Part shown: positions 1-64,000 of the stretch, piece by piece
Layout of the letters: the number at the start of each line of letters is the position of its first letter
Position numbering within the stretch: the first letter of the stretch is position 1
NCBI GenBank assembly: GCA_958295695.1
Contig: OY282363.1
Coordinates: forward strand, 2,298,225-2,362,224
DNA length: 64,000 nucleotides
Reading direction: 5' to 3'
DNA from: an uncultured Alphaproteobacteria bacterium
Lineage (GTDB): Bacteria; Pseudomonadota; Alphaproteobacteria; SP197
Translations under genes and position numbers: made by a program
The notes under the pieces: generated by a model
What the model saw: the letters and a program-made list of their open reading frames with translations, nothing else
What the model was told of the DNA's origin: nothing
The model's database searches: none

Positions 1-547
1 GCGCGTTGATGGGCGACCCCCCGTGGGCGAACATGAAGACCCCGCCGTGGTAGGCGCCCTCGAACACCATCACCTTCGATCGTCCCGTCACGGCGCGGGC
101 GGTCGAGATCGCCATCATGTTGGCTTCGGTGCCCGAGTTCGTGAAGCGCACCTTGTCGAGCGAGGGGAAGCGGCCGACGATCTCGGCGGCCAGGATGCGC
201 TCGTAGCGGTTGGGACCGCCCAGCACCGTGCCGTCGCCGATCGCGCGCCCGATCGCCTCCACGATCCGGGGGTCCGAATGGCCGAACAGGCCGGCGCCGA
301 ACTCGCCCACGAAGTTCGCGTACCTGTGGCCGTCGATGTCCCAGACGTACTGGCCCTCGCCGCGCTCGATGGTGAGAGGAAACGGCGGATGGAAGAGGAC
401 CGTGCGGGTGTTGCCGCCCGGCATGGCGTCCGCGGCCTTCTCGTCCTCGGCCCGGCTCTTCGGGTTCGCCGCGACGAAATCGCGGACCGCGTCCTCCAGC
501 GCCTCCCTGAGGTCGGCCTCAAGCGCGACGTTGCGGATGGTCGCCAT
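1..547 (-). CDS. class III PLP aminotransferase, glutamate-1-semialdehyde aminomutase-like (C-terminal part outside window)
   Basis: The gene runs off the left edge, so only about 182 N-terminal codons are present. They read as a fold-type I, class III aminotransferase: MPGGNTR near residues 42-48, the substrate/phosphate-site motif SGTEAN at 138-143 and the YHG turn at 166-168 all match glutamate-1-semialdehyde 2,1-aminomutase-type proteins. The PLP lysine lies beyond the window, so the substrate cannot be fixed; many such proteins act on amino or keto acids rather than in haem synthesis. The ATG at 547 is preceded by a G-run (GGGGGG) at proper spacing. It is divergent from the flavin oxidoreductase that follows. 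Confidence 0.85.
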   Translation of the reverse strand, partial: MATIRNVALEADLREALEDAVRDFVAANPKSRAEDEKAADAMPGGNTRTVLFHPPFPLTIERGEGQYVWDIDGHRYANFVGEFGAGLFGHSDPRIVEAIGRAIGDGTVLGGPNRYERILAAEIVGRFPSLDKVRFTNSGTEANMMAISTARAVTGRSKVMVFEGAYHGGVFMFAHGGSPINA

Positions 548-677
548 GGTCGTTCCCCCCGGCATCCCGTGCCGGAGAAGCTAGCGCATGGCTCGCCAAG
601 GCTCCACCTTCCCTTGGCCGCCGCGCGGCGCGTGTGGTTAAGTGCGTCGCATGCTCGTGGAGGGACCGAAGACCGCC

Positions 678-2639
678 ATGCCGGAGATGTTCCCGAACCT
701 CTTTGCGCCGTTCGCCATCAAGAACGTGACGTTCAGAAACCGGATCTTCTCGACCGGGCACATGACGACCCTGGTGACGGGATACAAGCCCAACGAGGAT
801 CTCGCGGCCTATCACGAGGCGCGCGCGAAGGGCGGCGCGGGGCTGGTGATCGTGGAGGTGGCCTCGGTCCACTCCTCGGCGGTCTACACCTCGCACACGA
901 TCATGGCCGACAGCGACGACTGCATCCCCGGCTACCGGAGGATCGCCGGGGCCGTGCACCGGCACGACTGCCGGGTCTTCGGCCAGCTCTTCCACCCCGG
1001 ACGCGAGACCTTCGAATCGATCGACGGCAGCGCGCCGGTCGCCTACGCGCCGTCGGCCGTGCCGAACGAGCGGTTCCACGTCATGCCCCGGCCCATGTCG
1101 CGCGCCCTGATCCACGAGGTCATCGACGGCTACGGCGACGCCGCGGCGCGCCTGCGGGAAGGCGGGCTCGACGGTGTCGAGCTCGTGGCGAGCCACGGCT
1201 ATCTGCCGGCCCAGTTCCTGAATCCCAACGTCAACCTGCGCGAGGACGAGTACGGCGGCGGCCTGGAGAACCGCGTGCGCTTCCTGCGCGAGACCGTCGA
1301 CAACATCCGCGCCAAGGTCGGCGACGACTACGTCGTCGGCCTGCGCATCTCCGGCGACGAGCGCTCGCACGACGCGCCCGACATCGAGACCGTGACCGCG
1401 GCGATCGAGATGCTCGACCGGGGCGGCGGGCTCGACTACTTCAACGTGATCGCGGGCTCGTCGTCGTCCCTGGGCGGCTCGATCCACATCGTGCCGTCGA
1501 TGTTCATCGAGAACGGCTATGTCGCGCCCTACGCGGCGGCGGTAAAGGCCAGGGTGTCGGCGCCGGTCTTCGTGGCGGGCCGCATCAACCAGCCCCAGCA
1601 GGCCGAGGAGATCGTGGCCCGGGGGCAGGCCGACATGGTCGGCATGACCCGCGCGCAGATCTGCGATCCCGCCATGGCCGGCAAGGCCAGGGAAGGACGC
1701 ATCGACGACATCCGCGCCTGCATCGGCTGCAACCAGGCCTGCATCGGTCACATGCACATGGGCGTCGGAATCTCCTGCATCCAGCATCCGGAGACCGGCC
1801 GGGAACGGGCCTATGGCGCGCGCAAGCCGGCCGCGGCGAAGAAGAGGGTGCTGGTCGCGGGCGGCGGGCCCGGCGGCATGAAGGCGGCGGCCGTCGCCGC
1901 CGAACGCGGCCACGAGGTCACGCTCTACGAGGCGAGCGGCCGACTCGGCGGCCAGACCCTGCTGGCCCAGGCGCTGCCCGGCCGCGCGGAGTTCGGCGGC
2001 ATCGTCACGAACCTCGCGCGCGAGATGGAGCTCGCGGGCGTGCGCGTCGTGAAGAACCGGACGGTCGGCCGGGCGACGGTCGAGGGCGCCGCGCCCGACG
2101 CCGTCGTCGTGGCGACCGGCGCCACGCCCGCGCCGGTCGACATCGAGGGCGCCGAGGAGGCCCATGTCGTGGAAGCCTGGTCGGTCGTGAAGGGCGAGGC
2201 CAACGTGGGCGGCAACGTGGTGGTCGCGGACTGGCGTTGCGACTGGATCGGCATGGGGCTCGCCGAGCATCTGGCGCGCAACGGCTGCAACGTCACGCTG
2301 GCGGTCGACGGCTACATGCCGGGCCAGACGATCCAGATGTACGTGCGCGACCACTGGGCCGCCACGCTCCACGGGCTCGGCGTGAAGGTGATCCCTTATG
2401 CGCGCGTCTTCGGCGCCGACGGCGACAGCGTCTATCTGCAGCACGTCACCAGCGGCGAGCCGATCGTCGTCGAGGACGTCGACACGCTGGTGACGGCGCT
2501 GGGCCACCGTTCGGTGACGAGCCTCGCCGACGACCTGGAGGGCTGGCCGGGCGAGGTGCGCCTCGTGGGCGACTGCCTGACGCCGCGCACGGCCGAGGAA
2601 GCCGTGCTCGAAGGTCTCAAGGTGTCCGCGGAGCTCTGA
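678..2639 (+). CDS. FMN/FAD/4Fe-4S NADH:flavin oxidoreductase, 2,4-dienoyl-CoA reductase / trimethylamine dehydrogenase family
   Basis: A 653-residue two-part enzyme. Residues 1 to about 340 form an old-yellow-enzyme TIM barrel (FMN). Cysteines C348, C351, C355 and C367 are spaced as in the 4Fe-4S motif of the FadH/TMADH family. A Rossmann dinucleotide motif GGGPGG near 394 opens the FAD/NAD(P)H half. Family members reduce enoyl-CoA or dehydrogenate methylamines; the substrate here is not visible. An upstream in-frame GTG at 642 exists, but GGAGGGA at 659-665 fits the ATG at 678 better. The stop is two bases from the next gene, so the two are probably co-transcribed. Confidence 0.9.
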   Translation: MPEMFPNLFAPFAIKNVTFRNRIFSTGHMTTLVTGYKPNEDLAAYHEARAKGGAGLVIVEVASVHSSAVYTSHTIMADSDDCIPGYRRIAGAVHRHDCRVFGQLFHPGRETFESIDGSAPVAYAPSAVPNERFHVMPRPMSRALIHEVIDGYGDAAARLREGGLDGVELVASHGYLPAQFLNPNVNLREDEYGGGLENRVRFLRETVDNIRAKVGDDYVVGLRISGDERSHDAPDIETVTAAIEMLDRGGGLDYFNVIAGSSSSLGGSIHIVPSMFIENGYVAPYAAAVKARVSAPVFVAGRINQPQQAEEIVARGQADMVGMTRAQICDPAMAGKAREGRIDDIRACIGCNQACIGHMHMGVGISCIQHPETGRERAYGARKPAAAKKRVLVAGGGPGGMKAAAVAAERGHEVTLYEASGRLGGQTLLAQALPGRAEFGGIVTNLAREMELAGVRVVKNRTVGRATVEGAAPDAVVVATGATPAPVDIEGAEEAHVVEAWSVVKGEANVGGNVVVADWRCDWIGMGLAEHLARNGCNVTLAVDGYMPGQTIQMYVRDHWAATLHGLGVKVIPYARVFGADGDSVYLQHVTSGEPIVVEDVDTLVTALGHRSVTSLADDLEGWPGEVRLVGDCLTPRTAEEAVLEGLKVSAEL

Positions 2640-2641
2640 CG

Positions 2642-3427
2642 ATGGTGGGCGGAGCCGCGCAAACGGACGATCCCGCCGGGTTCCTGCCCGCCCTGATCGC
2701 GGCGGCCGACGAGGCGGGCGAGGCCGTCATGACTCTCTATGGAAAGGCCGGCGTCCGGTGGAAGGACGACCGTTCGCCGGTGACGGCCGCCGACGAGCGC
2801 GCCGAGGCGATCATCCTGCGGCGCCTGGACGCACTCGCGCCGGCCCTCCCCGTCGTCGCCGAGGAGCGGGTTTCCAGGGGCGCGGGACCCGGCGCGGTGG
2901 GCGACCGGTTCTGGCTCGTCGACCCGCTGGACGGCACCAGGGAGTTCCTGAGCGGAAACGGCGAGTTCACCGTCAACATCGCGCTGGTCGACGGCGGCAA
3001 GCCGACGCTGGCGGTGGTCGGCGTTCCGGCGATGGACCTGCTCTACGCCTCGGACGGAACCCGCGCCTTCCGGCGCCGCGGCGGGGACGGCCTGGAATCG
3101 ATCCGCGCCCGGCGGCGACCGGCCGGGGGCGTCACGGCCGCGGTCAGCCGGTCCCACCGGGATGCGGAAACCGACGCATTTCTCGGCGGCCTGACGGTCG
3201 CGGACGAGCGTGCCCGCGGCAGCGCGCTCAAGTTCTGCCTCCTCGCCGAGGGCGAGGCCGACGTCTATCCGCGCTTCGGCCGCACCATGGAATGGGATAC
3301 CGCGGCCGGACACGGCGTGCTCAGGGCCGCGGGCGGCGCCGTGCGCAAGACCGACGGCTCCGAGCTCGACTACGGCAAGCCGGGATTCGAGAATCCGCCC
3401 TTCATCGCCTGGGGCCGCGACGGTTGA
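2642..3427 (+). CDS. cysQ: inositol monophosphatase superfamily, CysQ-like 3'(2'),5'-bisphosphate nucleotidase
   Basis: 261 residues of a Mg2+-dependent phosphatase. The metal-binding signature DPLDGTREF starts at residue 94, and EWDTAAGH near the C-terminus is the second family signature. CysQ removes the 3'-phosphate from PAP left over from sulfate assimilation. The length and the glycine-rich, lysine-poor loop fit CysQ better than SuhB, but an inositol phosphatase is not excluded. The ATG follows the preceding stop by two bases, suggesting translational coupling with the flavoprotein. Confidence 0.82.
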   Translation: MVGGAAQTDDPAGFLPALIAAADEAGEAVMTLYGKAGVRWKDDRSPVTAADERAEAIILRRLDALAPALPVVAEERVSRGAGPGAVGDRFWLVDPLDGTREFLSGNGEFTVNIALVDGGKPTLAVVGVPAMDLLYASDGTRAFRRRGGDGLESIRARRRPAGGVTAAVSRSHRDAETDAFLGGLTVADERARGSALKFCLLAEGEADVYPRFGRTMEWDTAAGHGVLRAAGGAVRKTDGSELDYGKPGFENPPFIAWGRDG

Positions 3428-3470
3428 GTTCCCGGTTCCCGCGCGGGGGCCGCGGACGCTACGATCGGCC

Positions 3471-4892
3471 ATGGACGACGTCCTCGAACGCCTGAAGAAG
3501 GCGGTCGGCCCGAAAGGCTGGCTCGCCGGCGCGGACAACACCGAAGCCTATGTGCTCGACTGGCGGCGCTCGTGGCCCGGCGACACCCCGCTCGTCGTGC
3601 GGCCGGCCGCCACGCGGGAGGTCGCCGCCGTCATGGCGATCTGCGCGGAAGCGGGCGTCGCCGTCGTACCGCAGTCGGGCAACACCGGCCTCGTGGGGGG
3701 CGGCGGCCCCCGGCCGGGCCGGGGCGAGATCGTCCTCAGCCTCGACCGGATGACCGCTATCCGCGGGATCGACGTCGCCAACAACACGATCACGGTGGAG
3801 GCCGGCTGCATCCTGGCCGACATCCAGCGGACGGCCAGGGAGGCGGGCCGGCTCTATCCCCTGAGCCTCGCCGCCGAGGGCAGTTGCCGCATCGGCGGCA
3901 ATCTCGCGACCAACGCGGGCGGCACGAACGTGCTGCGCTACGGCAACGCGCGCGAGCATGTGCTGGGCCTCGAGGTGGTGCTGGCCGACGGCCGCGTCTG
4001 GGACGGTCTGCGCGGCCTGCGCAAGGACAACACCGGCTACGACCTCAAGCAGGTGTTTCTGGGGAGCGAAGGGACGCTCGGGATCGTCACGGCCGCCGTC
4101 CTGAAGCTCTGGCCCCGGCCGCGCCAGACCGTGACGGCCTGGCTCGGCCTGTCCGGCGCCCACGCCGCCGTCGAGGCGCTGAACCGGGCCCAGGCCGCGA
4201 CCGGCGGACAGGTTTCGGGTTTCGAGTACATGGCCGCCGACGCTCTCGACCTGACGTTCGCGCGCCTGCCGTCGAACAAGTCTCCGCTGAAACGCCGCCA
4301 TGCCGGGTGCGCGCTGCTGGAGGCGACGTCGGGCGAGGCCGGGAGCGGCCTCGGGACGACGGTCGAAGCGGCGCTCGCCGAAGCCATGGCAGCGGGCCTG
4401 ATCGAGGACGCCGTCATCGCCGGGTCCGAGGGACAGGCCGGGGCGCTCTGGCGCATCCGCGAGGACATGCCCGAGGCGCAGGTGCTGGCTGGCGGCGGCC
4501 TGAAGCACGACGTGGCCGTGCCCGTCGGCCGCGTCGCGGACTTCCTCGACGAGGCGACCGCCCGCGTCGCGGCGATCGTCCCGGACGCGCGGATCGTCGC
4601 GTTCGGCCATCTGGGAGACGGCAATCTCCACTTCAACCAGTGCCCGGCCGCCCCCGGCCGGCTCGCGGCGCTGATGGCGCGCGAGCGCGAGGTCGCCGAC
4701 GCCGTCGAATCTCTCGCGGTGGCGATGGGCGGGTCGTTCAGCGCCGAGCACGGCGTCGGCCGCCTGCGCCTGCGCCAGATGGCCGCCTACAAATCGCCGG
4801 TGGAGCGGGACCTCATGACCGCGCTCAAGCGGGCGCTGGACCCGGCCAACCTGCTGAACCCGGGAAAGGTGGTGGCGTTCGACGAAGGTTAG
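3471..4892 (+). CDS. FAD-linked oxidase, D-2-hydroxyacid / D-2-hydroxyglutarate dehydrogenase-like (GlcD/LDHD family)
   Basis: A 473-residue VAO/PCMH-type flavoprotein. The N-terminal FAD domain has PQSGNTGLVGGG near residue 65 and GSEGTLGIVT near 200. The C-terminal FAD_oxidase_C half carries FGHLGDGNLHFN (metal/substrate histidines) and SAEHGVGRL. Such enzymes oxidise D-lactate, D-2-hydroxyglutarate or glycolate to the 2-oxoacid and pass electrons to a quinone or ETF. The stop overlaps the convergent antiporter stop by four bases (TAG and TAA share 4890-4891). Confidence 0.88.
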   Translation: MDDVLERLKKAVGPKGWLAGADNTEAYVLDWRRSWPGDTPLVVRPAATREVAAVMAICAEAGVAVVPQSGNTGLVGGGGPRPGRGEIVLSLDRMTAIRGIDVANNTITVEAGCILADIQRTAREAGRLYPLSLAAEGSCRIGGNLATNAGGTNVLRYGNAREHVLGLEVVLADGRVWDGLRGLRKDNTGYDLKQVFLGSEGTLGIVTAAVLKLWPRPRQTVTAWLGLSGAHAAVEALNRAQAATGGQVSGFEYMAADALDLTFARLPSNKSPLKRRHAGCALLEATSGEAGSGLGTTVEAALAEAMAAGLIEDAVIAGSEGQAGALWRIREDMPEAQVLAGGGLKHDVAVPVGRVADFLDEATARVAAIVPDARIVAFGHLGDGNLHFNQCPAAPGRLAALMAREREVADAVESLAVAMGGSFSAEHGVGRLRLRQMAAYKSPVERDLMTALKRALDPANLLNPGKVVAFDEG

Positions 4893-6154
4893 TCCGCTCC
4901 GGTCTTCACCGCGCGTTTGAGAACCGTCTCCATCGTCAGGCCCTGCACGACAATGGAGAACAGGACCACGATATAACAGACCGTCAGCAGCACCTCGCGT
5001 TCCGCGGTCGCGGGAAGCGAGAGCGCCAGCGCGACCGAGATGCCGCCGCGCACGCCGCCCCAGGTCAGGACCTTGACGGCGCCCGCGGTGAAGCCGGCGC
5101 CGAAGGCCTTGAGAGCCATGACCGGCAGGGCGACGGAGACGAAGCGCGCCAGAAGGACGACCGGGATCGCGATCAGCCCGAGCGCGAGCACATCGCCCGA
5201 GAAGGCGATCACCACGACCTCGAAGCCGATCAGCAGGAAGAGCGCCGAGTTCAGGATCTCGTCGATCAGGGACCAGAAGCCGGTCGCCCGGTCGCGCGTG
5301 GCCTCGCTCATGGCGAAACGGGTCCCGATGTTGCCGATCAGGAGACCGGCGCAGACCATGGCGATGGGCCCGGAGACGTGGAGCTTGTGAGCCAGCGCGA
5401 AGGTCCCCATGACGAGCGCGAGCGTGATCAGGACCTCGATGTTGTGGTCGTCGACCGCCTTCAACAGCCTGAAGGCGACGAAGCCGGCGATCAGCCCCAG
5501 CGCGACGCCGCCGATCGCCTCGACGACGAACAGCAGCGCGATCCCGCCCGCGCTCACGTCATGCCCTTGCCCGCCGCCGACCGCGATTCCCGCGAGGATC
5601 GAGAAGACGACGATGCCGACGCCGTCGTTGAAGAGGCTCTCGCCCGCGATCTTGGCTTCCAGCGTGGGCGGCACACGGACCCGCTTGAGGATGCCGAGCA
5701 CGGCCACGGGATCGGTCGGCGCGATCAGGGCGCCGAACACGAGGCAGTAGACCGGAGACAGCTCGACGCCGACCGCGCCGACCGCGAGCCAGATCGCGCC
5801 GCCGATCAGGAAGGTCGAGAGCAGGGTGCCGATCGTGGCCATCAGCAGGATGACCCGGCAGCGGCTCAGGAGCGAGGAGAGGTCGACATGGAGCGCGCCC
5901 GCGAACAACAGAAACGAGAGCATCCCCTCCATGAGCGTGTCGGAGAAATCGATCGCGTCCATGACGCCGCGCACTTCGCCGCCCAGACGCCAGGCCGGCG
6001 CGGCCGCGTCGACCGCGAGCACGACGACGGATACCGCGAGCGCGATCAGGACCAGCCCGATCGTGTGCGGCAGCCTGACGAAACGGTGGTTCAGAAAACC
6101 GAACAGCGCCGCGAGAACGACAACCAGGGCGGCGATATCGAGAAAGGCACGCAT
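4889..6154 (-). CDS. Na+/H+ (cation:proton) antiporter, CPA1/NhaP type
   Basis: 421 residues made almost entirely of hydrophobic segments, about 11-13 membrane helices. The conserved CPA1 core reads GALIAPTDPVAVLG and is followed by a FNDGVGIVVFS segment, the ND motif of NhaP/NHE proteins. It exchanges cytoplasmic Na+ or K+ for H+ across the inner membrane. A TTG at 6169 would add five residues, but the ATG at 6154 gives a more usual N-terminus. It lies alone between a convergent dehydrogenase and a lipoprotein gene that ends in a strong hairpin. Confidence 0.9.
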   Translation of the reverse strand: MRAFLDIAALVVVLAALFGFLNHRFVRLPHTIGLVLIALAVSVVVLAVDAAAPAWRLGGEVRGVMDAIDFSDTLMEGMLSFLLFAGALHVDLSSLLSRCRVILLMATIGTLLSTFLIGGAIWLAVGAVGVELSPVYCLVFGALIAPTDPVAVLGILKRVRVPPTLEAKIAGESLFNDGVGIVVFSILAGIAVGGGQGHDVSAGGIALLFVVEAIGGVALGLIAGFVAFRLLKAVDDHNIEVLITLALVMGTFALAHKLHVSGPIAMVCAGLLIGNIGTRFAMSEATRDRATGFWSLIDEILNSALFLLIGFEVVVIAFSGDVLALGLIAIPVVLLARFVSVALPVMALKAFGAGFTAGAVKVLTWGGVRGGISVALALSLPATAEREVLLTVCYIVVLFSIVVQGLTMETVLKRAVKTGAD

Positions 6155-6174
6155 TCTTGCGCTCCGCAAACGGA

Positions 6175-6204
6175 CCGGGCCGCGTCCATCTGGACGCGGC
6201 CCGG
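6175..6204 (-). terminator. strong perfect hairpin downstream of the OmpA-like lipoprotein gene
   Basis: A 14-bp perfect inverted repeat with a 2-nt centre (arm starting CCGGGCCGCG) lies 30 bases past the stop of the 6235-7104 gene. There is no T-run, so it may act as a Rho-independent-like stem or as an mRNA 3' end. Confidence 0.6.
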
Positions 6205-6234
6205 ACGTCCGGCCGTCAGGATGGCGTCAGACCG

Positions 6235-7104
6235 TCATTCGAAGACGATCGCGACACGGCGGTTGTTCGGCTCGCGGATGTCGTCGTCGGTCGGAACGGC
6301 GAGGTCGTTCTCGCCGAACCAGACGACGTCCATCGCGTCGGGGCCGACGCCGCGCGCCGCGAGATAGTCGGCGACGGCGTTCGCGCGATCCCGCGACAGA
6401 CGGTCGTTGTAGTCTGCCGAGCCGGAGGCGTCGGCATAGCCCGAGATCGAGATCGACGACGGCGCCTGCATGGCCGCCTCGGCGGCGATGTCGTCCAGGA
6501 AGCCCTGCGCGAGCGGCGAGAGATCCGAACGGTCCCAACCGAAGTAGACGACGAACTCGGTCGGCCTGGGCTCTTCCACGACCGCCACGGGCTCCACGTA
6601 GAGGAGCTCTTCCATGGCCGCCATGTATCCGTCGCGGCACGCGGCCATCTCGCGCACCTGGTGGGCGGCCACGGGGCCGTCGCTTTCGGGACCTTCCTCG
6701 GCCTCCTCGACCCAGCAGTCGTACATGGCCTGAGCGCGGGCGGCGGGATCGGGTCTGCCGCTCCGGCCATCGTCGTCCAGCGCGTCCATCAGACGGGGAC
6801 GCTCGGCGAGCAGCTCGGCGAGCAGCGCCTCGTCATGGATCGACCAGTCGTTGGGATCCTCGGGCGGAACCGCCTCGCCGGCGCCCGCGGCCGCGGCCTT
6901 GTCGCGGAAGAAGCCCGCGTCGATCCGATCGTGGTAGCCGGCCTCCTTGTGGGCCAGCTCGACATACCCGGCGTGCAGGCCCTTGGTGAAAGCGTCGCCC
7001 CCCGTCTCCATCCCGGCGACGCGGTCGATGGAGTCGATCGAGGTGCAGGCCGACAACGCCATCGCCGCCGCGCCCGCCGCAAGAGTCTTCGTCCAAAGAT
7101 TCAT
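6235..7104 (-). CDS. OmpA-family outer-membrane lipoprotein
   Basis: A 289-residue lipoprotein. A signal peptide with lipobox LSAC (Cys about residue 23) is followed by a variable acidic helical region to about residue 165. The C-terminal OmpA/MotB peptidoglycan-binding domain shows an SGYADASG core and a final NRRVAIV. It should anchor the outer membrane to the cell wall. The longer open frame reaching 7293 is ignored because GGAGGG sits just before the ATG at 7104 and the lipobox is correctly placed from there. No partner genes suggest a more specific role. Confidence 0.88.
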   Translation of the reverse strand: MNLWTKTLAAGAAAMALSACTSIDSIDRVAGMETGGDAFTKGLHAGYVELAHKEAGYHDRIDAGFFRDKAAAAGAGEAVPPEDPNDWSIHDEALLAELLAERPRLMDALDDDGRSGRPDPAARAQAMYDCWVEEAEEGPESDGPVAAHQVREMAACRDGYMAAMEELLYVEPVAVVEEPRPTEFVVYFGWDRSDLSPLAQGFLDDIAAEAAMQAPSSISISGYADASGSADYNDRLSRDRANAVADYLAARGVGPDAMDVVWFGENDLAVPTDDDIREPNNRRVAIVFE

Positions 7105-7200
7105 CCGTTTCCCTCCGAAGCTCCGGCGTCCGCCCACGGACCCCGATTGTTTTTTAGCGGCATGACGTGACGGCATCAAGCAAGTCTTGAGGGCCAGCAC

Positions 7201-7218
7201 CCCGCCCCATCGGGCGGG
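7201..7218 (-). terminator. possible terminator hairpin after the M19 cluster
   Basis: A 7-bp GC stem (CCCGCCC / GGGCGGG) with a 4-nt loop begins 11 bases beyond the stop of the M19 gene, on the transcribed minus strand. There is no clear U-tract. Confidence 0.35.
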
Positions 7219-7228
7219 CCGGGCGGTC

Positions 7229-8251
7229 TCACCGCGGCGCGAACCCGTCCCGGAAAAAGCCGAGCCAGTTGCCGCCCATGATCTTCGCCACATCGCCCTC
7301 GGCGAAACCCTTGTCGAGCAGGCCCCGGGTGATGTTGGGAAGGTCGGCGGGCGACCGGAACCAGGCCGGCCAGTCGGGCCAGCCGCCGCCGGCGGTCCCG
7401 GCCTCGCCGCTGTCGATCCGCTTCGACCAGCGCCCGCTGCGCATCCAGTCGAGGTAGCCGGACGACAGCTTGCGGCACATGTCGGTGCCGAGGCCGATGC
7501 GGTCGACGCCCATGAACTCGGCGGTGTCGGCGATCATGCCGCAGAAGGCGTCAAGGGAAATGCCGGAACCGCCGATGTGGAAGGGATAGGTCGAAAACCC
7601 CAGCATGCCGCCGCTGTCGGCGAGCGCCCCGAGCACACGATCGGACTTGTTGCGCAATCCCTTGTGGAAGCTCAACGGATTGGCGTGGGTGATGGCGATG
7701 GGCCGTTCGGAGATCTCGATCGCCTGGAGCGTCGTCAGTTCGGCCGAATGGCTCATGTCGATCGCCATGCCGACCCGGTTCATCTCGCGGATCGCCTCGC
7801 GGCCGAAGCGGCTGACGCCGGCGTCGGCCGTCTCGTAGCAGCCCGCGCCGATCAGGCTCTGGTTGTTGTAGGTGAGCTGCATGATGCGCACGCCGAGCTC
7901 GTGGAAGATCTGGACCAGCGCCAGATCGTCCTCGATGGGGCTCGCATTCTGGAAACCGAAGATGATGCCGGTCTTGCCGGCCCGCTTGGCTTCCTCGATA
8001 TCGTCGGCGGTCCGCGCCGGCATGACGAGATCCCCGTGGTCCTCGAACAGACGGTGCCAACGGCCGATGTTGCCGAGCGCGGCGCGCGCGTCCTCCCAGA
8101 AGGCCAGCGTGACATGCACGGCGGTCGCGCCGCCTTCACGCAGTTCTTCCAAGAGCTCCCGGTCCCAGTTGCTGGCCTGGAGCGCGTCGATGACGATCAG
8201 GCCGTCGTGAAAGGCGCGGTCTCCAGATCCGGTTCGAGGGAAACCGGTCAT
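7229..8251 (-). CDS. membrane dipeptidase (M19) family protein with altered active site
   Basis: A 340-residue amidohydrolase-fold protein of peptidase family M19. The two later metal-ligand histidine regions are present (DMSHSAE and ITHANP). The N-terminal HxD pair is replaced (DGLIVIDALQ), and the position of the bridging glutamate reads GFQNAS, with Gln. The canonical binuclear zinc site is therefore unlikely; the protein may bind one metal or act on a different amide. Its ATG overlaps the stop of the HisD-like gene (ATGA), so the two are coupled. A second M19 gene lies at 45126-46121. Confidence 0.82.
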   Translation of the reverse strand: MTGFPRTGSGDRAFHDGLIVIDALQASNWDRELLEELREGGATAVHVTLAFWEDARAALGNIGRWHRLFEDHGDLVMPARTADDIEEAKRAGKTGIIFGFQNASPIEDDLALVQIFHELGVRIMQLTYNNQSLIGAGCYETADAGVSRFGREAIREMNRVGMAIDMSHSAELTTLQAIEISERPIAITHANPLSFHKGLRNKSDRVLGALADSGGMLGFSTYPFHIGGSGISLDAFCGMIADTAEFMGVDRIGLGTDMCRKLSSGYLDWMRSGRWSKRIDSGEAGTAGGGWPDWPAWFRSPADLPNITRGLLDKGFAEGDVAKIMGGNWLGFFRDGFAPR

Positions 8252-9558
8252 CCCTCCAGCTCCCGCCGTCCGGCGATGGCGAGCGCGTGGGCGTCGAACC
8301 CCTCGTAGAGCGCGAAAGCCTCGGTCTGCCCGGCGAGCGACAGGTATCCCTCTTCCGTCAGCTCGGCGATCGACTGGCGCTTGACGAAGTCCATCACGCC
8401 GAGCGCCGAATGGGCCGCGGCCCGGCCGCCGGTCGGCAGGACCGCGTTCACGCCGATCATGAAGTTCGCCATCGAGAACGGCGCGTTCTGGCCGAGCAGG
8501 ATCTCGCCCGCGTTGACGACGTCATCGAGGTGGTCGCCCGCCCGCGTGCTGGCGATCTGCAGGTGTTCGGCCGCGAACTCGTTGACGAAGGCGAGCGCGT
8601 CGTCCCGGTCGGCGGCGACCACGAGCCCACCGTTCTCGCCCAGCGCCGCCGAGGCCCAAGCGCGGCGTTCCCCGGACAGGCGGTCCAGATAGCCGACGAT
8701 CCTGTCCGCCACGGCTTCCGCGATCGCGGACTCCCAGACGACCAGGAAGGTCGTGGAATCGTCGCCGTGCTCGGCCTCGACCAGGAGATCGAGCGCCAGC
8801 CGGTCCGGATCGGCGGTTTCGTCGGCCAACACCATGCTTTCCGACGGGCCCGCAGGCGGACCGGACGCGATCGCCTCCGAGCACAACGCCATCGCCGCCC
8901 CGACCCAAGGCGAGCCGGGTCCGACGATCTTCTTGCAGCGGGGCGCCGTCTCGGTGCCGTAGGCCACCGCCGCCACGCCCTGCGCGCCGCCGGCGAGATA
9001 GACCTCCCCGACGCCGGCCTCCCGCGCGGCGACCAAGGTCCCGGGATCGCACGTCCCGCCCGGACCCGGCGGCGTGACGACCACGACGCGCGGCACGCCG
9101 GCCACCACGGCCGGAACGGCCGTCATCAGCGCCACCGAGGGAAACGCCCCCTTGCCGCGCGGCACGTAGCAGGCCACGGCCTCGATCGGCACGTGGCGGT
9201 CGCCCGCCATCACACCCGGCCGGACCTCGATCATGTCGACCGTCGCGGGCTTCTGCCGCTCGTGGACCTTGCGGATGTTGACCGCGGCCTCGCGGATCGC
9301 CTCGATGGCGTCGGGCGGCGCGACCTCGTAGGCCACGTCGAAGGCGTCCGGTTCGACGCGGATCCGCGCCGCCGTCATGTCGACACGATCGAACAGGGCC
9401 GCGAACCGCAGGAGCGCGGCGTCGCCTTCCGCGCGCACCGCCTCCACGATGGGAGCGGCTCGCTCGATGTAGCCGGCGACGTCGACCGCGCCGCGCGCGC
9501 AAAGCGCCGCGCGCTCGCCGGCGTCGAGCTCCGCGAGATGCAGGATGCGGGGACGCAT
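8248..9558 (-). CDS. HisD-like NAD-dependent dehydrogenase, divergent (probably not standard histidinol dehydrogenase)
   Basis: 436 residues aligning along the full length of HisD, with GPAGPSE, AEHG (H264), AAEHL and a C-terminal DAH (H424). Several key residues differ from E. coli HisD. The zinc ligand Gln259 position is Glu261, the ligand Asp360 position is Asn365, and the His of the GTNH motif is Ala372 (the segment reads FSMANFMIGVNAVLPT). HisD homologues with other roles exist, for example the sulfopropanediol dehydrogenase HpsN. It sits with M19 and carboxymuconolactone decarboxylase genes rather than in the his operon 3 kb away. I infer another alcohol or aminoalcohol substrate, but a drifted HisD is possible. 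The ATG at 9558 follows the upstream stop by 8 nt. Confidence 0.75.
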   Translation of the reverse strand: MRPRILHLAELDAGERAALCARGAVDVAGYIERAAPIVEAVRAEGDAALLRFAALFDRVDMTAARIRVEPDAFDVAYEVAPPDAIEAIREAAVNIRKVHERQKPATVDMIEVRPGVMAGDRHVPIEAVACYVPRGKGAFPSVALMTAVPAVVAGVPRVVVVTPPGPGGTCDPGTLVAAREAGVGEVYLAGGAQGVAAVAYGTETAPRCKKIVGPGSPWVGAAMALCSEAIASGPPAGPSESMVLADETADPDRLALDLLVEAEHGDDSTTFLVVWESAIAEAVADRIVGYLDRLSGERRAWASAALGENGGLVVAADRDDALAFVNEFAAEHLQIASTRAGDHLDDVVNAGEILLGQNAPFSMANFMIGVNAVLPTGGRAAAHSALGVMDFVKRQSIAELTEEGYLSLAGQTEAFALYEGFDAHALAIAGRRELEG

Positions 9559-9566
9559 GCGGCGGA

Positions 9567-9968
9567 TCAGCGGAGGCTCTCGTCGGCGTCGGGATCGAGG
9601 CCGAGGTCCTCGAACACCTTGCGCGCGATCCTGAAGCTTTCCACACCCGCGGGCATGCCGCAGTAGATCGCGATCTGCATCAGGGTGTCGCGCAGGGCCG
9701 CCAGGCTCACCCCGTTCCGGATCGCGCCCCTGAAGTGCAACTCGAACTCGTGGCCGCGGCCCGTGGCGGCGGTCATGCAGAGATTGTTCAGGCTCCGCTG
9801 CTTGCGGTCGATTCCCTCGCCGCTCCAGATCTCGCCCCAGCAATAGGCCGTCAGGATGCGCTGGAACTCCGCGTTGAAGCTGTCGGCGCCGTCGATCGCC
9901 CTGTCGACGTATTCGGCTCCCAGCACCTCGCGGCGGTTCTGGAGGCCCTTGTCGTACATCTCGCTCAT
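9567..9968 (-). CDS. carboxymuconolactone decarboxylase family protein (PcaC-like)
   Basis: 133 residues, the usual size of PcaC. The central block YCWGEIWSGEGIDRKQRS, then HFRGAIRNGVS, then IAIYCGMPAG is characteristic of the PcaC branch of the CMD/AhpD superfamily. PcaC decarboxylates 4-carboxymuconolactone in the protocatechuate branch of the beta-ketoadipate pathway, but no other pca gene is nearby. Many neighbours of this type in catabolic clusters have unknown substrates. It is first in the minus-strand cluster with the HisD-like and M19 genes. Confidence 0.82.
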   Translation of the reverse strand: MSEMYDKGLQNRREVLGAEYVDRAIDGADSFNAEFQRILTAYCWGEIWSGEGIDRKQRSLNNLCMTAATGRGHEFELHFRGAIRNGVSLAALRDTLMQIAIYCGMPAGVESFRIARKVFEDLGLDPDADESLR

Positions 9969-10178
9969 GGCGGTCTCTCCGGTTGGCGTGTGGAAGGCGC
10001 GTTCAGAGTTTTAGCGAAAATTCACGGGCCGCGGCCATGCGCGAGTTTTCTTCGCTTTCCGAAGTGGGGGACCCGACCGACCGCCGAAAAGCGACGGCGC
10101 CGCCGGTTCCGGAGGCGTCCGCGAGTTCCGGTTCGGTTCCCGAAGGGCGAATCTCGACAGCCCGACCGGTCCGCCTCG
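9969..10178. other. intergenic, no supported gene
   Basis: Upstream region of the decarboxylase gene. I see no RNA gene, repeat or convincing reading frame here. Confidence 0.5.
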
Positions 10179-10202
10179 CGGAAACGACCTATCTCGTTTC
10201 CG
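10179..10202 (-). terminator. hairpin at the 3' end of the small hypothetical frame
   Basis: A 9-bp perfect stem (CGGAAACGA / TCGTTTCCG) with a 6-nt loop overlaps the TAG stop of the frame at 10189. No T-run follows. Confidence 0.4.
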
Positions 10203-10568
10203 GATAGACGCCGGCGCCGACGATCCACACCCGGTCCCTGCACGGCATCCTGAAGCCTTCGGCGTAGCTCAAGCTTGGGCGATCCGCTCGTTTCGTCGCC
10301 CTCCACCGCGGGATTGCCCCAATGATACTTCGATGAAGCCCCCTCTCGCGGTCGCGGGACCAATAAGCCCCCTTGGTGATCTCGAAGCCATGGAAGCCTT
10401 CGAAATCCAGCACGGTCCGGCCCTCGAAGGACCGGTCGGCTCCGTGAGGGATCGTGTAGCCCTCATCGCTGACGACAAACAGGCGCAACGCTCCAATCCG
10501 CGTCCATACTGCCGCCGAGCGGCCTCGTTCTCAAGGCGTATCCGCCTCTCATGTTCGAACCCGCTCAT
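10189..10568 (-). pseudogene. hypothetical protein remnant, possibly frameshifted
   Basis: On the minus strand, frame 10488-10189 (TTG start possible) reads like real protein: RLFVVSDEGYTIPHG followed by FHGFEITKGAYW, with an orderly mix of hydrophobic and charged residues. That frame is closed upstream by a TGA at 10531. A second frame starting with ATG at 10568 gives a plausible N-terminus (MSGFEHERRIRLENEAARR) that would join it after one frameshift near 10500. I do not recognise the family. It lies alone between two catabolic clusters and ends in a small hairpin. It could be a short intact gene from the TTG, a decayed gene, or chance. Confidence 0.35.
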
Positions 10569-10628
10569 TCCCGAAGACCATGGCGTGTCGAGACCGCTCG
10601 CAAGTTTTGGGCCGATCTCGGGGTGGAT

Positions 10629-11276
10629 TCAGTCCGGGCGGTAGTCCGCGAACTTCCCGATCGCCTCGGCCATCTGCTTCCTTGTCAGCAGCTTCGGCCG
10701 GCCCAGTTGCAGGGCCTGCCAGTACTGACGCGCCAGCGCCTCGACCTCGACGGCGAGGGCGAGCGCGCGATCGAGGTCGGCGCCGAAGGCGACCATGCCG
10801 TGATTGGCGAGCAGACAGGCCCTGCGGCCTTCCAGGGCCGCGAGCGCATGACCGCTGAGCCGTTGCGTGCCGTAGGTCGCATAGGGCGCGCAGCGGATGT
10901 CCTCGCCGCCGGCCGCGGCGACCATGTAGTGGAAGCGGGGAATGTCCATGCGCAGGCAGGCGAGCGTGGTGGCGAAGGGCGCGTGGGCGTGAACGATCGC
11001 GCCGGCCCCGGTCCGCGCGGCGTAGATGTCGCGATGAATGCGCCACTCGCTGGACGGCTTGCGCGCGCCCCGAGGCGCGCCGTCGAGATCCATCCAGACC
11101 AGGTCGCCCGGCCGGGTCCGGTCGTAGGGCAGAGCCGTCGGCGTGATGAGGAAGCCCTCGCCCGCCCGCACGCTGACGTTGCCCGACGACCCCTGATTGA
11201 TCCCGAGACCGTTCAGGGCGCGCGCGGCGTCGACCAGCGCCGCCCTCTGGCGCGCATGGTCACGCGGCGCGGGCAT
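10629..11276 (-). CDS. class II aldolase/adducin family, probable 5-deoxy-sugar-phosphate aldolase (Ald2-type)
   Basis: 215 residues of the zinc-dependent class II aldolase fold. The zinc histidines are visible in IVHAHAPFATTLA and in LLANHGMVAFG. SSGNVS near residue 31 is the phosphate-binding signature of the fuculose/rhamnulose-phosphate aldolase family. The gene overlaps the 3' end of mtnA by 17 nt. That pairing is the hallmark of the DHAP shunt, in which MtnA makes a 5-substituted ribulose-1-phosphate and the aldolase splits it to DHAP and an aldehyde. I infer this role from context. It could instead be MtnB (methylthioribulose-1-P dehydratase), which shares the fold. Confidence 0.8.
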   Translation of the reverse strand: MPAPRDHARQRAALVDAARALNGLGINQGSSGNVSVRAGEGFLITPTALPYDRTRPGDLVWMDLDGAPRGARKPSSEWRIHRDIYAARTGAGAIVHAHAPFATTLACLRMDIPRFHYMVAAAGGEDIRCAPYATYGTQRLSGHALAALEGRRACLLANHGMVAFGADLDRALALAVEVEALARQYWQALQLGRPKLLTRKQMAEAIGKFADYRPD

Positions 11277-12354
11277 GGTCCGGGAAGAGACCCGCGAGTC
11301 CTTCGGCCGAGGCGTCGCAGACACCGCGTTCGGTGACGAGCCCGGTCACAAGGCGCGCGGGCGTCACGTCGAAGGCGGGATTGCCGACGGGCGAGCCGTC
11401 CGGCGTGATCCGCACCCGCCGGACGGCGCCGTTCTCGTCGCGGCCCGCGATCGTCGAGACCTCCTCGCCGTCGCGCTCTTCGATGGGCGCGTCGGCGCCG
11501 GACACGAGCGTCCAGTCGATCGTGGGCGACGGCAGGGCGACGTAGAACGGCACGCCGTTGTCGCCGGCGGCGAGAGCCTTCAGATAGGTCCCGATCTTGT
11601 TGCACACGTCGCCGTTGGCCGCGGTCCGGTCGCTGCCGACGATCGCCATGTCGACCATGCCGCGCCGCATCAGATGACCGCCGGCGTTGTCCGCGATCAC
11701 CGTATGCGGCACGCCGTGGCGGTTCAGCTCCCAGGCGGTCAGCGCCGCGCCCTGGTTGCGCGGCCGGGTTTCGTCCACCCAGACGTGCACGGGGACGCCG
11801 GCGTCATGGGCCTTGTAGACCGGCGCGAGCGCCGTTCCCCAATCGACCGTGGCGAGCCAGCCCGCGTTGCAATGGGTCAGGACGTTCACGGCGCCGCCCG
11901 AGGTTTCGTGGAGTCCGAGGATCAGCGGCAGACCGTTCTCGCCGATCGCTTCGCAGATCGTCGCGTCCTCGTCGCAGATCGCGGCGGCCTTCGCATAGGC
12001 CGCGTCCTCGCGCGCCGACGCCGGCAAGGGCCGCAGCAACGCCGCCATCGCGTCGAGCGCCCAGCGCAGGTTGACGGCGGTGGGCCGGGTCGCGAGCAGC
12101 GCGGCGCGAGCGGCGTCCAGGTTGGCGTCCGACGGGTCCGCGCGCATGGCGAACGCCATGCCGTAGGCCGCGGTCGCCCCGATCAGCGGCGCTCCGCGCA
12201 CCTGCATCGTCTCGATGGCGCGCGCCGCCTCGGCGGCCGTCTCCAGGCGCACGGTCCCGAAGACATGCGGCAACAGGGTCTGGTCGATGACGCGGACGCC
12301 GCGGCCGGCCTCGTCCGGCCGGATCGTGCGGAAGGAAACGCCGTCGACCTTCAT
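11260..12354 (-). CDS. mtnA: S-methyl-5-thioribose-1-phosphate isomerase
   Basis: 364 residues, the standard MtnA size. Near residue 240 the signature GSDRTAANGDVCNKIGTY matches the family's GADRI(A/V)xNGDxxNKIGTY block, including the catalytic Asp, and RGAPLIG near residue 53 is also conserved. It isomerises 5-methylthioribose-1-phosphate (or 5-deoxyribose-1-P) to the ribulose form during salvage of S-adenosylmethionine by-products. No mtnC, mtnD, mtnK or mtnP is nearby. Together with the overlapping aldolase this suggests the short DHAP-shunt version rather than the full methionine salvage pathway. The ATG follows the VOC stop by six bases. Confidence 0.93.
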   Translation of the reverse strand: MKVDGVSFRTIRPDEAGRGVRVIDQTLLPHVFGTVRLETAAEAARAIETMQVRGAPLIGATAAYGMAFAMRADPSDANLDAARAALLATRPTAVNLRWALDAMAALLRPLPASAREDAAYAKAAAICDEDATICEAIGENGLPLILGLHETSGGAVNVLTHCNAGWLATVDWGTALAPVYKAHDAGVPVHVWVDETRPRNQGAALTAWELNRHGVPHTVIADNAGGHLMRRGMVDMAIVGSDRTAANGDVCNKIGTYLKALAAGDNGVPFYVALPSPTIDWTLVSGADAPIEERDGEEVSTIAGRDENGAVRRVRITPDGSPVGNPAFDVTPARLVTGLVTERGVCDASAEGLAGLFPDHARAA

Positions 12355-12360
12355 GGCCGG

Positions 12361-12729
12361 TCAGGCGCCGTCGCGGAAGTTGAGCTCGACCGAGACGCCG
12401 TCGGGGTCCTCGATGAAGATCTGCCGCGTCGGCGCGCCCGGCACGTCATACGTCTCGAAGGCGATCCCTCGCTCGCCGAGCCGGGCCTTCATGTCCTCGA
12501 ACCCCCTCACCGCGAAGGCGACGTGATCGACCGCGCTCCGGCCGTCGCGCGGCGTGTCGGTCAGGCTGACATGGACGAGCGGCTCGCCGCCGGCGTAGAG
12601 CCAGGCGCCCGGCGTGTCGAACGACGGGCGCCAGCCTTCCTCGAAGCCCAGCGCGCCGCAATAGAAGGCGCGGCAGCGATCGAGGTTCGCGGTGCGGATG
12701 TTGATGTGGTCGACGCCGTGAACGGACAT
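12361..12729 (-). CDS. VOC superfamily (glyoxalase/dioxygenase fold) protein
   Basis: 122 residues forming one pair of beta-alpha-beta-beta-beta units. Metal-ligand candidates are His in VDHINI near the N-terminus and VDHVAF in the second half, plus Glu in GVSVELNF at the end. Such proteins bind a divalent metal and act as glyoxalases, dioxygenases or resistance proteins; the substrate is not predictable. Six bases separate its stop from the mtnA start, so it probably heads the mtnA-aldolase operon and may detoxify an aldehyde product (inference). Confidence 0.8.
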   Translation of the reverse strand: MSVHGVDHINIRTANLDRCRAFYCGALGFEEGWRPSFDTPGAWLYAGGEPLVHVSLTDTPRDGRSAVDHVAFAVRGFEDMKARLGERGIAFETYDVPGAPTRQIFIEDPDGVSVELNFRDGA

Positions 12730-12868
12730 GGCGCGATCCTCCCGTAACGACAGGCCGGCAGTCTATGCGATTCGCGCCGATCCGCGACGGTTGACTTGTT
12801 CCCCGCGATGCATGAAGTTCCGCGCCGTCTTCCGGAGCGTCGGCATCTAGCCATGGACCGCGACCATC

Positions 12869-13747
12869 ATGTCCGCCGAACCGACCATACGCTTGGGCCT
12901 GCCCAAGGGCAGAATGCAGGACGCCGCCTTCGCGTTGCTGGAAGACGCCGGCATCCATATCCGGTCGGGCGGGCCGGCCAGCGCCCGTGACTACCGTCCC
13001 AGGCTTTCGCTTCCCGGCTTCGACGCCAAGCTCCTGAAACCCCAGAACATCGTCGAGATGCTCCATGTCGGCAGCCGCGACATCGGTTTCGCCGGCAGGG
13101 ACTGGGCGGTCGAGAAGGACGCGGACCTGGTCGAGCTGATCGACACCGGGCTCGATCCGGTCCGCCTTGTCGCCGCCGCGCCCCTGAAGCTGCTCGTGGA
13201 CGGCGGGCTGCCCGACCGGCGCCTCGTGATCGCCAGCGAGTACGAACGCCTCACACGCGACTGGATCGGGCGCTCCGGGCTCGACGCCACCTTCGTGCGC
13301 TCCTACGGCGCGACCGAGGTGTTTCCGCCGGAGGACGCCGACTGCATCGTCGACAACTCGGCGACGGGCTCCACGTTGCGGTCCAACGGTCTCGAGATCG
13401 TCGACGATGTGATGGTGTCGTCGACGCGGCTGTTCGCCCATCCCGCCGCGCTGGACGACGCCGGCAAGCGCGGCGGAATCGAGAGTTTCGTGATGATGCT
13501 GGGCTCCGTCCTCGACGCCCGCCGCCGGGTCATGGTCGAGGTCAACGTGACCGACGCGCGCCTGGAGGCGGTGATCGCCGTCCTGCCGTCCATGCGCGAA
13601 CCGACCGTCTCGCCACTCCACGGCGAGGGCGGATACGCCATCAAGGCCGCGGTGCCGCGGGACCTGCTGGCGCGCGTGATCCCCGAGATCAAGGCCCGCG
13701 GCGGGACCGACATCGTCGTCAGCGCCATCGGAAACATCGTCGTGTGA
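12869..13747 (+). CDS. hisG: ATP phosphoribosyltransferase, long form
   Basis: 292 residues, the long HisG form with a C-terminal ACT-like regulatory domain (about residues 215-292), so no HisZ partner is needed. LGLPKGRMQ opens the protein. The PRPP loop region reads DCIVDNSATGSTLR near residue 160, close to the family's DLV(S/T)TGxTL motif. It catalyses the first, histidine-inhibited step of histidine synthesis. It starts the his operon at ATG 12869; hisB follows after 7 nt. A VOC gene diverges upstream, leaving about 140 nt for a shared control region. Confidence 0.93.
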   Translation: MSAEPTIRLGLPKGRMQDAAFALLEDAGIHIRSGGPASARDYRPRLSLPGFDAKLLKPQNIVEMLHVGSRDIGFAGRDWAVEKDADLVELIDTGLDPVRLVAAAPLKLLVDGGLPDRRLVIASEYERLTRDWIGRSGLDATFVRSYGATEVFPPEDADCIVDNSATGSTLRSNGLEIVDDVMVSSTRLFAHPAALDDAGKRGGIESFVMMLGSVLDARRRVMVEVNVTDARLEAVIAVLPSMREPTVSPLHGEGGYAIKAAVPRDLLARVIPEIKARGGTDIVVSAIGNIVV

Positions 13748-13754
13748 GACAGGC

Positions 13755-14342
13755 ATGACCGACCGCATCGCCACCGTGACGCGCACGACGCGCGAAACCG
13801 ACATCGCCGTGACCGTGAATCTGGACGGCTCCGGCAAGGCCGAGATCGCCACGGGCCTGCGTTTCCTCGACCACATGTTCGATGCGCTGGCCCGTCACGG
13901 CCGCATGGACGTCACGCTCTCCTGCGCCGGCGACCTCGACATCGACGACCACCACACCGCGGAGGACTGCGCGCTGGCGCTGGGCGAGGCCTTCGACAAG
14001 GCGCTCGGCGACAAGCGCGGCGTCCGGCGCTTCGGCGAGGCCCACGTCCCGCTCGACGAGGCCCTCGCGCGCGCGGCGGTCGATCTTTCGGGCCGGCCTT
14101 TCGCCCATGTCGACCTGGGGCTCCGGCGTGAGAGGGTGGGGGACATCGCCGCCGAGATGATCGGCCACGCGCTGAGCTCCTTCGCCATGGCCGCCCGGTT
14201 GACGCTCCATGTCGAGCTGATCCGGGGACAAAACGACCATCACCGGGCCGAAGCCGCCTTCAAGGCGCTCGCCCTCGCGTTGCGCATGGCGGTCGCCGAC
14301 GCGGGCCACGGCGACATCCCCAGCGCCAAGGGCGTGCTGTGA
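13755..14342 (+). CDS. hisB: imidazoleglycerol-phosphate dehydratase
   Basis: 195 residues, the monofunctional HisB size. The two manganese-binding motifs are visible as LDHMFDALARHG then DDHHTAEDCA, and the second repeat carries ELIRGQNDHHRAEAAFKA. It dehydrates imidazole glycerol phosphate to imidazole acetol phosphate (sixth step). Its TGA overlaps the GTG of hisH. Confidence 0.95.
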   Translation: MTDRIATVTRTTRETDIAVTVNLDGSGKAEIATGLRFLDHMFDALARHGRMDVTLSCAGDLDIDDHHTAEDCALALGEAFDKALGDKRGVRRFGEAHVPLDEALARAAVDLSGRPFAHVDLGLRRERVGDIAAEMIGHALSSFAMAARLTLHVELIRGQNDHHRAEAAFKALALALRMAVADAGHGDIPSAKGVL

Positions 14343-14944
14343 GCGACCGCGAGGTCGTCGTCTGCCGCACGGGAACAGCGAATCTGGCCTCCGTTCTCGC
14401 CGGCCTGCGGCGGGCCGGCGGCGCGCCCCGCATGGCGGAGCGTCCCGACGAGGTGCGCGCGGCGAGTCTCGTCATGCTGCCCGGCGTCGGCGCCTTCGGC
14501 GCGGCCATGGAGAATCTTCGCGCAAGCGGCATGGCCGCCCCTCTGCGCGAGCGCATGGCCGCGGGCAAGCCGACGCTCTCGATCTGCGTCGGCCTCCAGC
14601 TCCTGTGCCGGACCAGCGAGGAATCCCCCGGCGTCGCGGGTCTCGGACTCGTCGATGCGGCCGTGACCCGTTTCCCGGACTCCGTGCGCGCGCCTCAGTT
14701 CGGCTGGAACCGGATCGACGCGGCGGAGGGCTGCGCGGCGCTGACGAGCGGCCACGCATACTTCGCCAACTCCTATCGCCTCGCCGAGACGCCCGCCGGG
14801 TGGTCGGCCGCCATCGCCGATCACGGCGGGCCGTTCGTGGCGGCGATGGAGCGCGGCGCGGTGGTCGCCTGCCAGTTCCATCCCGAGCTCTCGGGCGCCT
14901 ACGGCCGCTCGCTGCTCGAACGCTGGATCGCGCGCCCGTGCTGA
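14339..14944 (+). CDS. hisH: imidazole glycerol phosphate synthase, glutamine amidotransferase subunit
   Basis: 201 residues of a class I glutaminase. LPGVGAFG, then the nucleophile region LSICVGLQLL (Cys about residue 82) and the C-terminal FHPELSG with the catalytic His and Glu are all present. It supplies ammonia to HisF through the HisF barrel. The GTG start at 14339 overlaps the hisB stop (GTGA), and the end overlaps the hisF start by 7 nt. Confidence 0.93.
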   Translation: MSDREVVVCRTGTANLASVLAGLRRAGGAPRMAERPDEVRAASLVMLPGVGAFGAAMENLRASGMAAPLRERMAAGKPTLSICVGLQLLCRTSEESPGVAGLGLVDAAVTRFPDSVRAPQFGWNRIDAAEGCAALTSGHAYFANSYRLAETPAGWSAAIADHGGPFVAAMERGAVVACQFHPELSGAYGRSLLERWIARPC

Positions 14945-15705
14945 CCGCGCGCGTCATCCCCTGCCTGGACGTGGACCGCGGGCGCGTCGTCAAGGGCGTG
15001 CGCTTCCAGGGCCTGCGCGACGCGGGCGATCCCGTGGCGCTCTGCATGTCCTACGAGGCCCAGGGCGCGGACGAGCTGGCCATGCTCGATGTTTCCGCCA
15101 CGCCCGAGGGCCGGGGCAACGCGCGCCACACGGTCGCCGCCGTGCGCGAGGAGCTCGGCATCCCCCTCACCGTGGGCGGCGGCGTGCGCAGGCTGGAGGA
15201 CGCCGCCGGCCTGCTCGAAGCGGGCGCCGACAAGGTCGCGGCCAACACCGCGGCCGTCGCGCGCCCCGGACTGCTGACGGAGATCGCCGAGCGCTTCGGC
15301 AGCCAGTGCGCCGTCGTCGCCATCGACGCCGCCGGCCGCGCCGGGGGCGGCGGTTGGGAGGTGGTCACGCTTTCCGGCGGACATCGCACCGGCATCGACG
15401 CGATCGGCTGGGCGCGGGAGGCGGTCGAGCGCGGCGCCGGCGAGATCCTGCTGACGAGCTGGGACCGGGACGGCACCCGCTCGGGCTACGACACCGCCCT
15501 GCTCGCCGAGGTCTCGCGGGCCGTGCGCGCGCCGGTCGTCGCCTCGGGCGGCGCCGCCGCGCCCGAGCACCTTATCGCGGCGCTCGAGGCCGGAGCCGAC
15601 GCCGTGCTGGCGGCCTCGATCTTCCACGACGGCGACTATACGGTGGGCGACATCAAGCGGGCCATGGCCCGCGCCGGCGTCCCGACCCGCCTCGATCCCC
15701 CATGA
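14938..15705 (+). CDS. hisF: imidazole glycerol phosphate synthase, cyclase subunit
   Basis: 255 residues of a TIM barrel. The start VLTARVIPCLDVDRGRVVKG holds the first catalytic Asp. SWDRDGTRSGYD carries the second Asp region, usually TSMDRDGT..GYD. PLTVGGGVR and APVVASGGAA are the phosphate-binding loops. It cyclises PRFAR with ammonia from HisH to ImGP and AICAR. I chose GTG at 14938, overlapping hisH, because it brings the protein to family length. The stop overlaps the next ATG (ATGA). Confidence 0.95.
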   Translation: MLTARVIPCLDVDRGRVVKGVRFQGLRDAGDPVALCMSYEAQGADELAMLDVSATPEGRGNARHTVAAVREELGIPLTVGGGVRRLEDAAGLLEAGADKVAANTAAVARPGLLTEIAERFGSQCAVVAIDAAGRAGGGGWEVVTLSGGHRTGIDAIGWAREAVERGAGEILLTSWDRDGTRSGYDTALLAEVSRAVRAPVVASGGAAAPEHLIAALEAGADAVLAASIFHDGDYTVGDIKRAMARAGVPTRLDPP

Positions 15706-16910
15706 GGCTCCCGATGGCAGCGACCGACGACAACGCGCCGCGCCTTCCCATCCTGGCGTTCTGCGCCGGCCACCTGGCGATCGACTGGCCGCACGGCGCG
15801 CTGTGGATTCTGCTCCCGGCCATCGCCGTGGCCATGGACCTGACGCCCTCGGACCTGGGGCTGCTCGTGGGGCTCACGGCGGTCGGCGCGACGGCGAGCC
15901 TCGTTCCCGCCGGCATCGTCAGCGACCACGTCAGCCGGCGCGGGCCCCTTTTCGTCGCCACGTTCGTCTGGGTGGCGGCGGGTTACGGACTCGCGAGCCT
16001 CGCGCCCGACTTCTGGACACTGACGCTGATGCTGGCGGCCGCCGGCATGGGCGCCTCGGCCTGGCATCCCCTGGCGACGGGCACGCTGACCCAGACGACG
16101 CGGGGGCGGCGGGCGCGGGTGCTGGGCGTCCACGCCATGGGCGGCACGCTCGCCGAGGTGTTCGCGCCCGTGCTGACCGGAGCGCTTCTGGTCCATCTCG
16201 ACTGGCGCGAGGGTCTGCAGCTCGCCATCATCCCGGCTCTTGCGATGGGATTCGTTTTCTTCCGCGTCCGAGCGCGCCTGACCGTCAACATCGCGACCGA
16301 GGCGAGCATGGCCGACCTGCGGGACATGGCGCGGCGGTGGGGTAGCCGCGCCGGCCTCGCGCTTGTCGCGACGATCGGCGTCTACAACATGGCGGTCATG
16401 GCCGTGCTGGCCATGGCCACGCTCTACATCGTGACCGACCTCGGCTTCTCGGAGCTTTGGGCCGGCGTCGCCTTCGCCGCCATGATCCTGGCGGGAGCCG
16501 TGCTCCAGCCGGTCATGGGCCAGCTTTCGGACGCCCTGGGCCGCCGCGGGGTGTTCGCCGGCGCCTTGCTCTGCGCCACGCCCCTCGGGCTGCTCCTGCC
16601 CTTCGTCGGCGCGCCCTGGCTCGCCCTGGGCTTCCTGATCGCGATGATCGGCGCGTTCTACGGCGTGCGTTCGGTGGTTCTGGCCCTGGCCATCGACTTC
16701 GCGGGCAAGCGCGAGGGAACCACCCTGGGGTTGGCCTTCGTGCTGATGGACGGCGTCGGCGCGGCGGGCGCTTTCCTGGGCGGTTGGGTCGGCGAGGCCG
16801 GTCTCGCCTGGTCCTTCGCGCTGGCTTCGGTGTTCGCCGCGGTCTCGGCCGTCATCGCGCTGGGTTCATCGCTCGGCCTCCCGAGAATTCAGGCGGAGCC
16901 GGCGGAGTGA
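15702..16910 (+). CDS. major facilitator superfamily transporter embedded in the his operon
   Basis: 402 residues with about 12 hydrophobic segments. GIVSDHVSRRGPLF near residue 67 is the loop 2-3 signature of MFS proteins, and GASAWHPLATG and GVHAMGGTLAEVFAP resemble the fosmidomycin-resistance (Fsr) branch. The solute is not predictable. The ATG at 15702 overlaps the hisF stop, and its TGA overlaps the hisA GTG, so it is translated as part of the histidine operon. A second ATG at 15714 is possible. An exporter of histidine or of a pathway intermediate is one idea from context only. Confidence 0.88.
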   Translation: MRLPMAATDDNAPRLPILAFCAGHLAIDWPHGALWILLPAIAVAMDLTPSDLGLLVGLTAVGATASLVPAGIVSDHVSRRGPLFVATFVWVAAGYGLASLAPDFWTLTLMLAAAGMGASAWHPLATGTLTQTTRGRRARVLGVHAMGGTLAEVFAPVLTGALLVHLDWREGLQLAIIPALAMGFVFFRVRARLTVNIATEASMADLRDMARRWGSRAGLALVATIGVYNMAVMAVLAMATLYIVTDLGFSELWAGVAFAAMILAGAVLQPVMGQLSDALGRRGVFAGALLCATPLGLLLPFVGAPWLALGFLIAMIGAFYGVRSVVLALAIDFAGKREGTTLGLAFVLMDGVGAAGAFLGGWVGEAGLAWSFALASVFAAVSAVIALGSSLGLPRIQAEPAE

Positions 16911-18181
16911 TCGTTCCCTCGATCGACCTGATGAGCGGCCAGGCGGTCCAGCTCGTCGGCGGCCGGGAGACGGCGATCGAGGCCGGCGATCCCCGACCGA
17001 TCGCCGAGCGCTTCCGCGTCGCGGGCGAGATCGCCGCGATCGATCTCGACGCCGCGCTCGGCCGGGGCGACAACCGGGCCCTGATCGAGGAGCTCGTGAC
17101 CATCGCGCCATGCCGGGTGGGCGGCGGCGTCCGCGACGTCGAAACGGCCGTCCGCTGGCTCGACGCGGGCGCGCGCAAGGTCATCCTGGGCACGGCGGCA
17201 AGTGCGGACGTCTTGTCCCGCCTCCCCCGCGACCGCGTGATCGCCGCGCTCGACGCGGTCGACGGCGAGGTCGTGACCCATGGCTGGACGACGAAGACCG
17301 GCGCCTCGGTCGAGGAACGCATGGCCGAACTGCGCGGTCTCGCGGGCGGATTCCTCGTCACCTTCGTCGAGCGCGAGGGGCGCATGCGGGGCCCGGACAT
17401 CGAGGCCGTACGCCGCCTCCGGCAAGCCGCCGGCGACGCGGCGCTGACCGTCGCGGGCGGCTTCGCCACGGCCGGGGACATCGCCGCCGCCGACAGGGCC
17501 GGGGCCGACGCCCAGGTCGGCATGGCCCTCTATTCCGGCGCGCTCCATCTCGCCGACGCCATCGCCGCGCCGCTCGTCGGCGACCGGCCCGATGGGTTGT
17601 GGCCCACCGTCGTCTGCGACGAGCACGACCGGGCCCTGGGCCTCGTCTACTCCGATGCGGAGAGCCTGCGGGCGGCCGTCGACCGCGGGGTCGGCGCCTA
17701 CCGGTCCCGTTCGCGCGGCCTTTGGATCAAGGGCGAGACCTCGGGCGCGACCCAGGAGTTGCTCGGGATCGGCCTCGACTGCGACCGCGACGCTCTGCGC
17801 TTCACCGTGCGCCAGGCCGGCAAGGGATTCTGCCATCTCGGCACCCGGTCCTGCTGGGGCGAGGACCGGGGCCTCCCGGCGCTCGCCCGCCTGATCGCCG
17901 AACGCCGCCGGGAGGCGCCGGCGGCGTCCTACACCCGGCGCCTGTTCGAGGAAGCGGGCCTGCTGGAGGCGAAGCTGCGGGAAGAGGCCGACGAGCTCGG
18001 CGAGGCCCGGGATCCCGCCGAGGTCGCCAGGGAGGCGGCCGACGCGATCTATTTCGCTCTCGTCGCCGCGGCGCGGGCCGGCGTCTCCCTCGCGGAGGTC
18101 GAGCGCGAGCTGGACCTGCGCCGCCTCAGGGTGGTCCGCCGTCCGGGCGACGCGAAACGGCGAGCCGACCGCGAACGCTGA
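16907..18181 (+). CDS. hisA-hisIE: HisA-HisI-HisE triple fusion: ProFAR isomerase / PR-AMP cyclohydrolase / PR-ATP pyrophosphatase
   Basis: 424 residues with three activities in a row. Residues 1 to about 222 are a HisA barrel (SIDL with catalytic Asp near residue 5; LDAVDG with the second Asp; VGGGVRD). Residues 226-330 are HisI: DRPDGL, LGLVYS, SRSRGLWIKGETSG, DCDRDAL at 291-297, then GFCHLGTRSC with the metal Cys/His. Residues 335-424 are HisE (SYTRRLF at 341-347, EEADELGEA). Wording and order from DRPDGL to the final RRPGDAK closely follow fungal HIS4 as I remember it, unlike ordinary bacterial HisI or HisIE. The GTG start overlaps the MFS stop. HisA's third motif is unusual (TFVEREGR where TDIxRDG is normal). 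Confidence 0.9.
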   Translation: MIVPSIDLMSGQAVQLVGGRETAIEAGDPRPIAERFRVAGEIAAIDLDAALGRGDNRALIEELVTIAPCRVGGGVRDVETAVRWLDAGARKVILGTAASADVLSRLPRDRVIAALDAVDGEVVTHGWTTKTGASVEERMAELRGLAGGFLVTFVEREGRMRGPDIEAVRRLRQAAGDAALTVAGGFATAGDIAAADRAGADAQVGMALYSGALHLADAIAAPLVGDRPDGLWPTVVCDEHDRALGLVYSDAESLRAAVDRGVGAYRSRSRGLWIKGETSGATQELLGIGLDCDRDALRFTVRQAGKGFCHLGTRSCWGEDRGLPALARLIAERRREAPAASYTRRLFEEAGLLEAKLREEADELGEARDPAEVAREAADAIYFALVAAARAGVSLAEVERELDLRRLRVVRRPGDAKRRADRER

Positions 18182-18210
18182 AAAAATCGTGCGCGACGGC
18201 GCTTGGGACC

Positions 18211-18239
18211 CTTGACCCCGCCGCAGTTTCGACTACATC
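18211..18239 (+). promoter_or_regulatory. groESL promoter
   Basis: CTTGACC at 18211-18217 and CTACATC at 18233-18239 can be read as a housekeeping promoter (TTGACC, 16 nt, TACATC) or as an alphaproteobacterial RpoH heat-shock promoter (CTTG, 18 nt, CTACATC). It ends five bases before the CIRCE element. Confidence 0.6.
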
Positions 18240-18243
18240 GTTG

Positions 18244-18270
18244 CTAGCACTCAAGTTCAACGAGTGCCAA
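18244..18270 (+). promoter_or_regulatory. CIRCE operator (HrcA binding site)
   Basis: CTAGCACTC, a 9-nt spacer, then GAGTGCCAA is a two-mismatch copy of the CIRCE inverted repeat. It lies between the promoter and groES, so HrcA repression of the chaperonin operon is expected. Confidence 0.92.
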
Positions 18271-18315
18271 CGGTCGTCCCGACTCTGAAAACCAGCGATC
18301 TCAGGAGGTTGAAGC

Positions 18316-20263
<1,948 letters not shown>

Positions 20264-20292
20264 TCCCTTCGGGATCGTTGACCGACCTTCGG

Positions 20293-20320
20293 GGGGGCCG
20301 CGGCATGCGCCGCGGCCCCC
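20293..20320 (+). terminator. groESL terminator
   Basis: A 12-bp perfect GC stem (GGGGGCCGCGGC with its complement), ATGC loop, followed by TTCGCGTT, lies 30 bases after the groEL stop. Confidence 0.75.
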
Positions 20321-20400
20321 TTCGCGTTCCGGAACGGCCCGCAGCCCTTGAACGTTCCCGCGCCCGGCGCTCTACTCCACGCGAGACCGGGGAGGGCGCC

Positions 20401-20703
20401 ATGTACAAGATCGACCCCAGCCGCACGGATCTGGCCGAGGAGTTCCGCGCCAAGCCGTTCGGCCCGCATGGCGCGGAGCTCCAGAAAGTGCTGAACGTCA
20501 TGCGCTGGGAGCCGATCGAGGGCAAACACGTGCTGGTCAACACCGTGCCCCACAAGGAATGGCGCCTGGCCCAGCTTCCCGGCAAGCGCGGCGCGCCGGT
20601 GACGCTGCACGAGGACGTGACGTTCACCGACCTCGGCGAGGCCGAGTGGCACATCTTCAAGCTGCGCTGGAAGAAGCACACGGGCGTCGAACTGGACGGC
20701 TGA
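20401..20703 (+). CDS. dimethylformamidase-like small (alpha) subunit
   Basis: A 100-residue soluble protein with no membrane segment. A KPFGPHGAELQKVLNVMRW block followed by a spaced HKEWRLAQLP matches, from memory, the NPFG..LQRVHNYFRM...EWDAYRIA pattern of the Paracoccus N,N-dimethylformamidase small subunit (about 130 residues). The match is reinforced by the large-subunit gene that starts 22 nt downstream. In the known enzyme the small subunit is a helical partner of the catalytic large subunit. GGGGAGGG precedes the ATG. It is the only small-subunit gene in a window with three large subunits. Confidence 0.7.
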   Translation: MYKIDPSRTDLAEEFRAKPFGPHGAELQKVLNVMRWEPIEGKHVLVNTVPHKEWRLAQLPGKRGAPVTLHEDVTFTDLGEAEWHIFKLRWKKHTGVELDG

Positions 20704-20725
20704 GCGCGGCATCGGTCCCACGGCC

Positions 20726-22966
20726 ATGGCCTTCGATTACCGGCGGCGCATTCTCGGCTACGCCGACCGGATCAGCGTGCGGCCCGGCCACGACATCGCC
20801 TTCAAGATCGGCCTCGAGGGACACGAACGCTTCGACTTCAAGGTCGTGCGTGTGGTGTGCGGCGTGGAGACTCCGCAAGGCGCGCCCTACAGGGAGGTCG
20901 AGATCGAGACGGCGGCGGACGGCAGCCACCCGGGCCGCGTCCAGCGGATCGACGCGGGTTCCTACGGCGTCGTGCCCAAGGCGCCCGTTCTCGACCGGCT
21001 GTCGAGCTTCACCTTCCAGGCCTTCGTCATGCCGACCTTGCCGGGCGACGGCCGGCAGGCCCTGTTCGGCCGTGGCTCCGGCCCGGGACGGCCGGGCTTC
21101 TCGGCGATCCTCGACGAGGACGGCGCCCTGGCGCTGATGGTGAGCGACGGCGGCAAGCCGGTCACCGTCTCGACCGGCGCGCCCATGCTGGCGTGGAAGT
21201 GGGCCTTCGTCTCGGCGAGCTACGATGCCGAAACCGGCGACGTGGAGCTGCGGCAGGAGCCCGACGAACGCTACGTTTCGGCCGACAGCTTCGCGCATGT
21301 CGTCGGCAAGGCGCCCAGGGGCGTCGTGTTCGCCGCCGAACACGATCTCCACATCGCGGCCTGGCAGACGGGCCGGCACGAGGATGGGCGGCCGCGCATG
21401 ACGGGGCATTTCAACGGCCGCATCGACAGTCCGCGGCTGGCGTCCGGGGCGCTCGCCCACCGCGACATGCCGAGGCTGGCCCGCCTCGATCCCGCCCGCG
21501 CCGACCGGCTCGTCGGCGCCTGGGACTTCAGCCGCGATATCCCGACCGACGCCTTCCCGGACCGTTCGGGCAACAACCTGCACGGCCGGCTGGTCAACCT
21601 GCCGACGCGCGCGGTTCCCGGCTATCTCTGGGACGGCTCTTGTCACGACTGGACCCGCGGGCCCGAGCACTACGGCGCGGTCCACTTCCACGACGACGAC
21701 CTCTACGACGCGGGCTGGGACACGACCGTCGCCATGACCGTGCCGGAGACCCTCAAGAGCGGCGTCTACGCCGCGCGCTGCCGGGCGGGGGGCGACGAGT
21801 TCCACATCCCCTTCTATGTCCGTCCCGCGCCGGGAGCGCCCAGGGCGAAGGTCGCCTTCCTGGGATCGACGGCGACCTACCTCGCCTACGCCAACAACCA
21901 CTGGCAGATCGACGAGGAGAAGGCCGAGGTCAAGCGAGGGCGGATCATCGCCTACACCGCCGACGAACTGTTCCTGAACGAGCGGCGCGACCTGGGGCTT
22001 TCGACCTACGACACGCACCGGGACGGCTCGGGCGTGGTCTACAGCTCGCGCCTGCGTCCCATCGTGCTGAACTTCAACCCGAAGTCGACCGTCTGGAGCT
22101 TCAACGCCGACACCCACGTGACCGGCTGGCTGGAACACGAAGGCTTCGACTTCGACGTCGTGACCGACGAGGATGTCCACGAGGAGGGCGTCGCGGCCCT
22201 CCAGGATTACAACGTCATCGTCACCGGCGCGCACCCGGAATACTGGACGACCGCGATGTGGGACGCGCTGGCCGCCTATTTCGACCGTGGCGGGCGCATG
22301 ATGTATCTCGGCGGCAACGGCTTCTACTGGCGGATCGCATACCACCCGGAACGCCCCGGCACGGCGATCGAGGTCCGGCGCGCCGAATCGGGCGCGCGGT
22401 TCTGGGCCTCGCGGCCGGGAGAGTACCACCACAGCTTCACCGGCGAGTTGGGCGGCCTGTGGAAGCGCATCGGTCGGCCGCCGCAGTCGCTGGTGGGCGT
22501 CGGCACCTTCGCCACCGGCTTCGACCGCTGCGGCTGGTACGTCAAGGAACCGGGCGTCGACGAGAACCCCCGCGCCGCCTGGATCTTCGAGGGCGTCGAG
22601 GGCGACATCATCGGCGATTTCGGCGCGCTGGGCGGCGGCGCGGCGGGAATCGAGCTCGACGGCGTCGACGAAGCCCTGGGCTCGCCGCCCGACGTCATCG
22701 TGCTGGCCCGCTCCGACGGCCATTCCGCCTACTACATGCAGAGCCCCGACGAGATCGTCTTCAACCACGCCGCCGTCACCGGCGACGCCAACCGCCGGGT
22801 TCGCGCCGACATGATCTACTACACCTTGCCGTCGGGCGCGGGCGTCTTCGCCACCGGCTCGATCAGCTGGGCCGCGAGCCTCGGCTGGAACGGATACGAC
22901 AACGATGTCGCGCGGATCGCCGGCAACGTGCTGCGCCGCTTCGCGGACGACGAGGCTCTGCCGTGA
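20726..22966 (+). CDS. N,N-dimethylformamidase-like large (beta) subunit, copy 1
   Basis: 746 residues, close to the roughly 760 of Paracoccus DMFase. A jellyroll/LamG-like N-terminal half (to about 290) precedes a catalytic domain with HFHDDDLYDAGWD near 326. Tyr388 (in YLAYAN), Tyr428 (in TYDTHRDGSG) and Glu505 (in HPEYW) keep the spacing of the two-tyrosine-one-carboxylate iron site known from DMFase (Tyr399/Tyr440/Glu521 from memory). Expected reaction: hydrolysis of a small N-alkyl formamide or similar amide to amine and acid. The true substrate is unknown. It is co-transcribed with the small subunit. Confidence 0.85.
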   Translation: MAFDYRRRILGYADRISVRPGHDIAFKIGLEGHERFDFKVVRVVCGVETPQGAPYREVEIETAADGSHPGRVQRIDAGSYGVVPKAPVLDRLSSFTFQAFVMPTLPGDGRQALFGRGSGPGRPGFSAILDEDGALALMVSDGGKPVTVSTGAPMLAWKWAFVSASYDAETGDVELRQEPDERYVSADSFAHVVGKAPRGVVFAAEHDLHIAAWQTGRHEDGRPRMTGHFNGRIDSPRLASGALAHRDMPRLARLDPARADRLVGAWDFSRDIPTDAFPDRSGNNLHGRLVNLPTRAVPGYLWDGSCHDWTRGPEHYGAVHFHDDDLYDAGWDTTVAMTVPETLKSGVYAARCRAGGDEFHIPFYVRPAPGAPRAKVAFLGSTATYLAYANNHWQIDEEKAEVKRGRIIAYTADELFLNERRDLGLSTYDTHRDGSGVVYSSRLRPIVLNFNPKSTVWSFNADTHVTGWLEHEGFDFDVVTDEDVHEEGVAALQDYNVIVTGAHPEYWTTAMWDALAAYFDRGGRMMYLGGNGFYWRIAYHPERPGTAIEVRRAESGARFWASRPGEYHHSFTGELGGLWKRIGRPPQSLVGVGTFATGFDRCGWYVKEPGVDENPRAAWIFEGVEGDIIGDFGALGGGAAGIELDGVDEALGSPPDVIVLARSDGHSAYYMQSPDEIVFNHAAVTGDANRRVRADMIYYTLPSGAGVFATGSISWAASLGWNGYDNDVARIAGNVLRRFADDEALP

Positions 22967-23040
22967 AACGCATCCTGTCCTGCACCGACCGGCCGTGGGC
23001 CCGGCGAAACCGTCGCGCTCCACGCCGGCTCGCGCACCGC

Positions 23041-23066
23041 CGGCGAAGCGCCGCGGCGCTTCGCCG
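23041..23066 (+). terminator. hairpin between the two DMFase-like large-subunit genes
   Basis: A 12-bp perfect stem (CGGCGAAGCGCC / GGCGCTTCGCCG) lies 75 bases after the first large-subunit stop. There is no T-tract, so it may attenuate or protect mRNA instead of fully terminating. Confidence 0.45.
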
Positions 23067-23092
23067 AACCCGCGCCCTCAAGGAGAGAGACC

Positions 23093-25309
23093 ATGCGACG
23101 ACTTCTTGGATACGCCGACGAGATCAGCGTCCAGCCGGGGCGGACGATCGGCTTCAAGGTGTCCAGCGAGGACGCGGGCGCGTTCCGTCTGGAGGTCGTC
23201 CGCATCCGCTGCGGCGACGATTCGCCCGAAGGCCCGGGCCTGAAGCAGACGACGGTCGAGGCCGACGTCAACGGCGACTACCCGGCGCGGCGCCAGCGGA
23301 CCCAGGTCGGCTCCTTCGTGGCGGTCGACCGGCCCGACAGGTTCGCGCTCCGGAGCTTCACCCTCCAGGCGACGATCTGGCCGACGTTGCTCGACAAGGA
23401 AGACCAGACGGTCCTCGGCGCGTGGAACGCCGCCGACGGGGCGGGCTACGCGCTGGCCCTGCGCGGCGGCCAGGCCGTGCTGAGGATCGGCGACGGCGCC
23501 GGGATCGAGACCCTGGCCTCGGGCGCCGTCATGCACGAACGGCGGTGGTACTTCGTGGCCGCGACCTTCGACGCGGAGACCGGCGGGGCGACGGTCGTGC
23601 AGGAGCCGCTGGCGCGCTACGCGGGCGAGGCCGACAAGGGCTGCGCCGAGGGCGTCATGGCCGTGCGGCCGGGCGACGGCGGACGGTTCGTGATCGCCGG
23701 GCACAACGACCGGCGCGACGGCGGGCCGGTCGTCGCGGGCCTGTGCAACGGCAAGATCGACACGCCCGCCGTCGCCGGCGTCGCGCTCCCGCGGGCCGCG
23801 ATGGAGCGGCTCAAGGACCGCCGCATACCGCGCGGCCTCGGCGCGGATGTCGTCGCGCTGTGGGATTTCAGCCGGGAGATGGACGGCGTCGTGGCCCATG
23901 ACGTGAGCGCCAACCGGCTCCACGGCGCCATCGTCAACATGCCGACCCGCGCCATGAAGGGCTGGAACCACGACGGAAGCGAGATGGTCTGGACCCACAA
24001 GCCGGAGCACTACGGCGCGATCCACTTCCACGACGACGACCTCTACGACTGCGGCTGGGACACCGACGCGCGCTGGACCGTGCCCGAGGGGACGAGGAGC
24101 GGCGCCTATTGCGCCCATCTGACCCAGGGCGACCAGTGGTTCTACATCCCCTTCTACGTCCGTCCGCCCACGGGCAGGCCGACGGCCAGGCTCGCGCTGC
24201 TGATCGCGACCTGCAGCTACTACGCCTATGTCAACAACCACATGGGCTTCGACTGGGGGCCGCTGGGCGAGCACAGCAGCAACACCTTCACGATCTGGGA
24301 CATGGAGGACCTCCACCTCCACATGCGCCCCGAGCACGGCCTGTCGATGTACGACAACCACTCGGACGGCTCGGGCGTCGCCTACGCCTCGCGGCTGAGG
24401 CCCTTCATGCACATGGGTCCGCGCGCCCACCTCTGGCAGTACAACGCCGACACCCACATCACCGACTGGCTCGAGGAGAAAGGCGTCGCCTTCGACGTCA
24501 TCACCGACGACGACATGCACGCCGAAGGCGCGAGCCTTCTGGAGCACTACGACTGCGTGATGACGACGACGCATCCCGAGTACTACACGACGGCCATGAT
24601 GCACGCCCTGCTCGACCACCAGCGGAAGGGCGGACGCTTCATCTACATGGGCGGCAACGGCTTCTACTGGCGCGTCGCGCTGCATCCCAGGCTGCCGGGC
24701 ATAATGGAGATGCGCCGCGCCGAGGACGGCATGCGGAGCTGGATCGCGGACGGCGGCGAATACTACATGAGCTTCACCGGCGAGCTCGGCGGCCTGTGGC
24801 GGCGCAACGGCATGGCGCCCGAGACCGTCTGCGGCACGGGATTCGCGGCCCAGGGCTTCAACTTCGCCTCGCACTACCTGAGGACCGACGCCAGCGAGGA
24901 CCCGCGCGCGGCCTGGATCTTCGAGGGCGTCGGCCGCGACGAGAAGATCGGCGACTTCGGAACCGTCTTCGGCGGCGCGGCGGGCAGCGAGATCGACAGC
25001 ACGGACCACGAGGCGGGCACCCCGCCCCATGCGCTCGTGGTCGCCGAGGCGACCGAGTTCGGCGTCGATTTCCACTGGGTCAACGAGGAGTTCCACCACA
25101 CGCATTCGGCCGTCAACGGCGAGAACTGCCCCCACGTCCGCTGCGACATGGTGTTCTACGAGACGCCCAACGGCGGCGCGGTCTTCTCCACCAGCTCCAT
25201 CGCCTTCGCGGGATCGCTGGCGCACAACGGTTACGCCAACAACGTGAGCCGCCTGCTGGAGAACGTCGTCACGCGCTTCCTCGATCCCGAACCCTTCCCG
25301 GCGCCTTGA
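23093..25309 (+). CDS. N,N-dimethylformamidase-like large subunit, copy 2
   Basis: 738 residues, similar to the preceding gene from end to end (LGYADEISVQPG start; HFHDDDLYDCGWD; ANNVSRLLENV near the end). The putative iron ligands are Tyr379 (YYAYVNN), Tyr420 (MYDNHSDGSG) and Glu496 (HPEYYT), spaced 41 and 76 residues apart as in copy 1. AAGGAGAGAGACC just before the ATG is a strong ribosome-binding site. No separate small subunit adjoins it; it may share the one at 20401 or work alone. Tandem duplication followed by divergence towards another amide is my inference. Confidence 0.83.
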   Translation: MRRLLGYADEISVQPGRTIGFKVSSEDAGAFRLEVVRIRCGDDSPEGPGLKQTTVEADVNGDYPARRQRTQVGSFVAVDRPDRFALRSFTLQATIWPTLLDKEDQTVLGAWNAADGAGYALALRGGQAVLRIGDGAGIETLASGAVMHERRWYFVAATFDAETGGATVVQEPLARYAGEADKGCAEGVMAVRPGDGGRFVIAGHNDRRDGGPVVAGLCNGKIDTPAVAGVALPRAAMERLKDRRIPRGLGADVVALWDFSREMDGVVAHDVSANRLHGAIVNMPTRAMKGWNHDGSEMVWTHKPEHYGAIHFHDDDLYDCGWDTDARWTVPEGTRSGAYCAHLTQGDQWFYIPFYVRPPTGRPTARLALLIATCSYYAYVNNHMGFDWGPLGEHSSNTFTIWDMEDLHLHMRPEHGLSMYDNHSDGSGVAYASRLRPFMHMGPRAHLWQYNADTHITDWLEEKGVAFDVITDDDMHAEGASLLEHYDCVMTTTHPEYYTTAMMHALLDHQRKGGRFIYMGGNGFYWRVALHPRLPGIMEMRRAEDGMRSWIADGGEYYMSFTGELGGLWRRNGMAPETVCGTGFAAQGFNFASHYLRTDASEDPRAAWIFEGVGRDEKIGDFGTVFGGAAGSEIDSTDHEAGTPPHALVVAEATEFGVDFHWVNEEFHHTHSAVNGENCPHVRCDMVFYETPNGGAVFSTSSIAFAGSLAHNGYANNVSRLLENVVTRFLDPEPFPAP

Positions 25310-25338
25310 CCGTCATGACGCAGCGCCCGCGGCCCCGG

Positions 25339-25830
25339 TCAATCCGCGTCGTCGAACCAGCCGGCCGTGGCCTCGCTCCAGCGGCCCAGGAACGCATCCA
25401 TGGTCTCGGGCTGGCGCGCCGCCGCGACCGCGCCCCGGGGAATCTCGAACCACGGCTGGGCGCTGTCGGTCCAGAGATGGCCGATCGGCCGGAGGACGTC
25501 GGCGTTGTCGAGCGAACCCGCCTTGACCGAAACGATGTCGGGGTCGCGGTCGCCGACATGGAACAGCCGGCTTCCGCACGTCGGACAAAAGTGGCATTCG
25601 AGCCGGGCGCCGCTGTCCGTGGGCCGGGTCCAGACCTTCATGGACGCCCAGTCGACCGACAAGGCCGCGCGCTCGACCGGCATCGACATCCCGAAGGCCG
25701 ACGACGACTGCGCCTGGCATTCGGCGCAGTGACAGCAGTAGAGCGTGAGGGGACGCTTCGAAACGCGGTAGCGGACCGCCCCGCACTGGCACCCGCCGGC
25801 GAGCGGCAAGGAGACGCGACATTCACCCAT
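25339..25830 (-). CDS. GFA/CENP-V family zinc protein (glutathione-dependent formaldehyde-activating-like)
   Basis: 163 residues of the GFA fold. Cysteines come in the expected sets: GGCQCGAVRY near the N-terminus, CCHCAECQ in the middle and CHFCPTCGSRLF later, enough for two zinc sites. GFA proteins were linked to S-hydroxymethylglutathione formation from formaldehyde; most members are uncharacterised. Its place beside amide hydrolases that could release formyl or methyl groups makes a one-carbon role attractive but unproven. GGGAGGTC before the ATG at 25830 decides the start over a longer frame to 25893. Confidence 0.85.
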   Translation of the reverse strand: MGECRVSLPLAGGCQCGAVRYRVSKRPLTLYCCHCAECQAQSSSAFGMSMPVERAALSVDWASMKVWTRPTDSGARLECHFCPTCGSRLFHVGDRDPDIVSVKAGSLDNADVLRPIGHLWTDSAQPWFEIPRGAVAAARQPETMDAFLGRWSEATAGWFDDAD

Positions 25831-26014
25831 TTTTGACCTCCCGGACCAAGACTTGCCCAAATGCGGCAACATAAAGGGACATGCGTGACGCAAACATGTC
25901 GAAACCGCCAGCGGATTCCGCCATGATTGACTGGACTCGTCGCGTTCGCCTGCCGGTCAGCCGGACGCGGCGGCGGTTCCGAACCAAGAAACCCGTTCCA
26001 TGGGAGACACCGAC

Positions 26015-27607
26015 GTGACAGACAACATCCGCAAACTCGACGCCACGCGCCGCACCGTCCTGGGCGGCGCGGCCGCCGTCGGCGCCGCCGCCGCGATGGG
26101 CCCGACCATCCTGGGCGGTACCGAAGCCAGGGCCTCCGAGCCCGCGCGCGGCGGCACGCTGCGCATGGGCATCGGCCACGGCTCGACGACCGACTCGCTC
26201 GACCCGGCGACCTTCGAGAACGGCTTCTCGTCCGGCATGGGCATGGGCGGCCTGTTCAACTACGTCACCGCCGTCGACGAGCAGAACCAGCTCGCGCCGG
26301 AACTGGCCGAGGAGTGGGAAGCCACCCCGGACGCCATGACCTGGACCTTCAAGATCCGCGGCGGCGTGACCTTCCACAACGGCAAGGACGTCACGCCCGA
26401 CGACATCGTCGCCAGCCTGAACTACCACCGCGGCGAGGACTCGATCTCGGCCGTCTCGAGCCTGTTCGAGCAGGTCGAGGACATCCAGGCCAAGGACAAC
26501 ACGGTCGTCATCACGCTGAACGCGGGCAACGCCGACTTCCCGTACATCATGAGCGACTACCATCTCGGCATCCAGCCCTCGGCCGACGGCGCGATCGTTG
26601 ATCCGAAGTCGGGCGTCGGCGCCGGCAGCTACATGGTGGTCGAATACGAGCCGGGCGTGCGCGCGAGCCTCGAGCGCAACCCGAACTACTGGAAGGACGG
26701 CTACGCCTGGTTCGACGCCGTCGAGATGACGACGATCGCCGATCCGGCCGCGCGCCAGAACGCGATCATGTCGGGCCAGGTCGACGTGATCGACCGCGTC
26801 GACACGAAGACCGCCCATCTGCTCGCCCAGCATCCGGCGGTGAACCTGGTCGAGGCGACCGGCACGCTTCACTACACCATGCCGATGCGCACCGACATGG
26901 CGCCGTTCGACGACAACAACGTCCGCATGGCGCTGAAGTACGCCATCGACCGCGACGACATCGTCGACAAGATCCTGCGCGGCTACGGCGTCGCGGGTCA
27001 GGACACGCCGATCACGCCGGCCAACCGCTACTTCGCGCCGGACATCGAGCACGCCACCTACGATCCCGACAAGGCCAGATGGTATCTGCAACAGTCGGGC
27101 CTCGACAGCCTGTCGGTCGATCTCTCGACCTCCGAGGCCGCGTTCGTCGGCGCCGTCGACGCCGCCGTGCTCTACAAGGAGCACGCCGCGCCCGCCGGCA
27201 TCGACATCAACGTCGTGCGCGAGACGCCGGACGGCTACTGGGCGGACGTCTGGATGAACAAGGCCTGGTGCACCTGCTACTGGGGGGGGCGACCGACCGA
27301 GGACTGGATGTTCTCGACCGCGTATGCGGCCGACGCGCCCTGGAACGACACGTTCTGGAAGCACGACCGCTTCAACGAACTGCTCATCGCGGCCCGCGCG
27401 GAGCTCGACGAAGGGGTGCGCCGCGAGATGTACCGCGAGATGCAACAGATCGTGGCCACCGAGGGCGGCGTGCTCGTGGCGGCCTACGCCAACAACGTCG
27501 ACGCGGCCTCGACCGCCCTGGCCCACGGCCCGCACGTGGCCGGCAACTGGGGCATGGACGGCGCGCGCCTGATGGAGCGCTGGTGGTTTGTCGACCCGAC
27601 CGCCTGA
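26015..27607 (+). CDS. ABC transporter substrate-binding protein, family 5 (peptide/nickel type), Tat-exported
   Basis: 530 residues. A twin-arginine signal (ATRRTVLGGAA) is followed by an A-rich hydrophobic stretch and a probable ARA-S cleavage near residue 41. The mature part is a SBP_bac_5 protein (RGGTLRMG; TFKIRGGVTFHNG; QPSADGAIVDP; NPNYWKDG). It would capture oligopeptides, opines or similar solutes in the periplasm. I chose GTG 26015 because GGGAGA lies just before it, while the ATG at 26000 has no ribosome-binding site. No permease or ATPase gene is adjacent, so its transporter must be elsewhere. A strong terminator follows. Confidence 0.88.
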   Translation: MTDNIRKLDATRRTVLGGAAAVGAAAAMGPTILGGTEARASEPARGGTLRMGIGHGSTTDSLDPATFENGFSSGMGMGGLFNYVTAVDEQNQLAPELAEEWEATPDAMTWTFKIRGGVTFHNGKDVTPDDIVASLNYHRGEDSISAVSSLFEQVEDIQAKDNTVVITLNAGNADFPYIMSDYHLGIQPSADGAIVDPKSGVGAGSYMVVEYEPGVRASLERNPNYWKDGYAWFDAVEMTTIADPAARQNAIMSGQVDVIDRVDTKTAHLLAQHPAVNLVEATGTLHYTMPMRTDMAPFDDNNVRMALKYAIDRDDIVDKILRGYGVAGQDTPITPANRYFAPDIEHATYDPDKARWYLQQSGLDSLSVDLSTSEAAFVGAVDAAVLYKEHAAPAGIDINVVRETPDGYWADVWMNKAWCTCYWGGRPTEDWMFSTAYAADAPWNDTFWKHDRFNELLIAARAELDEGVRREMYREMQQIVATEGGVLVAAYANNVDAASTALAHGPHVAGNWGMDGARLMERWWFVDPTA

Positions 27608-27630
27608 GCCTCCGTTCCGGTTCGTCCGGA

Positions 27631-27662
27631 GGGGCGCCGCGCCGCGGCGCCCCTTCTTTTTT
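27631..27662 (+). terminator. intrinsic terminator after the substrate-binding protein gene
   Basis: A 10-bp stem (GGGGCGCCGC / GCGGCGCCCC) with a 3-nt loop is followed by TTCTTTTTT, a classic Rho-independent terminator. Confidence 0.9.
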
Positions 27663-27806
27663 CGGGACCGCGCCGCAACGCTCCATCGAGACGGAAATGC
27701 CGCGCCCCGATGGCGCAAGCGGGCGGCCGCTCCTCAAGCCGGGGGCTTGCGACAACGGCCTGCCGGCGACGAACGCCGGAACGTCACGACGGAAAGCGGG
27801 CGACTC

Positions 27807-28598
27807 TCATGAACGGACCGGCACCAGGGGCGGCCGGGCCGTGGGTTCATCCCGTCTGGCGCGCGACAGACAGGCGGGGCAATGGCAATCCTCGTTCGGT
27901 GGCCTGTGGTGCACCAAGCCGTGAAACACGCCTCCCTCCTTGTCGAAACGGCTGGCGATACGGTCGAAATACCGGGTATCGCCATGCTCGTATCGCCGCC
28001 ACGTGGCCCAAGCCAGCAAATCCGCGATCTGAACCAGCCGCGAGGCGCGAGAGTCCACAAACAGCGGCACCTCCGCGAGATTGCGCAACTTCCCCCATCT
28101 GGTGCCCCGCACGCGAAAATCGCGCGCCAGTCCTTGCAACGTCTCTTCGTAATGAGAACGGTCCATCACGACGAGACCGCGGTGCTTCTCCCCTCCCGTC
28201 CTGAACAAGCGTGACAAGAACAGGTTGAATCTGTTGCAGATTTCTTCGAACGCGTATTCGACGGGATCGTAAGGAGAGCGCGCTTCCTTGTGGACGGCCA
28301 CCGCGAACGCCTTCACGCTCCAGTGAGCTTCGGAAAGCACACGCAGGCTTTCTTCGACGACCCGTAGCCGTTCCCGTCGGGGAAGCCCTTTCCATGGACG
28401 TTCCCTGCCATTGGCGATCGCGCTGCCATGCAGTTCGATATCGTCGGAGTCCCCGAGAGCCAAGGACGCAACGAATACGTCGGCTTTCTCGATCAAGTGA
28501 TAAATCTGGCGTTCGAAAATCGCGACGCCGGCGAGGATGAAATAACTCTCCTCCGGATTTCTCACCGACCCGGAGCCGTCCAGATACAGGACATACAT
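27807..28598 (-). CDS. DUF3800 domain protein
   Basis: 263 residues. YLDGSGS at the N-terminus stands where DUF3800 proteins usually have a DESG motif. The first Asp, a later VVMDRSHYEE and the terminal VQIADLLAWATWR with a conserved Asp fit an RNase H-like metal nuclease fold. DUF3800 proteins are common in mobile and defence contexts, but their function is unknown. Codon use looks less GC-biased than neighbouring genes, suggesting recent acquisition. The ATG at 28598 is chosen because the family motif starts there; no ribosome-binding site is obvious. It is flanked by convergent and divergent unrelated genes. Confidence 0.78.
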   Translation of the reverse strand: MYVLYLDGSGSVRNPEESYFILAGVAIFERQIYHLIEKADVFVASLALGDSDDIELHGSAIANGRERPWKGLPRRERLRVVEESLRVLSEAHWSVKAFAVAVHKEARSPYDPVEYAFEEICNRFNLFLSRLFRTGGEKHRGLVVMDRSHYEETLQGLARDFRVRGTRWGKLRNLAEVPLFVDSRASRLVQIADLLAWATWRRYEHGDTRYFDRIASRFDKEGGVFHGLVHHRPPNEDCHCPACLSRARRDEPTARPPLVPVRS

Positions 28599-28835
28599 GC
28601 GTGGCCCGCGCGCGTATCGGGTAGAACGAGAATGGAGAATGCGGCCGGGTGGGGCACCTGGCCCCAACGAACCGTGAAGATCACAGCCCTCCCAACCGCG
28701 GGAGCATCCTCATGCATCGCGCACGATCGTGTCAACCCCCGATCCCACGGGCCCACGGGAACGGGCGATGCGGGATTGAGACCGCGGCCCGGTGGGCTAC
28801 AACGGGGGACCGACGCCGCTTGGGGAGGAGCCGCC

Positions 28836-29843
28836 ATGCCGGTCATGACCGAGGAAGACGCCCGCTACAACCAGCTCATCAAGACCTTCGCGTCCGAACC
28901 CGAACCCGCGTTCGAGAGCGAGAGCGAGCAGGAGGCCGGCTGGGGCCGGCGCTGGGGCTGCCGCAACGACGTGGGCCGCCTGCGCGCAGTCCTGATGCAC
29001 AGGCCGGGCGACGAACTGAAGGCGGTCGATCCCGCCAGGAAGATCGAAGGGCTCGGCGCCTACGGCGATCCCGAGTCCGGCTGGTACTGGCGCGGCGCGA
29101 CGCCGCCCGACCTTCCCGCCATGCAGGCGCAGCACGACCGGCTGGTGGCCGTCCTGGAGGAGAACCGGGTGAAGGTCGTGATGCTCGACGCCTGCGCGCC
29201 GGGCCGCATGAAGAGCTGCTACACCCGCGACGTCGTCATAGCGGTCGACGGCGGCGCCATCGTCTGCCGCCTGGGTCCGCGTGTGCGCCGGGGCGAGGAG
29301 CGGCCCGCGACCCGCACGCTCGCCGGGATCGGCATGCCGATCCTGCGCACGATTCACGGCGCCGGCGTCATGGAGGGCGGCGGCTTCGCCTGGCTCGACG
29401 AGAACACGGCGGCGGTCGGAATCTCCAGCCGGGTCAACCGCGAGGCCGCCGACCAGATCGAGGAGGTGCTGCGCCGCCAGGGCGTGGAGCTCCTGCGCAT
29501 GCAGGTTCCCGGATTCCGGCTCCATATCGACGGCATGCTGGTGATGGTGGACGTCGACACCGCGCTCATCAACCCGGTTCTGCTGCCCTTCGAGTTCATG
29601 GAGGAGCTCAAGGCGCGCGGCATCCGCACGATCGAGCTCAGCCCCGAGGACACGCCGTTCACCATCAACTGCCTCGCCATCGCGCCGGGCCGCGTCATCA
29701 TGAGCGAGACCAGCGGGCGCACCCTGGAAAAGCTCGACAAGGCCGGCATCGACGCGACCTGCATCGACTACGAGGCGGTATGGCGCGGCGGCGGCGGCGT
29801 CCACTGCTCGACCGCTCCCCTGGTCCGCGACCGGCTGGTCTGA
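28836..29843 (+). CDS. arginine deiminase / dimethylarginine dimethylaminohydrolase family protein
   Basis: 335 residues of the guanidine-modifying (beta/alpha propeller) superfamily. The catalytic His is His230 in LHIDGMLVMVD and the nucleophile is Cys324 in GGVHCSTAPLVRD. ENTAAVGIS supplies another conserved strand. Family members hydrolyse arginine, methylarginines or agmatine, or transfer amidino groups; the exact substrate is open. GGGGAGGAG sits before the ATG. It is followed after two bases by a proline iminopeptidase-like gene, together suggesting use of amino-acid-derived nitrogen sources. Confidence 0.85.
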   Translation: MPVMTEEDARYNQLIKTFASEPEPAFESESEQEAGWGRRWGCRNDVGRLRAVLMHRPGDELKAVDPARKIEGLGAYGDPESGWYWRGATPPDLPAMQAQHDRLVAVLEENRVKVVMLDACAPGRMKSCYTRDVVIAVDGGAIVCRLGPRVRRGEERPATRTLAGIGMPILRTIHGAGVMEGGGFAWLDENTAAVGISSRVNREAADQIEEVLRRQGVELLRMQVPGFRLHIDGMLVMVDVDTALINPVLLPFEFMEELKARGIRTIELSPEDTPFTINCLAIAPGRVIMSETSGRTLEKLDKAGIDATCIDYEAVWRGGGGVHCSTAPLVRDRLV

Positions 29844-29845
29844 CC

Positions 29846-30748
29846 GTGGCCGAGGAGCTCCCCGGCCTGGAACGCCAGCCCGACGCGATGGTTCGGATCG
29901 CCGTCGAGGGCGGCGAGGTCATGACCTACAGCTTCGGGACGGGCGACGACGCGCTCCTCCTCGCCAACGGCGGCCCCGGCCTCCCCTGCGACTACATGCG
30001 GGACAGCCACAGCCACCTGGCCGACGAGGGCTACAGGGTCGTCGCCTGGGACCAGCTCGGGACGGGCCGGTCCGACCGGCCGGCCGACCGCGCGCTGTGG
30101 ACGATCGAACGCTACGCCCGCGAGCTGGAGCGGGTCCGCGCCGGCCTCGGTCTCGGCGCGGTCCACCTGCTGGGCCAGTCCTGGGGCGGCTGGCTCGCCA
30201 TCGAGTATGCGCTGACGTTCCCGGAAGGCGTGAAGACCCTGATCCTGTCGAACACGGCGGGCGACCTGCCGCATCTGGCCGGGGAGCTCGACCGCCTGCG
30301 CGCGGCCCTGGGTCCCGAAACCGTGACGATGATGCTGAGACGCGAGGCCGAGGGCAGCATCGGCCATCCCGAGTACAAGGCCGCGGTCGAGCTCCTCAAC
30401 TGGCGTCACGTCCACCGCCTGGAGGCCCTGCCCGCGGCGCTCCGGCGCTCGATGGACGGCATGGCGTTCGACATCTACAACACGATGCAGGGGCCGAACG
30501 AGTTCGTGTACACCGGCAACCTGAAGGATTGGAACCGCATCGCGGACATGCGCCGGATCGCGCGGCCGGTCCTGATCGTCGTCGGCGAGCACGACGAGTT
30601 GACGCCGGCCTGCGCGATGCGGATGCACGAGGCGCTGCCCGACAGCGCCCTCGGGGTCTACAGGGATGCGTCGCATTCGACATGCTTCGAGACCCCCGGC
30701 CCCTACTTCCGCGACCTCCTCGCCTTCCTGGACCGGCATCGCGGGTGA
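29846..30748 (+). CDS. alpha/beta hydrolase, proline iminopeptidase-like (S33)
   Basis: 300 residues. The oxyanion motif [11 protein letters not shown] lies near residue 41, the nucleophile elbow GQSWGG has Ser112, EHDELTPA supplies the Asp region and DASHSTCFE the His. The motif order is that of prolyl aminopeptidases, which remove N-terminal proline. The GTG at 29846 follows the preceding stop by two bases; ATG 29888 is an alternative. It is coupled with the upstream amidinohydrolase. Confidence 0.85.
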
Positions 30749-30825
30749 ACGCCCGCGCGAGCGATTCCACGACGTGAGCCGCATCGCCGCCTTGCCGCGC
30801 GCGGTCCGCCAAGCCATATCCCATG

Positions 30826-30850
30826 GCGTTTCCGTCGGGGACGGAAACGC
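30826..30850. repeat. perfect 11-bp inverted repeat between the iminopeptidase and msrB genes
   Basis: GCGTTTCCGTC, GGG, then its exact complement, flanked by AT-rich bases (CCATG and TATAG). It may be the iminopeptidase terminator or an operator for msrB, whose ATG is 61 bases away. Confidence 0.55.
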
Positions 30851-30911
30851 TATAGCCTGCCTGTCGCTCGCGGCAAGCGGCCCCAAAGACAACCAGCGGA
30901 GCGTTCCGGCG

Positions 30912-31331
30912 ATGGACAAGGTCGTGAGGACGGATGCGGAATGGCGCGCGCGGCTGACGCCCGAGCAGTATCGCGTGACCCGGAGGAAGGGCACGGAACG
31001 GGCCTTCACCGGCGCCTATCACGCCACCGAGGCGGCCGGCGTCTACCGCTGCGTCTGCTGCGACGCCCCGCTCTTCGAGTCCGGGACGAAGTTCGACTCC
31101 GGCACCGGCTGGCCGAGCTTCTGGCGACCCATCGACGAGGACGCGGTGGCGACGGAGACCGACCGCGGCCTCTTCTTCATGCCGCGGACCGAGGCGCTGT
31201 GCGCCCGCTGCGGCGCGCACCTGGGGCACGTGTTTCCCGACGGCCCCCGGCCGACCGGCCTGCGCTACTGCATGAACTCCGCGGCCCTGCGCCTGGACGA
31301 GGACGCCGCCGGCGGCGACGCGGCGGCGTAG
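30912..31331 (+). CDS. msrB: peptide-methionine (R)-S-oxide reductase
   Basis: 139 residues. Zinc cysteine pairs C47/C50 and C97/C100, [11 protein letters not shown], and GHVFPDGP are all present, and the catalytic Cys is Cys120 in RYCMNSAAL. It reduces methionine-R-sulfoxide in oxidised proteins. The absence of a signal peptide indicates a cytoplasmic enzyme. The start is set at ATG 30912; the gene appears to stand alone between two hairpins or gene ends. Confidence 0.97.
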
Positions 31332-31353
31332 GCCGGAACGGACCGCGAGGGCG

Positions 31354-33462
31354 TCAGCCCGGACCGGCTCCGGCCCGGCCGACCGCGAGGGCGTCGAGCG
31401 CGACGGCGCCGGACGGACGGACGAGCAGCGGGTTGATATCGAGCTCGCCGAGCGACGCCTCGAGCTCAAGGGCGAGCGCCGACACCTTCAGGACGGCGTC
31501 GACCAGCGCGTCGCGGTCCGCCGGCGGCCCGCCGCGGACGCCGCCGAGAAGCCGGTCGGCCTTGAGGCCCGGAAGCGCCCGGCGGACCTCCCACGCGGTG
31601 ACGGGCGGGCGGAACGCGATCGCGTCGTCGAGCAGTTCGACGAGGACGCCTCCCGAGCCCAGCGCCACGAGCGCGCCGAACTGCGGGTCGCGGGCGACGC
31701 CCACGACCATTTCGACGCCAGGGCCGGCCATCGGAGCGACCAGGACGCGCGGCCCCAGGCGCGCGGCGAGGTCGCGCCAGGCGGCGCCGACCGACGCGGC
31801 GTCGCCGAGGCCCAGCCTCACGCCGCCGGCGTCGGACTTGTGGGCGACGCCGGGGTTCGCGGTCTTCAGCGCCACCGGATATCCGAGACCGCGCGCCGCC
31901 GACACCGCCTCCGCCTCGCTCTCCACGACGGCGTGCGGGAGGGTGTCGACGCCGTAGTCGGCCAGGAGCCTCAGGCCCTCGGCTTCGTCGAGCGGTTCGG
32001 GGGACGCAAGCCGCGCGGCCCAGCGGGCGCGGCGGGCCCCGTCGGGCTCCGGCGCGGGATCGCGGGGCCTGCCCCGCCAGTCGCGCCACCGGAAGGCGTG
32101 CGCGACGGCCTTGAGCGCCGGCACGGTGCCGTCGAGCACCGGCACGCCGCGGTTGTGCGTGAAGTCCCAGGCGAGCTCGCGGTGGTCCGTGCCGCTGTGG
32201 TTCGTGGCGAGCGCCACCGGCTTCTCCGTCATGCCGGCCACGGCCAGACAGGCGGCGGCGCAGGCGCGGCTGTAGTCGTTGCGCTGGTTCACGTCGAGAA
32301 AGAAGACGCCCAGCGCGGTCGCCGGATCGTCCATGAGGGCCGCGAAGCAGTCGCGCATGACGCCGTCGTGGTCGCGGCCGGTCCCGAAGGCGTCGCAGGG
32401 GTTCTCCGGCTCGAGCCCATAGTCCAGGCGGTCCGCGAGGCGTCGCCTCGCGGTCGCGCCGATCGCCGCGAACGGCGCCCCGAGATCGTCGGCGAGGTCG
32501 CAGACCATCTCGCGCTCGCCTCCGGAATCGTGGATCGTCGCGAGCGCGCCGGGGCCCAGCCCGGCGGCCCGCGCCATGAGCAGCGACGACGCGACCAGCT
32601 CGTCGAGCGTGTCCGCGCGCAGCACGCCGTGCTTGCGGAACACGGCGTCGACGGCCCGGTCGTCGCCCGCCAGCGCGCCCGTGTGGCTCACCGCCATGCG
32701 GACGCCCATCTCCGAGCGTCCCGCCTTCAGCGCGACGACGGGAACGCCCTTCCGCTCGGCCTTGACGAGCGCCGCCTCGAAGCCCTCGGGATCGCGGATC
32801 GTTTCCAGGAACAGGGTCAGCACGCGGGCGGTCCCGAGCTCGAGCGCGTAATCCATGTAATCGGCCACGGTGGTCGAGAGTTCGCTCCCGATCGAGGCCG
32901 CGAAGTTGGGCTTCAGGCGGCTCCACATCAGGGCGCCGAAGGCCGATCCCGACTGCGCGAGAACGGTGGTCCGCCCCGGCTCCATCCAGGGAAAGGGGTA
33001 GGAGTTGACGTGGACCGCGGCCTCGAAGTTGCAGAAGCCCATGCAGTTCGCGCCGTTCGACGGCACGCCGGCCTCCCGCAGGATGGCGCGGAGACGGGCG
33101 GCGAGGTCCGGCTCCCGGTCGCCGGGAACGGCGCAGGACCCGAAGATCGACAGCGCCCGCGCGCCGGCCTCGACCGCCGCGGTCGCGGCCTCCTCGACCC
33201 TGCCGTCGCCGACGGCCATGACCGCGAGATCGACCGTCTCGGGAAGGTCGGCCACGGACGGATAGCAGTCCCGGCCCAGGATCGCGCCGTGGCGGGGGTT
33301 GACGGGGTAGACCGGACCGTCGAACCCGAGCTCGTCGAGTTTCTCGATGACGGTCCGGCCGGTGCTCCCTTCCCTGCCCGACGCCCCCACCACCGCGACC
33401 GAACGCGGCGTCAGGAGAGGCGACAGGCGATGCCCGATGCGCCGCCGCGGTACGGCCGTCAC
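31354..33462 (-). CDS. acyl-CoA synthetase (ADP/NDP-forming), acetate-CoA ligase type
   Basis: 702 residues with the fused alpha-beta order of ADP-forming acyl-CoA synthetases. The CoA-binding domain is at 1-145 (SVAVVGASGREGSTG; VYPVNPRHG). The flavodoxin-like ligase domains lie to about 440 (VLAQSGSAFG; IHDSGGEREM). The C-terminal ATP-grasp domain follows (YPVALKTANPGVAHKSDAGGVRLG). It interconverts an acyl-CoA, ADP and phosphate with the acid, ATP and CoA, a substrate-level phosphorylation step often seen in pimelate-, aryl- or acetate-using bacteria. It ends a short minus-strand run that begins with the M81 gene. Confidence 0.92.
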   Translation of the reverse strand: MTAVPRRRIGHRLSPLLTPRSVAVVGASGREGSTGRTVIEKLDELGFDGPVYPVNPRHGAILGRDCYPSVADLPETVDLAVMAVGDGRVEEAATAAVEAGARALSIFGSCAVPGDREPDLAARLRAILREAGVPSNGANCMGFCNFEAAVHVNSYPFPWMEPGRTTVLAQSGSAFGALMWSRLKPNFAASIGSELSTTVADYMDYALELGTARVLTLFLETIRDPEGFEAALVKAERKGVPVVALKAGRSEMGVRMAVSHTGALAGDDRAVDAVFRKHGVLRADTLDELVASSLLMARAAGLGPGALATIHDSGGEREMVCDLADDLGAPFAAIGATARRRLADRLDYGLEPENPCDAFGTGRDHDGVMRDCFAALMDDPATALGVFFLDVNQRNDYSRACAAACLAVAGMTEKPVALATNHSGTDHRELAWDFTHNRGVPVLDGTVPALKAVAHAFRWRDWRGRPRDPAPEPDGARRARWAARLASPEPLDEAEGLRLLADYGVDTLPHAVVESEAEAVSAARGLGYPVALKTANPGVAHKSDAGGVRLGLGDAASVGAAWRDLAARLGPRVLVAPMAGPGVEMVVGVARDPQFGALVALGSGGVLVELLDDAIAFRPPVTAWEVRRALPGLKADRLLGGVRGGPPADRDALVDAVLKVSALALELEASLGELDINPLLVRPSGAVALDALAVGRAGAGPG

Positions 33463-33477
33463 TCCCTGTCTCCGCGA

Positions 33478-34326
33478 TCAGCCCGGCCAGTCGCGATTTT
33501 CCAGGCGATCGACGACGTAGCCTTCGAGATCGCCGCGGTAGTCGCGGGAGAAACAGCGCGACCACCAGAAAAAGTGCGGCTCGGGATCGTTGCGGCACAG
33601 CCGTCCGTCGCCGTCGCCGTCGCGCACGACCTCGACGATGGCGCCCTCGTACTGGGCGAGGAACGCCGCGTCACCGGGTGGTGAGTAGATATCGCCCTCG
33701 TAGAGCAGCACATAGGCCGAGAGGTCGGAGGGGGATGTCAGCGCGGTTTTCCATTTGCTGTATTCCGCATCGAGGTAGGGGCTGTCCTCGCCCTGGGCCT
33801 CCAGCCACGCGAAACCGTAACCCGGCCCGCTCGCGATTACCGAATTGAACGCGCCGGGCGCGCGCGCCCCCGTCATCAGCACCGCGCTCGCGCCCCCCGA
33901 ATGACCGATGAGGAAGATGTTCCGGCGCGGAACGCCGGCGGCGGCGAGCCGTTCGAGCACCGCTTCGTTCTCGATCGAACGCGACTTGCCCATGGCGGCG
34001 TGGTTCTCGTACTCCTGAGTGCAGAGATAGAAAACCACGACATCGCGGCCGGCGACGCCGAGATTGGCCCAGCGCTTGAGGAAACCCGGCATGGAGTCGG
34101 GCTCGCATTCCTGATGCAGTCCGCCCCAGTCCGTGCCGTGGTTGTACACCATGACGATGGCGTCGGCGGGGTCGGGAACGTGGGAGGCGAACTCCGTCAT
34201 GGAAACGATACCGGGCGAGGACAGGGCGCCGTTGAAGAACTTGCCCATGGGTTCGGCGATGTCGGCCGTCGTCTTGCAGCCGGTCAGGGCCAGGATGGAC
34301 AGGGCGACGAACGCGACGTCACGCAT
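33478..34326 (-). CDS. lipoprotein of the alpha/beta hydrolase fold
   Basis: 282 residues. The N-terminal signal ends in lipobox LTGC (Cys about residue 17). The nucleophile elbow reads IGHSGGASA near residue 145 and an oxyanion-type YNHGTDWGG near 61. The protein is thus an exported, membrane-anchored esterase or peptidase-like hydrolase of unknown substrate. A broadly similar secreted hydrolase lies at 57916-58740. Its stop is 15 nt before the acyl-CoA synthetase start on the same strand. Confidence 0.75.
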   Translation of the reverse strand: MRDVAFVALSILALTGCKTTADIAEPMGKFFNGALSSPGIVSMTEFASHVPDPADAIVMVYNHGTDWGGLHQECEPDSMPGFLKRWANLGVAGRDVVVFYLCTQEYENHAAMGKSRSIENEAVLERLAAAGVPRRNIFLIGHSGGASAVLMTGARAPGAFNSVIASGPGYGFAWLEAQGEDSPYLDAEYSKWKTALTSPSDLSAYVLLYEGDIYSPPGDAAFLAQYEGAIVEVVRDGDGDGRLCRNDPEPHFFWWSRCFSRDYRGDLEGYVVDRLENRDWPG

Positions 34327-34351
34327 CGTTCGACTCTCTCGACGATTCGAC

Positions 34352-35101
34352 CTAACGCCCGCCGCTTACGTCGAAACACATGCCGGTGCAATAGGACGCC
34401 TCGTCGGACGCCAGGAACGCGGCCATGGCGGCGACCTCGTCCGGCTGGCCGATGCGCCGCAGCGGCGCGAGGGTCCGCGCCAGCTCCTTGACCTGCTCGA
34501 GGCCGTAGGCGTTGCCGGAGAAAATGTCGGTCTCGATCACGCCGGGGCGCACGCAGTTGACCCGGATCCCCTGGGGCCCGACCTCCTTGGCGAGGCCCAG
34601 GGTGAAGGAATCCACCGCCCCCTTGGTCGCGGTGTAGATGACGTCCAGGGGCAGGCCGCCGGTCCGCGCCGAGATCGACCCGATGTTGACGATCGATCCG
34701 CCCCTTCCGCCGCGTTCCGTCGACATGCGCCTGACGGCCTCGCGGCAGCTCGCCATGAGGCCCAGGACGTTGACGTTGAAGACCTCGAGATAGTCGCCCC
34801 ATGTCGACTCGGCGAACTCGGCCTCTCGGTCGACGCCGGCGTTGTTGACCACCGCGTCGGGCGCGCCCCAGCGCTCGTCGACCGCGGCGTAGAGATCGAG
34901 CAGCTCGCTCTCGGCCCCCTGGCTCGCCTTGAAGGCGAAGGCTTCGCCGCCGGACGCCTCGACCGCCGCGACGACCTCGCCGGCCTTGCCGGGCGAACTG
35001 TTGTAGTTGACGCAGACCTTCCAGCCGCGGGCGCCGCACCGCGTGGCGATGGCCGCGCCGATCCCCCGGCTGGCGCCCGTGACGATGACCGTCTTGCCCA
35101 T
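34352..35101 (-). CDS. short-chain dehydrogenase/reductase (FabG-like)
   Basis: 249 residues of a classical SDR. TGASRGIG at residues 8-15 binds the cofactor; NNAGVD, the catalytic Ser in NIGSISA and YTATK are all in place, and the C-terminus ends DVSGG. The basic residue after the first strand and the final motif fit an NADP-type 3-ketoacyl or sugar reductase. The substrate is unknown. It begins 11 nt after the M81 peptidase stop, so the two are probably co-expressed. Confidence 0.9.
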   Translation of the reverse strand: MGKTVIVTGASRGIGAAIATRCGARGWKVCVNYNSSPGKAGEVVAAVEASGGEAFAFKASQGAESELLDLYAAVDERWGAPDAVVNNAGVDREAEFAESTWGDYLEVFNVNVLGLMASCREAVRRMSTERGGRGGSIVNIGSISARTGGLPLDVIYTATKGAVDSFTLGLAKEVGPQGIRVNCVRPGVIETDIFSGNAYGLEQVKELARTLAPLRRIGQPDEVAAMAAFLASDEASYCTGMCFDVSGGR

Positions 35102-35112
35102 GGCTCCCTCCC

Positions 35113-36615
35113 TCAGCCGCGCCGGTGTTCGGGACCCATGGGTCCGAGCCGGACGCCCTCGCGCAGGTTCCGGTAGTCGAGCCCCTCCAGCCGGCAGGGG
35201 TGCTCGCCCGGCGCCTCGACCACCAGCGTGCGGGACGCGATGGGATCGTAGTCCGCGCGGAAATGGACGGTGCTCTTGACGGCCAGGATGTGCTGTTCGG
35301 TCGGCTCGATCCCGATATGGCGGAAACAGGCCTGGTCCAGGTTCTGGAAGCGGCGGCTCGAGACGACGACCCTCACGTCGCAGTCCGCGTCGGCGACGCG
35401 CAGAACGGCCATGGGGCCCAGATCGGTGCGCGCGCCGCGGTACATCTCGCCGGTGCAATCGAACGCGCCGTCGCCCAGGCGCTCGACGCGGAACCGGCCG
35501 CGGAACGGCGCCTGTCCGGGCCGGCCGGACTTGCCGCCCAGCGGCGCGTCGAACGCCGCGCCCGCGCCCCGCGCGTGGGCCTCGCGGGCGACCTCGGGGT
35601 CCCACAGCAGGGCGAGCGCCGCCCGCTGGGCGCGGTTCCGCACGAGGGCCTCCAGCAGGCCCGTGGTGTCGGACGTCCCGCCCGCGCCGGGGTTGTCCTG
35701 GGCGTCGGCCAGCACGACCGGCCCGCGCGGCTCCGCCATGGCCCGCCGCACGGCGTCGTCGGGGGACAGCAGGACGTTCTCGAACTCCCCCTCGGCGGCG
35801 ACGAACGCCTCCGCGATCCGCCGCGCGGCCTCGCGCGCGCGCTCCGGGTCGGGATCGTAGGCCACCGCGGCGGGGCCGCATTCGCGGATGTCGGCCGGCG
35901 GGAACGCCAGCGCCAGGTCGCTGCCCGCGATCCCGTCGAGCTCCTGGCTCATCACGAGGTCGTAGAACCCGCGGTTGGGCCGCGCGTCGGTCCATTGCGC
36001 GGTCAGCGGGACCAGGAAGGGCGACCGCGCGAAACCCTTGTGGAGCGTCTCGCCGGCCAGAAGCCGCGTCAGGAGCCGGTAGCAGCGCTCGCCGGCGATC
36101 CCCATGTCGACATGCGGATAGGTGCGGTAGATCGACATCGCGGACGACAACGCCACCATGCGCTCGGTGATGTTGGCGTGAAGGTCCAGGGTGTTGACCG
36201 CGGGAACGCCGTGGCCCACCGCGCGGCGGACCCGCTCCAGGATCTCCCCTTCCCCGTCCTGGAGGTGCTCGACCACCATGGCCCCGTGGAGATCGAGGAA
36301 GACCGCCTCGAACGGCCCCTTGCGCGCGAGGTCCTCCACCATCATGCCCGCGATGCGTTCGAAGGCGTCCTCGGTCACGTAGGACGAAGGCTCCGCCGAG
36401 GCCCAGAGGAGCGGAACGAGGTCGTGGCCGTCGGCCTTGGCCGCCTGGATGAAGCCCTCGAGCCCCAGGTTCAGGCCCGCGACCGCGTCGACCGTCTCCG
36501 GCCCGCGCGTCAGGCCGGGCCAGGCGTCGTGCATCTCGAAATCGGCGAACGTCGCGTTGGTGGACGCGAACGTGTTGGTCTCGTGCTGGAACCCGCCGAC
36601 GGCGATCCGCGCCAT
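35113..36615 (-). CDS. M81 family metallopeptidase (MlrC-like)
   Basis: 500 residues, full MlrC length. GGFQHETNTF at the N-terminus, DLHANIT near residue 165 and the C-terminal MlrC domain (DFEMHD early; VADADCDVRVVVSS and QHILAVKSTVHFRADY late) are all family signatures with zinc-ligand His/Asp. MlrC of sphingomonads degrades linearised microcystin, but most homologues sit in general amino-acid or opine clusters. The C-terminus is intact. It leads the run M81, SDR, hydrolase, acyl-CoA synthetase. Confidence 0.9.
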   Translation of the reverse strand: MARIAVGGFQHETNTFASTNATFADFEMHDAWPGLTRGPETVDAVAGLNLGLEGFIQAAKADGHDLVPLLWASAEPSSYVTEDAFERIAGMMVEDLARKGPFEAVFLDLHGAMVVEHLQDGEGEILERVRRAVGHGVPAVNTLDLHANITERMVALSSAMSIYRTYPHVDMGIAGERCYRLLTRLLAGETLHKGFARSPFLVPLTAQWTDARPNRGFYDLVMSQELDGIAGSDLALAFPPADIRECGPAAVAYDPDPERAREAARRIAEAFVAAEGEFENVLLSPDDAVRRAMAEPRGPVVLADAQDNPGAGGTSDTTGLLEALVRNRAQRAALALLWDPEVAREAHARGAGAAFDAPLGGKSGRPGQAPFRGRFRVERLGDGAFDCTGEMYRGARTDLGPMAVLRVADADCDVRVVVSSRRFQNLDQACFRHIGIEPTEQHILAVKSTVHFRADYDPIASRTLVVEAPGEHPCRLEGLDYRNLREGVRLGPMGPEHRRG

Positions 36616-36721
36616 GGCGCCCTCCCGTTGAACGCCGCCATGGTGTCACCCCGCCGCCGCGCCGTCCACGGCCGCGCGCGCGGCCGGCTCGGGCGGCGGG
36701 TCGGTCCGGCGGGGTCGCGCT

Positions 36722-37252
36722 CTAACGGTCCGGCCGTCGCCGGGGCTTTCCCAGCCTCTTGCCGTCGTAATGCTCGTAGCCCTCCACGGGCCGCGAAAGC
36801 CGGAAACGCCCGTCCAGGATGCGGGCCAGTCCCGAGTCGAGCAGACGGTGAAGGTCGGTCCGCAGGAGCACGCCGTCGCCGCCGAGCCGCCACGGGCGCA
36901 GATGCGCCGCGTCGAGCAGTTGCGGAACGTCGCAGCCCGTGACCGCGCACTTCCCGCCGTAGGCGCGCATGAGGCGTTCGCGGAACCGCCGCTGTTCCGG
37001 CCGCTCGGCCGTCTCCCGCGTCGGGCCGTCGGGGTTGTAGGCCAGGACGGTCTCGTCGTCGGCCCACAGGAAGAAAGGCTCGACCTCCTCGACGCCGGTC
37101 AGCGCGATCCAGCCCGGGCCGGCCCCGGCGACATGGGCCCGGGCGACGACGCGATGGGCCGGGTCCGCCACATGGGCCGGTCCCGAGGGCGTCCGCGACG
37201 GGTCCGCCAGACGCTGACGCGGCGCCGAGGGATCGTTCGAGATCAGCAACAT
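36722..37252 (-). CDS. HNH endonuclease just downstream of the CRISPR array
   Basis: 176 residues. The N-terminal 95 residues are unrecognised. Residues 100-145 form an HNH fold: Cys102 and Cys107 (zinc or structural pair), His117 in DAAHLRPW, and DLHRLLD with His135. This type resembles McrA-like and other stand-alone restriction HNH proteins. The ATG at 37252 lies 55 bases beyond the last repeat and on the strand from which the array is probably transcribed, so it may share the CRISPR-Cas transcript. The reading frame stays open back through the repeats, but I treat that part as array, not protein. Whether it works with the type IV complex is unknown. Confidence 0.72.
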   Translation of the reverse strand: MLLISNDPSAPRQRLADPSRTPSGPAHVADPAHRVVARAHVAGAGPGWIALTGVEEVEPFFLWADDETVLAYNPDGPTRETAERPEQRRFRERLMRAYGGKCAVTGCDVPQLLDAAHLRPWRLGGDGVLLRTDLHRLLDSGLARILDGRFRLSRPVEGYEHYDGKRLGKPRRRPDR

Positions 37253-37307
37253 CGCTCGGGGCCCGTTCCGCGGTCCATGTCGTTCCGTGTCCCTGGCCGC
37301 GATCCGG

Positions 37308-37938
37308 CCCGCTTCCGCCCCCCGTTCGTGGGGCGACTCCATCCTGATCGTGCGCCGGCCCGGCCGGCACCCCCTGTCATCCGCCCCCCGTTCGTGGGGC
37401 GACTCCATCTTCCTATTCGCCGAATACAACCGGTTCGGCCTGTCATCCGCCCCCCGTTCGTGGGGCGACTCCATCGGCTGGGCCGGCGGCGAGACCCACC
37501 CCTTCCTGTCATCCGCCCCCCGTTCGTGGGGCGACTCCATCCGCGACGGCCTCGTCCAGCTCCGCTGCACCCTGTCATCCGCCCCCCGTTCGTGGGGCGA
37601 CTCCATCGGCGCCGGACCAGACCAGCTGCGCCTCGCCCTGTCATCCGCCCCCCGTTCGTGGGGCGACTCCATCCTGGCCCTGGAGTGGCCGTCGCTGCGG
37701 GACCTGTCATCCGCCCCCCGTTCGTGGGGCGACTCCATCTCGCCGCCCGATGACGACGTTTCCGACGGCCTGTCATCCGCCCCCCGTTCGTGGGGCGACT
37801 CCATCCTTATGGACGAGCTTAGCTATGCCATGGCCCTGTCATCCGCCCCCCGTTCGTGGGGCGACTCCATCCCGGCGCCCGTCGCCGTTCACGATCTCCA
37901 GCCTGTCATCCGCCCCCCGTTCGTGGGGCGACTCCATC
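37308..37938 (-). CRISPR. CRISPR array, 10 repeats of 36 bp and 9 spacers (type IV locus)
   Basis: Repeats start at 37308, 37374, 37440, 37506, 37572, 37638, 37704, 37770, 37836 and 37903. Spacers are 30 nt except the last one on the right, 31 nt. Nine repeats are identical; the leftmost has 4 mismatches in its first 7 bases, marking the leader-distal end. The leader is thus on the right and transcription goes leftwards, as for the cas genes. Read on the minus strand the repeat is GATGGAGT, stem CGCCCC, 8-nt loop, stem GGGGCG, then GATGACAG: a hairpin followed by an 8-nt tail, as expected for Cas6 processing. Only 60 bases separate the array from csf4. Confidence 0.97.
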
Positions 37939-37998
37939 CCGATGACGTACAACCCGTTGTCCGGGTGGCGCAAGACGCCGGCCCCGGCCCGGCGCAAG

Positions 37999-39834
37999 TC
38001 ATCGCGCGGAGGACGCGCCCGCGCCGTTCCCGTGGATTTCGGCGGCGGCGTAGGCGTCCCCGAAACGGCGGGGGACCGCCCCCGCCAGGTCTCGATGGCG
38101 AACGGCCTCCCCCTGGCCCGTCAGCCGCCGGGGGTCCAGGGCGAGCGTGTCCGGCAACGGGAACCTCGGGTCGGCGATCCAGACCGTCACCCGGTCGCGG
38201 GGTCCGCGGACGCCGCGGCCCAGCCCCTGCGCCAGCCGGCGAACCGCCTCCCGGCGGTTCAGGCCGAGGAGAATCCCCTTCGCCTCCTCTCCGTCGCGAC
38301 CCCGCGTCTCCAGGAACCGGCCCAGAAGCCGCGTCCGTCCGGGGCTGGGCGGCGGGAACGGGACGCGGAGAATCACGATATGGGCGAGGAGGCCCGGCAG
38401 GTCCGTCCCGGCCCACGCCGCCGGCGTGACGAGGACGGCGTCCGGCGACGACCTGAACTCGTCGAGGCGGCCGGCGAGGCTCTCGCCCCGGCGGTGCGCC
38501 ACGATCCCGCCGACGCGCCGGGCCACCTCGTCCACGTCCGCGAAGGACGGCGCGAGCGCCAGCACCCGGCCGCCTTCGTCCATCGCCGCGCGGACCATGC
38601 CCGCGGCGTAGTCGTCGAAGGCCGGGTTCCGCTCTCCCCCGCCGCGGAAGGGCGGCGGAACGTTCCGGTCGGCGAGCCTGAACGCCATGGCGCCGAAGCG
38701 TTCCGGTTCGACCCGCAGCGGGACCGCCGCGAGACCGTCCGCGCCCACCGTCCGCAGGAACGGCTCGAAGGCGTCCCGGCCGCCGTCGCGGCCGGCGGCG
38801 AGCGTGGCGCTGACGAACAGGGTCTTGCGGCCGTCGTAGGCGCGCCGCAGAACGCGGCCGGGGTCCAGCGCGAGCACCTCGAAGCGATGGCCGCCGTGCG
38901 CGGCGACCACCGCCGCGCCGCGCCGGGGCGTGGCGGGATCGAGATTGACGAACGCGGAGAGGGCGCGGCGCACATCGCCCGCATGTTCGGAGTCGGCGGT
39001 CTCCAGCGCGGCCCGGATCGCCTCCGCGCGCCGCGCCGCCTCCGGGTCCCGTTGCTTGAAGACCGCCTCGCCGTCTCCCACCGCCTGTCCGGCCCACGCC
39101 TCGAACGCCGCCACGGCGGCGTCCAGGCCGGCCGTCGCGTGCCGCTCCCGCACCGCCTCCAGGTCGAGCGGCGTCACGCGCGCCTCGGCGAAGCCGGCGG
39201 CGGCGGAAGGCAGCGCGTCGCCCTCGTCGTAGACCGCGATGTCGGCGGCGACTTCGCCCCGGACGGCGTCGAGCACCGACATGGCGTGGGTCTGCACGAC
39301 GATGCCGGCCGCGCCGGTCTCCACGCGCTGCGCGTCGTAGGCGTCCTGGCGGCGGCAGGACGACGTGAGACAGATATCCGCGCGCGCGACGGGCAGGGCG
39401 CCGTGGCCGGCCTCGAAATCGTCGATGAGGCCGCCATGCCCCATCGCTTCCCTCAGCAGCGCGCGGGCTTCCCCGTCGAGGTCGTCCCGGTTCGCCAGAA
39501 GCCGCGCGACGCGGCCCGGCGAAAGGAAGTTCGCCCGTCCGAGACGGCGCGCCACCGCGACCGGACGGGGCAGCGCCCCGGCGAGGCGGCGCAGGGCCTC
39601 CGCCGCCTGCTCCAGTTGCTGGGTGGTATGGGTCGAGACGACGACTCGCCGCCCGGCGCTCGCGGCGAGCGCCACGGGCGCCCCATAGGCGAGGGTCTTG
39701 CCGATCCCGGTCTCGGCGTTCACGCACATGACCGGCTTCCCGCCGGCGAGGAACTTCTCGATGTCCTCGGCGATCCGGTTCTGAGGCTCTCGCGGGGACG
39801 GCGCGACTTCCCGCAGCAGTCCGACGGCGTTCAC
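37999..39834 (-). CDS. csf4: CasDinG, type IV CRISPR-associated DinG-family helicase
   Basis: 611 residues of an XPD/DinG-like SF2 helicase. Walker A is AETGIGKT at 40-47, the Walker B box is DEGD at 203-206, motif V reads VTPAAWAGTDLPG, and motif VI is QGLGRGVRG from residue 536. The four-cysteine iron-sulfur site of XPD is absent; only Cys155 and Cys160 lie in the insertion, as seen in CasDinG proteins that lack the cluster. In type IV-A systems DinG is recruited to the crRNA-bound target and unwinds it, silencing plasmids without cutting. The GTG start overlaps the csf2 stop (GTGA). It is the last cas gene before the array. Confidence 0.87.
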   Translation of the reverse strand: MNAVGLLREVAPSPREPQNRIAEDIEKFLAGGKPVMCVNAETGIGKTLAYGAPVALAASAGRRVVVSTHTTQQLEQAAEALRRLAGALPRPVAVARRLGRANFLSPGRVARLLANRDDLDGEARALLREAMGHGGLIDDFEAGHGALPVARADICLTSSCRRQDAYDAQRVETGAAGIVVQTHAMSVLDAVRGEVAADIAVYDEGDALPSAAAGFAEARVTPLDLEAVRERHATAGLDAAVAAFEAWAGQAVGDGEAVFKQRDPEAARRAEAIRAALETADSEHAGDVRRALSAFVNLDPATPRRGAAVVAAHGGHRFEVLALDPGRVLRRAYDGRKTLFVSATLAAGRDGGRDAFEPFLRTVGADGLAAVPLRVEPERFGAMAFRLADRNVPPPFRGGGERNPAFDDYAAGMVRAAMDEGGRVLALAPSFADVDEVARRVGGIVAHRRGESLAGRLDEFRSSPDAVLVTPAAWAGTDLPGLLAHIVILRVPFPPPSPGRTRLLGRFLETRGRDGEEAKGILLGLNRREAVRRLAQGLGRGVRGPRDRVTVWIADPRFPLPDTLALDPRRLTGQGEAVRHRDLAGAVPRRFGDAYAAAEIHGNGAGASSAR

Positions 39835-40904
39835 GCGGTCTCGTCCGCCACGCCGTCGAGGACTCCGGCCGACCTCTCGAACGCGGTTCGGATTACGGGG
39901 GCGCCGCTCTCGACATGGAGGGCGAAATCCGCGATGCGCAACGTTCCGGCGTCCTCGAAATCGCCATCGTCCTCGGCCAGGCGGAGTCCGTATTCGGCGC
40001 TGAAGTAGCCCTCGCCGCGCGATTCGTGGGCGCCGAGGCGTCCGTCCCGCGCGAGGCGGCGCAGGGCGAAGAACGCCCAGGCGAGCTCGTCCGCGTCGGC
40101 GTTCCTGATCCGCATCCGGTGCCGCATCCTGGCGCCCTCCGGGATCGCCTGCCAGCCGCCGAGCGGTTGCTGGATGTTGACCGCGCCTCCCGCTTCTTCA
40201 CGCAGAGCCTTCGTCTTGTCCTCCAGTCGCTCCTTCTCCTCCGTCCACCCCTCGATCTTCTCCGGGTCCGGCGCCGGGCGCCGCTTCTCGCGGCGGATCT
40301 TTGCGCCGAGGTCTTCGGCCTCGCCCTCGGCGAGATTGGCCTCGACCACCTTCCGGTCGCTTTCGAGAAAGTCCTTGTACGCCGTCGCGTCCATGAAGCC
40401 GGCGAGGTCGGGCTCGCGCTGGAAGGGATGCGAGCGCGCGCCGCGCCCCTTGTGACTGGGCGCGGTCAGGGGTTCGTCGGGAACGGCGTCGCCGATCTGC
40501 CAGCGGCCCGCGATCTTCTCCGCCATGGCGCCGAACAGGGACACGATCGGCTCCTCGCGCCGCAGCCGGGCCATCGCCTCGTGGTCGACGGTCCGTTCGT
40601 CCTCGCCGGCCTTCTTCCTGTCCTTGACGCCGCCCTTGGCGACCAGAAGGAAGTCCTTGGGGGTCATCGGCCGCTGGCCGGCGGCGCGCGCCGCCGCGAC
40701 CGCCCGGGCGGCGGCGTTGCGGAGCGCGCCCCGCACCGTGCTCCCCGGAATGTAGACCGTCTTCACGAAGTGCGTGCGATCCCAGAAGAACTTTTCAGGC
40801 AGGGTCAGGGCATCCACCCCTCCTTCCTTTTTCTTGTGGCCCGGCGGGCTGACCGAGATATCGGAGTCCGCCGTGATCGTTCCGTCCATAACAAGGTCCC
40901 ACAT
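39831..40904 (-). CDS. csf2: Csf2 (Cas7-type backbone subunit of the type IV complex)
   Basis: 357 residues of a RAMP-superfamily protein. IPGSTVRGALR at 52-62 is the Cas7-type first-helix signature. GWQAIPEGARMRHRMRI and the glycine-rich GRLGAHESRGEGYFSAEYG near 310 complete an RRM-like core. A long charged, probably coiled insertion (about residues 165-240) is rich in Glu, Lys and Arg. Csf2 polymerises along the crRNA. The start is 3 nt after the cas6 stop; the end overlaps csf4. Length and position agree with type IV Cas7. Confidence 0.82.
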   Translation of the reverse strand: MWDLVMDGTITADSDISVSPPGHKKKEGGVDALTLPEKFFWDRTHFVKTVYIPGSTVRGALRNAAARAVAAARAAGQRPMTPKDFLLVAKGGVKDRKKAGEDERTVDHEAMARLRREEPIVSLFGAMAEKIAGRWQIGDAVPDEPLTAPSHKGRGARSHPFQREPDLAGFMDATAYKDFLESDRKVVEANLAEGEAEDLGAKIRREKRRPAPDPEKIEGWTEEKERLEDKTKALREEAGGAVNIQQPLGGWQAIPEGARMRHRMRIRNADADELAWAFFALRRLARDGRLGAHESRGEGYFSAEYGLRLAEDDGDFEDAGTLRIADFALHVESGAPVIRTAFERSAGVLDGVADETA

Positions 40905-40907
40905 GGT

Positions 40908-41465
40908 TCAATCCTCCTTCTTGCCGATCAGGCGCAACATGCCGAGGCCCCAGGTCCGGCCGCCGCCGACGCCGGTCGTCATCGCCGACGCGACCCGCGC
41001 CGGATCCACGATCTCCACCACGCCCGAGAACTCCGAACGGTCCAGCCAGAACCCGGCCCCCGGCTTGCGGACGGGCTCGCGGACGACATCGACCGTCGCC
41101 GCGACGACGGCGAAGCCGTGCTCGCCGCCGCGCCGCTCGAGCCATTTCAGGCGACGGTCCGTTTCGGCCCGGCGCCAGGACCGCCGGCGTCCGGTCCCCC
41201 TGTCCTTCTGGCCGACGCGGGCGTGGAGGCTGAACAGCCAGCGTTCGCCCGCCGCCAGCGCCGGCGCGGCGAAGCCGCCGGGCGGGCGGACGATGCAGAG
41301 ATCCCCCGACGGACCGCGCCGCAACGCCCACAGGTAGGCGGCCTCCCGCCGCGCGCCGAACTTCGCGTCGAGGGCGCGGTGGATCGAATAGATGTCCGCG
41401 CCGGGCTCCAGCGGGAACACGAGCTCCGCCGCCCCGGCGGGCCGCGCGGACGCCGCGCGGCTCAC
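40908..41465 (-). CDS. csf5: Cas6-like crRNA-processing endonuclease (Csf5 position)
   Basis: 185 residues. IYSIHRALDAKFG near the N-terminus is strikingly like the YxxHRLxWxLF start of Cas6e proteins and supplies the candidate catalytic His. The C-terminal glycine-rich loop TTGVGGGRTWGLGML (about 163-177) is the RNA-binding signature of Cas6. It should cut the repeat hairpin, leaving the 8-nt GATGACAG handle. The GTG start overlaps the stop of the csf1-position gene (GTGA). Confidence 0.8.
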   Translation of the reverse strand: MSRAASARPAGAAELVFPLEPGADIYSIHRALDAKFGARREAAYLWALRRGPSGDLCIVRPPGGFAAPALAAGERWLFSLHARVGQKDRGTGRRRSWRRAETDRRLKWLERRGGEHGFAVVAATVDVVREPVRKPGAGFWLDRSEFSGVVEIVDPARVASAMTTGVGGGRTWGLGMLRLIGKKED

Positions 41466-42118
41466 GGCCCCTCTCCCGCGATCTTCAACTCCAGGGAGGT
41501 CACGCCTTCGAGCAGGTCGAGGGCGTCGAAGAAGGCCGCGCGGTCGATCTTCAGCTTCCCGATCGTCGTTCGGAGCTGCTTGTCGATCCCGTCGGTGTCG
41601 CCCATCGCCTCGATCCGGTCGTCGAGCAGTTTCCGGGCCTTCTCCGCCCGGCGGGCCGATCCGAGCGCCTTCAGGGCGCGCCGGGCGCGACCGACCCGGA
41701 CGGAGTCGACGGACCAAACCCCGTCCGGCTCGTTCACGACAACGGCGGTGCCGTCTCCCGGCACGATCCCGTCCAGGGTGAAGGGCCGCCTCCCCGTCTT
41801 GAGGATGACATGAGGCCGAGGCGCGGCGAGGAGATCGCGAATCGCGCCGCCCAGGAAGGCCGGCCCGGGGGGACGCCCGACCAGCCAGGAGGGAAGCGGA
41901 ACAACGCATGGCGGAATCCTGCTGGCCACCTCGGTCCTCTTCCCGGTGATGACGATGGTGCTCGTCCCGCCCTTCTGCGCGAACGTTCCTTTCTTGCCGT
42001 CCGGCAATTCGTATTCCGCCCGGAGCGCCTCGTCGATGTCGCGTTCCACATCTCCGGTCGCCTTGTCCGGCGGCATCCAGTGGGAAAGAAACCGGTCCCA
42101 GAGGAGACAGGACTTCAC
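41462..42118 (-). CDS. type IV CRISPR protein in the Csf1 position, unrecognised family
   Basis: 218 residues. The first 125 residues are mixed beta strands (TSTIVITGKRTEVASRI; HVILKTGRRPFTLDG). The rest is helical and rich in Arg/Lys (RARRALKALGSARRAEKARKL), ending with SLELKIAGEGP. Known Csf1 proteins carry a four-cysteine zinc finger; only isolated cysteines are seen here, so I do not name it csf1 outright. By elimination it should be the large or small subunit of the complex, and the helical C-terminal half could play the Cas11-like role (inference). Both ends overlap neighbouring genes by four bases. Confidence 0.7.
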   Translation of the reverse strand: MKSCLLWDRFLSHWMPPDKATGDVERDIDEALRAEYELPDGKKGTFAQKGGTSTIVITGKRTEVASRIPPCVVPLPSWLVGRPPGPAFLGGAIRDLLAAPRPHVILKTGRRPFTLDGIVPGDGTAVVVNEPDGVWSVDSVRVGRARRALKALGSARRAEKARKLLDDRIEAMGDTDGIDKQLRTTIGKLKIDRAAFFDALDLLEGVTSLELKIAGEGP

Positions 42119-42813
42119 GGCCCGATCCGGCTTCGCTGGCCCGGCTGGACGACATGGGACGCGGGCAGGGCGCAAAGCTCGTCCTCCGTCGCCCAGCGCG
42201 GCAGCCGGGGCCGCGCCGGCCCGAAGGACACATCCTCGACGGGCAGCCCCAGGCCGTTCCACACATCCTTCGGCACCACCCGGGCCGGACCGCCCGCGAA
42301 GTCCGTGTAGCCGAGCCCCGCGGGCGCGTCGCGGAGACGGTCGATCCGGGTCTTCTTCGCGTCCACGCGGCCGAACCCGCCCGCCCGCGACTTCTTGCCG
42401 ATGGAATCGAGCCCGTCGATCAGGGTTTCGATCCCGTCCATGTCGCCGCGACCCAGGACGAAGGCCCGCCGCGCCGATATGGCGTCGTACCGGTCGAAGG
42501 TCGGTTTCAGCGCATCCCGCGCCTGGGTCTTCCCGCGGGGCCCGCCACGCTCGCCCGCCAGCTCGCCGTACTCGAACCGGTCCCATCGCGGGTTCATGAC
42601 ATAGTGGACCTCGCGGGTCGCGACCGGCCCCAGGAAGAGCAGTTCGCTCGCCTGCCAGACGCCATCGACATGCGCCAGCGGCAGGGACAGATGCGCCGTC
42701 CCGGCGTCGCCGGTGCGGAGCCAGGTCCGATGCGCGAGCAGCCCGTCGAACGCGACCGAACGGTTGACCAGGACGGGTTCGACGGGCTCGAAGCGTATGC
42801 GAAAGAAGTCCAC
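42115..42813 (-). CDS. csf3: Csf3 (Cas5-type subunit)
   Basis: 232 residues from the GTG at 42813. FRIRFEPVEPVLVN followed by FDGLLAH gives the usual N-terminal strand-helix of Csf3/Cas5. IDGLDSIGKKSRAGGFGRV around residues 137-155 is the glycine-rich RAMP motif. It should bind the 5' handle of the crRNA at one end of the backbone. A TTG at 42831 would add six residues, but the promoter at 42841-42869 puts the transcript start around 42834, which favours the GTG. It is first in the five-gene operon. Confidence 0.8.
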   Translation of the reverse strand: MDFFRIRFEPVEPVLVNRSVAFDGLLAHRTWLRTGDAGTAHLSLPLAHVDGVWQASELLFLGPVATREVHYVMNPRWDRFEYGELAGERGGPRGKTQARDALKPTFDRYDAISARRAFVLGRGDMDGIETLIDGLDSIGKKSRAGGFGRVDAKKTRIDRLRDAPAGLGYTDFAGGPARVVPKDVWNGLGLPVEDVSFGPARPRLPRWATEDELCALPASHVVQPGQRSRIGP

Positions 42814-42840
42814 GGCGGTTTCCCGGACCAAACAGGGAAC

Positions 42841-42869
42841 ATTATGGGTGTTTCGGCGCCGATAGTCAA
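42841..42869 (-). promoter_or_regulatory. promoter of the type IV cas operon
   Basis: On the minus strand TTGACT (42869-42864), exactly 17 nt, then CATAAT (42846-42841), a near-consensus sigma70 promoter standing out from GC-rich surroundings, about 30 nt ahead of csf3. Confidence 0.75.
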
Positions 42870-42888
42870 GCCCGCGCGCGCCGGCGGA

Positions 42889-45135
42889 TCAGGCGGCGGG
42901 CCGGGCCGGGGGACGCGAGGCGTCGTATCCCTCGAACGGTTCGGGATCGAGAAACCGGCGGACGACGTTGCGCATCAGGCGCGCGACGTTGTTGTCGAAG
43001 CCGTTGACCGGCAGCGCGCCGGCGAACGCGATCGAGCCCGTCGAGAACACGGCCCCGCCGCCGTCGATCTCGAAGAACGTCATGTCGGCCCGCGCGAGCG
43101 GGTGGTCGCCGTCCGCGACGGGCTGGTTCGACGTCAGCTCCTCGAGCGCGACCAGCATGCCCGCGCCGTGGTCCTCGGAGCGGGCCACGACGAGGGCGTG
43201 GCGCGGCGTGCCGAGCGCGACGTCGGCCCGGTCCAATTCGAGGCCAGCCGCGCCGCCGCCCACGAGTCCGAAATCGCCGACGATCTCGTCGTCGATCCCC
43301 TCGAAGATGAAGGCGGCGCGCGGGTCGCGGCTCGCCTCGGTCCGCCGGTAGAAGCTCGAACGGTCGAAGCCCTGGGCGGTGAAGCCGACCCCGGCGAGCG
43401 CCTGCGGCGTGCGCCCGCAGCGCCGCCACAGGCCCCCGTATTCGCCCGTGAAGCTCATCCAGGACTCGCCGGCCTCGGAGACCCAGGATCGCGTGCCGCC
43501 CTCGGTCTTGCGGCATTCGATCGCGCCCGGCGAACCGGGGCGGTACGCGATGCGCCAGTAGAAGCCGTTGGCGCCCGTGTAGATCATGCGCCCGCCGCGG
43601 CCGAGATAGGACCGGAGGGCGTCGAGCATCCCGGCGGTGTGGTACTCCGGGTGGGTTCCGGTGACGACCGCGGCGTAGCCGTCGAGCGCGGCCGCGCCCT
43701 CGGCGTGGAGCTCCTCGTCGGTCACAACGTCGTAGGCGAACCCCTCGTGCTCCAGCCACGCCGTGATGTGGGTGTCGGCGACGAGGCCCCAGACGCGGCC
43801 GCGCGGCCTCATGTTCAGGATCGGACGCAGGCGCGAGGAGAGGCTGACGCCGCTGCCGTCGGAATGCCGGTCGTAGGTCGAGAGGCCGTATTCCGGATGG
43901 GCCCGCAGGAAGCAATCGGACGGCGTCATGACGGTCGCGCGGAACCGTTTCATCTCGACCGCGTCGTCGCGGAAGTGGCGGCCGGAGTTGGCGTAGGCCA
44001 TGTAGGTGGCCGTCGGCATCAGGAAGCAGAGGCCGGCCCGCCGTTCGCCCCGGGGCGGAACGACGGCGAAGGGCGCGAACTCCTCGGCGTCCCCGGCGGT
44101 GAGATGGAGCGCGTAGATCGCGCTCCGCGCCCCTTCCGGCGCGGTCCAGGCGTGGCTCGGCTCCCATCCGGCGTCGTAGACGTCGTCGTCGTGGAAATGG
44201 ATCGCGCCGTAGTCCCCGGGGGCGTGGCGCCAGCACATCTCGCGCCCGGACCAGCGGGCGCCGCGCACGCCGCGCTGCGGCAGGTGCGCGAGCGCGCCGT
44301 GGCGGCCGTTGCCGGAGACGTCGGTGACGGTGTCTCCGGGGATGTCTTGCGCGAAGTCCCAGGCCGCGACGATGGTGTCGCGCACCGCGTCCGCCCCGGG
44401 GTCGGCCTCGGCCAGCGCGACCTCCGCGGCGTCCAGGGCGCGCGACGCGACGCGCGGCGCCTCGAGGCGGCCGTTGAAGCAGCCGGCGTGGCGCCCTCCG
44501 CCGTCGTCGCGGCGCCAGGCCGCCATCAGGAGCGGCCCCTCGCAGGCCGCGGGATCGAGCGGGAGGTCGGCCGTGCGCTCGACGCGACGGCCGCCCGCGA
44601 GCGGCTCCTGGATCAGCGTCACGGTCCCGTTCGCCGCATCGACGCAGGCGGCGAGGCGGTACCAGGCCCGCGCCGCCATCGGCGCGCCCGCGGTGATCCA
44701 GACGCTGGCCGCGCCGTCGCCCGCCACCAGGCCGGCGGCGCCGTCGTCGCCCACCACCAGGCTGACGCCGGTGTGCGCGCTCTCCGACCATGTGCCGACG
44801 ATCCCCTGGCGGCCCTTCCCGGGCGTCGTGGGCATCGCCAGCGCCTGCAGGGTGAAGCCCCGGCCGAAGCGCCATGCGGGAGACGCCGGAACCACGGCGT
44901 GCGAACCGGCGTGGATGGCCCGCGCCGCGCCCGGATGGCGGCCGTCGAGCGGCGAGGCCACCGCCTCGGCCTGGAACGGCGCGCCCCTCGGGTCGTCGTC
45001 GGCGCAGATCAGGCGGACCAGCCGGGCCTCGTAGGCGTCCGGTCCGTCGCAGCTCACGTGGAACCGGATCGTCTCGCCCGGCCTGACGGAAAGCCTGTCC
45101 GAATAGGCGTTGAGCGGGCGGTCGCCTATCGCCAC
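42889..45135 (-). CDS. N,N-dimethylformamidase-like large subunit, copy 3
   Basis: 748 residues, homologous along its length to the two copies at 20-25 kb (HFHDDDVYDAGWE; SFTGEYGGLWRR; DNNVARLMRNV). Putative iron ligands Tyr381 (YMAYAN), Tyr421 (TYDRHSDGSG) and Glu497 (HPEYHT) keep the same spacing. It is more divergent in the N-terminal half. The GTG at 45135 overlaps the end of the M19 dipeptidase gene by 10 nt, tying this copy to a dipeptidase instead of a small subunit. Possible joint action on a formyl- or acyl-amide and the resulting amino acid conjugate is inference. Confidence 0.83.
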   Translation of the reverse strand: MAIGDRPLNAYSDRLSVRPGETIRFHVSCDGPDAYEARLVRLICADDDPRGAPFQAEAVASPLDGRHPGAARAIHAGSHAVVPASPAWRFGRGFTLQALAMPTTPGKGRQGIVGTWSESAHTGVSLVVGDDGAAGLVAGDGAASVWITAGAPMAARAWYRLAACVDAANGTVTLIQEPLAGGRRVERTADLPLDPAACEGPLLMAAWRRDDGGGRHAGCFNGRLEAPRVASRALDAAEVALAEADPGADAVRDTIVAAWDFAQDIPGDTVTDVSGNGRHGALAHLPQRGVRGARWSGREMCWRHAPGDYGAIHFHDDDVYDAGWEPSHAWTAPEGARSAIYALHLTAGDAEEFAPFAVVPPRGERRAGLCFLMPTATYMAYANSGRHFRDDAVEMKRFRATVMTPSDCFLRAHPEYGLSTYDRHSDGSGVSLSSRLRPILNMRPRGRVWGLVADTHITAWLEHEGFAYDVVTDEELHAEGAAALDGYAAVVTGTHPEYHTAGMLDALRSYLGRGGRMIYTGANGFYWRIAYRPGSPGAIECRKTEGGTRSWVSEAGESWMSFTGEYGGLWRRCGRTPQALAGVGFTAQGFDRSSFYRRTEASRDPRAAFIFEGIDDEIVGDFGLVGGGAAGLELDRADVALGTPRHALVVARSEDHGAGMLVALEELTSNQPVADGDHPLARADMTFFEIDGGGAVFSTGSIAFAGALPVNGFDNNVARLMRNVVRRFLDPEPFEGYDASRPPARPAA

Positions 45136-46121
45136 ACGGCCTCCGCCACGCGCATGAAATTGCCGCCCATAATCCCGGCGACCTCCGCCGCGCCGTACCG
45201 GCGGCGGAAGAGCTCCTCGGCCAGTTCGAAGATCTGGCGCGGATGGGCGCAGCCGACATGCGGAACGTCGTACTGGCGCCGGGGCCAGTAGTCCGGATTC
45301 AGGTCCTTCAGGTCGGCGCCGCCCCCGTCGTCGTTCTCGAAGGCCCAGTCGAGCCCGACGCCGACATGCTCCGGTCCGATCAGGTCGGCGTAGTAATCGA
45401 CGTGGTCGGCCATGGCCGCCGTGCTCGTGTCGTTGTCGCCCAGGAAGATGCCGATGCCGACGACGCCGACGACGCCGCCGGTCGCCGCGCAGGCCCGGGC
45501 CTGGTCGTCCCGGATGTTGCGCTCGTGGTCCTTCAGCGCGCGGGCGTTCGAATGGGAGAAGACGCAGGGCGCGGCCGAGGCTTCCATGGCCTCCATGGTG
45601 GTCCTGTGGCCCGTGTGCGAGCAGTCGACGACCATGCCCAGCCGGTTCATCTCGGCGACGACCTCGCGGCCGAAGGCGGTCAGCCCGGTGTCCTCGTCGT
45701 GGCAGCCGCCGCCCGCCAGGTTGTTCCGGTTGTAGGCGAACAGCATCTGGCGCACGCCGAGGCCGTGGTAGAGCTCCACCATGTCGAGGGAGCCGTCGAG
45801 CGCGTTCATGCCCTCGAGGTCGAAGGTCACGGCGAGGTCGCCGGCCTTCTTGGCCTCGCGCACCTCGTCGACGGACGCGACCAGCCGGTAGCCCTCGGCC
45901 GCCACGATCCATCGGCGGAAGGCGGCGAGCGACTTGATGGCGTCGCGCCAGTCCATGACGTCGTAGCCGACGTCGATGCTGAGGTAGTCGACGCCCGCGT
46001 CCTTCCAGGTCCGCAGCCGGCTCAGATCGACGCCCGGGTCGGGGCCGAAACCCGCGTGGTCGTCCCAGATGACACGGTCCCGAAACAGCGCCTCCGCCGC
46101 GGCGCGCGGATCGTCCGGCAT
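45126..46121 (-). CDS. membrane dipeptidase (M19) family protein, second copy
   Basis: 331 residues. The bridging-glutamate region DLEGMNALDGS, the histidine regions DCSHTGHRT and FSHSNARAL, and a closing IMGGNFMRV are typical of M19. The first HxD motif is changed to DDHAGF, so the Asp ligand is absent. These proteins hydrolyse dipeptides or related amides with one or two zinc ions. No signal peptide or lipid anchor is seen, so it is cytoplasmic despite the family name. It is translated together with the DMFase-like gene and diverges from the aldehyde dehydrogenase. Confidence 0.87.
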   Translation of the reverse strand: MPDDPRAAAEALFRDRVIWDDHAGFGPDPGVDLSRLRTWKDAGVDYLSIDVGYDVMDWRDAIKSLAAFRRWIVAAEGYRLVASVDEVREAKKAGDLAVTFDLEGMNALDGSLDMVELYHGLGVRQMLFAYNRNNLAGGGCHDEDTGLTAFGREVVAEMNRLGMVVDCSHTGHRTTMEAMEASAAPCVFSHSNARALKDHERNIRDDQARACAATGGVVGVVGIGIFLGDNDTSTAAMADHVDYYADLIGPEHVGVGLDWAFENDDGGGADLKDLNPDYWPRRQYDVPHVGCAHPRQIFELAEELFRRRYGAAEVAGIMGGNFMRVAEAVWR

Positions 46122-46153
46122 CGCCCCTCCTCCCGTCTCCGGCCGATGTTAGA

Positions 46154-46190
46154 CCGGATCGCCGGCGGATTGCATCCGCCGGCGATCCGG
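46154..46190. repeat. perfect 17-bp inverted repeat in a divergent promoter region
   Basis: Arms 46154-46170 and 46174-46190 are exact complements around a TGC centre (arm begins CCGGATCGCC). The site lies 33 bases before the M19 start and 95 before the aldehyde dehydrogenase start. A terminator makes little sense between divergent genes; an operator or a leader hairpin is more likely. Confidence 0.75.
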
Positions 46191-46284
46191 AGCGGACCGG
46201 TACGCCCGGGCCGGGCCTTCCGCCCGGCCGCGATCCGCTCTAAAACCGGAACCGGCGACCGTTCGCGCCTCGGGAGGGACGACC

Positions 46285-47793
46285 ATGGGCATGCTGGAGA
46301 CGTTCAAGGAGCTTTCGGGCCAAATCTACCTGGACGGGGGCCTGCGCAGGAGCGCGGCGACCGACGGGTTCGACGCGATCGACCCGGCGACCGAGGAGGT
46401 CAACGGCGAGCTGGCCTTCGCCGGGGCCGAGGAGGTCGACGAGGCCGTGGCCGCCGCAAGGCGCGCCCAGAGGGAATGGAGCCGGATGAACGGCCTGAAG
46501 CGCTCGGAGGAGCTGCACGAGGTCGCGCGCCGGTTCCGCGAGCTGTCGCCCCGGCTGGCCGAGGCGCTCACCCGCGAGATGGGCAAGCCCCACAAGGAGT
46601 CCGCCGACGAGGTGGAATGGACCGCCACGGCCTTCGACTACTACGCCGAGGTGTCGCGCCACGAGGCGGGCCGCGTCGTCGGGCCGGTCGTGGACGGCGA
46701 CTTCCACGTCGTCACCAAGCATCCGCTGGGCGTGGTCGGCGTCATCCTGCCCTTCAACTTCCCCTACGTGCTGTTCGGCTGGGAGGCGGGCGCCGCCCTG
46801 GGCACCGGCAACGCCGTGATCCTGAAGCCGTCGGAGCTCACCAGCTTCTCCTCGCTCCTCATGATGGACTGCTTCGACCACCTGCCCAGGGGCCTCGTGC
46901 AGTGCGTCACCGGCGCGGCCGAGGCCGGCAAGGCGCTGGTCGGCCACGACGGCGTCGACGGCGTCGCCTTCACCGGCTCGATCGGCGCCGGCCAGGCCGT
47001 GGCGGGGGCCTGCGCGCGGACCTTCAAGCGCTGCCTCGTCGAGGCCAGCGGCAACGATCCGTTCCTGGTCATGCCGTCGGCCGACATGGCGATGGCGACG
47101 CGGGGCGCGGTGTTCGGCGCCTACCTCAACTGCGGCCAGGTCTGCGCCGCGGCGGAGCGGTTCTACATCCACGACGAGGTCCACGACGCCTTCGTCGAGG
47201 AGGCCGCGCGGCTGACCCGCCAACTGCGCATCGGCAACGGGCTGGGGAAGGTCGACATGGGGCCGCTCGCGGCCCAGCGCGAGCGGGACCGCTACGAAGG
47301 CATGCTGGCGCGCGCCATCGACGAGGGCGCGGAGGCGGTCGTCGGCGGCGGGCGCCCGGAAGGCTTCAACCGGGGCTACTTCTGCGACGCGACGGTCCTG
47401 ACCGGATGCACGCCCGACATGGAGATCATGAACAACGAGAGCTTCGGCCCGGTCATGCCGATCTGCCGCGTGAAGAGCTTCGACGAGGCGCTGGAGCACG
47501 CCAACAATTCCCGCTACGGCCTGGGCTCGTTCGTGTTCACCAACGACCTCGCCGAGACCATGCGGGCGATCAACGAGCTGGAGGCGGGCATGACCTGGAT
47601 CAACGCCACGGCGCTGCTCGACAACGACGCCGGCCCCTTCGGCGGGCGCAAGATGTCGGGCGCCGGCCGCCAGCTCGGCTCGGAGGGCCTCGACCAGTTC
47701 CGCCACACCAAGATGTCGATGATCGACCACGAGAACAAGCCGGCCGACTTCTGGTGGTTCCCCTACAAGGACGCGGAAGCCTGGCCGGGCTGA
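46285..47793 (+). CDS. NAD(P)-dependent aldehyde dehydrogenase
   Basis: 502 residues. PFNFPYVLFGWEAGAAL, the glutamate motif EASGNDP (instead of the usual ELGGxxP) and the nucleophile Cys287 in NCGQVC place it in the ALDH superfamily, near the succinate-semialdehyde/betaine aldehyde type. ESFGPVMPI and GGRKMSGAG are also typical. It oxidises an aldehyde to the acid; the aldehyde is unknown. It starts a plus-strand run with an isochorismatase-type hydrolase and two DUF1989 genes. Confidence 0.92.
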   Translation: MGMLETFKELSGQIYLDGGLRRSAATDGFDAIDPATEEVNGELAFAGAEEVDEAVAAARRAQREWSRMNGLKRSEELHEVARRFRELSPRLAEALTREMGKPHKESADEVEWTATAFDYYAEVSRHEAGRVVGPVVDGDFHVVTKHPLGVVGVILPFNFPYVLFGWEAGAALGTGNAVILKPSELTSFSSLLMMDCFDHLPRGLVQCVTGAAEAGKALVGHDGVDGVAFTGSIGAGQAVAGACARTFKRCLVEASGNDPFLVMPSADMAMATRGAVFGAYLNCGQVCAAAERFYIHDEVHDAFVEEAARLTRQLRIGNGLGKVDMGPLAAQRERDRYEGMLARAIDEGAEAVVGGGRPEGFNRGYFCDATVLTGCTPDMEIMNNESFGPVMPICRVKSFDEALEHANNSRYGLGSFVFTNDLAETMRAINELEAGMTWINATALLDNDAGPFGGRKMSGAGRQLGSEGLDQFRHTKMSMIDHENKPADFWWFPYKDAEAWPG

Positions 47794-47972
47794 CGGCCGG
47801 GGCGGAGGCGGGGCCGCAAGCCGCGACCGCGTTCTCGCCAAGGTCGAGTCGGAACGACACACAGCCGGAGCGGTAAAATCCGTCTCCGCCCTGGCGAATC
47901 GGGCACGATCCCTGTCCGGTCGGGTCCAACGCCGCGACCGGCCATTACGGAACCCGAAACCGGGGAGGCCCC

Positions 47973-48668
47973 ATGTCCCGCGCCCGCTTCGCCGACGACG
48001 GAAAGGGCGGCCTGAGCCGCCACGTGCCGATCCGCGCCGCGCGCCACGCGGCGCTGCTCGTGGTCGACGTCCAGAACTACACCTGCGTCCCCGGCGACGG
48101 CGAATGGGCCCATGTCGATCCCGCCAACATCCCGGAGGACCTGGCCTACCACTTCGACCGGCTGGAGACCGTCACGCTGCCGGCCATCGCCCGCCTGCAG
48201 CGGGCCTGCCGCGCCGCCGGCGCGGAGGTGCTCTACACCGTCGTCGAGGCGCTGACCCGCGACATGCGCGACCTGGGCCTCGACTACAGGATCTCCGGCA
48301 TCGGCGTGCCGAAGGGATCGCCCTGGGCCGCGATTCCCGACGCGGTCGCCCCGCTCGACGACGAGATCGTCATCCCCAAGACCTCGTCGAGCGTCTTCAT
48401 GTCCACCAACATCGACTACGTCCTGCGAGCGCTCGAGGTGGAGCAACTCATCGTCTGCGGCCTGCTGACCGACCAGTGCGTGGAGTCGGCCGTGCGCGAC
48501 GCCTGCGACCTGGGCTACCTCGTCACCGTGCCGCAAGACGCCTGCGCGACGATGAGCCGGGAGCGGCACGACCGGTCGCTCGCGATGTACGGCGGCTATT
48601 GCCGCGTCGTGGAGAGCGGCCAAGCGGTCGCCGAGCTCGCCGCGCTCGGCCCCCGGGCCGGGGCGTAG
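47973..48668 (+). CDS. isochorismatase-fold cysteine hydrolase (amidohydrolase)
   Basis: 231 residues. The catalytic triad is complete: Asp32 in VVDVQN, Lys136 in IPKTSSSVF and Cys169 in LTDQCVES. Family members hydrolyse small amides and ureides such as ureidoacrylate, N-carbamoylsarcosine or nicotinamide. Context with DUF1989 genes points to a carbamoyl or ureido substrate, but the exact one is unknown. It lies 180 nt after the aldehyde dehydrogenase and 60 nt before the DUF1989 pair. Confidence 0.9.
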   Translation: MSRARFADDGKGGLSRHVPIRAARHAALLVVDVQNYTCVPGDGEWAHVDPANIPEDLAYHFDRLETVTLPAIARLQRACRAAGAEVLYTVVEALTRDMRDLGLDYRISGIGVPKGSPWAAIPDAVAPLDDEIVIPKTSSSVFMSTNIDYVLRALEVEQLIVCGLLTDQCVESAVRDACDLGYLVTVPQDACATMSRERHDRSLAMYGGYCRVVESGQAVAELAALGPRAGA

Positions 48669-48727
48669 CGCCCCTTTTCAACCCCCGTCGGGGGGCCTAT
48701 CGTCCGGTCAGCCGTGGAGGACGGATC

Positions 48728-49333
48728 ATGGACACGACCATCGTTCCGGCGTCCGAGGGCCGTTCGGTCCGCGTGGCCAGGGGCCAGTCGATCGTCGTGC
48801 GCACGCCCAAGGGCGGCCAGGCGGCCGACTTCTTCGCCTTCAACGCCGGGAATGTCGGCGAGTGGCTGTCGCCGCCGCACACCTGGGTCGCCACCTTCTC
48901 GCTCAAGCCGCGCCCCGGCGACACCTTCCTGTCGCGCTTCCGCCGGCCGATGCTGACGATGACCGGGGACACCGCCGGCGGCGTCCACGACATGCTGCTC
49001 GCCGCCTGCGACCAGTTCCGCTACGAGTTCTTCGGCCACAAGGGGCCGCACGCAAGCTGCTCGGACAACCTGCAGACCGCCATGCGGCGGGAAGGCCACG
49101 AGGTCTCCGTCATCCCGCAGCCGATCAACTTCTTCACCAACATCCCCATCGACGAGCGGGGCGGCCTTTCGGGACCGAGGAACACCGTGCCGCCGGGGGC
49201 CCAGGTGACCATGGAGGCGCTGATCGACCTGATCTGCGTCGTGTCCTCCTGTCCCTTCGACATGAAGGCGCAAGGCTGGGAGATCAACGCCGGCGACCGG
49301 GTCACGGAGATCGAGGTCGAGGTCGGCCGATGA
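48728..49333 (+). CDS. DUF1989 protein, urea/guanidine carboxylase-associated type, first of a pair
   Basis: 201 residues. GQAADFFAFN, TGDTAGGVHDMLLAACD and NFFTNIPID are typical DUF1989 blocks with candidate metal/catalytic Cys and His. Pairs of such proteins next to urea-carboxylase homologues form carboxyguanidine deiminase (CgdAB). GGAGG before the ATG marks the start. The partner gene follows with an ATGA overlap. No carboxylase is present here, so a related amidino or carboxylated-amine substrate must be assumed. Confidence 0.82.
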   Translation: MDTTIVPASEGRSVRVARGQSIVVRTPKGGQAADFFAFNAGNVGEWLSPPHTWVATFSLKPRPGDTFLSRFRRPMLTMTGDTAGGVHDMLLAACDQFRYEFFGHKGPHASCSDNLQTAMRREGHEVSVIPQPINFFTNIPIDERGGLSGPRNTVPPGAQVTMEALIDLICVVSSCPFDMKAQGWEINAGDRVTEIEVEVGR

Positions 49334-49953
49334 CCGCCCTCCGCGACGAAACGGTCGGCGCGGGCGAGCCCTGGTCGGGCGTGATCGAGACGGGCCAGCA
49401 TCTGCGGATCACGGACCTCGAAGGCCGCCAGGGCGTCGACTTCCTGTGCTACAACGCCGACAACCCGCTCGAGCGCTACCATGCGCCCAACACGCTCAAG
49501 GCCGCGGGCACGCTGCGCCTGACCGCCGGGCACGGGCTGTATTCGGACGAGGCGCGGCCGATCTTCACGCTGGTGGCCGACACGGCCGGCGGCTACAACG
49601 ACACGATCGGAGGCTGTTGCGGCGCCCACAGCAACGAGATGCTCTACGGCGTCGCCGACTGTCCGGGCTGCCGCGAGAACTTCCTCGAGGCGCTGGGCGG
49701 GCACGGCCTCGGGCGCCGCGACATCGTTCCCAACGTCAACTTCTTCTGCAACGTGCCGGTCGCGGACGGCGGCAAGCTCGCCGAGCGGACCTTCGCGCCC
49801 GTGCCGGGCGGCGGAACGCGGCCCGGCGACCATGTCGAACTGCGCGCCGAGATGCGCGCGCTCGCGGTCGTCTCGAACTGCCCGCAGGTGAACAACCCGT
49901 GCAACGACGGCAAGCCGACGCCGATCCGCGTGGAAGTCCTTCCGGGAGGTTGA
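49330..49953 (+). CDS. DUF1989 protein, second of a pair
   Basis: 207 residues. GRQGVDFLCYNADN, VADTAGGYNDTIGGCCGAHSNE and VPNVNFFCNVPV are homologous to the first member and richer in cysteine (CCGAH, CPGC). The C-terminal SNCPQVNNPCNDGKPTP is typical of the larger subunit type. The ATG overlaps the preceding TGA. The two probably form a heteromer like CgdAB. Confidence 0.82.
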   Translation: MTALRDETVGAGEPWSGVIETGQHLRITDLEGRQGVDFLCYNADNPLERYHAPNTLKAAGTLRLTAGHGLYSDEARPIFTLVADTAGGYNDTIGGCCGAHSNEMLYGVADCPGCRENFLEALGGHGLGRRDIVPNVNFFCNVPVADGGKLAERTFAPVPGGGTRPGDHVELRAEMRALAVVSNCPQVNNPCNDGKPTPIRVEVLPGG

Positions 49954-49984
49954 CTTGCCGGCCGGCCGCGTTCCGGCCCGCCGG

Positions 49985-50179
49985 TCAGGACGCTTCTTCC
50001 TCGACCGGCGGTTCGACGCCGAACCAGGCCATGATGTCGACGCCCAGAAGCAGCAGCGCGGTGGCCAACGCCATGACCAGCACACCCGCGAGAAGCGCCC
50101 GCTCGGTCTTCATCAGGCCCGCGTCGTCGCGGGACAGCGCAAACAGGGCGCGCGTGGCGAGCCTCGTGATGGCGATCAT
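49985..50179 (-). CDS. small single-pass membrane protein, possibly Flp-pilin-like
   Basis: 64 residues: a basic N-terminus, then LMKTERALLAGVL, and one hydrophobic helix (about residues 28-52) followed by an acidic tail. The layout recalls Flp/Fap pilins, whose mature part begins near a Glu before one helix, but no pilus gene is near. A good ribosome-binding site (GAGGGAG) six bases before the ATG supports it as a real gene. Function unknown. Confidence 0.6.
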   Translation of the reverse strand: MIAITRLATRALFALSRDDAGLMKTERALLAGVLVMALATALLLLGVDIMAWFGVEPPVEEEAS

Positions 50180-50325
50180 GGCGAACTCCCTCGAGCCGGC
50201 GTGCGGGGCGGCGGCGCGCCGCCGGCCGGCATGATACCGCCTGAAGCGCCGAAGGGAAGGGCCGCGCCGGTCTTCCCATCCGGGGGCCGTCGCGCGGCGC
50301 GTCTTTCGGGCCCGGGGACGCGGCG

Positions 50326-51039
50326 ATGACGCGCACCGTCCTCGTGACCGGCGGGAACCGCGGCATCGGCTTCGAGATCTGCCGCCGCCTCGCCGCGCTC
50401 GACCGCAAGGTCGTGCTGGCCGCGCGCCGGCGGGACCTCGGCGAGAAGGCGGCGGACCGCCTGCGCGACGAGGGCCGCGACGTCACGGCGGTCGCGCTCG
50501 ACGTGGCGGACGGATCGTCCATCGCCCGCTGCGCCGAGGCGCTCGCCGGCGACGGGGTCGCCGTCGATATCCTCGTCAACAACGCCGGCGTCTTCGTCGG
50601 CGGGCCGTTGCTCTCGGGGCCGGATCCGATGCCGGAATCCCTGGCCGTCAACCTGATGGGTCCGCTCGGGACCGCCCGCGCCTTCATGCCGGCGATGATC
50701 GCGCGAGGCTGGGGCCGCGTCGTCAACGTCTCCTCCGCATGGGGCTCCTTCGCCGAGGGTCTCGAAGGCGCGGCGGCCTACGCCGTCACCAAGGCCGCGC
50801 TCAACGCGCTCACCGTGCATCTCGCGCGCGAGGCGGGCCCCGCCGTCCTGGTCAACGCCATGTGCCCCGGCTGGGTGCGGACGAGAATGGGGTTCGACAG
50901 CGCGCCGTGGGACCCGAGCGGCGGCCTGCCGGAGACGACCGCCGCGCGGGGCGCCGACACGGCCGTCTATCTGGCCACCCTGCCCGACGGCGGCCCGACC
51001 GGCGGCTTCTTCCGCGACCGCGCGCCGCTGGCCTGGTAG
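50326..51039 (+). CDS. short-chain dehydrogenase/reductase
   Basis: 237 residues. TGGNRGIG at residues 8-15, NNAGVFVGG, the catalytic Ser in NVSSAWGS, YAVTK and CPGWVRT make a complete classical SDR. RR after the second strand suggests NADP. The substrate is unknown. The C-terminus (GGFFRDRAPLAW) resembles carbonyl reductase-like SDRs. It is convergent with the dioxygenase gene, the stops 8 bases apart. Confidence 0.88.
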   Translation: MTRTVLVTGGNRGIGFEICRRLAALDRKVVLAARRRDLGEKAADRLRDEGRDVTAVALDVADGSSIARCAEALAGDGVAVDILVNNAGVFVGGPLLSGPDPMPESLAVNLMGPLGTARAFMPAMIARGWGRVVNVSSAWGSFAEGLEGAAAYAVTKAALNALTVHLAREAGPAVLVNAMCPGWVRTRMGFDSAPWDPSGGLPETTAARGADTAVYLATLPDGGPTGGFFRDRAPLAW

Positions 51040-51046
51040 GAACGGC

Positions 51047-51958
51047 TCAGCTCAGGACGCCGCGCAGCGGAGGAAAACGGTCGCCCGTGGGAATGGCGCC
51101 GTGCGCGAGGCCGGGATCGAGGCCGCCCGGCGCATCCACGGGACCCGGACGCGCATCGTAGCGCGCGCCGTCCCCGATCATGTTGAACGATGTCGCGCGG
51201 CGCCGGGTCGGCAGGGTGTTGGCCGGACCCGCGTGAAGCGTGCGCTGGGTGAAGGCCAGCACGTCGCCCGGGCCGACCTCCCAGTAGATCGTGCGGAAGC
51301 GCCGGTCGAGCTCCTCGCGGGAAGGCATCGGCGCATGGTCCTCCATCCAGGCGCCGTACTCCTCGCCGCGGACGAAGGTGGACGCCATGTAGACCGGGTC
51401 GCTCTTCAGGTGCGAGGCCTGCTTGAACTTCAGCGTGGTCTCCGCCGGCATGCGGTCGTACGCCAGGAAGAGCGCGATGGCGTTCCCGCCCATAATCCGG
51501 TGATAGGAGGCGTCCTCGTGCCAGGGCGTGGGCTTGTCGGTCGCGCCGGCGTCCTTGACGAACGTGTTGGTGTAGTGGAGCGCGACGGCGTTCGAGCGCA
51601 TGAGCGCCATGGCGAGATCGGCGATCCGGCTCTCGAACAGCACCTCCTCGAGGGCCGGACAGCGCCGCCAGAGATCGAACTCGTAGTAGAAGACGGCCGG
51701 ATTGCCGGCGGTGCGGACGAAGCGCGCGTTCCCGCTCGGGTTGGCGACCGCCTCGTCGACCTCGTCCCGCAGCCGGCCGATGACGGCCTCGTCGATCGCA
51801 TGGCGCAGGCAGATCGCGCCGTCCGCCTCGAACCTGCCGACGGCGGCTTCGGGCAGCTCCGCCGCCTCCGCCAGATCCCAGGACGGCGGCATGGGGCCGT
51901 CCTCGGCGCCAGGCGGCGCGACCTCGTAGGAATCGTCGGTCGAGTGGACTTGCGCCAT
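51047..51958 (-). CDS. phytanoyl-CoA dioxygenase (PhyH) family Fe(II)/2-oxoglutarate oxygenase
   Basis: 303 residues. The iron facial triad appears as His and Asp in PWHEDASYH, and a late His in TLHAGPANT. The Arg cluster in TRRRATSF is the 2-oxoglutarate anchor. Similar bacterial enzymes hydroxylate ectoine, lipids or phosphonates; nothing here settles the substrate. A frame open back to 52081 is rejected because it enters the tRNA-Phe gene; the ATG at 51958 gives a normal N-terminus. Confidence 0.87.
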   Translation of the reverse strand: MAQVHSTDDSYEVAPPGAEDGPMPPSWDLAEAAELPEAAVGRFEADGAICLRHAIDEAVIGRLRDEVDEAVANPSGNARFVRTAGNPAVFYYEFDLWRRCPALEEVLFESRIADLAMALMRSNAVALHYTNTFVKDAGATDKPTPWHEDASYHRIMGGNAIALFLAYDRMPAETTLKFKQASHLKSDPVYMASTFVRGEEYGAWMEDHAPMPSREELDRRFRTIYWEVGPGDVLAFTQRTLHAGPANTLPTRRRATSFNMIGDGARYDARPGPVDAPGGLDPGLAHGAIPTGDRFPPLRGVLS

Positions 51959-52048
51959 CGCGATGCCTCGGAAACGGGGCGCGGACGAAACTTTGGCATG
52001 GATACGGCCGCCGCCAAGGCGCCGCGCGGGGTCGCGATACGGCGGGAG

Positions 52049-52479
<431 letters not shown>

Positions 52480-52567
52480 CGGCTCGGTCGGTCCCGCGAT
52501 GTTCCGGCGGCAACCCTAGATCGGATCGCCGTCGGGTGGAACCGGCGACGCCTCGCCGGGCCGCCGT

Positions 52568-53749
52568 TCAGGGTTCCGGCGAGATGTCGATGTCGTCGTG
52601 GCGGCGGTCCGGCTCCGCGGCCCACTCCAGACGGCGGCCGACCCAGCGCGCGATGTCGCCGCCGCGGCCGGCGTCCCGAAGGGCCGCGACCACGGCGGGC
52701 GACGCCCGGATCCCGAAGGCCGCCCCGGCCTTCGCCCCGGCTTCCCGCCGGAGACGCCGCACCAGGGCCTCCGCGGCGGCCCGGACGGGCGAGCCGACGG
52801 CCTCCGCGAGCGTCGGACCGAGCCTTTGGCGCGCGATCTCGACGAGGCCGAGGCGCGACGGGCCGCAGATCGCCGTTTCGGCCGGATCGCCCTTCAGCGC
52901 GTCCGCGACGCGCGCCGCCAGACGAGACCGGTCGGCCCTGTCCTCCATGTTGAGGAAATCCACCACGACCAGACCGCCGATGTTGCGCAGGCGGAGCTGG
53001 CGGGCGAGCGCCGGCACGGCTTCGAGGTTGATCGCGGCCGGCGTCGCTCCGCCTTCGCTCGCCGAGGCGCTGTCGATGTCGATGGCCGTCAGGGTCCGGA
53101 CGGGTTCGAAGCGGAGAACCGCCCCCGACCGGAGGCGCAGCTCGTCGGCGAGCGCCGCTTCGATCCGCTCTTCGGCGCCGGCCGTCTCGAACAGGGGTCC
53201 GGCGCCGCGATGGAGCTTGACGCCGTCGGTCCGCCCGGCCCGGCGCAGGGCCGTCGCGTCCGCCGGGCTGTCGACGACGACGGCGGCCTCGGCGTGCCGC
53301 CGCGCGAGCCGCGTCAGCAGCCGTTCGGAGCGGCGCAGAAGCTTCGGCGGCCCGGCCCGCGCCGCCGCGGCGGCCATGGCGCCGTCGCGATCCTCGAAAC
53401 GCCGCGTGAGCACCGGCCCCTTCTCGTCGCGGGCGTCGGTCTTGACGGCGACCGCGACGCGCTCGCCCTCGCGGACGAGTCGCGAGACGCCGGCGCCGGC
53501 GGAACCGGCCTCCCCGGCGCGCAGGAAGCCCGTCACGCCTTCGCCGATGTCGACGAAGGCCGCGTCGAGCCCGGGCGCCACGCGGACGACACGGCCCGCG
53601 AACACGTCGCCCGCGCGATGGCCCTCGCCCGGACGGTCGATATGCAACTCCACGAGGTCCCCGCCCGCCATCGACGCGATGCGCGTCGCGCACGGCGTGG
53701 CCTCGACGAGAAGGGTGTCGATCGCGGCGGCGGTCACGGTCCCGGGCAT
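52568..53749 (-). CDS. rng: ribonuclease E/G family protein, short form
   Basis: 393 residues, shorter than E. coli RNase G (about 490). An S1-like start (GDVFAGRVVRVAPGLDAAFVDIGEG), then TLTAIDIDSAS (usually IDVNTG) and GGLVVVDFLNM (usually IDFIDM) mark the catalytic region. SRLGLVEIARQRLGPTL precedes where the CPxCxG zinc link should be, and that link is absent. It processes rRNA or mRNA 5' ends in the family. A GTG at 53782 overlapping the maf stop would add 11 residues and is a fair alternative start. Confidence 0.85.
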   Translation of the reverse strand: MPGTVTAAAIDTLLVEATPCATRIASMAGGDLVELHIDRPGEGHRAGDVFAGRVVRVAPGLDAAFVDIGEGVTGFLRAGEAGSAGAGVSRLVREGERVAVAVKTDARDEKGPVLTRRFEDRDGAMAAAAARAGPPKLLRRSERLLTRLARRHAEAAVVVDSPADATALRRAGRTDGVKLHRGAGPLFETAGAEERIEAALADELRLRSGAVLRFEPVRTLTAIDIDSASASEGGATPAAINLEAVPALARQLRLRNIGGLVVVDFLNMEDRADRSRLAARVADALKGDPAETAICGPSRLGLVEIARQRLGPTLAEAVGSPVRAAAEALVRRLRREAGAKAGAAFGIRASPAVVAALRDAGRGGDIARWVGRRLEWAAEPDRRHDDIDISPEP

Positions 53750-53778
53750 GGATCGGCCGCCCTGCGACGGGGCCCGGC

Positions 53779-54357
53779 TCACGCCGGCCAAACCCCGCCG
53801 CCGCGCAGCAGCATGGCCGTCTCGTGGAGCGGCAGGCCCACCACGTTGCTGTAGGACCCGTTCAGGAAGTCGATGAAGACGGCCGCCCTGCCCTGCGCGG
53901 CGTAGCCCCCCGCCTTGCCCCTCCACTCGCCGCTCGCCAGGTACCAGGCGATCTCCTCGGACGACAGGCGTTTGAAACCGACGCGCGTGGCGACGCGGCG
54001 CACCCGGCCCACGCCTTCCGCCACGAGGCAGACCCCGCCGTGGACGACGTGACGCCGGCCCGACAGCAGCTCGAGACACGCGCGCGCCTCGGCTTCGTCG
54101 GCGGGCTCGGGGAGTATGCGGCGACCGCACGCCACGACCGTGTCCGCGCCGAGGACCACGGCCTCCGGCCTCGCCCGGGCGACCCGCTCCGCCTTGGCCC
54201 GCGCCAGTCGCGCCGCGAGATCGCGCGGCAGTTCGTTCTTCAGCGGCGTCTCGTCGAGACCGGCCGGGACCGCCTCGCCGGGAACGACGCCGATCTGCGC
54301 GAGAAGCTCCAGCCTTCGCGGCGACCGCGAGGCGAGCACGAGGGAAGCCGCCGCCAC
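53779..54357 (-). CDS. maf: Maf family nucleotide pyrophosphatase
   Basis: 192 residues. LVLASRSPRRLELL at the N-terminus, ETPLKNE near 37 and VVLGADTVV near 67 are the Maf signatures; the C-terminus carries GKAGGYAAQG. Maf proteins hydrolyse modified or canonical NTPs (dTTP/UTP or m7GTP), a housecleaning role linked to septum control. The GTG at 54357 opens the gene. It is upstream of rng with an overlap if the longer rng start is used. Confidence 0.93.
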   Translation of the reverse strand: MAAASLVLASRSPRRLELLAQIGVVPGEAVPAGLDETPLKNELPRDLAARLARAKAERVARARPEAVVLGADTVVACGRRILPEPADEAEARACLELLSGRRHVVHGGVCLVAEGVGRVRRVATRVGFKRLSSEEIAWYLASGEWRGKAGGYAAQGRAAVFIDFLNGSYSNVVGLPLHETAMLLRGGGVWPA

Positions 54358-54476
54358 CTCAGACGGTCCGGTCGAAGGCCGCGCGTCGTCCGGGCGGGCG
54401 CGGATCCGGAACGGACCGGAAGGCTTCGATGCCGTCGCTCAAGGTCGGGACGTCTCCGGCTGGATGGCGAGGCCGG

Positions 54477-54505
54477 GATGTAGCGATTGGAGGGCGAAAG
54501 GTCAA
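54477..54505 (-). promoter_or_regulatory. promoter for maf-rng-yacG
   Basis: Minus-strand TTGACC (54505-54500), 17 nt, TACATC (54482-54477). It fills the gap where infA normally lies and leaves a leader of about 110 nt before maf. Confidence 0.5.
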
Positions 54506-54539
54506 AGCCGGCCCCGTTCCGCCGGAGCGGCCGACGCTC

Positions 54540-54995
54540 TCAGATGGCCGAAAGCGAGGCCGCCGCCGGGAACGTCTCGAGGATGCGCAGGCGCAGGTGG
54601 TCGCGCACCTGCCGGTAGGCTTCGAGGATCGCGTCCCGGCTGCCCTCGACCGAGGTCGGGTCGAAGGTGTGCCAGTATTCCACCTCCAGCGCGGCCCAGC
54701 GCGTGAGCTCGAGGGCCCGGTGGTGGGCCTCCGGCGACAGTGTGATCACGAGATCGTAGCTTTCCGTCTCCTCCTCCAGATCGTCGAACGTCTTGGGCCG
54801 GTGCCGCGACATGTCGGCGCCGATCTCGTCCATCGCGGCGACCATGAACGGATCGGGCCCGTCGGCCTCGCGCACGCCGACCGAGTCGATGAAGACCCGT
54901 CGTCCGTGGAGGCTCTTCATGACGCCCTCGGCCATGGGCGAGCGCACCGCGTTGAAGTTGCACGCGAACAGCATCGCGCTCGGCAGGGACGCCAT
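54540..54995 (-). CDS. low-molecular-weight phosphotyrosine phosphatase family protein
   Basis: 151 residues. The P-loop CNFNAVRSP at residue 12 fits CX5R(S/T), and the general acid region YWHTFDPTSVEG supplies an Asp. This branch sits next to UPF0262 in alphaproteobacteria and is often called Wzb- or arsenate-reductase-like. Its physiological substrate is not established. The ATG is 4 nt after the UPF0262 stop. Confidence 0.88.
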   Translation of the reverse strand: MASLPSAMLFACNFNAVRSPMAEGVMKSLHGRRVFIDSVGVREADGPDPFMVAAMDEIGADMSRHRPKTFDDLEEETESYDLVITLSPEAHHRALELTRWAALEVEYWHTFDPTSVEGSRDAILEAYRQVRDHLRLRILETFPAAASLSAI

Positions 54996-54999
54996 CCCT

Positions 55000-55488
55000 T
55001 CAGCCCCGGATGTGCATGACGCAGATCAGGGTGAAGAGGCGGCGGGCGGTTTCCCCGTCGATGCGGACGCGGCCTTCCAGATTGTCGCGCAGGAGCTCCG
55101 CGCCCTCGTCGTGGAGGCTCCGGCGGCCCATGTCCAGCGCCTCGATGCGGGAGGGCGGAGCGTTCTTGATGGCTGCGAAGTAGCTCTCGCAGACGGTGAA
55201 ATAGTCCTTGACGATGCGGCGGAACAGGGCGAGCGGCACGACCTCCTCGGCCATGCCGGCGCCCTCCTCGTCGCGGATGTCGAACACCAGGGACCGGCCG
55301 TCGCGGATCGACAGCGCGACCTTGTAGGGGCCCGGCCCGGCGCCGGCCGGCTCGAACCGGTTGTCTTCGAGCAGGTCGTAGATGGCGACCGCCATCTCGT
55401 GCTCGATCTCGGGGCCGCGCCGCACCACGAGACGGTCGTCCAGTTCGATGTCGACGACCCTGGCGCGACTGACTCGGTCTTCGGCCAT
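55000..55488 (-). CDS. UPF0262 family protein
   Basis: 162 residues. The family features DIELDD near the N-terminus, MAVAIYDLLEDN, and IKNAPPSRIEALDMGRRS with a C-terminal GRVRIDGETARRLFTLI are clear. Function unknown; widely conserved in alphaproteobacteria beside hisD, the phosphatase gene and infA. A GTG three bases upstream is possible. The usual hisD neighbour is missing upstream. Confidence 0.9.
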   Translation of the reverse strand: MAEDRVSRARVVDIELDDRLVVRRGPEIEHEMAVAIYDLLEDNRFEPAGAGPGPYKVALSIRDGRSLVFDIRDEEGAGMAEEVVPLALFRRIVKDYFTVCESYFAAIKNAPPSRIEALDMGRRSLHDEGAELLRDNLEGRVRIDGETARRLFTLICVMHIRG

Positions 55489-55583
55489 CACCCTCGTCCC
55501 GCGGAGCCGCCTAGATATGCCTTTCGCGGTCGCCGGTGTCGAACCCGGCGCGCCGGCGGCCGGCGGCGGGTCTCGCCTTCGAC

Positions 55584-56039
55584 CTACATGTCGGACTTCG
55601 GCGCGTGGCGCGGTCTCCGGTCGGCGGCGCGAGGCTCGCCGATGTCCGCGAGACGGCCTTCGACCCTGTCGGCTTCGAGCCGGATATGGCCGCCGCCGTG
55701 AAAGACGAGCGTGACCGAGACGCCGCGCCCGGCGCGGTTTTCGCTCACGATCGTCAGGAGCTCGGCGAGACCGTTCCCGCCCAGGCCCCCGACATCCCAG
55801 GCCGCCGCGTTCGAGACACGGTCGAACACGAGGGCGCAATCGACCTGCATGAGATCGCGCGCCGTCATTCGATCGTGCTCCCGCTCGTAGCAGAACCGGC
55901 GGAACAGCGCCGCGAAGCGGCGTTCGTCCCGGAGATGGGTCACTTCGGACAGGGGCATGGGCGCGTCTTGCAGGACGGTCGCGAACACCTCGAGATCGTC
56001 ATCGTCGGCGGCCTTGAGCTTGAGCCCCCGCTCGTCCAT
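55584..56039 (-). CDS. DUF2948 family protein
   Basis: 151 residues. LKLKAADDDDLEVFATVLQD at the start and RFCYEREHDRM in the middle are typical, with CALVFDRV and IRLEADRVEGRL later. Function unknown. It begins directly after the murA stop. In many alphaproteobacteria hisD would follow; here about 95 bases of apparently noncoding DNA lead to UPF0262. Confidence 0.9.
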   Translation of the reverse strand: MDERGLKLKAADDDDLEVFATVLQDAPMPLSEVTHLRDERRFAALFRRFCYEREHDRMTARDLMQVDCALVFDRVSNAAAWDVGGLGGNGLAELLTIVSENRAGRGVSVTLVFHGGGHIRLEADRVEGRLADIGEPRAADRRPRHAPKSDM

Positions 56040-57308
<1,269 letters not shown>

Positions 57309-57411
57309 CGGTCATGCTCCGGCCATCGCGCGCCCCGTCATACACTGGGCTGCGATTCGAGCGAAAGAAAGGCGCGCTCCGGACGTGGACAAACCGGCCG
57401 CGGTCCCGCGG

Positions 57412-57567
57412 TCACTCCTTCGCGTCCGTTTCGCGCCGGTCCTCGCCGCGCCGTTCGCGGGCTTGCCGCTTCCGCCGTTTGAGGTTGCGGCGCAGCGCCT
57501 CGGCGAGCCGCCGGGCCTTCTCCCCGGCCGCCTTCGCGGCCGTCTTGCCGCCTTTCGATCCGGCCAC
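57412..57567 (-). CDS. small basic protein of unknown function
   Basis: 51 residues from the GTG at 57567, mostly charged: EKARRLAEALRRNLKRRKRQARERR is the core pattern, and I recall similar short proteins beside murA in other alphaproteobacteria. GGGGGGCGG just before the GTG favours this start; another GTG at 57606 would add 13 residues. It may bind nucleic acid, by charge only. Confidence 0.55.
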   Translation of the reverse strand: MAGSKGGKTAAKAAGEKARRLAEALRRNLKRRKRQARERRGEDRRETDAKE

Positions 57568-57633
57568 CGCCGCCCCCCGGTCGACCCTTGCCCCGACAGG
57601 GGTCACTGTGGCAGGTTCCGCGCCGGTTTCAAA

Positions 57634-57708
57634 GCCGCCGTAGCTCAGTGGTAGAGCGCACCCTTGGTAAGGGTGAGGTCCTCAGTTCAATCCTGAGCGG
57701 CGGCACCA
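57634..57708 (+). tRNA. tRNA-Thr (GGT)
   Basis: 75 nt with encoded CCA. The acceptor GCCGCCG pairs with CGGCGGC, the D arm has GTAGCTCAGTGG, the anticodon arm CACCC-TTGGTAA-GGGTG gives GGT, and the T arm has AGTTCAATCCT. Confidence 0.97.
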
Positions 57709-57915
57709 TCCCACCCCACGTCGCTTGGCGACGGTCCCTGTGGGGTCTGGCGACGATGTGCGCGATCCCGGCCTCGAGGAAGGCAAGCCGCCGTTCAGCC
57801 ACCGTGACCCGTTCGCGGACCGGCGAGCGGACACAATACCAGTCACGATGAAACGCCGCGCATGACGATCCTCGGACGGCGACGGCGCCAGATACTCCAA
57901 GAGAGCGTGGCTATG
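57709..57915. other. no supported gene after tRNA-Thr
   Basis: About 200 bases between tRNA-Thr and a less GC-rich gene. Short open frames exist on both strands but none looks like a known protein. No repeat of the tRNA 3' end was seen, so there is no evidence for an attachment site. Confidence 0.4.
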
Positions 57916-58740
57916 TCAGTCCGTATGGGCTCGTAGGAAACGCAGCACGATCTGTTGCGCGTTCCAGTTCTCAAGCAACTCGTGCCGGTTTTTCATACGG
58001 CCCGTCCTGTAGACGATCGATTCGCTGCCGTTGGACCCGTCCATGAAGCTGCCGCAATCCCCCTTGTTGTAAATGTTCCTGAACCAAGGATCGTTTCCCC
58101 CAACGAGAGAAAGGACGGGCTCGCTTTCCGGGGCGTTGATTCCTTTGTGCTCGGACCAAGGAGAATTGCATGTCCAACCCTCGATCACTCTCGCCTTCAC
58201 CGATTTGCCGGGATCGCTCGAAGAAAACGTAGCCGTAGTTATCCCTCCTTGACTGTGCCCCATGAGAAAGACGTTGTCCTCGTCGACCCAGCCCAGCGTC
58301 TTGGCGCGGGCTATGGCGTATCCGGCGTCGGCTTGCCGTATGCCGAGACTGGGTCTGTAAAATCCACCCGTGTACGAATCTCCGGAGCACGACTTCGGGT
58401 AGAATTGCCGCGCGAAGCTGTTCGGAGCGATGACGGCGTAACCGCCCTTCGTCAGAAAACGCATCCTGCGATAGGTCCCGCTCCAGAACCCCTCGCAGCC
58501 GTGCATGTAGATCACGGTCGGCCATTCGCCCTCGATCTCTCCGTAGTTGTGCCTGTGAAATTGTTGTTCCATCGTGAAGTCGATGTCGTACTTCCCCACA
58601 AGGGTCGGGATACGGACGAGCGCCGCGTTCCATGCGCGCTCCATCTCCATGGGATCGTTGGCGGAACCGCTGGGGGTTTCGCAGCCGCCGAGGAGCAACA
58701 GGATCTGCGCCGCGGCGCAGACAATGTAGCGATGGCTCAT
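57916..58740 (-). CDS. lipoprotein alpha/beta hydrolase, dienelactone hydrolase-like
   Basis: 274 residues. A signal with lipobox LLGGC (Cys about residue 20) is followed by an export-stage hydrolase. PTVIYMHGCEGFW provides the oxyanion segment, MGHSQGGITTATF has the nucleophile Ser, and a late Asp and His are likely near the C-terminus. Several cysteines (CSGDSY, TCNS, GDCGS) may form disulfides in the periplasm. GAGGAGG lies just before the ATG at 58740. Codon use is visibly less GC-rich than in the neighbours, suggesting transfer next to the tRNA-Thr gene. Substrate unknown. Confidence 0.8.
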   Translation of the reverse strand: MSHRYIVCAAAQILLLLGGCETPSGSANDPMEMERAWNAALVRIPTLVGKYDIDFTMEQQFHRHNYGEIEGEWPTVIYMHGCEGFWSGTYRRMRFLTKGGYAVIAPNSFARQFYPKSCSGDSYTGGFYRPSLGIRQADAGYAIARAKTLGWVDEDNVFLMGHSQGGITTATFSSSDPGKSVKARVIEGWTCNSPWSEHKGINAPESEPVLSLVGGNDPWFRNIYNKGDCGSFMDGSNGSESIVYRTGRMKNRHELLENWNAQQIVLRFLRAHTD

Positions 58741-58977
58741 GACGTCCTCCTCGATCACGATTTTCCACGGCGCCGATGCGCCAGTCTCCCGGCCCACGAC
58801 GGTCAAGATCGGAAGCCTGCACGTTCGACTGGCGGCGGCGTCTTCGATCCAGCCGAGCAAGGCCGAACATGACAGTCAACGCAGAAATTCACGCGGTCGA
58901 CCGGACACACGCCTTGCCTGCGGCCGATCGGAAACGACCGGCTGGAGCGCGGCGGCGATTTCGGCTATGAGGCGGCC

Positions 58978-59199
58978 ATGGACGATGTGGTGGATGTCAA
59001 GGGACTGGCCTGCCCGCTGCCGGTGCTGAAGGCCAAGAAGCGCCTGAAGACCATGAAGAGCGGCGACATCCTCGTCGTGCACGCGACCGACCCCGGCGCC
59101 GTCAAGGACTTCGCGGCTTTCGCCGAGATCACGGGCCACGACCTGCTCTCCAGCACGGAGACCGGGGGCGTCTTCACCTTCGAGTTGCGGCGCGCCTGA
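58978..59199 (+). CDS. tusA: TusA family sulfur carrier
   Basis: 73 residues, standard length. The persulfide-forming cysteine is Cys12 in GLACPLPVLKAKKRL, and the fold ends GGVFTFELRR. TusA-like proteins relay sulfur for tRNA thiolation, cofactor synthesis or sulfur oxidation. It precedes the thiamine transport operon and could be linked to thiamine sulfur demand only by position. Confidence 0.93.
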   Translation: MDDVVDVKGLACPLPVLKAKKRLKTMKSGDILVVHATDPGAVKDFAAFAEITGHDLLSSTETGGVFTFELRRA

Positions 59200-59206
59200 C
59201 GCGGGC

Positions 59207-59235
59207 TTGTCATCGCCTTCGCGAGCGCCTATGTC
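59207..59235 (+). promoter_or_regulatory. promoter of the thiBPQ transcript
   Basis: TTGTCA (59207-59212), 17 nt, TATGTC (59230-59235), placed just before the riboswitch. Confidence 0.5.
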
Positions 59236-59242
59236 TCCTCCG

Positions 59243-59333
59243 TCACTCACGGGGAGTCCCTCGCGGGGCTGAGAGGCGCCTTTCGCGCCGACCCGTCGAA
59301 CCTGATCCGGATCATGCCGGCGTAGGGATTGAG
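59243..59333 (+). promoter_or_regulatory. TPP riboswitch (THI element)
   Basis: The conserved pieces occur in order: GGGGAGTCCC, GGGCTGAGAGG, a variable stem (GGCGCC/GCGCC), GACCC, GAACCTGATCCGGATCATG and CCGGCGTAGGGA. It should bind thiamine pyrophosphate and lower expression of the downstream transporter. Confidence 0.96.
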
Positions 59334-59362
59334 GCGACGGGCTTCCCAGGGAAACCGGCCCT

Positions 59363-59392
59363 CTCCTTCCTCCGCCGCCGGCGAAGGAGGAG
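59363..59392 (+). promoter_or_regulatory. ribosome-site-sequestering hairpin of the riboswitch expression platform
   Basis: CTCCTTC (59363-59369) pairs with GAAGGAG (59383-59389), which is part of the thiB ribosome-binding site AAGGAGGAG four to six bases before the ATG. Translational control by the riboswitch is therefore likely. Confidence 0.7.
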
Positions 59393-59395
59393 ATT

Positions 59396-60391
59396 ATGCC
59401 ACGTCCGACCGCCGCCCTGGCCCTCGTCGCGCTGGGCGTCCTGCCCGCCCGGGCCGATACGCTCACCGTCTACACCTACGATTCCTTCATCGGCGCATGG
59501 GGGCCGGGCCCCGCGATCGAGGAAGCCTTCGAGGCGCGGTGCGGCTGCGACCTCGAATGGGTCGCCGTGGAGGACGCGGCGGTCCTCCTCTCGCGCCTGC
59601 GCCTGGAGGGCGAGGCAAGCCGGGCCGATGTCGTGCTGGGCCTCGACACGAACCTGATGGCCGAGGCCCGGGCGGAAGGCGTGGTGCGCGAGCACGGACT
59701 CGGCCCAGCGGATTTCGACCTGCCGATCGACTGGTCCGATCCGGTTTTCGTGCCGTTCGACTACGGCTATTTCGCCATCGTCCACGACAGCGCGGCGGCG
59801 CCCTCGCCGCCCGCCTCCCTGGACGCGCTGACCTCCGGCGAGGCCGAGCCGAAGCTCATTGTCCAGGACCCGCGCACGAGCACCCCGGGGCTGGGCCTGC
59901 TGCTGTGGCTCAAGGCGGTCTACGGCGACGACGCCGGCGACGCCTGGCGGCGGCTCTCGAAGCGCATCCTGACGGTGACGTCGGGCTGGGGCGAGGCTTA
60001 CGGCCTGTTCCTCGAGGGCGAGGCCCCCATGGTCCTGAGCTACACCACCTCGCCCGCCTATCACCGGCTCGTCGAGGGCGAGGACCGCTACAAGGCGGTC
60101 ATCTTTCCCGAGGGCCACTACATGCAGATCGAGGTCGCGGCGATGGCCGCCGGCGCCGACCGGCCCGATCTGGCGCGGCGCTTCCTCGCCTTCGTCGCCT
60201 CGCCCGCGTTCCAGGAGGCCATCCCGACCGGCAACTGGATGTACCCCGCGATCGACCTGGGCGACGCCCTGCCCGAGGTCTTCCGCGCGCTGCCGCGCCC
60301 GGACGCCTCGATCCTCCTGCCGCCCGAGGAGGTGAGCCGCAACCGTTCGGCCTGGATCCGGGAATGGCTGGAGGCCGTCGGCGCCGAGTGA
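59396..60391 (+). CDS. thiB: thiamine ABC transporter, periplasmic binding protein
   Basis: 331 residues. A short signal peptide ends near PARADT (about 20). LTVYTYDSFIGAWGPGP, the middle DPRTSTPGLG and LSYTTSPAYH are family signatures of ThiB/TbpA. It binds thiamine or its phosphates in the periplasm. A riboswitch and a strong ribosome-binding site precede it; its TGA overlaps the thiP ATG. Confidence 0.94.
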   Translation: MPRPTAALALVALGVLPARADTLTVYTYDSFIGAWGPGPAIEEAFEARCGCDLEWVAVEDAAVLLSRLRLEGEASRADVVLGLDTNLMAEARAEGVVREHGLGPADFDLPIDWSDPVFVPFDYGYFAIVHDSAAAPSPPASLDALTSGEAEPKLIVQDPRTSTPGLGLLLWLKAVYGDDAGDAWRRLSKRILTVTSGWGEAYGLFLEGEAPMVLSYTTSPAYHRLVEGEDRYKAVIFPEGHYMQIEVAAMAAGADRPDLARRFLAFVASPAFQEAIPTGNWMYPAIDLGDALPEVFRALPRPDASILLPPEEVSRNRSAWIREWLEAVGAE

Positions 60392-61969
60392 TGGTCGGCC
60401 ACCGGCCGCTGCTGTGGCCGGGCCTTGTGGCGTTGTGCGCCACCCTCGGCCTGGCCGGCGCGTCCCTGGCGGCGCTTCTGGCCCGCGCCCATGCGCTCGA
60501 CCTGTCGGCGGTCTTCGACGGCTACACCCTGCGGGTGGCGCGCTTCACGCTGCTCCAGGCCTTGCTGTCGACCTTGCTGTCGGTCGCCTTCGCCGTGCCC
60601 GTGGCGCGGGCGCTCGCCCGTCGCGGTTCGTTTCCGGGGCGCGCCCTGCTGATCCGGTCGATGAGCCTGCCGCTGGTTCTGCCGGTCATCGTGGCCGTGT
60701 TCGGCGTCGCGGCCGTGTGGGGCCGGAACGGGGCGCTGAGCCACGGCCTGCAGGCGCTGGGGCTGCCCGCCATGAGTCCGCTCTACGGCCTTTCGGGCAT
60801 CCTCATCGCCCATGTCTTCTTCAACATGCCGCTCGCGGTGCGCCTGCTGCTCCCGGTCTGGGACGCCATCCCGGGCGAGACCTGGCGCTTGGCGAGCCAG
60901 CTCGGCATGGGGTCGCTATCCATCCTGCGCCTGATCGAAGGACCGCGCCTGGCCGCGGCCCTGCCCGGCGTCGCGGTTGTGGTCTTCCTGCTGTGCTTCA
61001 CCAGCTTCACGGTCGTGCTGGCGCTCGGCGGCGGCCCGCGGGCCACGACTCTCGAGGTGGCGATCTACCAGGCTCTCAGGCTGGAGTTCGACCTGCCGCG
61101 GGCGGTGTCGCTCGGCCTGCTGCAAGTCGCGCTATGCGCCGCCGTCGCCCTCGTGCTCATCCGGTTCGCTCCGAACCCGCCGAGCCAGCCGACCGAGGGC
61201 CGCGCGGCCGTCCGTCCGGACAGGGCCGGCCTCGCCGGCAAGGTGGCCGACGCGGTCTGGATCGCGGCGGGGGGATGCTGGGTCGCGGCGCCGCTCGCCG
61301 CGGTCGTGCTGGCGGGCCTGACAGGTCCGCTCGCCGCGGTCCTCGGCGACGCGGAGGTGTGGGCCGCCGCCCTGCGAAGCGTCGCGGTCGGGCTCGGCGC
61401 CGGACTGCTGGCCGTCGTCCTGGGCGTCCTGCTGCTGGCCACGACGCGCGACCTCGCCGCGCGCCGGGGTCGGACGCGGCTGGCCGACCGGCTCGAGCTG
61501 GCGGGCGGCCTGACCCTCGTCGTCTCGCCGGTCGTGCTGGGCGCGGGCCTCTTCGTCCTGCTGACGCCGCTGGTCCCGGTGTTCGACTGGGCGCTGGCGT
61601 TGGCCGCGGTCGTCAACGGCGCGGTCGCCATGCCCTATGTCCTGCGCATCGTCGGACCCGTTCTGCGCCGCACGGCCGAGCACCACGACAGGCTCTGCGC
61701 CAGCCTCGGCTTCTCGCGCCGGCACAGGCTCAGGTACGTGGAGTGGCCGGAAAGCCGCGCCGCGCTGGCCACCGCCCTGGCGCTCGCGGCCGCGCTCGCC
61801 ACCGGCGACCTCACCGCCATCGCGCTCTTCGGCACCGAGCGCGACGCCACGCTCGCGCTTCTCGTCTACCGCGCGCTCGGCGGCTACCGGATGGACGAGG
61901 CCGCCGTCCTGGCGCTCCTGCTCGTCGCCGTCTGCCTGCTGGTCTTCGTCGTCATCGAGGGGCTGTCCC

Positions 61970-61989
<20 letters not shown>
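60391..61989 (+). CDS. thiP: thiamine ABC transporter permease
   Basis: 532 residues with about 12 membrane helices in two homologous halves, each with an ABC permease EAA-type loop (LGMGSLSILRLIEGPRL; LGFSRRHRLRYVEWP). The duplicated single-chain layout is that of ThiP. It forms the membrane channel for thiamine uptake. The ATG shares a base with the thiB stop; the end overlaps thiQ by 20 nt. Confidence 0.94.
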
Positions 61990-62785
<796 letters not shown>

Positions 62786-63195
62786 AGTCCAGCTCGACCG
62801 CCTCGCCGTCGGGCGCGACCGGTTCGTCCGAACTCTCGACCAGAAAGTAGACCGGAGTGTAGGGGACGCCGGTCCAGGGGCTGATCCTGGTTCCAGGATC
62901 GAGCAATTCCGCCGCCACCCGCACGTCCATGCCCGCCTCTTCCCCGAACTCGCGCGCGACGGCCTCCTCGGCGGTCTCGCCGGCCTCCACGCCTCCGCCC
63001 GGATACTTCCAGGCGAAAACCGGACCCACCCACTCCGCCGCGATCAGCACGCGGCCTCCGCGCAGCAGCACGCCGTAGGCGCGGTAGTTCTGGGGATGCC
63101 TCACGGCGGCTCCGGGTCCTTGGCGCGCCGCGGCTTCGCCGTTCCGCGGCGGCCTATGGTAGCCTGTTCCGTCCCGTTCCGCCGCCGGAGTTTCC

Positions 63196-64000
63196 ATGAC
63201 CGTTCACAGCAATGTCCTCGACATGATCGGCAACACGCCCGTGGTCGAGACGACCGCGTTCGACACCGGGCCCTGCCGCCTGTTCCTGAAGCTGGAGAAC
63301 CAGAACCCCGGCGGCTCGATCAAGGACAGGCCCGCCCTCACGATGGTCGAGGCGGCCGAGAAGTCGGGCGCGATCGGGCCCGGAGGCACGCTGGTCGAGG
63401 CCACGGCCGGCAACACGGGCCTCGGCCTCGCGCTCGTCGCGCGCCAGAAGGGCTACCGGCTCCTGCTGGTGATCCCCGACAAGATGAGCCAGGAGAAGAT
63501 CTTCAACCTCCAGGCCATGGGCGCCGAGGTCCTGCTCACCCGTTCGGACGTCGGCAAGGGCCATCCGGAATACTACCAGGACATGGCCCAGCGCATCGCG
63601 GCGGAAACCGGAAACAGCGTTTTCGTCAACCAGTTCGGCAACGAGGCCAACCCCTTGGCGCACGAGACCGGCACCGGCCCTGAGCTCTGGGACCAGACCG
63701 GGCGCGACCTCGACGCCGTGGTCTGCGGCGTGGGTTCCGGCGGCACGATCACGGGGCTGGGCCGTTTCTTCAGGAAGGTCAATCCGGCCCTGGAGATGGT
63801 GCTCGCCGACCCGGAGGGATCGGTGCTCGCCGACTATGTCAACACCGGCGAGATCGGCCCCCTGGGCTCCTGGCTCGTGGAGGGCATCGGCGAGGATTTC
63901 ATCCCCGACGTCAGCGATCTCTCGCTCGTGTCCAGGGCCTACACCGTCCCGGACAGGGAGGCGTTCCTCACGGCCCGCCGGCTCCTCCGGGACGAGGGCA
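63196..64000 (+). CDS. cysteine synthase / cystathionine beta-synthase family PLP enzyme (C-terminus outside window)
   Basis: 268 codons before the right edge. NVLDMIGNTPVV starts the fold, the PLP lysine is in GGSIKDRPA (about residue 42), EATAGNTGLGLA (about 74) binds substrate, and GVGSGGTITG is the PLP phosphate loop. O-acetylserine to cysteine, or serine plus homocysteine to cystathionine, are the usual reactions; the missing end would show whether a CBS pair follows. GGAG precedes the ATG by five bases. Confidence 0.92.
   Translation, partial: MTVHSNVLDMIGNTPVVETTAFDTGPCRLFLKLENQNPGGSIKDRPALTMVEAAEKSGAIGPGGTLVEATAGNTGLGLALVARQKGYRLLLVIPDKMSQEKIFNLQAMGAEVLLTRSDVGKGHPEYYQDMAQRIAAETGNSVFVNQFGNEANPLAHETGTGPELWDQTGRDLDAVVCGVGSGGTITGLGRFFRKVNPALEMVLADPEGSVLADYVNTGEIGPLGSWLVEGIGEDFIPDVSDLSLVSRAYTVPDREAFLTARRLLRDEG

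Follow-up and report, generated by a model that had tools for sequence, protein, structure and literature searches.

Separate DinG and HNH nuclease genes on either side of the array in a chromosomal type IV-A-like CRISPR-Cas module

Type IV CRISPR-Cas systems are mostly plasmid-borne. They usually have no nuclease, and in the form that cleaves its target the nuclease is joined to the helicase. CasDinG-HNH, the only cleaving variant known, combines helicase and nuclease in one chain; IV-A2 is described as having HNH fused to DinG (PMC12669027). The Sulfitobacter CasDinG-HNH carries out directional cleavage of double-stranded DNA, for which both the ATPase and the HNH residues are required, and it uses a 5′ YCN PAM (PMC10910872). 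When the Sulfitobacter HNH is fused to a nuclease-free CasDinG, silencing is converted to deletion (PMC12714560). The published gene order for the CasDinG-HNH variant is cas5, cas8, cas6, cas7, array, dinG-HNH, and the Nordella protein, unlike that of Sulfitobacter, has two histidines and an aspartate and no zinc knuckle (PMC11981726).

The window analysed here is a stretch of 64,000 nucleotides from an uncultured alphaproteobacterium. Within positions 36722-42869 it contains a type IV locus on the minus strand, with the transcription order csf3-gene 2-cas6-csf2-dinG-[array]-HNH. The features are listed below in that order; L005 and L019 are two related loci in other genomes.

42841..42869, minus strand: predicted sigma-70-like promoter TTGACT-17-CATAAT, upstream of csf3 (consensus match)
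42115..42831, minus strand: csf3 (cas5), 238 aa, TTG start (PADLOC Csf3_0_IV, 6.4e-19; 68% identical to L005)
41462..42118, minus strand: gene 2, 218 aa, in the csf1/cas8 position (position; homologues in L005 and L019)
40908..41465, minus strand: cas6 (Cas6e-like), 185 aa (PADLOC Cas6, 5.6e-19; Pfam PF08798, 6e-16)
39831..40904, minus strand: csf2 (cas7), 357 aa (PADLOC Csf2_0_IV, 3.3e-40)
37999..39834, minus strand: csf4/dinG helicase, 611 aa (PADLOC Csf4_0_IVA, 2.6e-98)
37939..37998, minus strand: likely leader, ending GACAACGGGTT... immediately before the first repeat, likewise in L005
37307..37938, minus strand: CRISPR array, 10 repeats of 37 nt and 9 spacers of 29-30 nt (repeat search)
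36722..37252, minus strand: stand-alone HNH_2 nuclease gene, 176 aa (PF13391, 9e-8; likely start 37252)

The initial annotation of this DNA described csf3, cas6, csf2 and csf4 (DinG) as lying head to tail on one strand behind a promoter, with closely packed junctions and a 10-repeat array, and the profile matches and coordinates above bear this out. The junctions csf3/gene 2, gene 2/cas6 and csf2/dinG are 4-nt overlaps, and cas6 and csf2 are separated by a 3-nt gap. The promoter is the only such site in positions 36600-43000, where 0.1 would be expected from shuffled sequence. For csf3, an alternative GTG start at 42813 fits the start of the L005 gene better in the alignment. Csf2 also matches the Csf2 of the Klebsiella pneumoniae IV-A3 complex (PDB 8rc2, 3.3e-20). 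DinG has no fused nuclease, and its motifs ETGIGKT (at residue 41), DEGD (203) and GRGVR (539) are intact.

The Csf2 and Csf3 scores fall below the strict NCBIfam cut-offs, though the PADLOC profiles match. For both proteins the type IV profiles were the best, and no type I or type III signature gene was found at the locus, so that the outcome named in advance as counting against type IV, in which profiles of those types match in place of Csf2 and Csf3, did not arise. The choice had originally been left between IV-A and IV-E. With a type IV Csf2 and Csf3 and a DinG (Csf4), all matching their profiles best, the locus is IV-A-like; membership of IV-E was rejected, since Csf3 and gene 2 are separate and the Csf3-Csf1 fusion profile gives only 0.0095, compared with 6e-19 for the general Csf3 profile. 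The IV-A1 and IV-A3 systems of Pseudomonas and Klebsiella plasmids (L023 and PDB 8rc2) likewise have an array and homologues of Csf2, Csf3, Cas6 and DinG, but they have no nuclease, have a different gene order and are usually found on plasmids. A long type IV array on a plasmid of Bosea sp. ANAM02 (L020:9029-11018) is highly degenerate: many of its repeats have diverged, and it has no nuclease gene in its vicinity.

No cas1 or cas3 gene is present in the operon. The absence of adaptation genes had been correctly noted; the only cas1 detected genome-wide lies some 2.1 Mb off and forms part of a Cas9 (II-C-like) locus, whose repeat differs from that of the type IV array. That locus (L042:5028-12100; G000:C1 about 231500-238600) consists of Cas9-cas1-cas2 and an array in which a third repeat occurs in 31 copies and one spacer is doubled in tandem. 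Type IV systems are usually without adaptation genes, unlike L023 from a Pseudomonas paraeruginosa plasmid, where a gene annotated as cas1f lies directly after the type IV-A locus (L023:9630-10499).

Gene 2 had been taken for csf1, but it gave no profile match in any library tried. Homologues occupy the same position in L005 (65% identical) and L019 (28%, weak). A structure model of its product (pLDDT 51) gave no significant match with Foldseek or VIA; structural similarity to chain L in IV-A3 complexes was weak (Z 2.1-3.2). Gene 2 is a candidate Csf1 by position only.

The statement that there is no nuclease effector does not hold, because an HNH_2 open reading frame lies directly after the array, in the orientation of the cas genes and inside the interval that the initial annotation had itself marked out. 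The protein consists of an N-terminal module of about 75 residues followed by the HNH domain, which scores 32.3 bits against PF13391 (Pfam cut-off 21) and has intact H117, D126 and H135. The N-terminal module gave no profile match. A structure model of the protein reached a pLDDT of only 50 and was left out of the analysis.

A Csf2 scan of 84,980 genomes, which detects close relatives only, gave a single match, L005 (67% identical). L005 lies on the chromosome of an uncultured alphaproteobacterial MAG, and its proteins are about 68% identical to those of the window. The order and direction of csf3, gene 2, cas6, csf2, dinG, array and HNH are the same, and the array has five repeats with a 66-nt period. 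The two HNH proteins are 68% identical from end to end, including the N-terminal module, although L005 has a glutamate at the position of D126. By the Nei-Gojobori count, dN is 0.23 and dS 0.63 for HNH, a ratio of 0.365; the five cas genes have dN/dS of 0.25-0.45 and a similar dS. When the open reading frames of the two loci are compared, similarity extends from csf3 to HNH, whereas the flanks show none. The identical order, the cas-like evolution of HNH and the limits of the similarity define the module as csf3-gene 2-cas6-csf2-dinG-[array]-HNH. It is very probable that HNH belongs to the type IV module, and this is more secure than the proposal that it cuts together with DinG. Two split loci are known, that of the window and L005.

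The locus was said to be chromosomal and surrounded by metabolic genes, and this was confirmed: it lies on a 3.4-Mb contig and its flanks are shared with congeners. One of these (G007) has the same flanking genes, encoding an SDR, MlrC, a DMF-amidase-like protein, an M19 dipeptidase and an aldehyde dehydrogenase, with an FrhB-like gene replacing the type IV module. An FrhB/FdhB-like gene is seen at the place of the module in two congeners (L057:2502-3770 and L056:2666-4117). Within the class, the csf2 profile matched 2 of 385 genomes; within the order it matched 1 of 16 (that of the window), and in a sample of the phylum 2 of 398. A system that is rare, chromosomal and patchy in this way suggests horizontal gain. 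Elsewhere in the window there is a DUF3800-VI RNA motif (28642-28698, minus strand; Rfam RF02915, 55.6 bits) and a TPP riboswitch (59240-59346, plus strand; RF00059).

Set against published descriptions, the locus most resembles the IV-A2 system of Sulfitobacter sp. JL08, having DinG plus an HNH encoded in the module, the cas5-cas8-cas6-cas7 order and an array adjoining the nuclease gene. The HNH residues are also comparable, with the same nine-residue spacing (D126-H135 in the window, D514-H523 in Sulfitobacter). The gene order had been called unusual, but its first four genes are those already published for CasDinG-HNH (PMC11981726); what differs is the remainder, as dinG here precedes the array instead of following it as part of dinG-HNH. 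In both the window and L005, HNH is a separate open reading frame beyond the array rather than a fusion, and it has an extra N-terminal module. It belongs to the HNH_2 family and has two cysteines, while the Sulfitobacter HNH is described as zinc-knuckle. What sets the locus apart from published IV-A2 is the encoding of DinG and HNH by two genes, one on each side of the array. No earlier description of a split dinG-array-HNH arrangement was found in a literature search, though an earlier mention is possible.

A Csf2 tree placed L019 (genome G026) as sister to the window and L005, with support of 95/98. L019 has the order csf3-gene 2-cas6-csf2-array-dinG, and thus differs from the window in having the array between csf2 and dinG and an HNH_2 domain, 43% identical to that of the window, fused to the end of DinG. 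The reading frame of the fusion (L019:7805-9814) is interrupted by a single TAG and lacks an evident start codon, which may reflect decay or sequence error. On the same chromosome as the window, about 1.6 Mb away, lies a further type IV locus, L006 (L006:7021-12321; G000:C1 about 710020-715320), in which csf3, a short gene 2, cas6 and csf2 are followed by an array of 17 repeats and, immediately after it, by a DinG-HNH fusion gene. It shares with the window the csf3-gene 2-cas6-csf2 order and an array before the nuclease gene, but its HNH is of the McrA-like family PF01844 and is fused to DinG, its Csf2 is only about 24% identical and its repeat is unrelated. A Cupriavidus plasmid HNH (H77) was considered as a further DinG-HNH fusion and was rejected, having no type IV neighbours.

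Nine repeats of the array are identical; the last departs from them by five mismatches at the 3′ end and so identifies the distal side of the array. The repeat hairpin has an energy z of -2.5. The 11 nt of GACAACGGGTT are common to the window and L005 at the same place before the first repeat, as is GGAYGACAGG in the 3′ part of the repeat, and together these place the leader on the dinG side. Matching of the spacers to phages and plasmids had been proposed as a check; the array as one stretch gave chance-level results only (best E 0.7 and 0.2, respectively). Exact 22-24-mers from four spacers were absent from viral contigs, in which no DinG relatives were found either. Matches to the genome itself and to congeners were at the level expected by chance in GC-rich DNA, and a search of the second contig and the window gave no excess over shuffled spacers. 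No protospacer, and hence no PAM, was found in these searches of phages, plasmids, viral contigs, the genome itself and its congeners.

The presence of separate helicase and nuclease genes suggests that the target is destroyed rather than silenced alone. By analogy with the Sulfitobacter fusion, the most likely mode, which we regard as probable, is that DinG unwinds the DNA while HNH cuts it in trans, so that it is shredded. The crRNA complex would be made up of Csf3, the gene 2 product, Cas6 and Csf2, with Cas6 expected to cleave every repeat past the hairpin, giving crRNAs whose 5′ tag ends in AUGACAGG. As proposed from the fused protein of Sulfitobacter, the complex would bind to double-stranded DNA matching its crRNA and open an R-loop; onto the strand thus displaced it would recruit DinG, which would unwind the target 5′ to 3′. 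HNH may be brought in trans, perhaps by its conserved N-terminal module, and, if it acts like its fused counterpart, would cleave the two strands in step with their exposure by DinG.

This model starts from what is observed, namely the gene content and order, the conservation of HNH with the module, the intact helicase motifs and HNH residues, and the chromosomal setting. It is favoured by the position of HNH, which lies after the array and evolves like the cas genes in two chromosomes that have diverged and whose flanks are unrelated, and by the HNH_2 domain fused to DinG in the sister L019. Further points in its favour are the matching gene order and the cleavage activity of the Sulfitobacter fusion, and the conversion of silencing to deletion by an added HNH. 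Against it, processing by Cas6 would sever the HNH message from the upstream genes. Also against it are that the HNH_2 family consists mostly of orphans, that L005 has a glutamate at D126, that there are only two split loci, and the HNH tree described below.

Alternatively, the system may work like the nuclease-free IV-A1 and IV-A3, with DinG unwinding causing silencing and HNH being a co-travelling restriction-like gene that lies outside interference. The window DinG indeed lacks a fused nuclease, and the array separates HNH from dinG. The HNH_2 family is mostly made up of orphan restriction-like proteins, common on both plasmids and chromosomes; those examined (L008-L015, L029-L032) share the HNH_2 domain, at about 26-53% identity, but are mostly larger (about 290-440 aa), have other N-terminal regions and, in the loci read, have no adjacent CRISPR genes. 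We consider this alternative unlikely, given that HNH has kept its place and diverged to the same extent as the cas genes between loci whose flanks differ, and that HNH_2 is fused to DinG in the sister lineage. The same conserved HNH gene, overlooked in the initial annotation, weakens the suggestion made there of a domesticated silencer.

Somewhat less likely again is that target recognition activates HNH independently of DinG. HNH would then either nick or cut DNA broadly, with toxic or abortive effect, or be recruited directly by the crRNA complex. The N-terminal module, conserved in L005 and without a profile match, may respond to another partner. We know of no precedent for a collateral HNH in type IV, and related loci carry HNH fused onto DinG, although the engineered CasDinG-HNH was toxic (PMC12714560). 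A reading of the locus as a remnant, inactive or in decay, which its lack of adaptation genes and of spacer matches and its rare, patchy occurrence might imply, is very improbable in view of its six open frames, dN/dS of 0.25-0.45 in all six genes, intact motifs and predicted promoter, and nine identical repeats.

Returning to cutting in trans, the analogy with the fusions is made weaker by the HNH tree, in which the HNH domain joined to DinG in L019 clusters with orphan plasmid nucleases, apart from the split HNH. A constraint joining the three type IV HNH_2 domains was marginally rejected (p-AU 0.038); the tree is weakly supported, with long branches and 115 columns, and was used solely as a caution. 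The split form could have arisen either when the array interrupted a fusion or by separate capture. Because the L006 nuclease comes from a different family, at least two HNH captures are likely. It is a more tentative idea, and on balance a doubtful one, that type IV-A has gained HNH on at least three occasions (as a McrA-like fusion, an HNH_2 fusion and a stand-alone HNH), and that here the nuclease is a subunit translated on its own, acting in trans and recruited through a module of its own; such a system could silence with DinG alone or destroy with DinG plus HNH.

In a natural form with two proteins, whether silencing and cutting can be separated as states of one system is open to direct test, and the presence of fused, split and Cas9 systems in one genome makes cross-talk between them testable. 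The split HNH would offer a detachable cutting subunit, and it bears on the route by which HNH nucleases enter class 1 systems.
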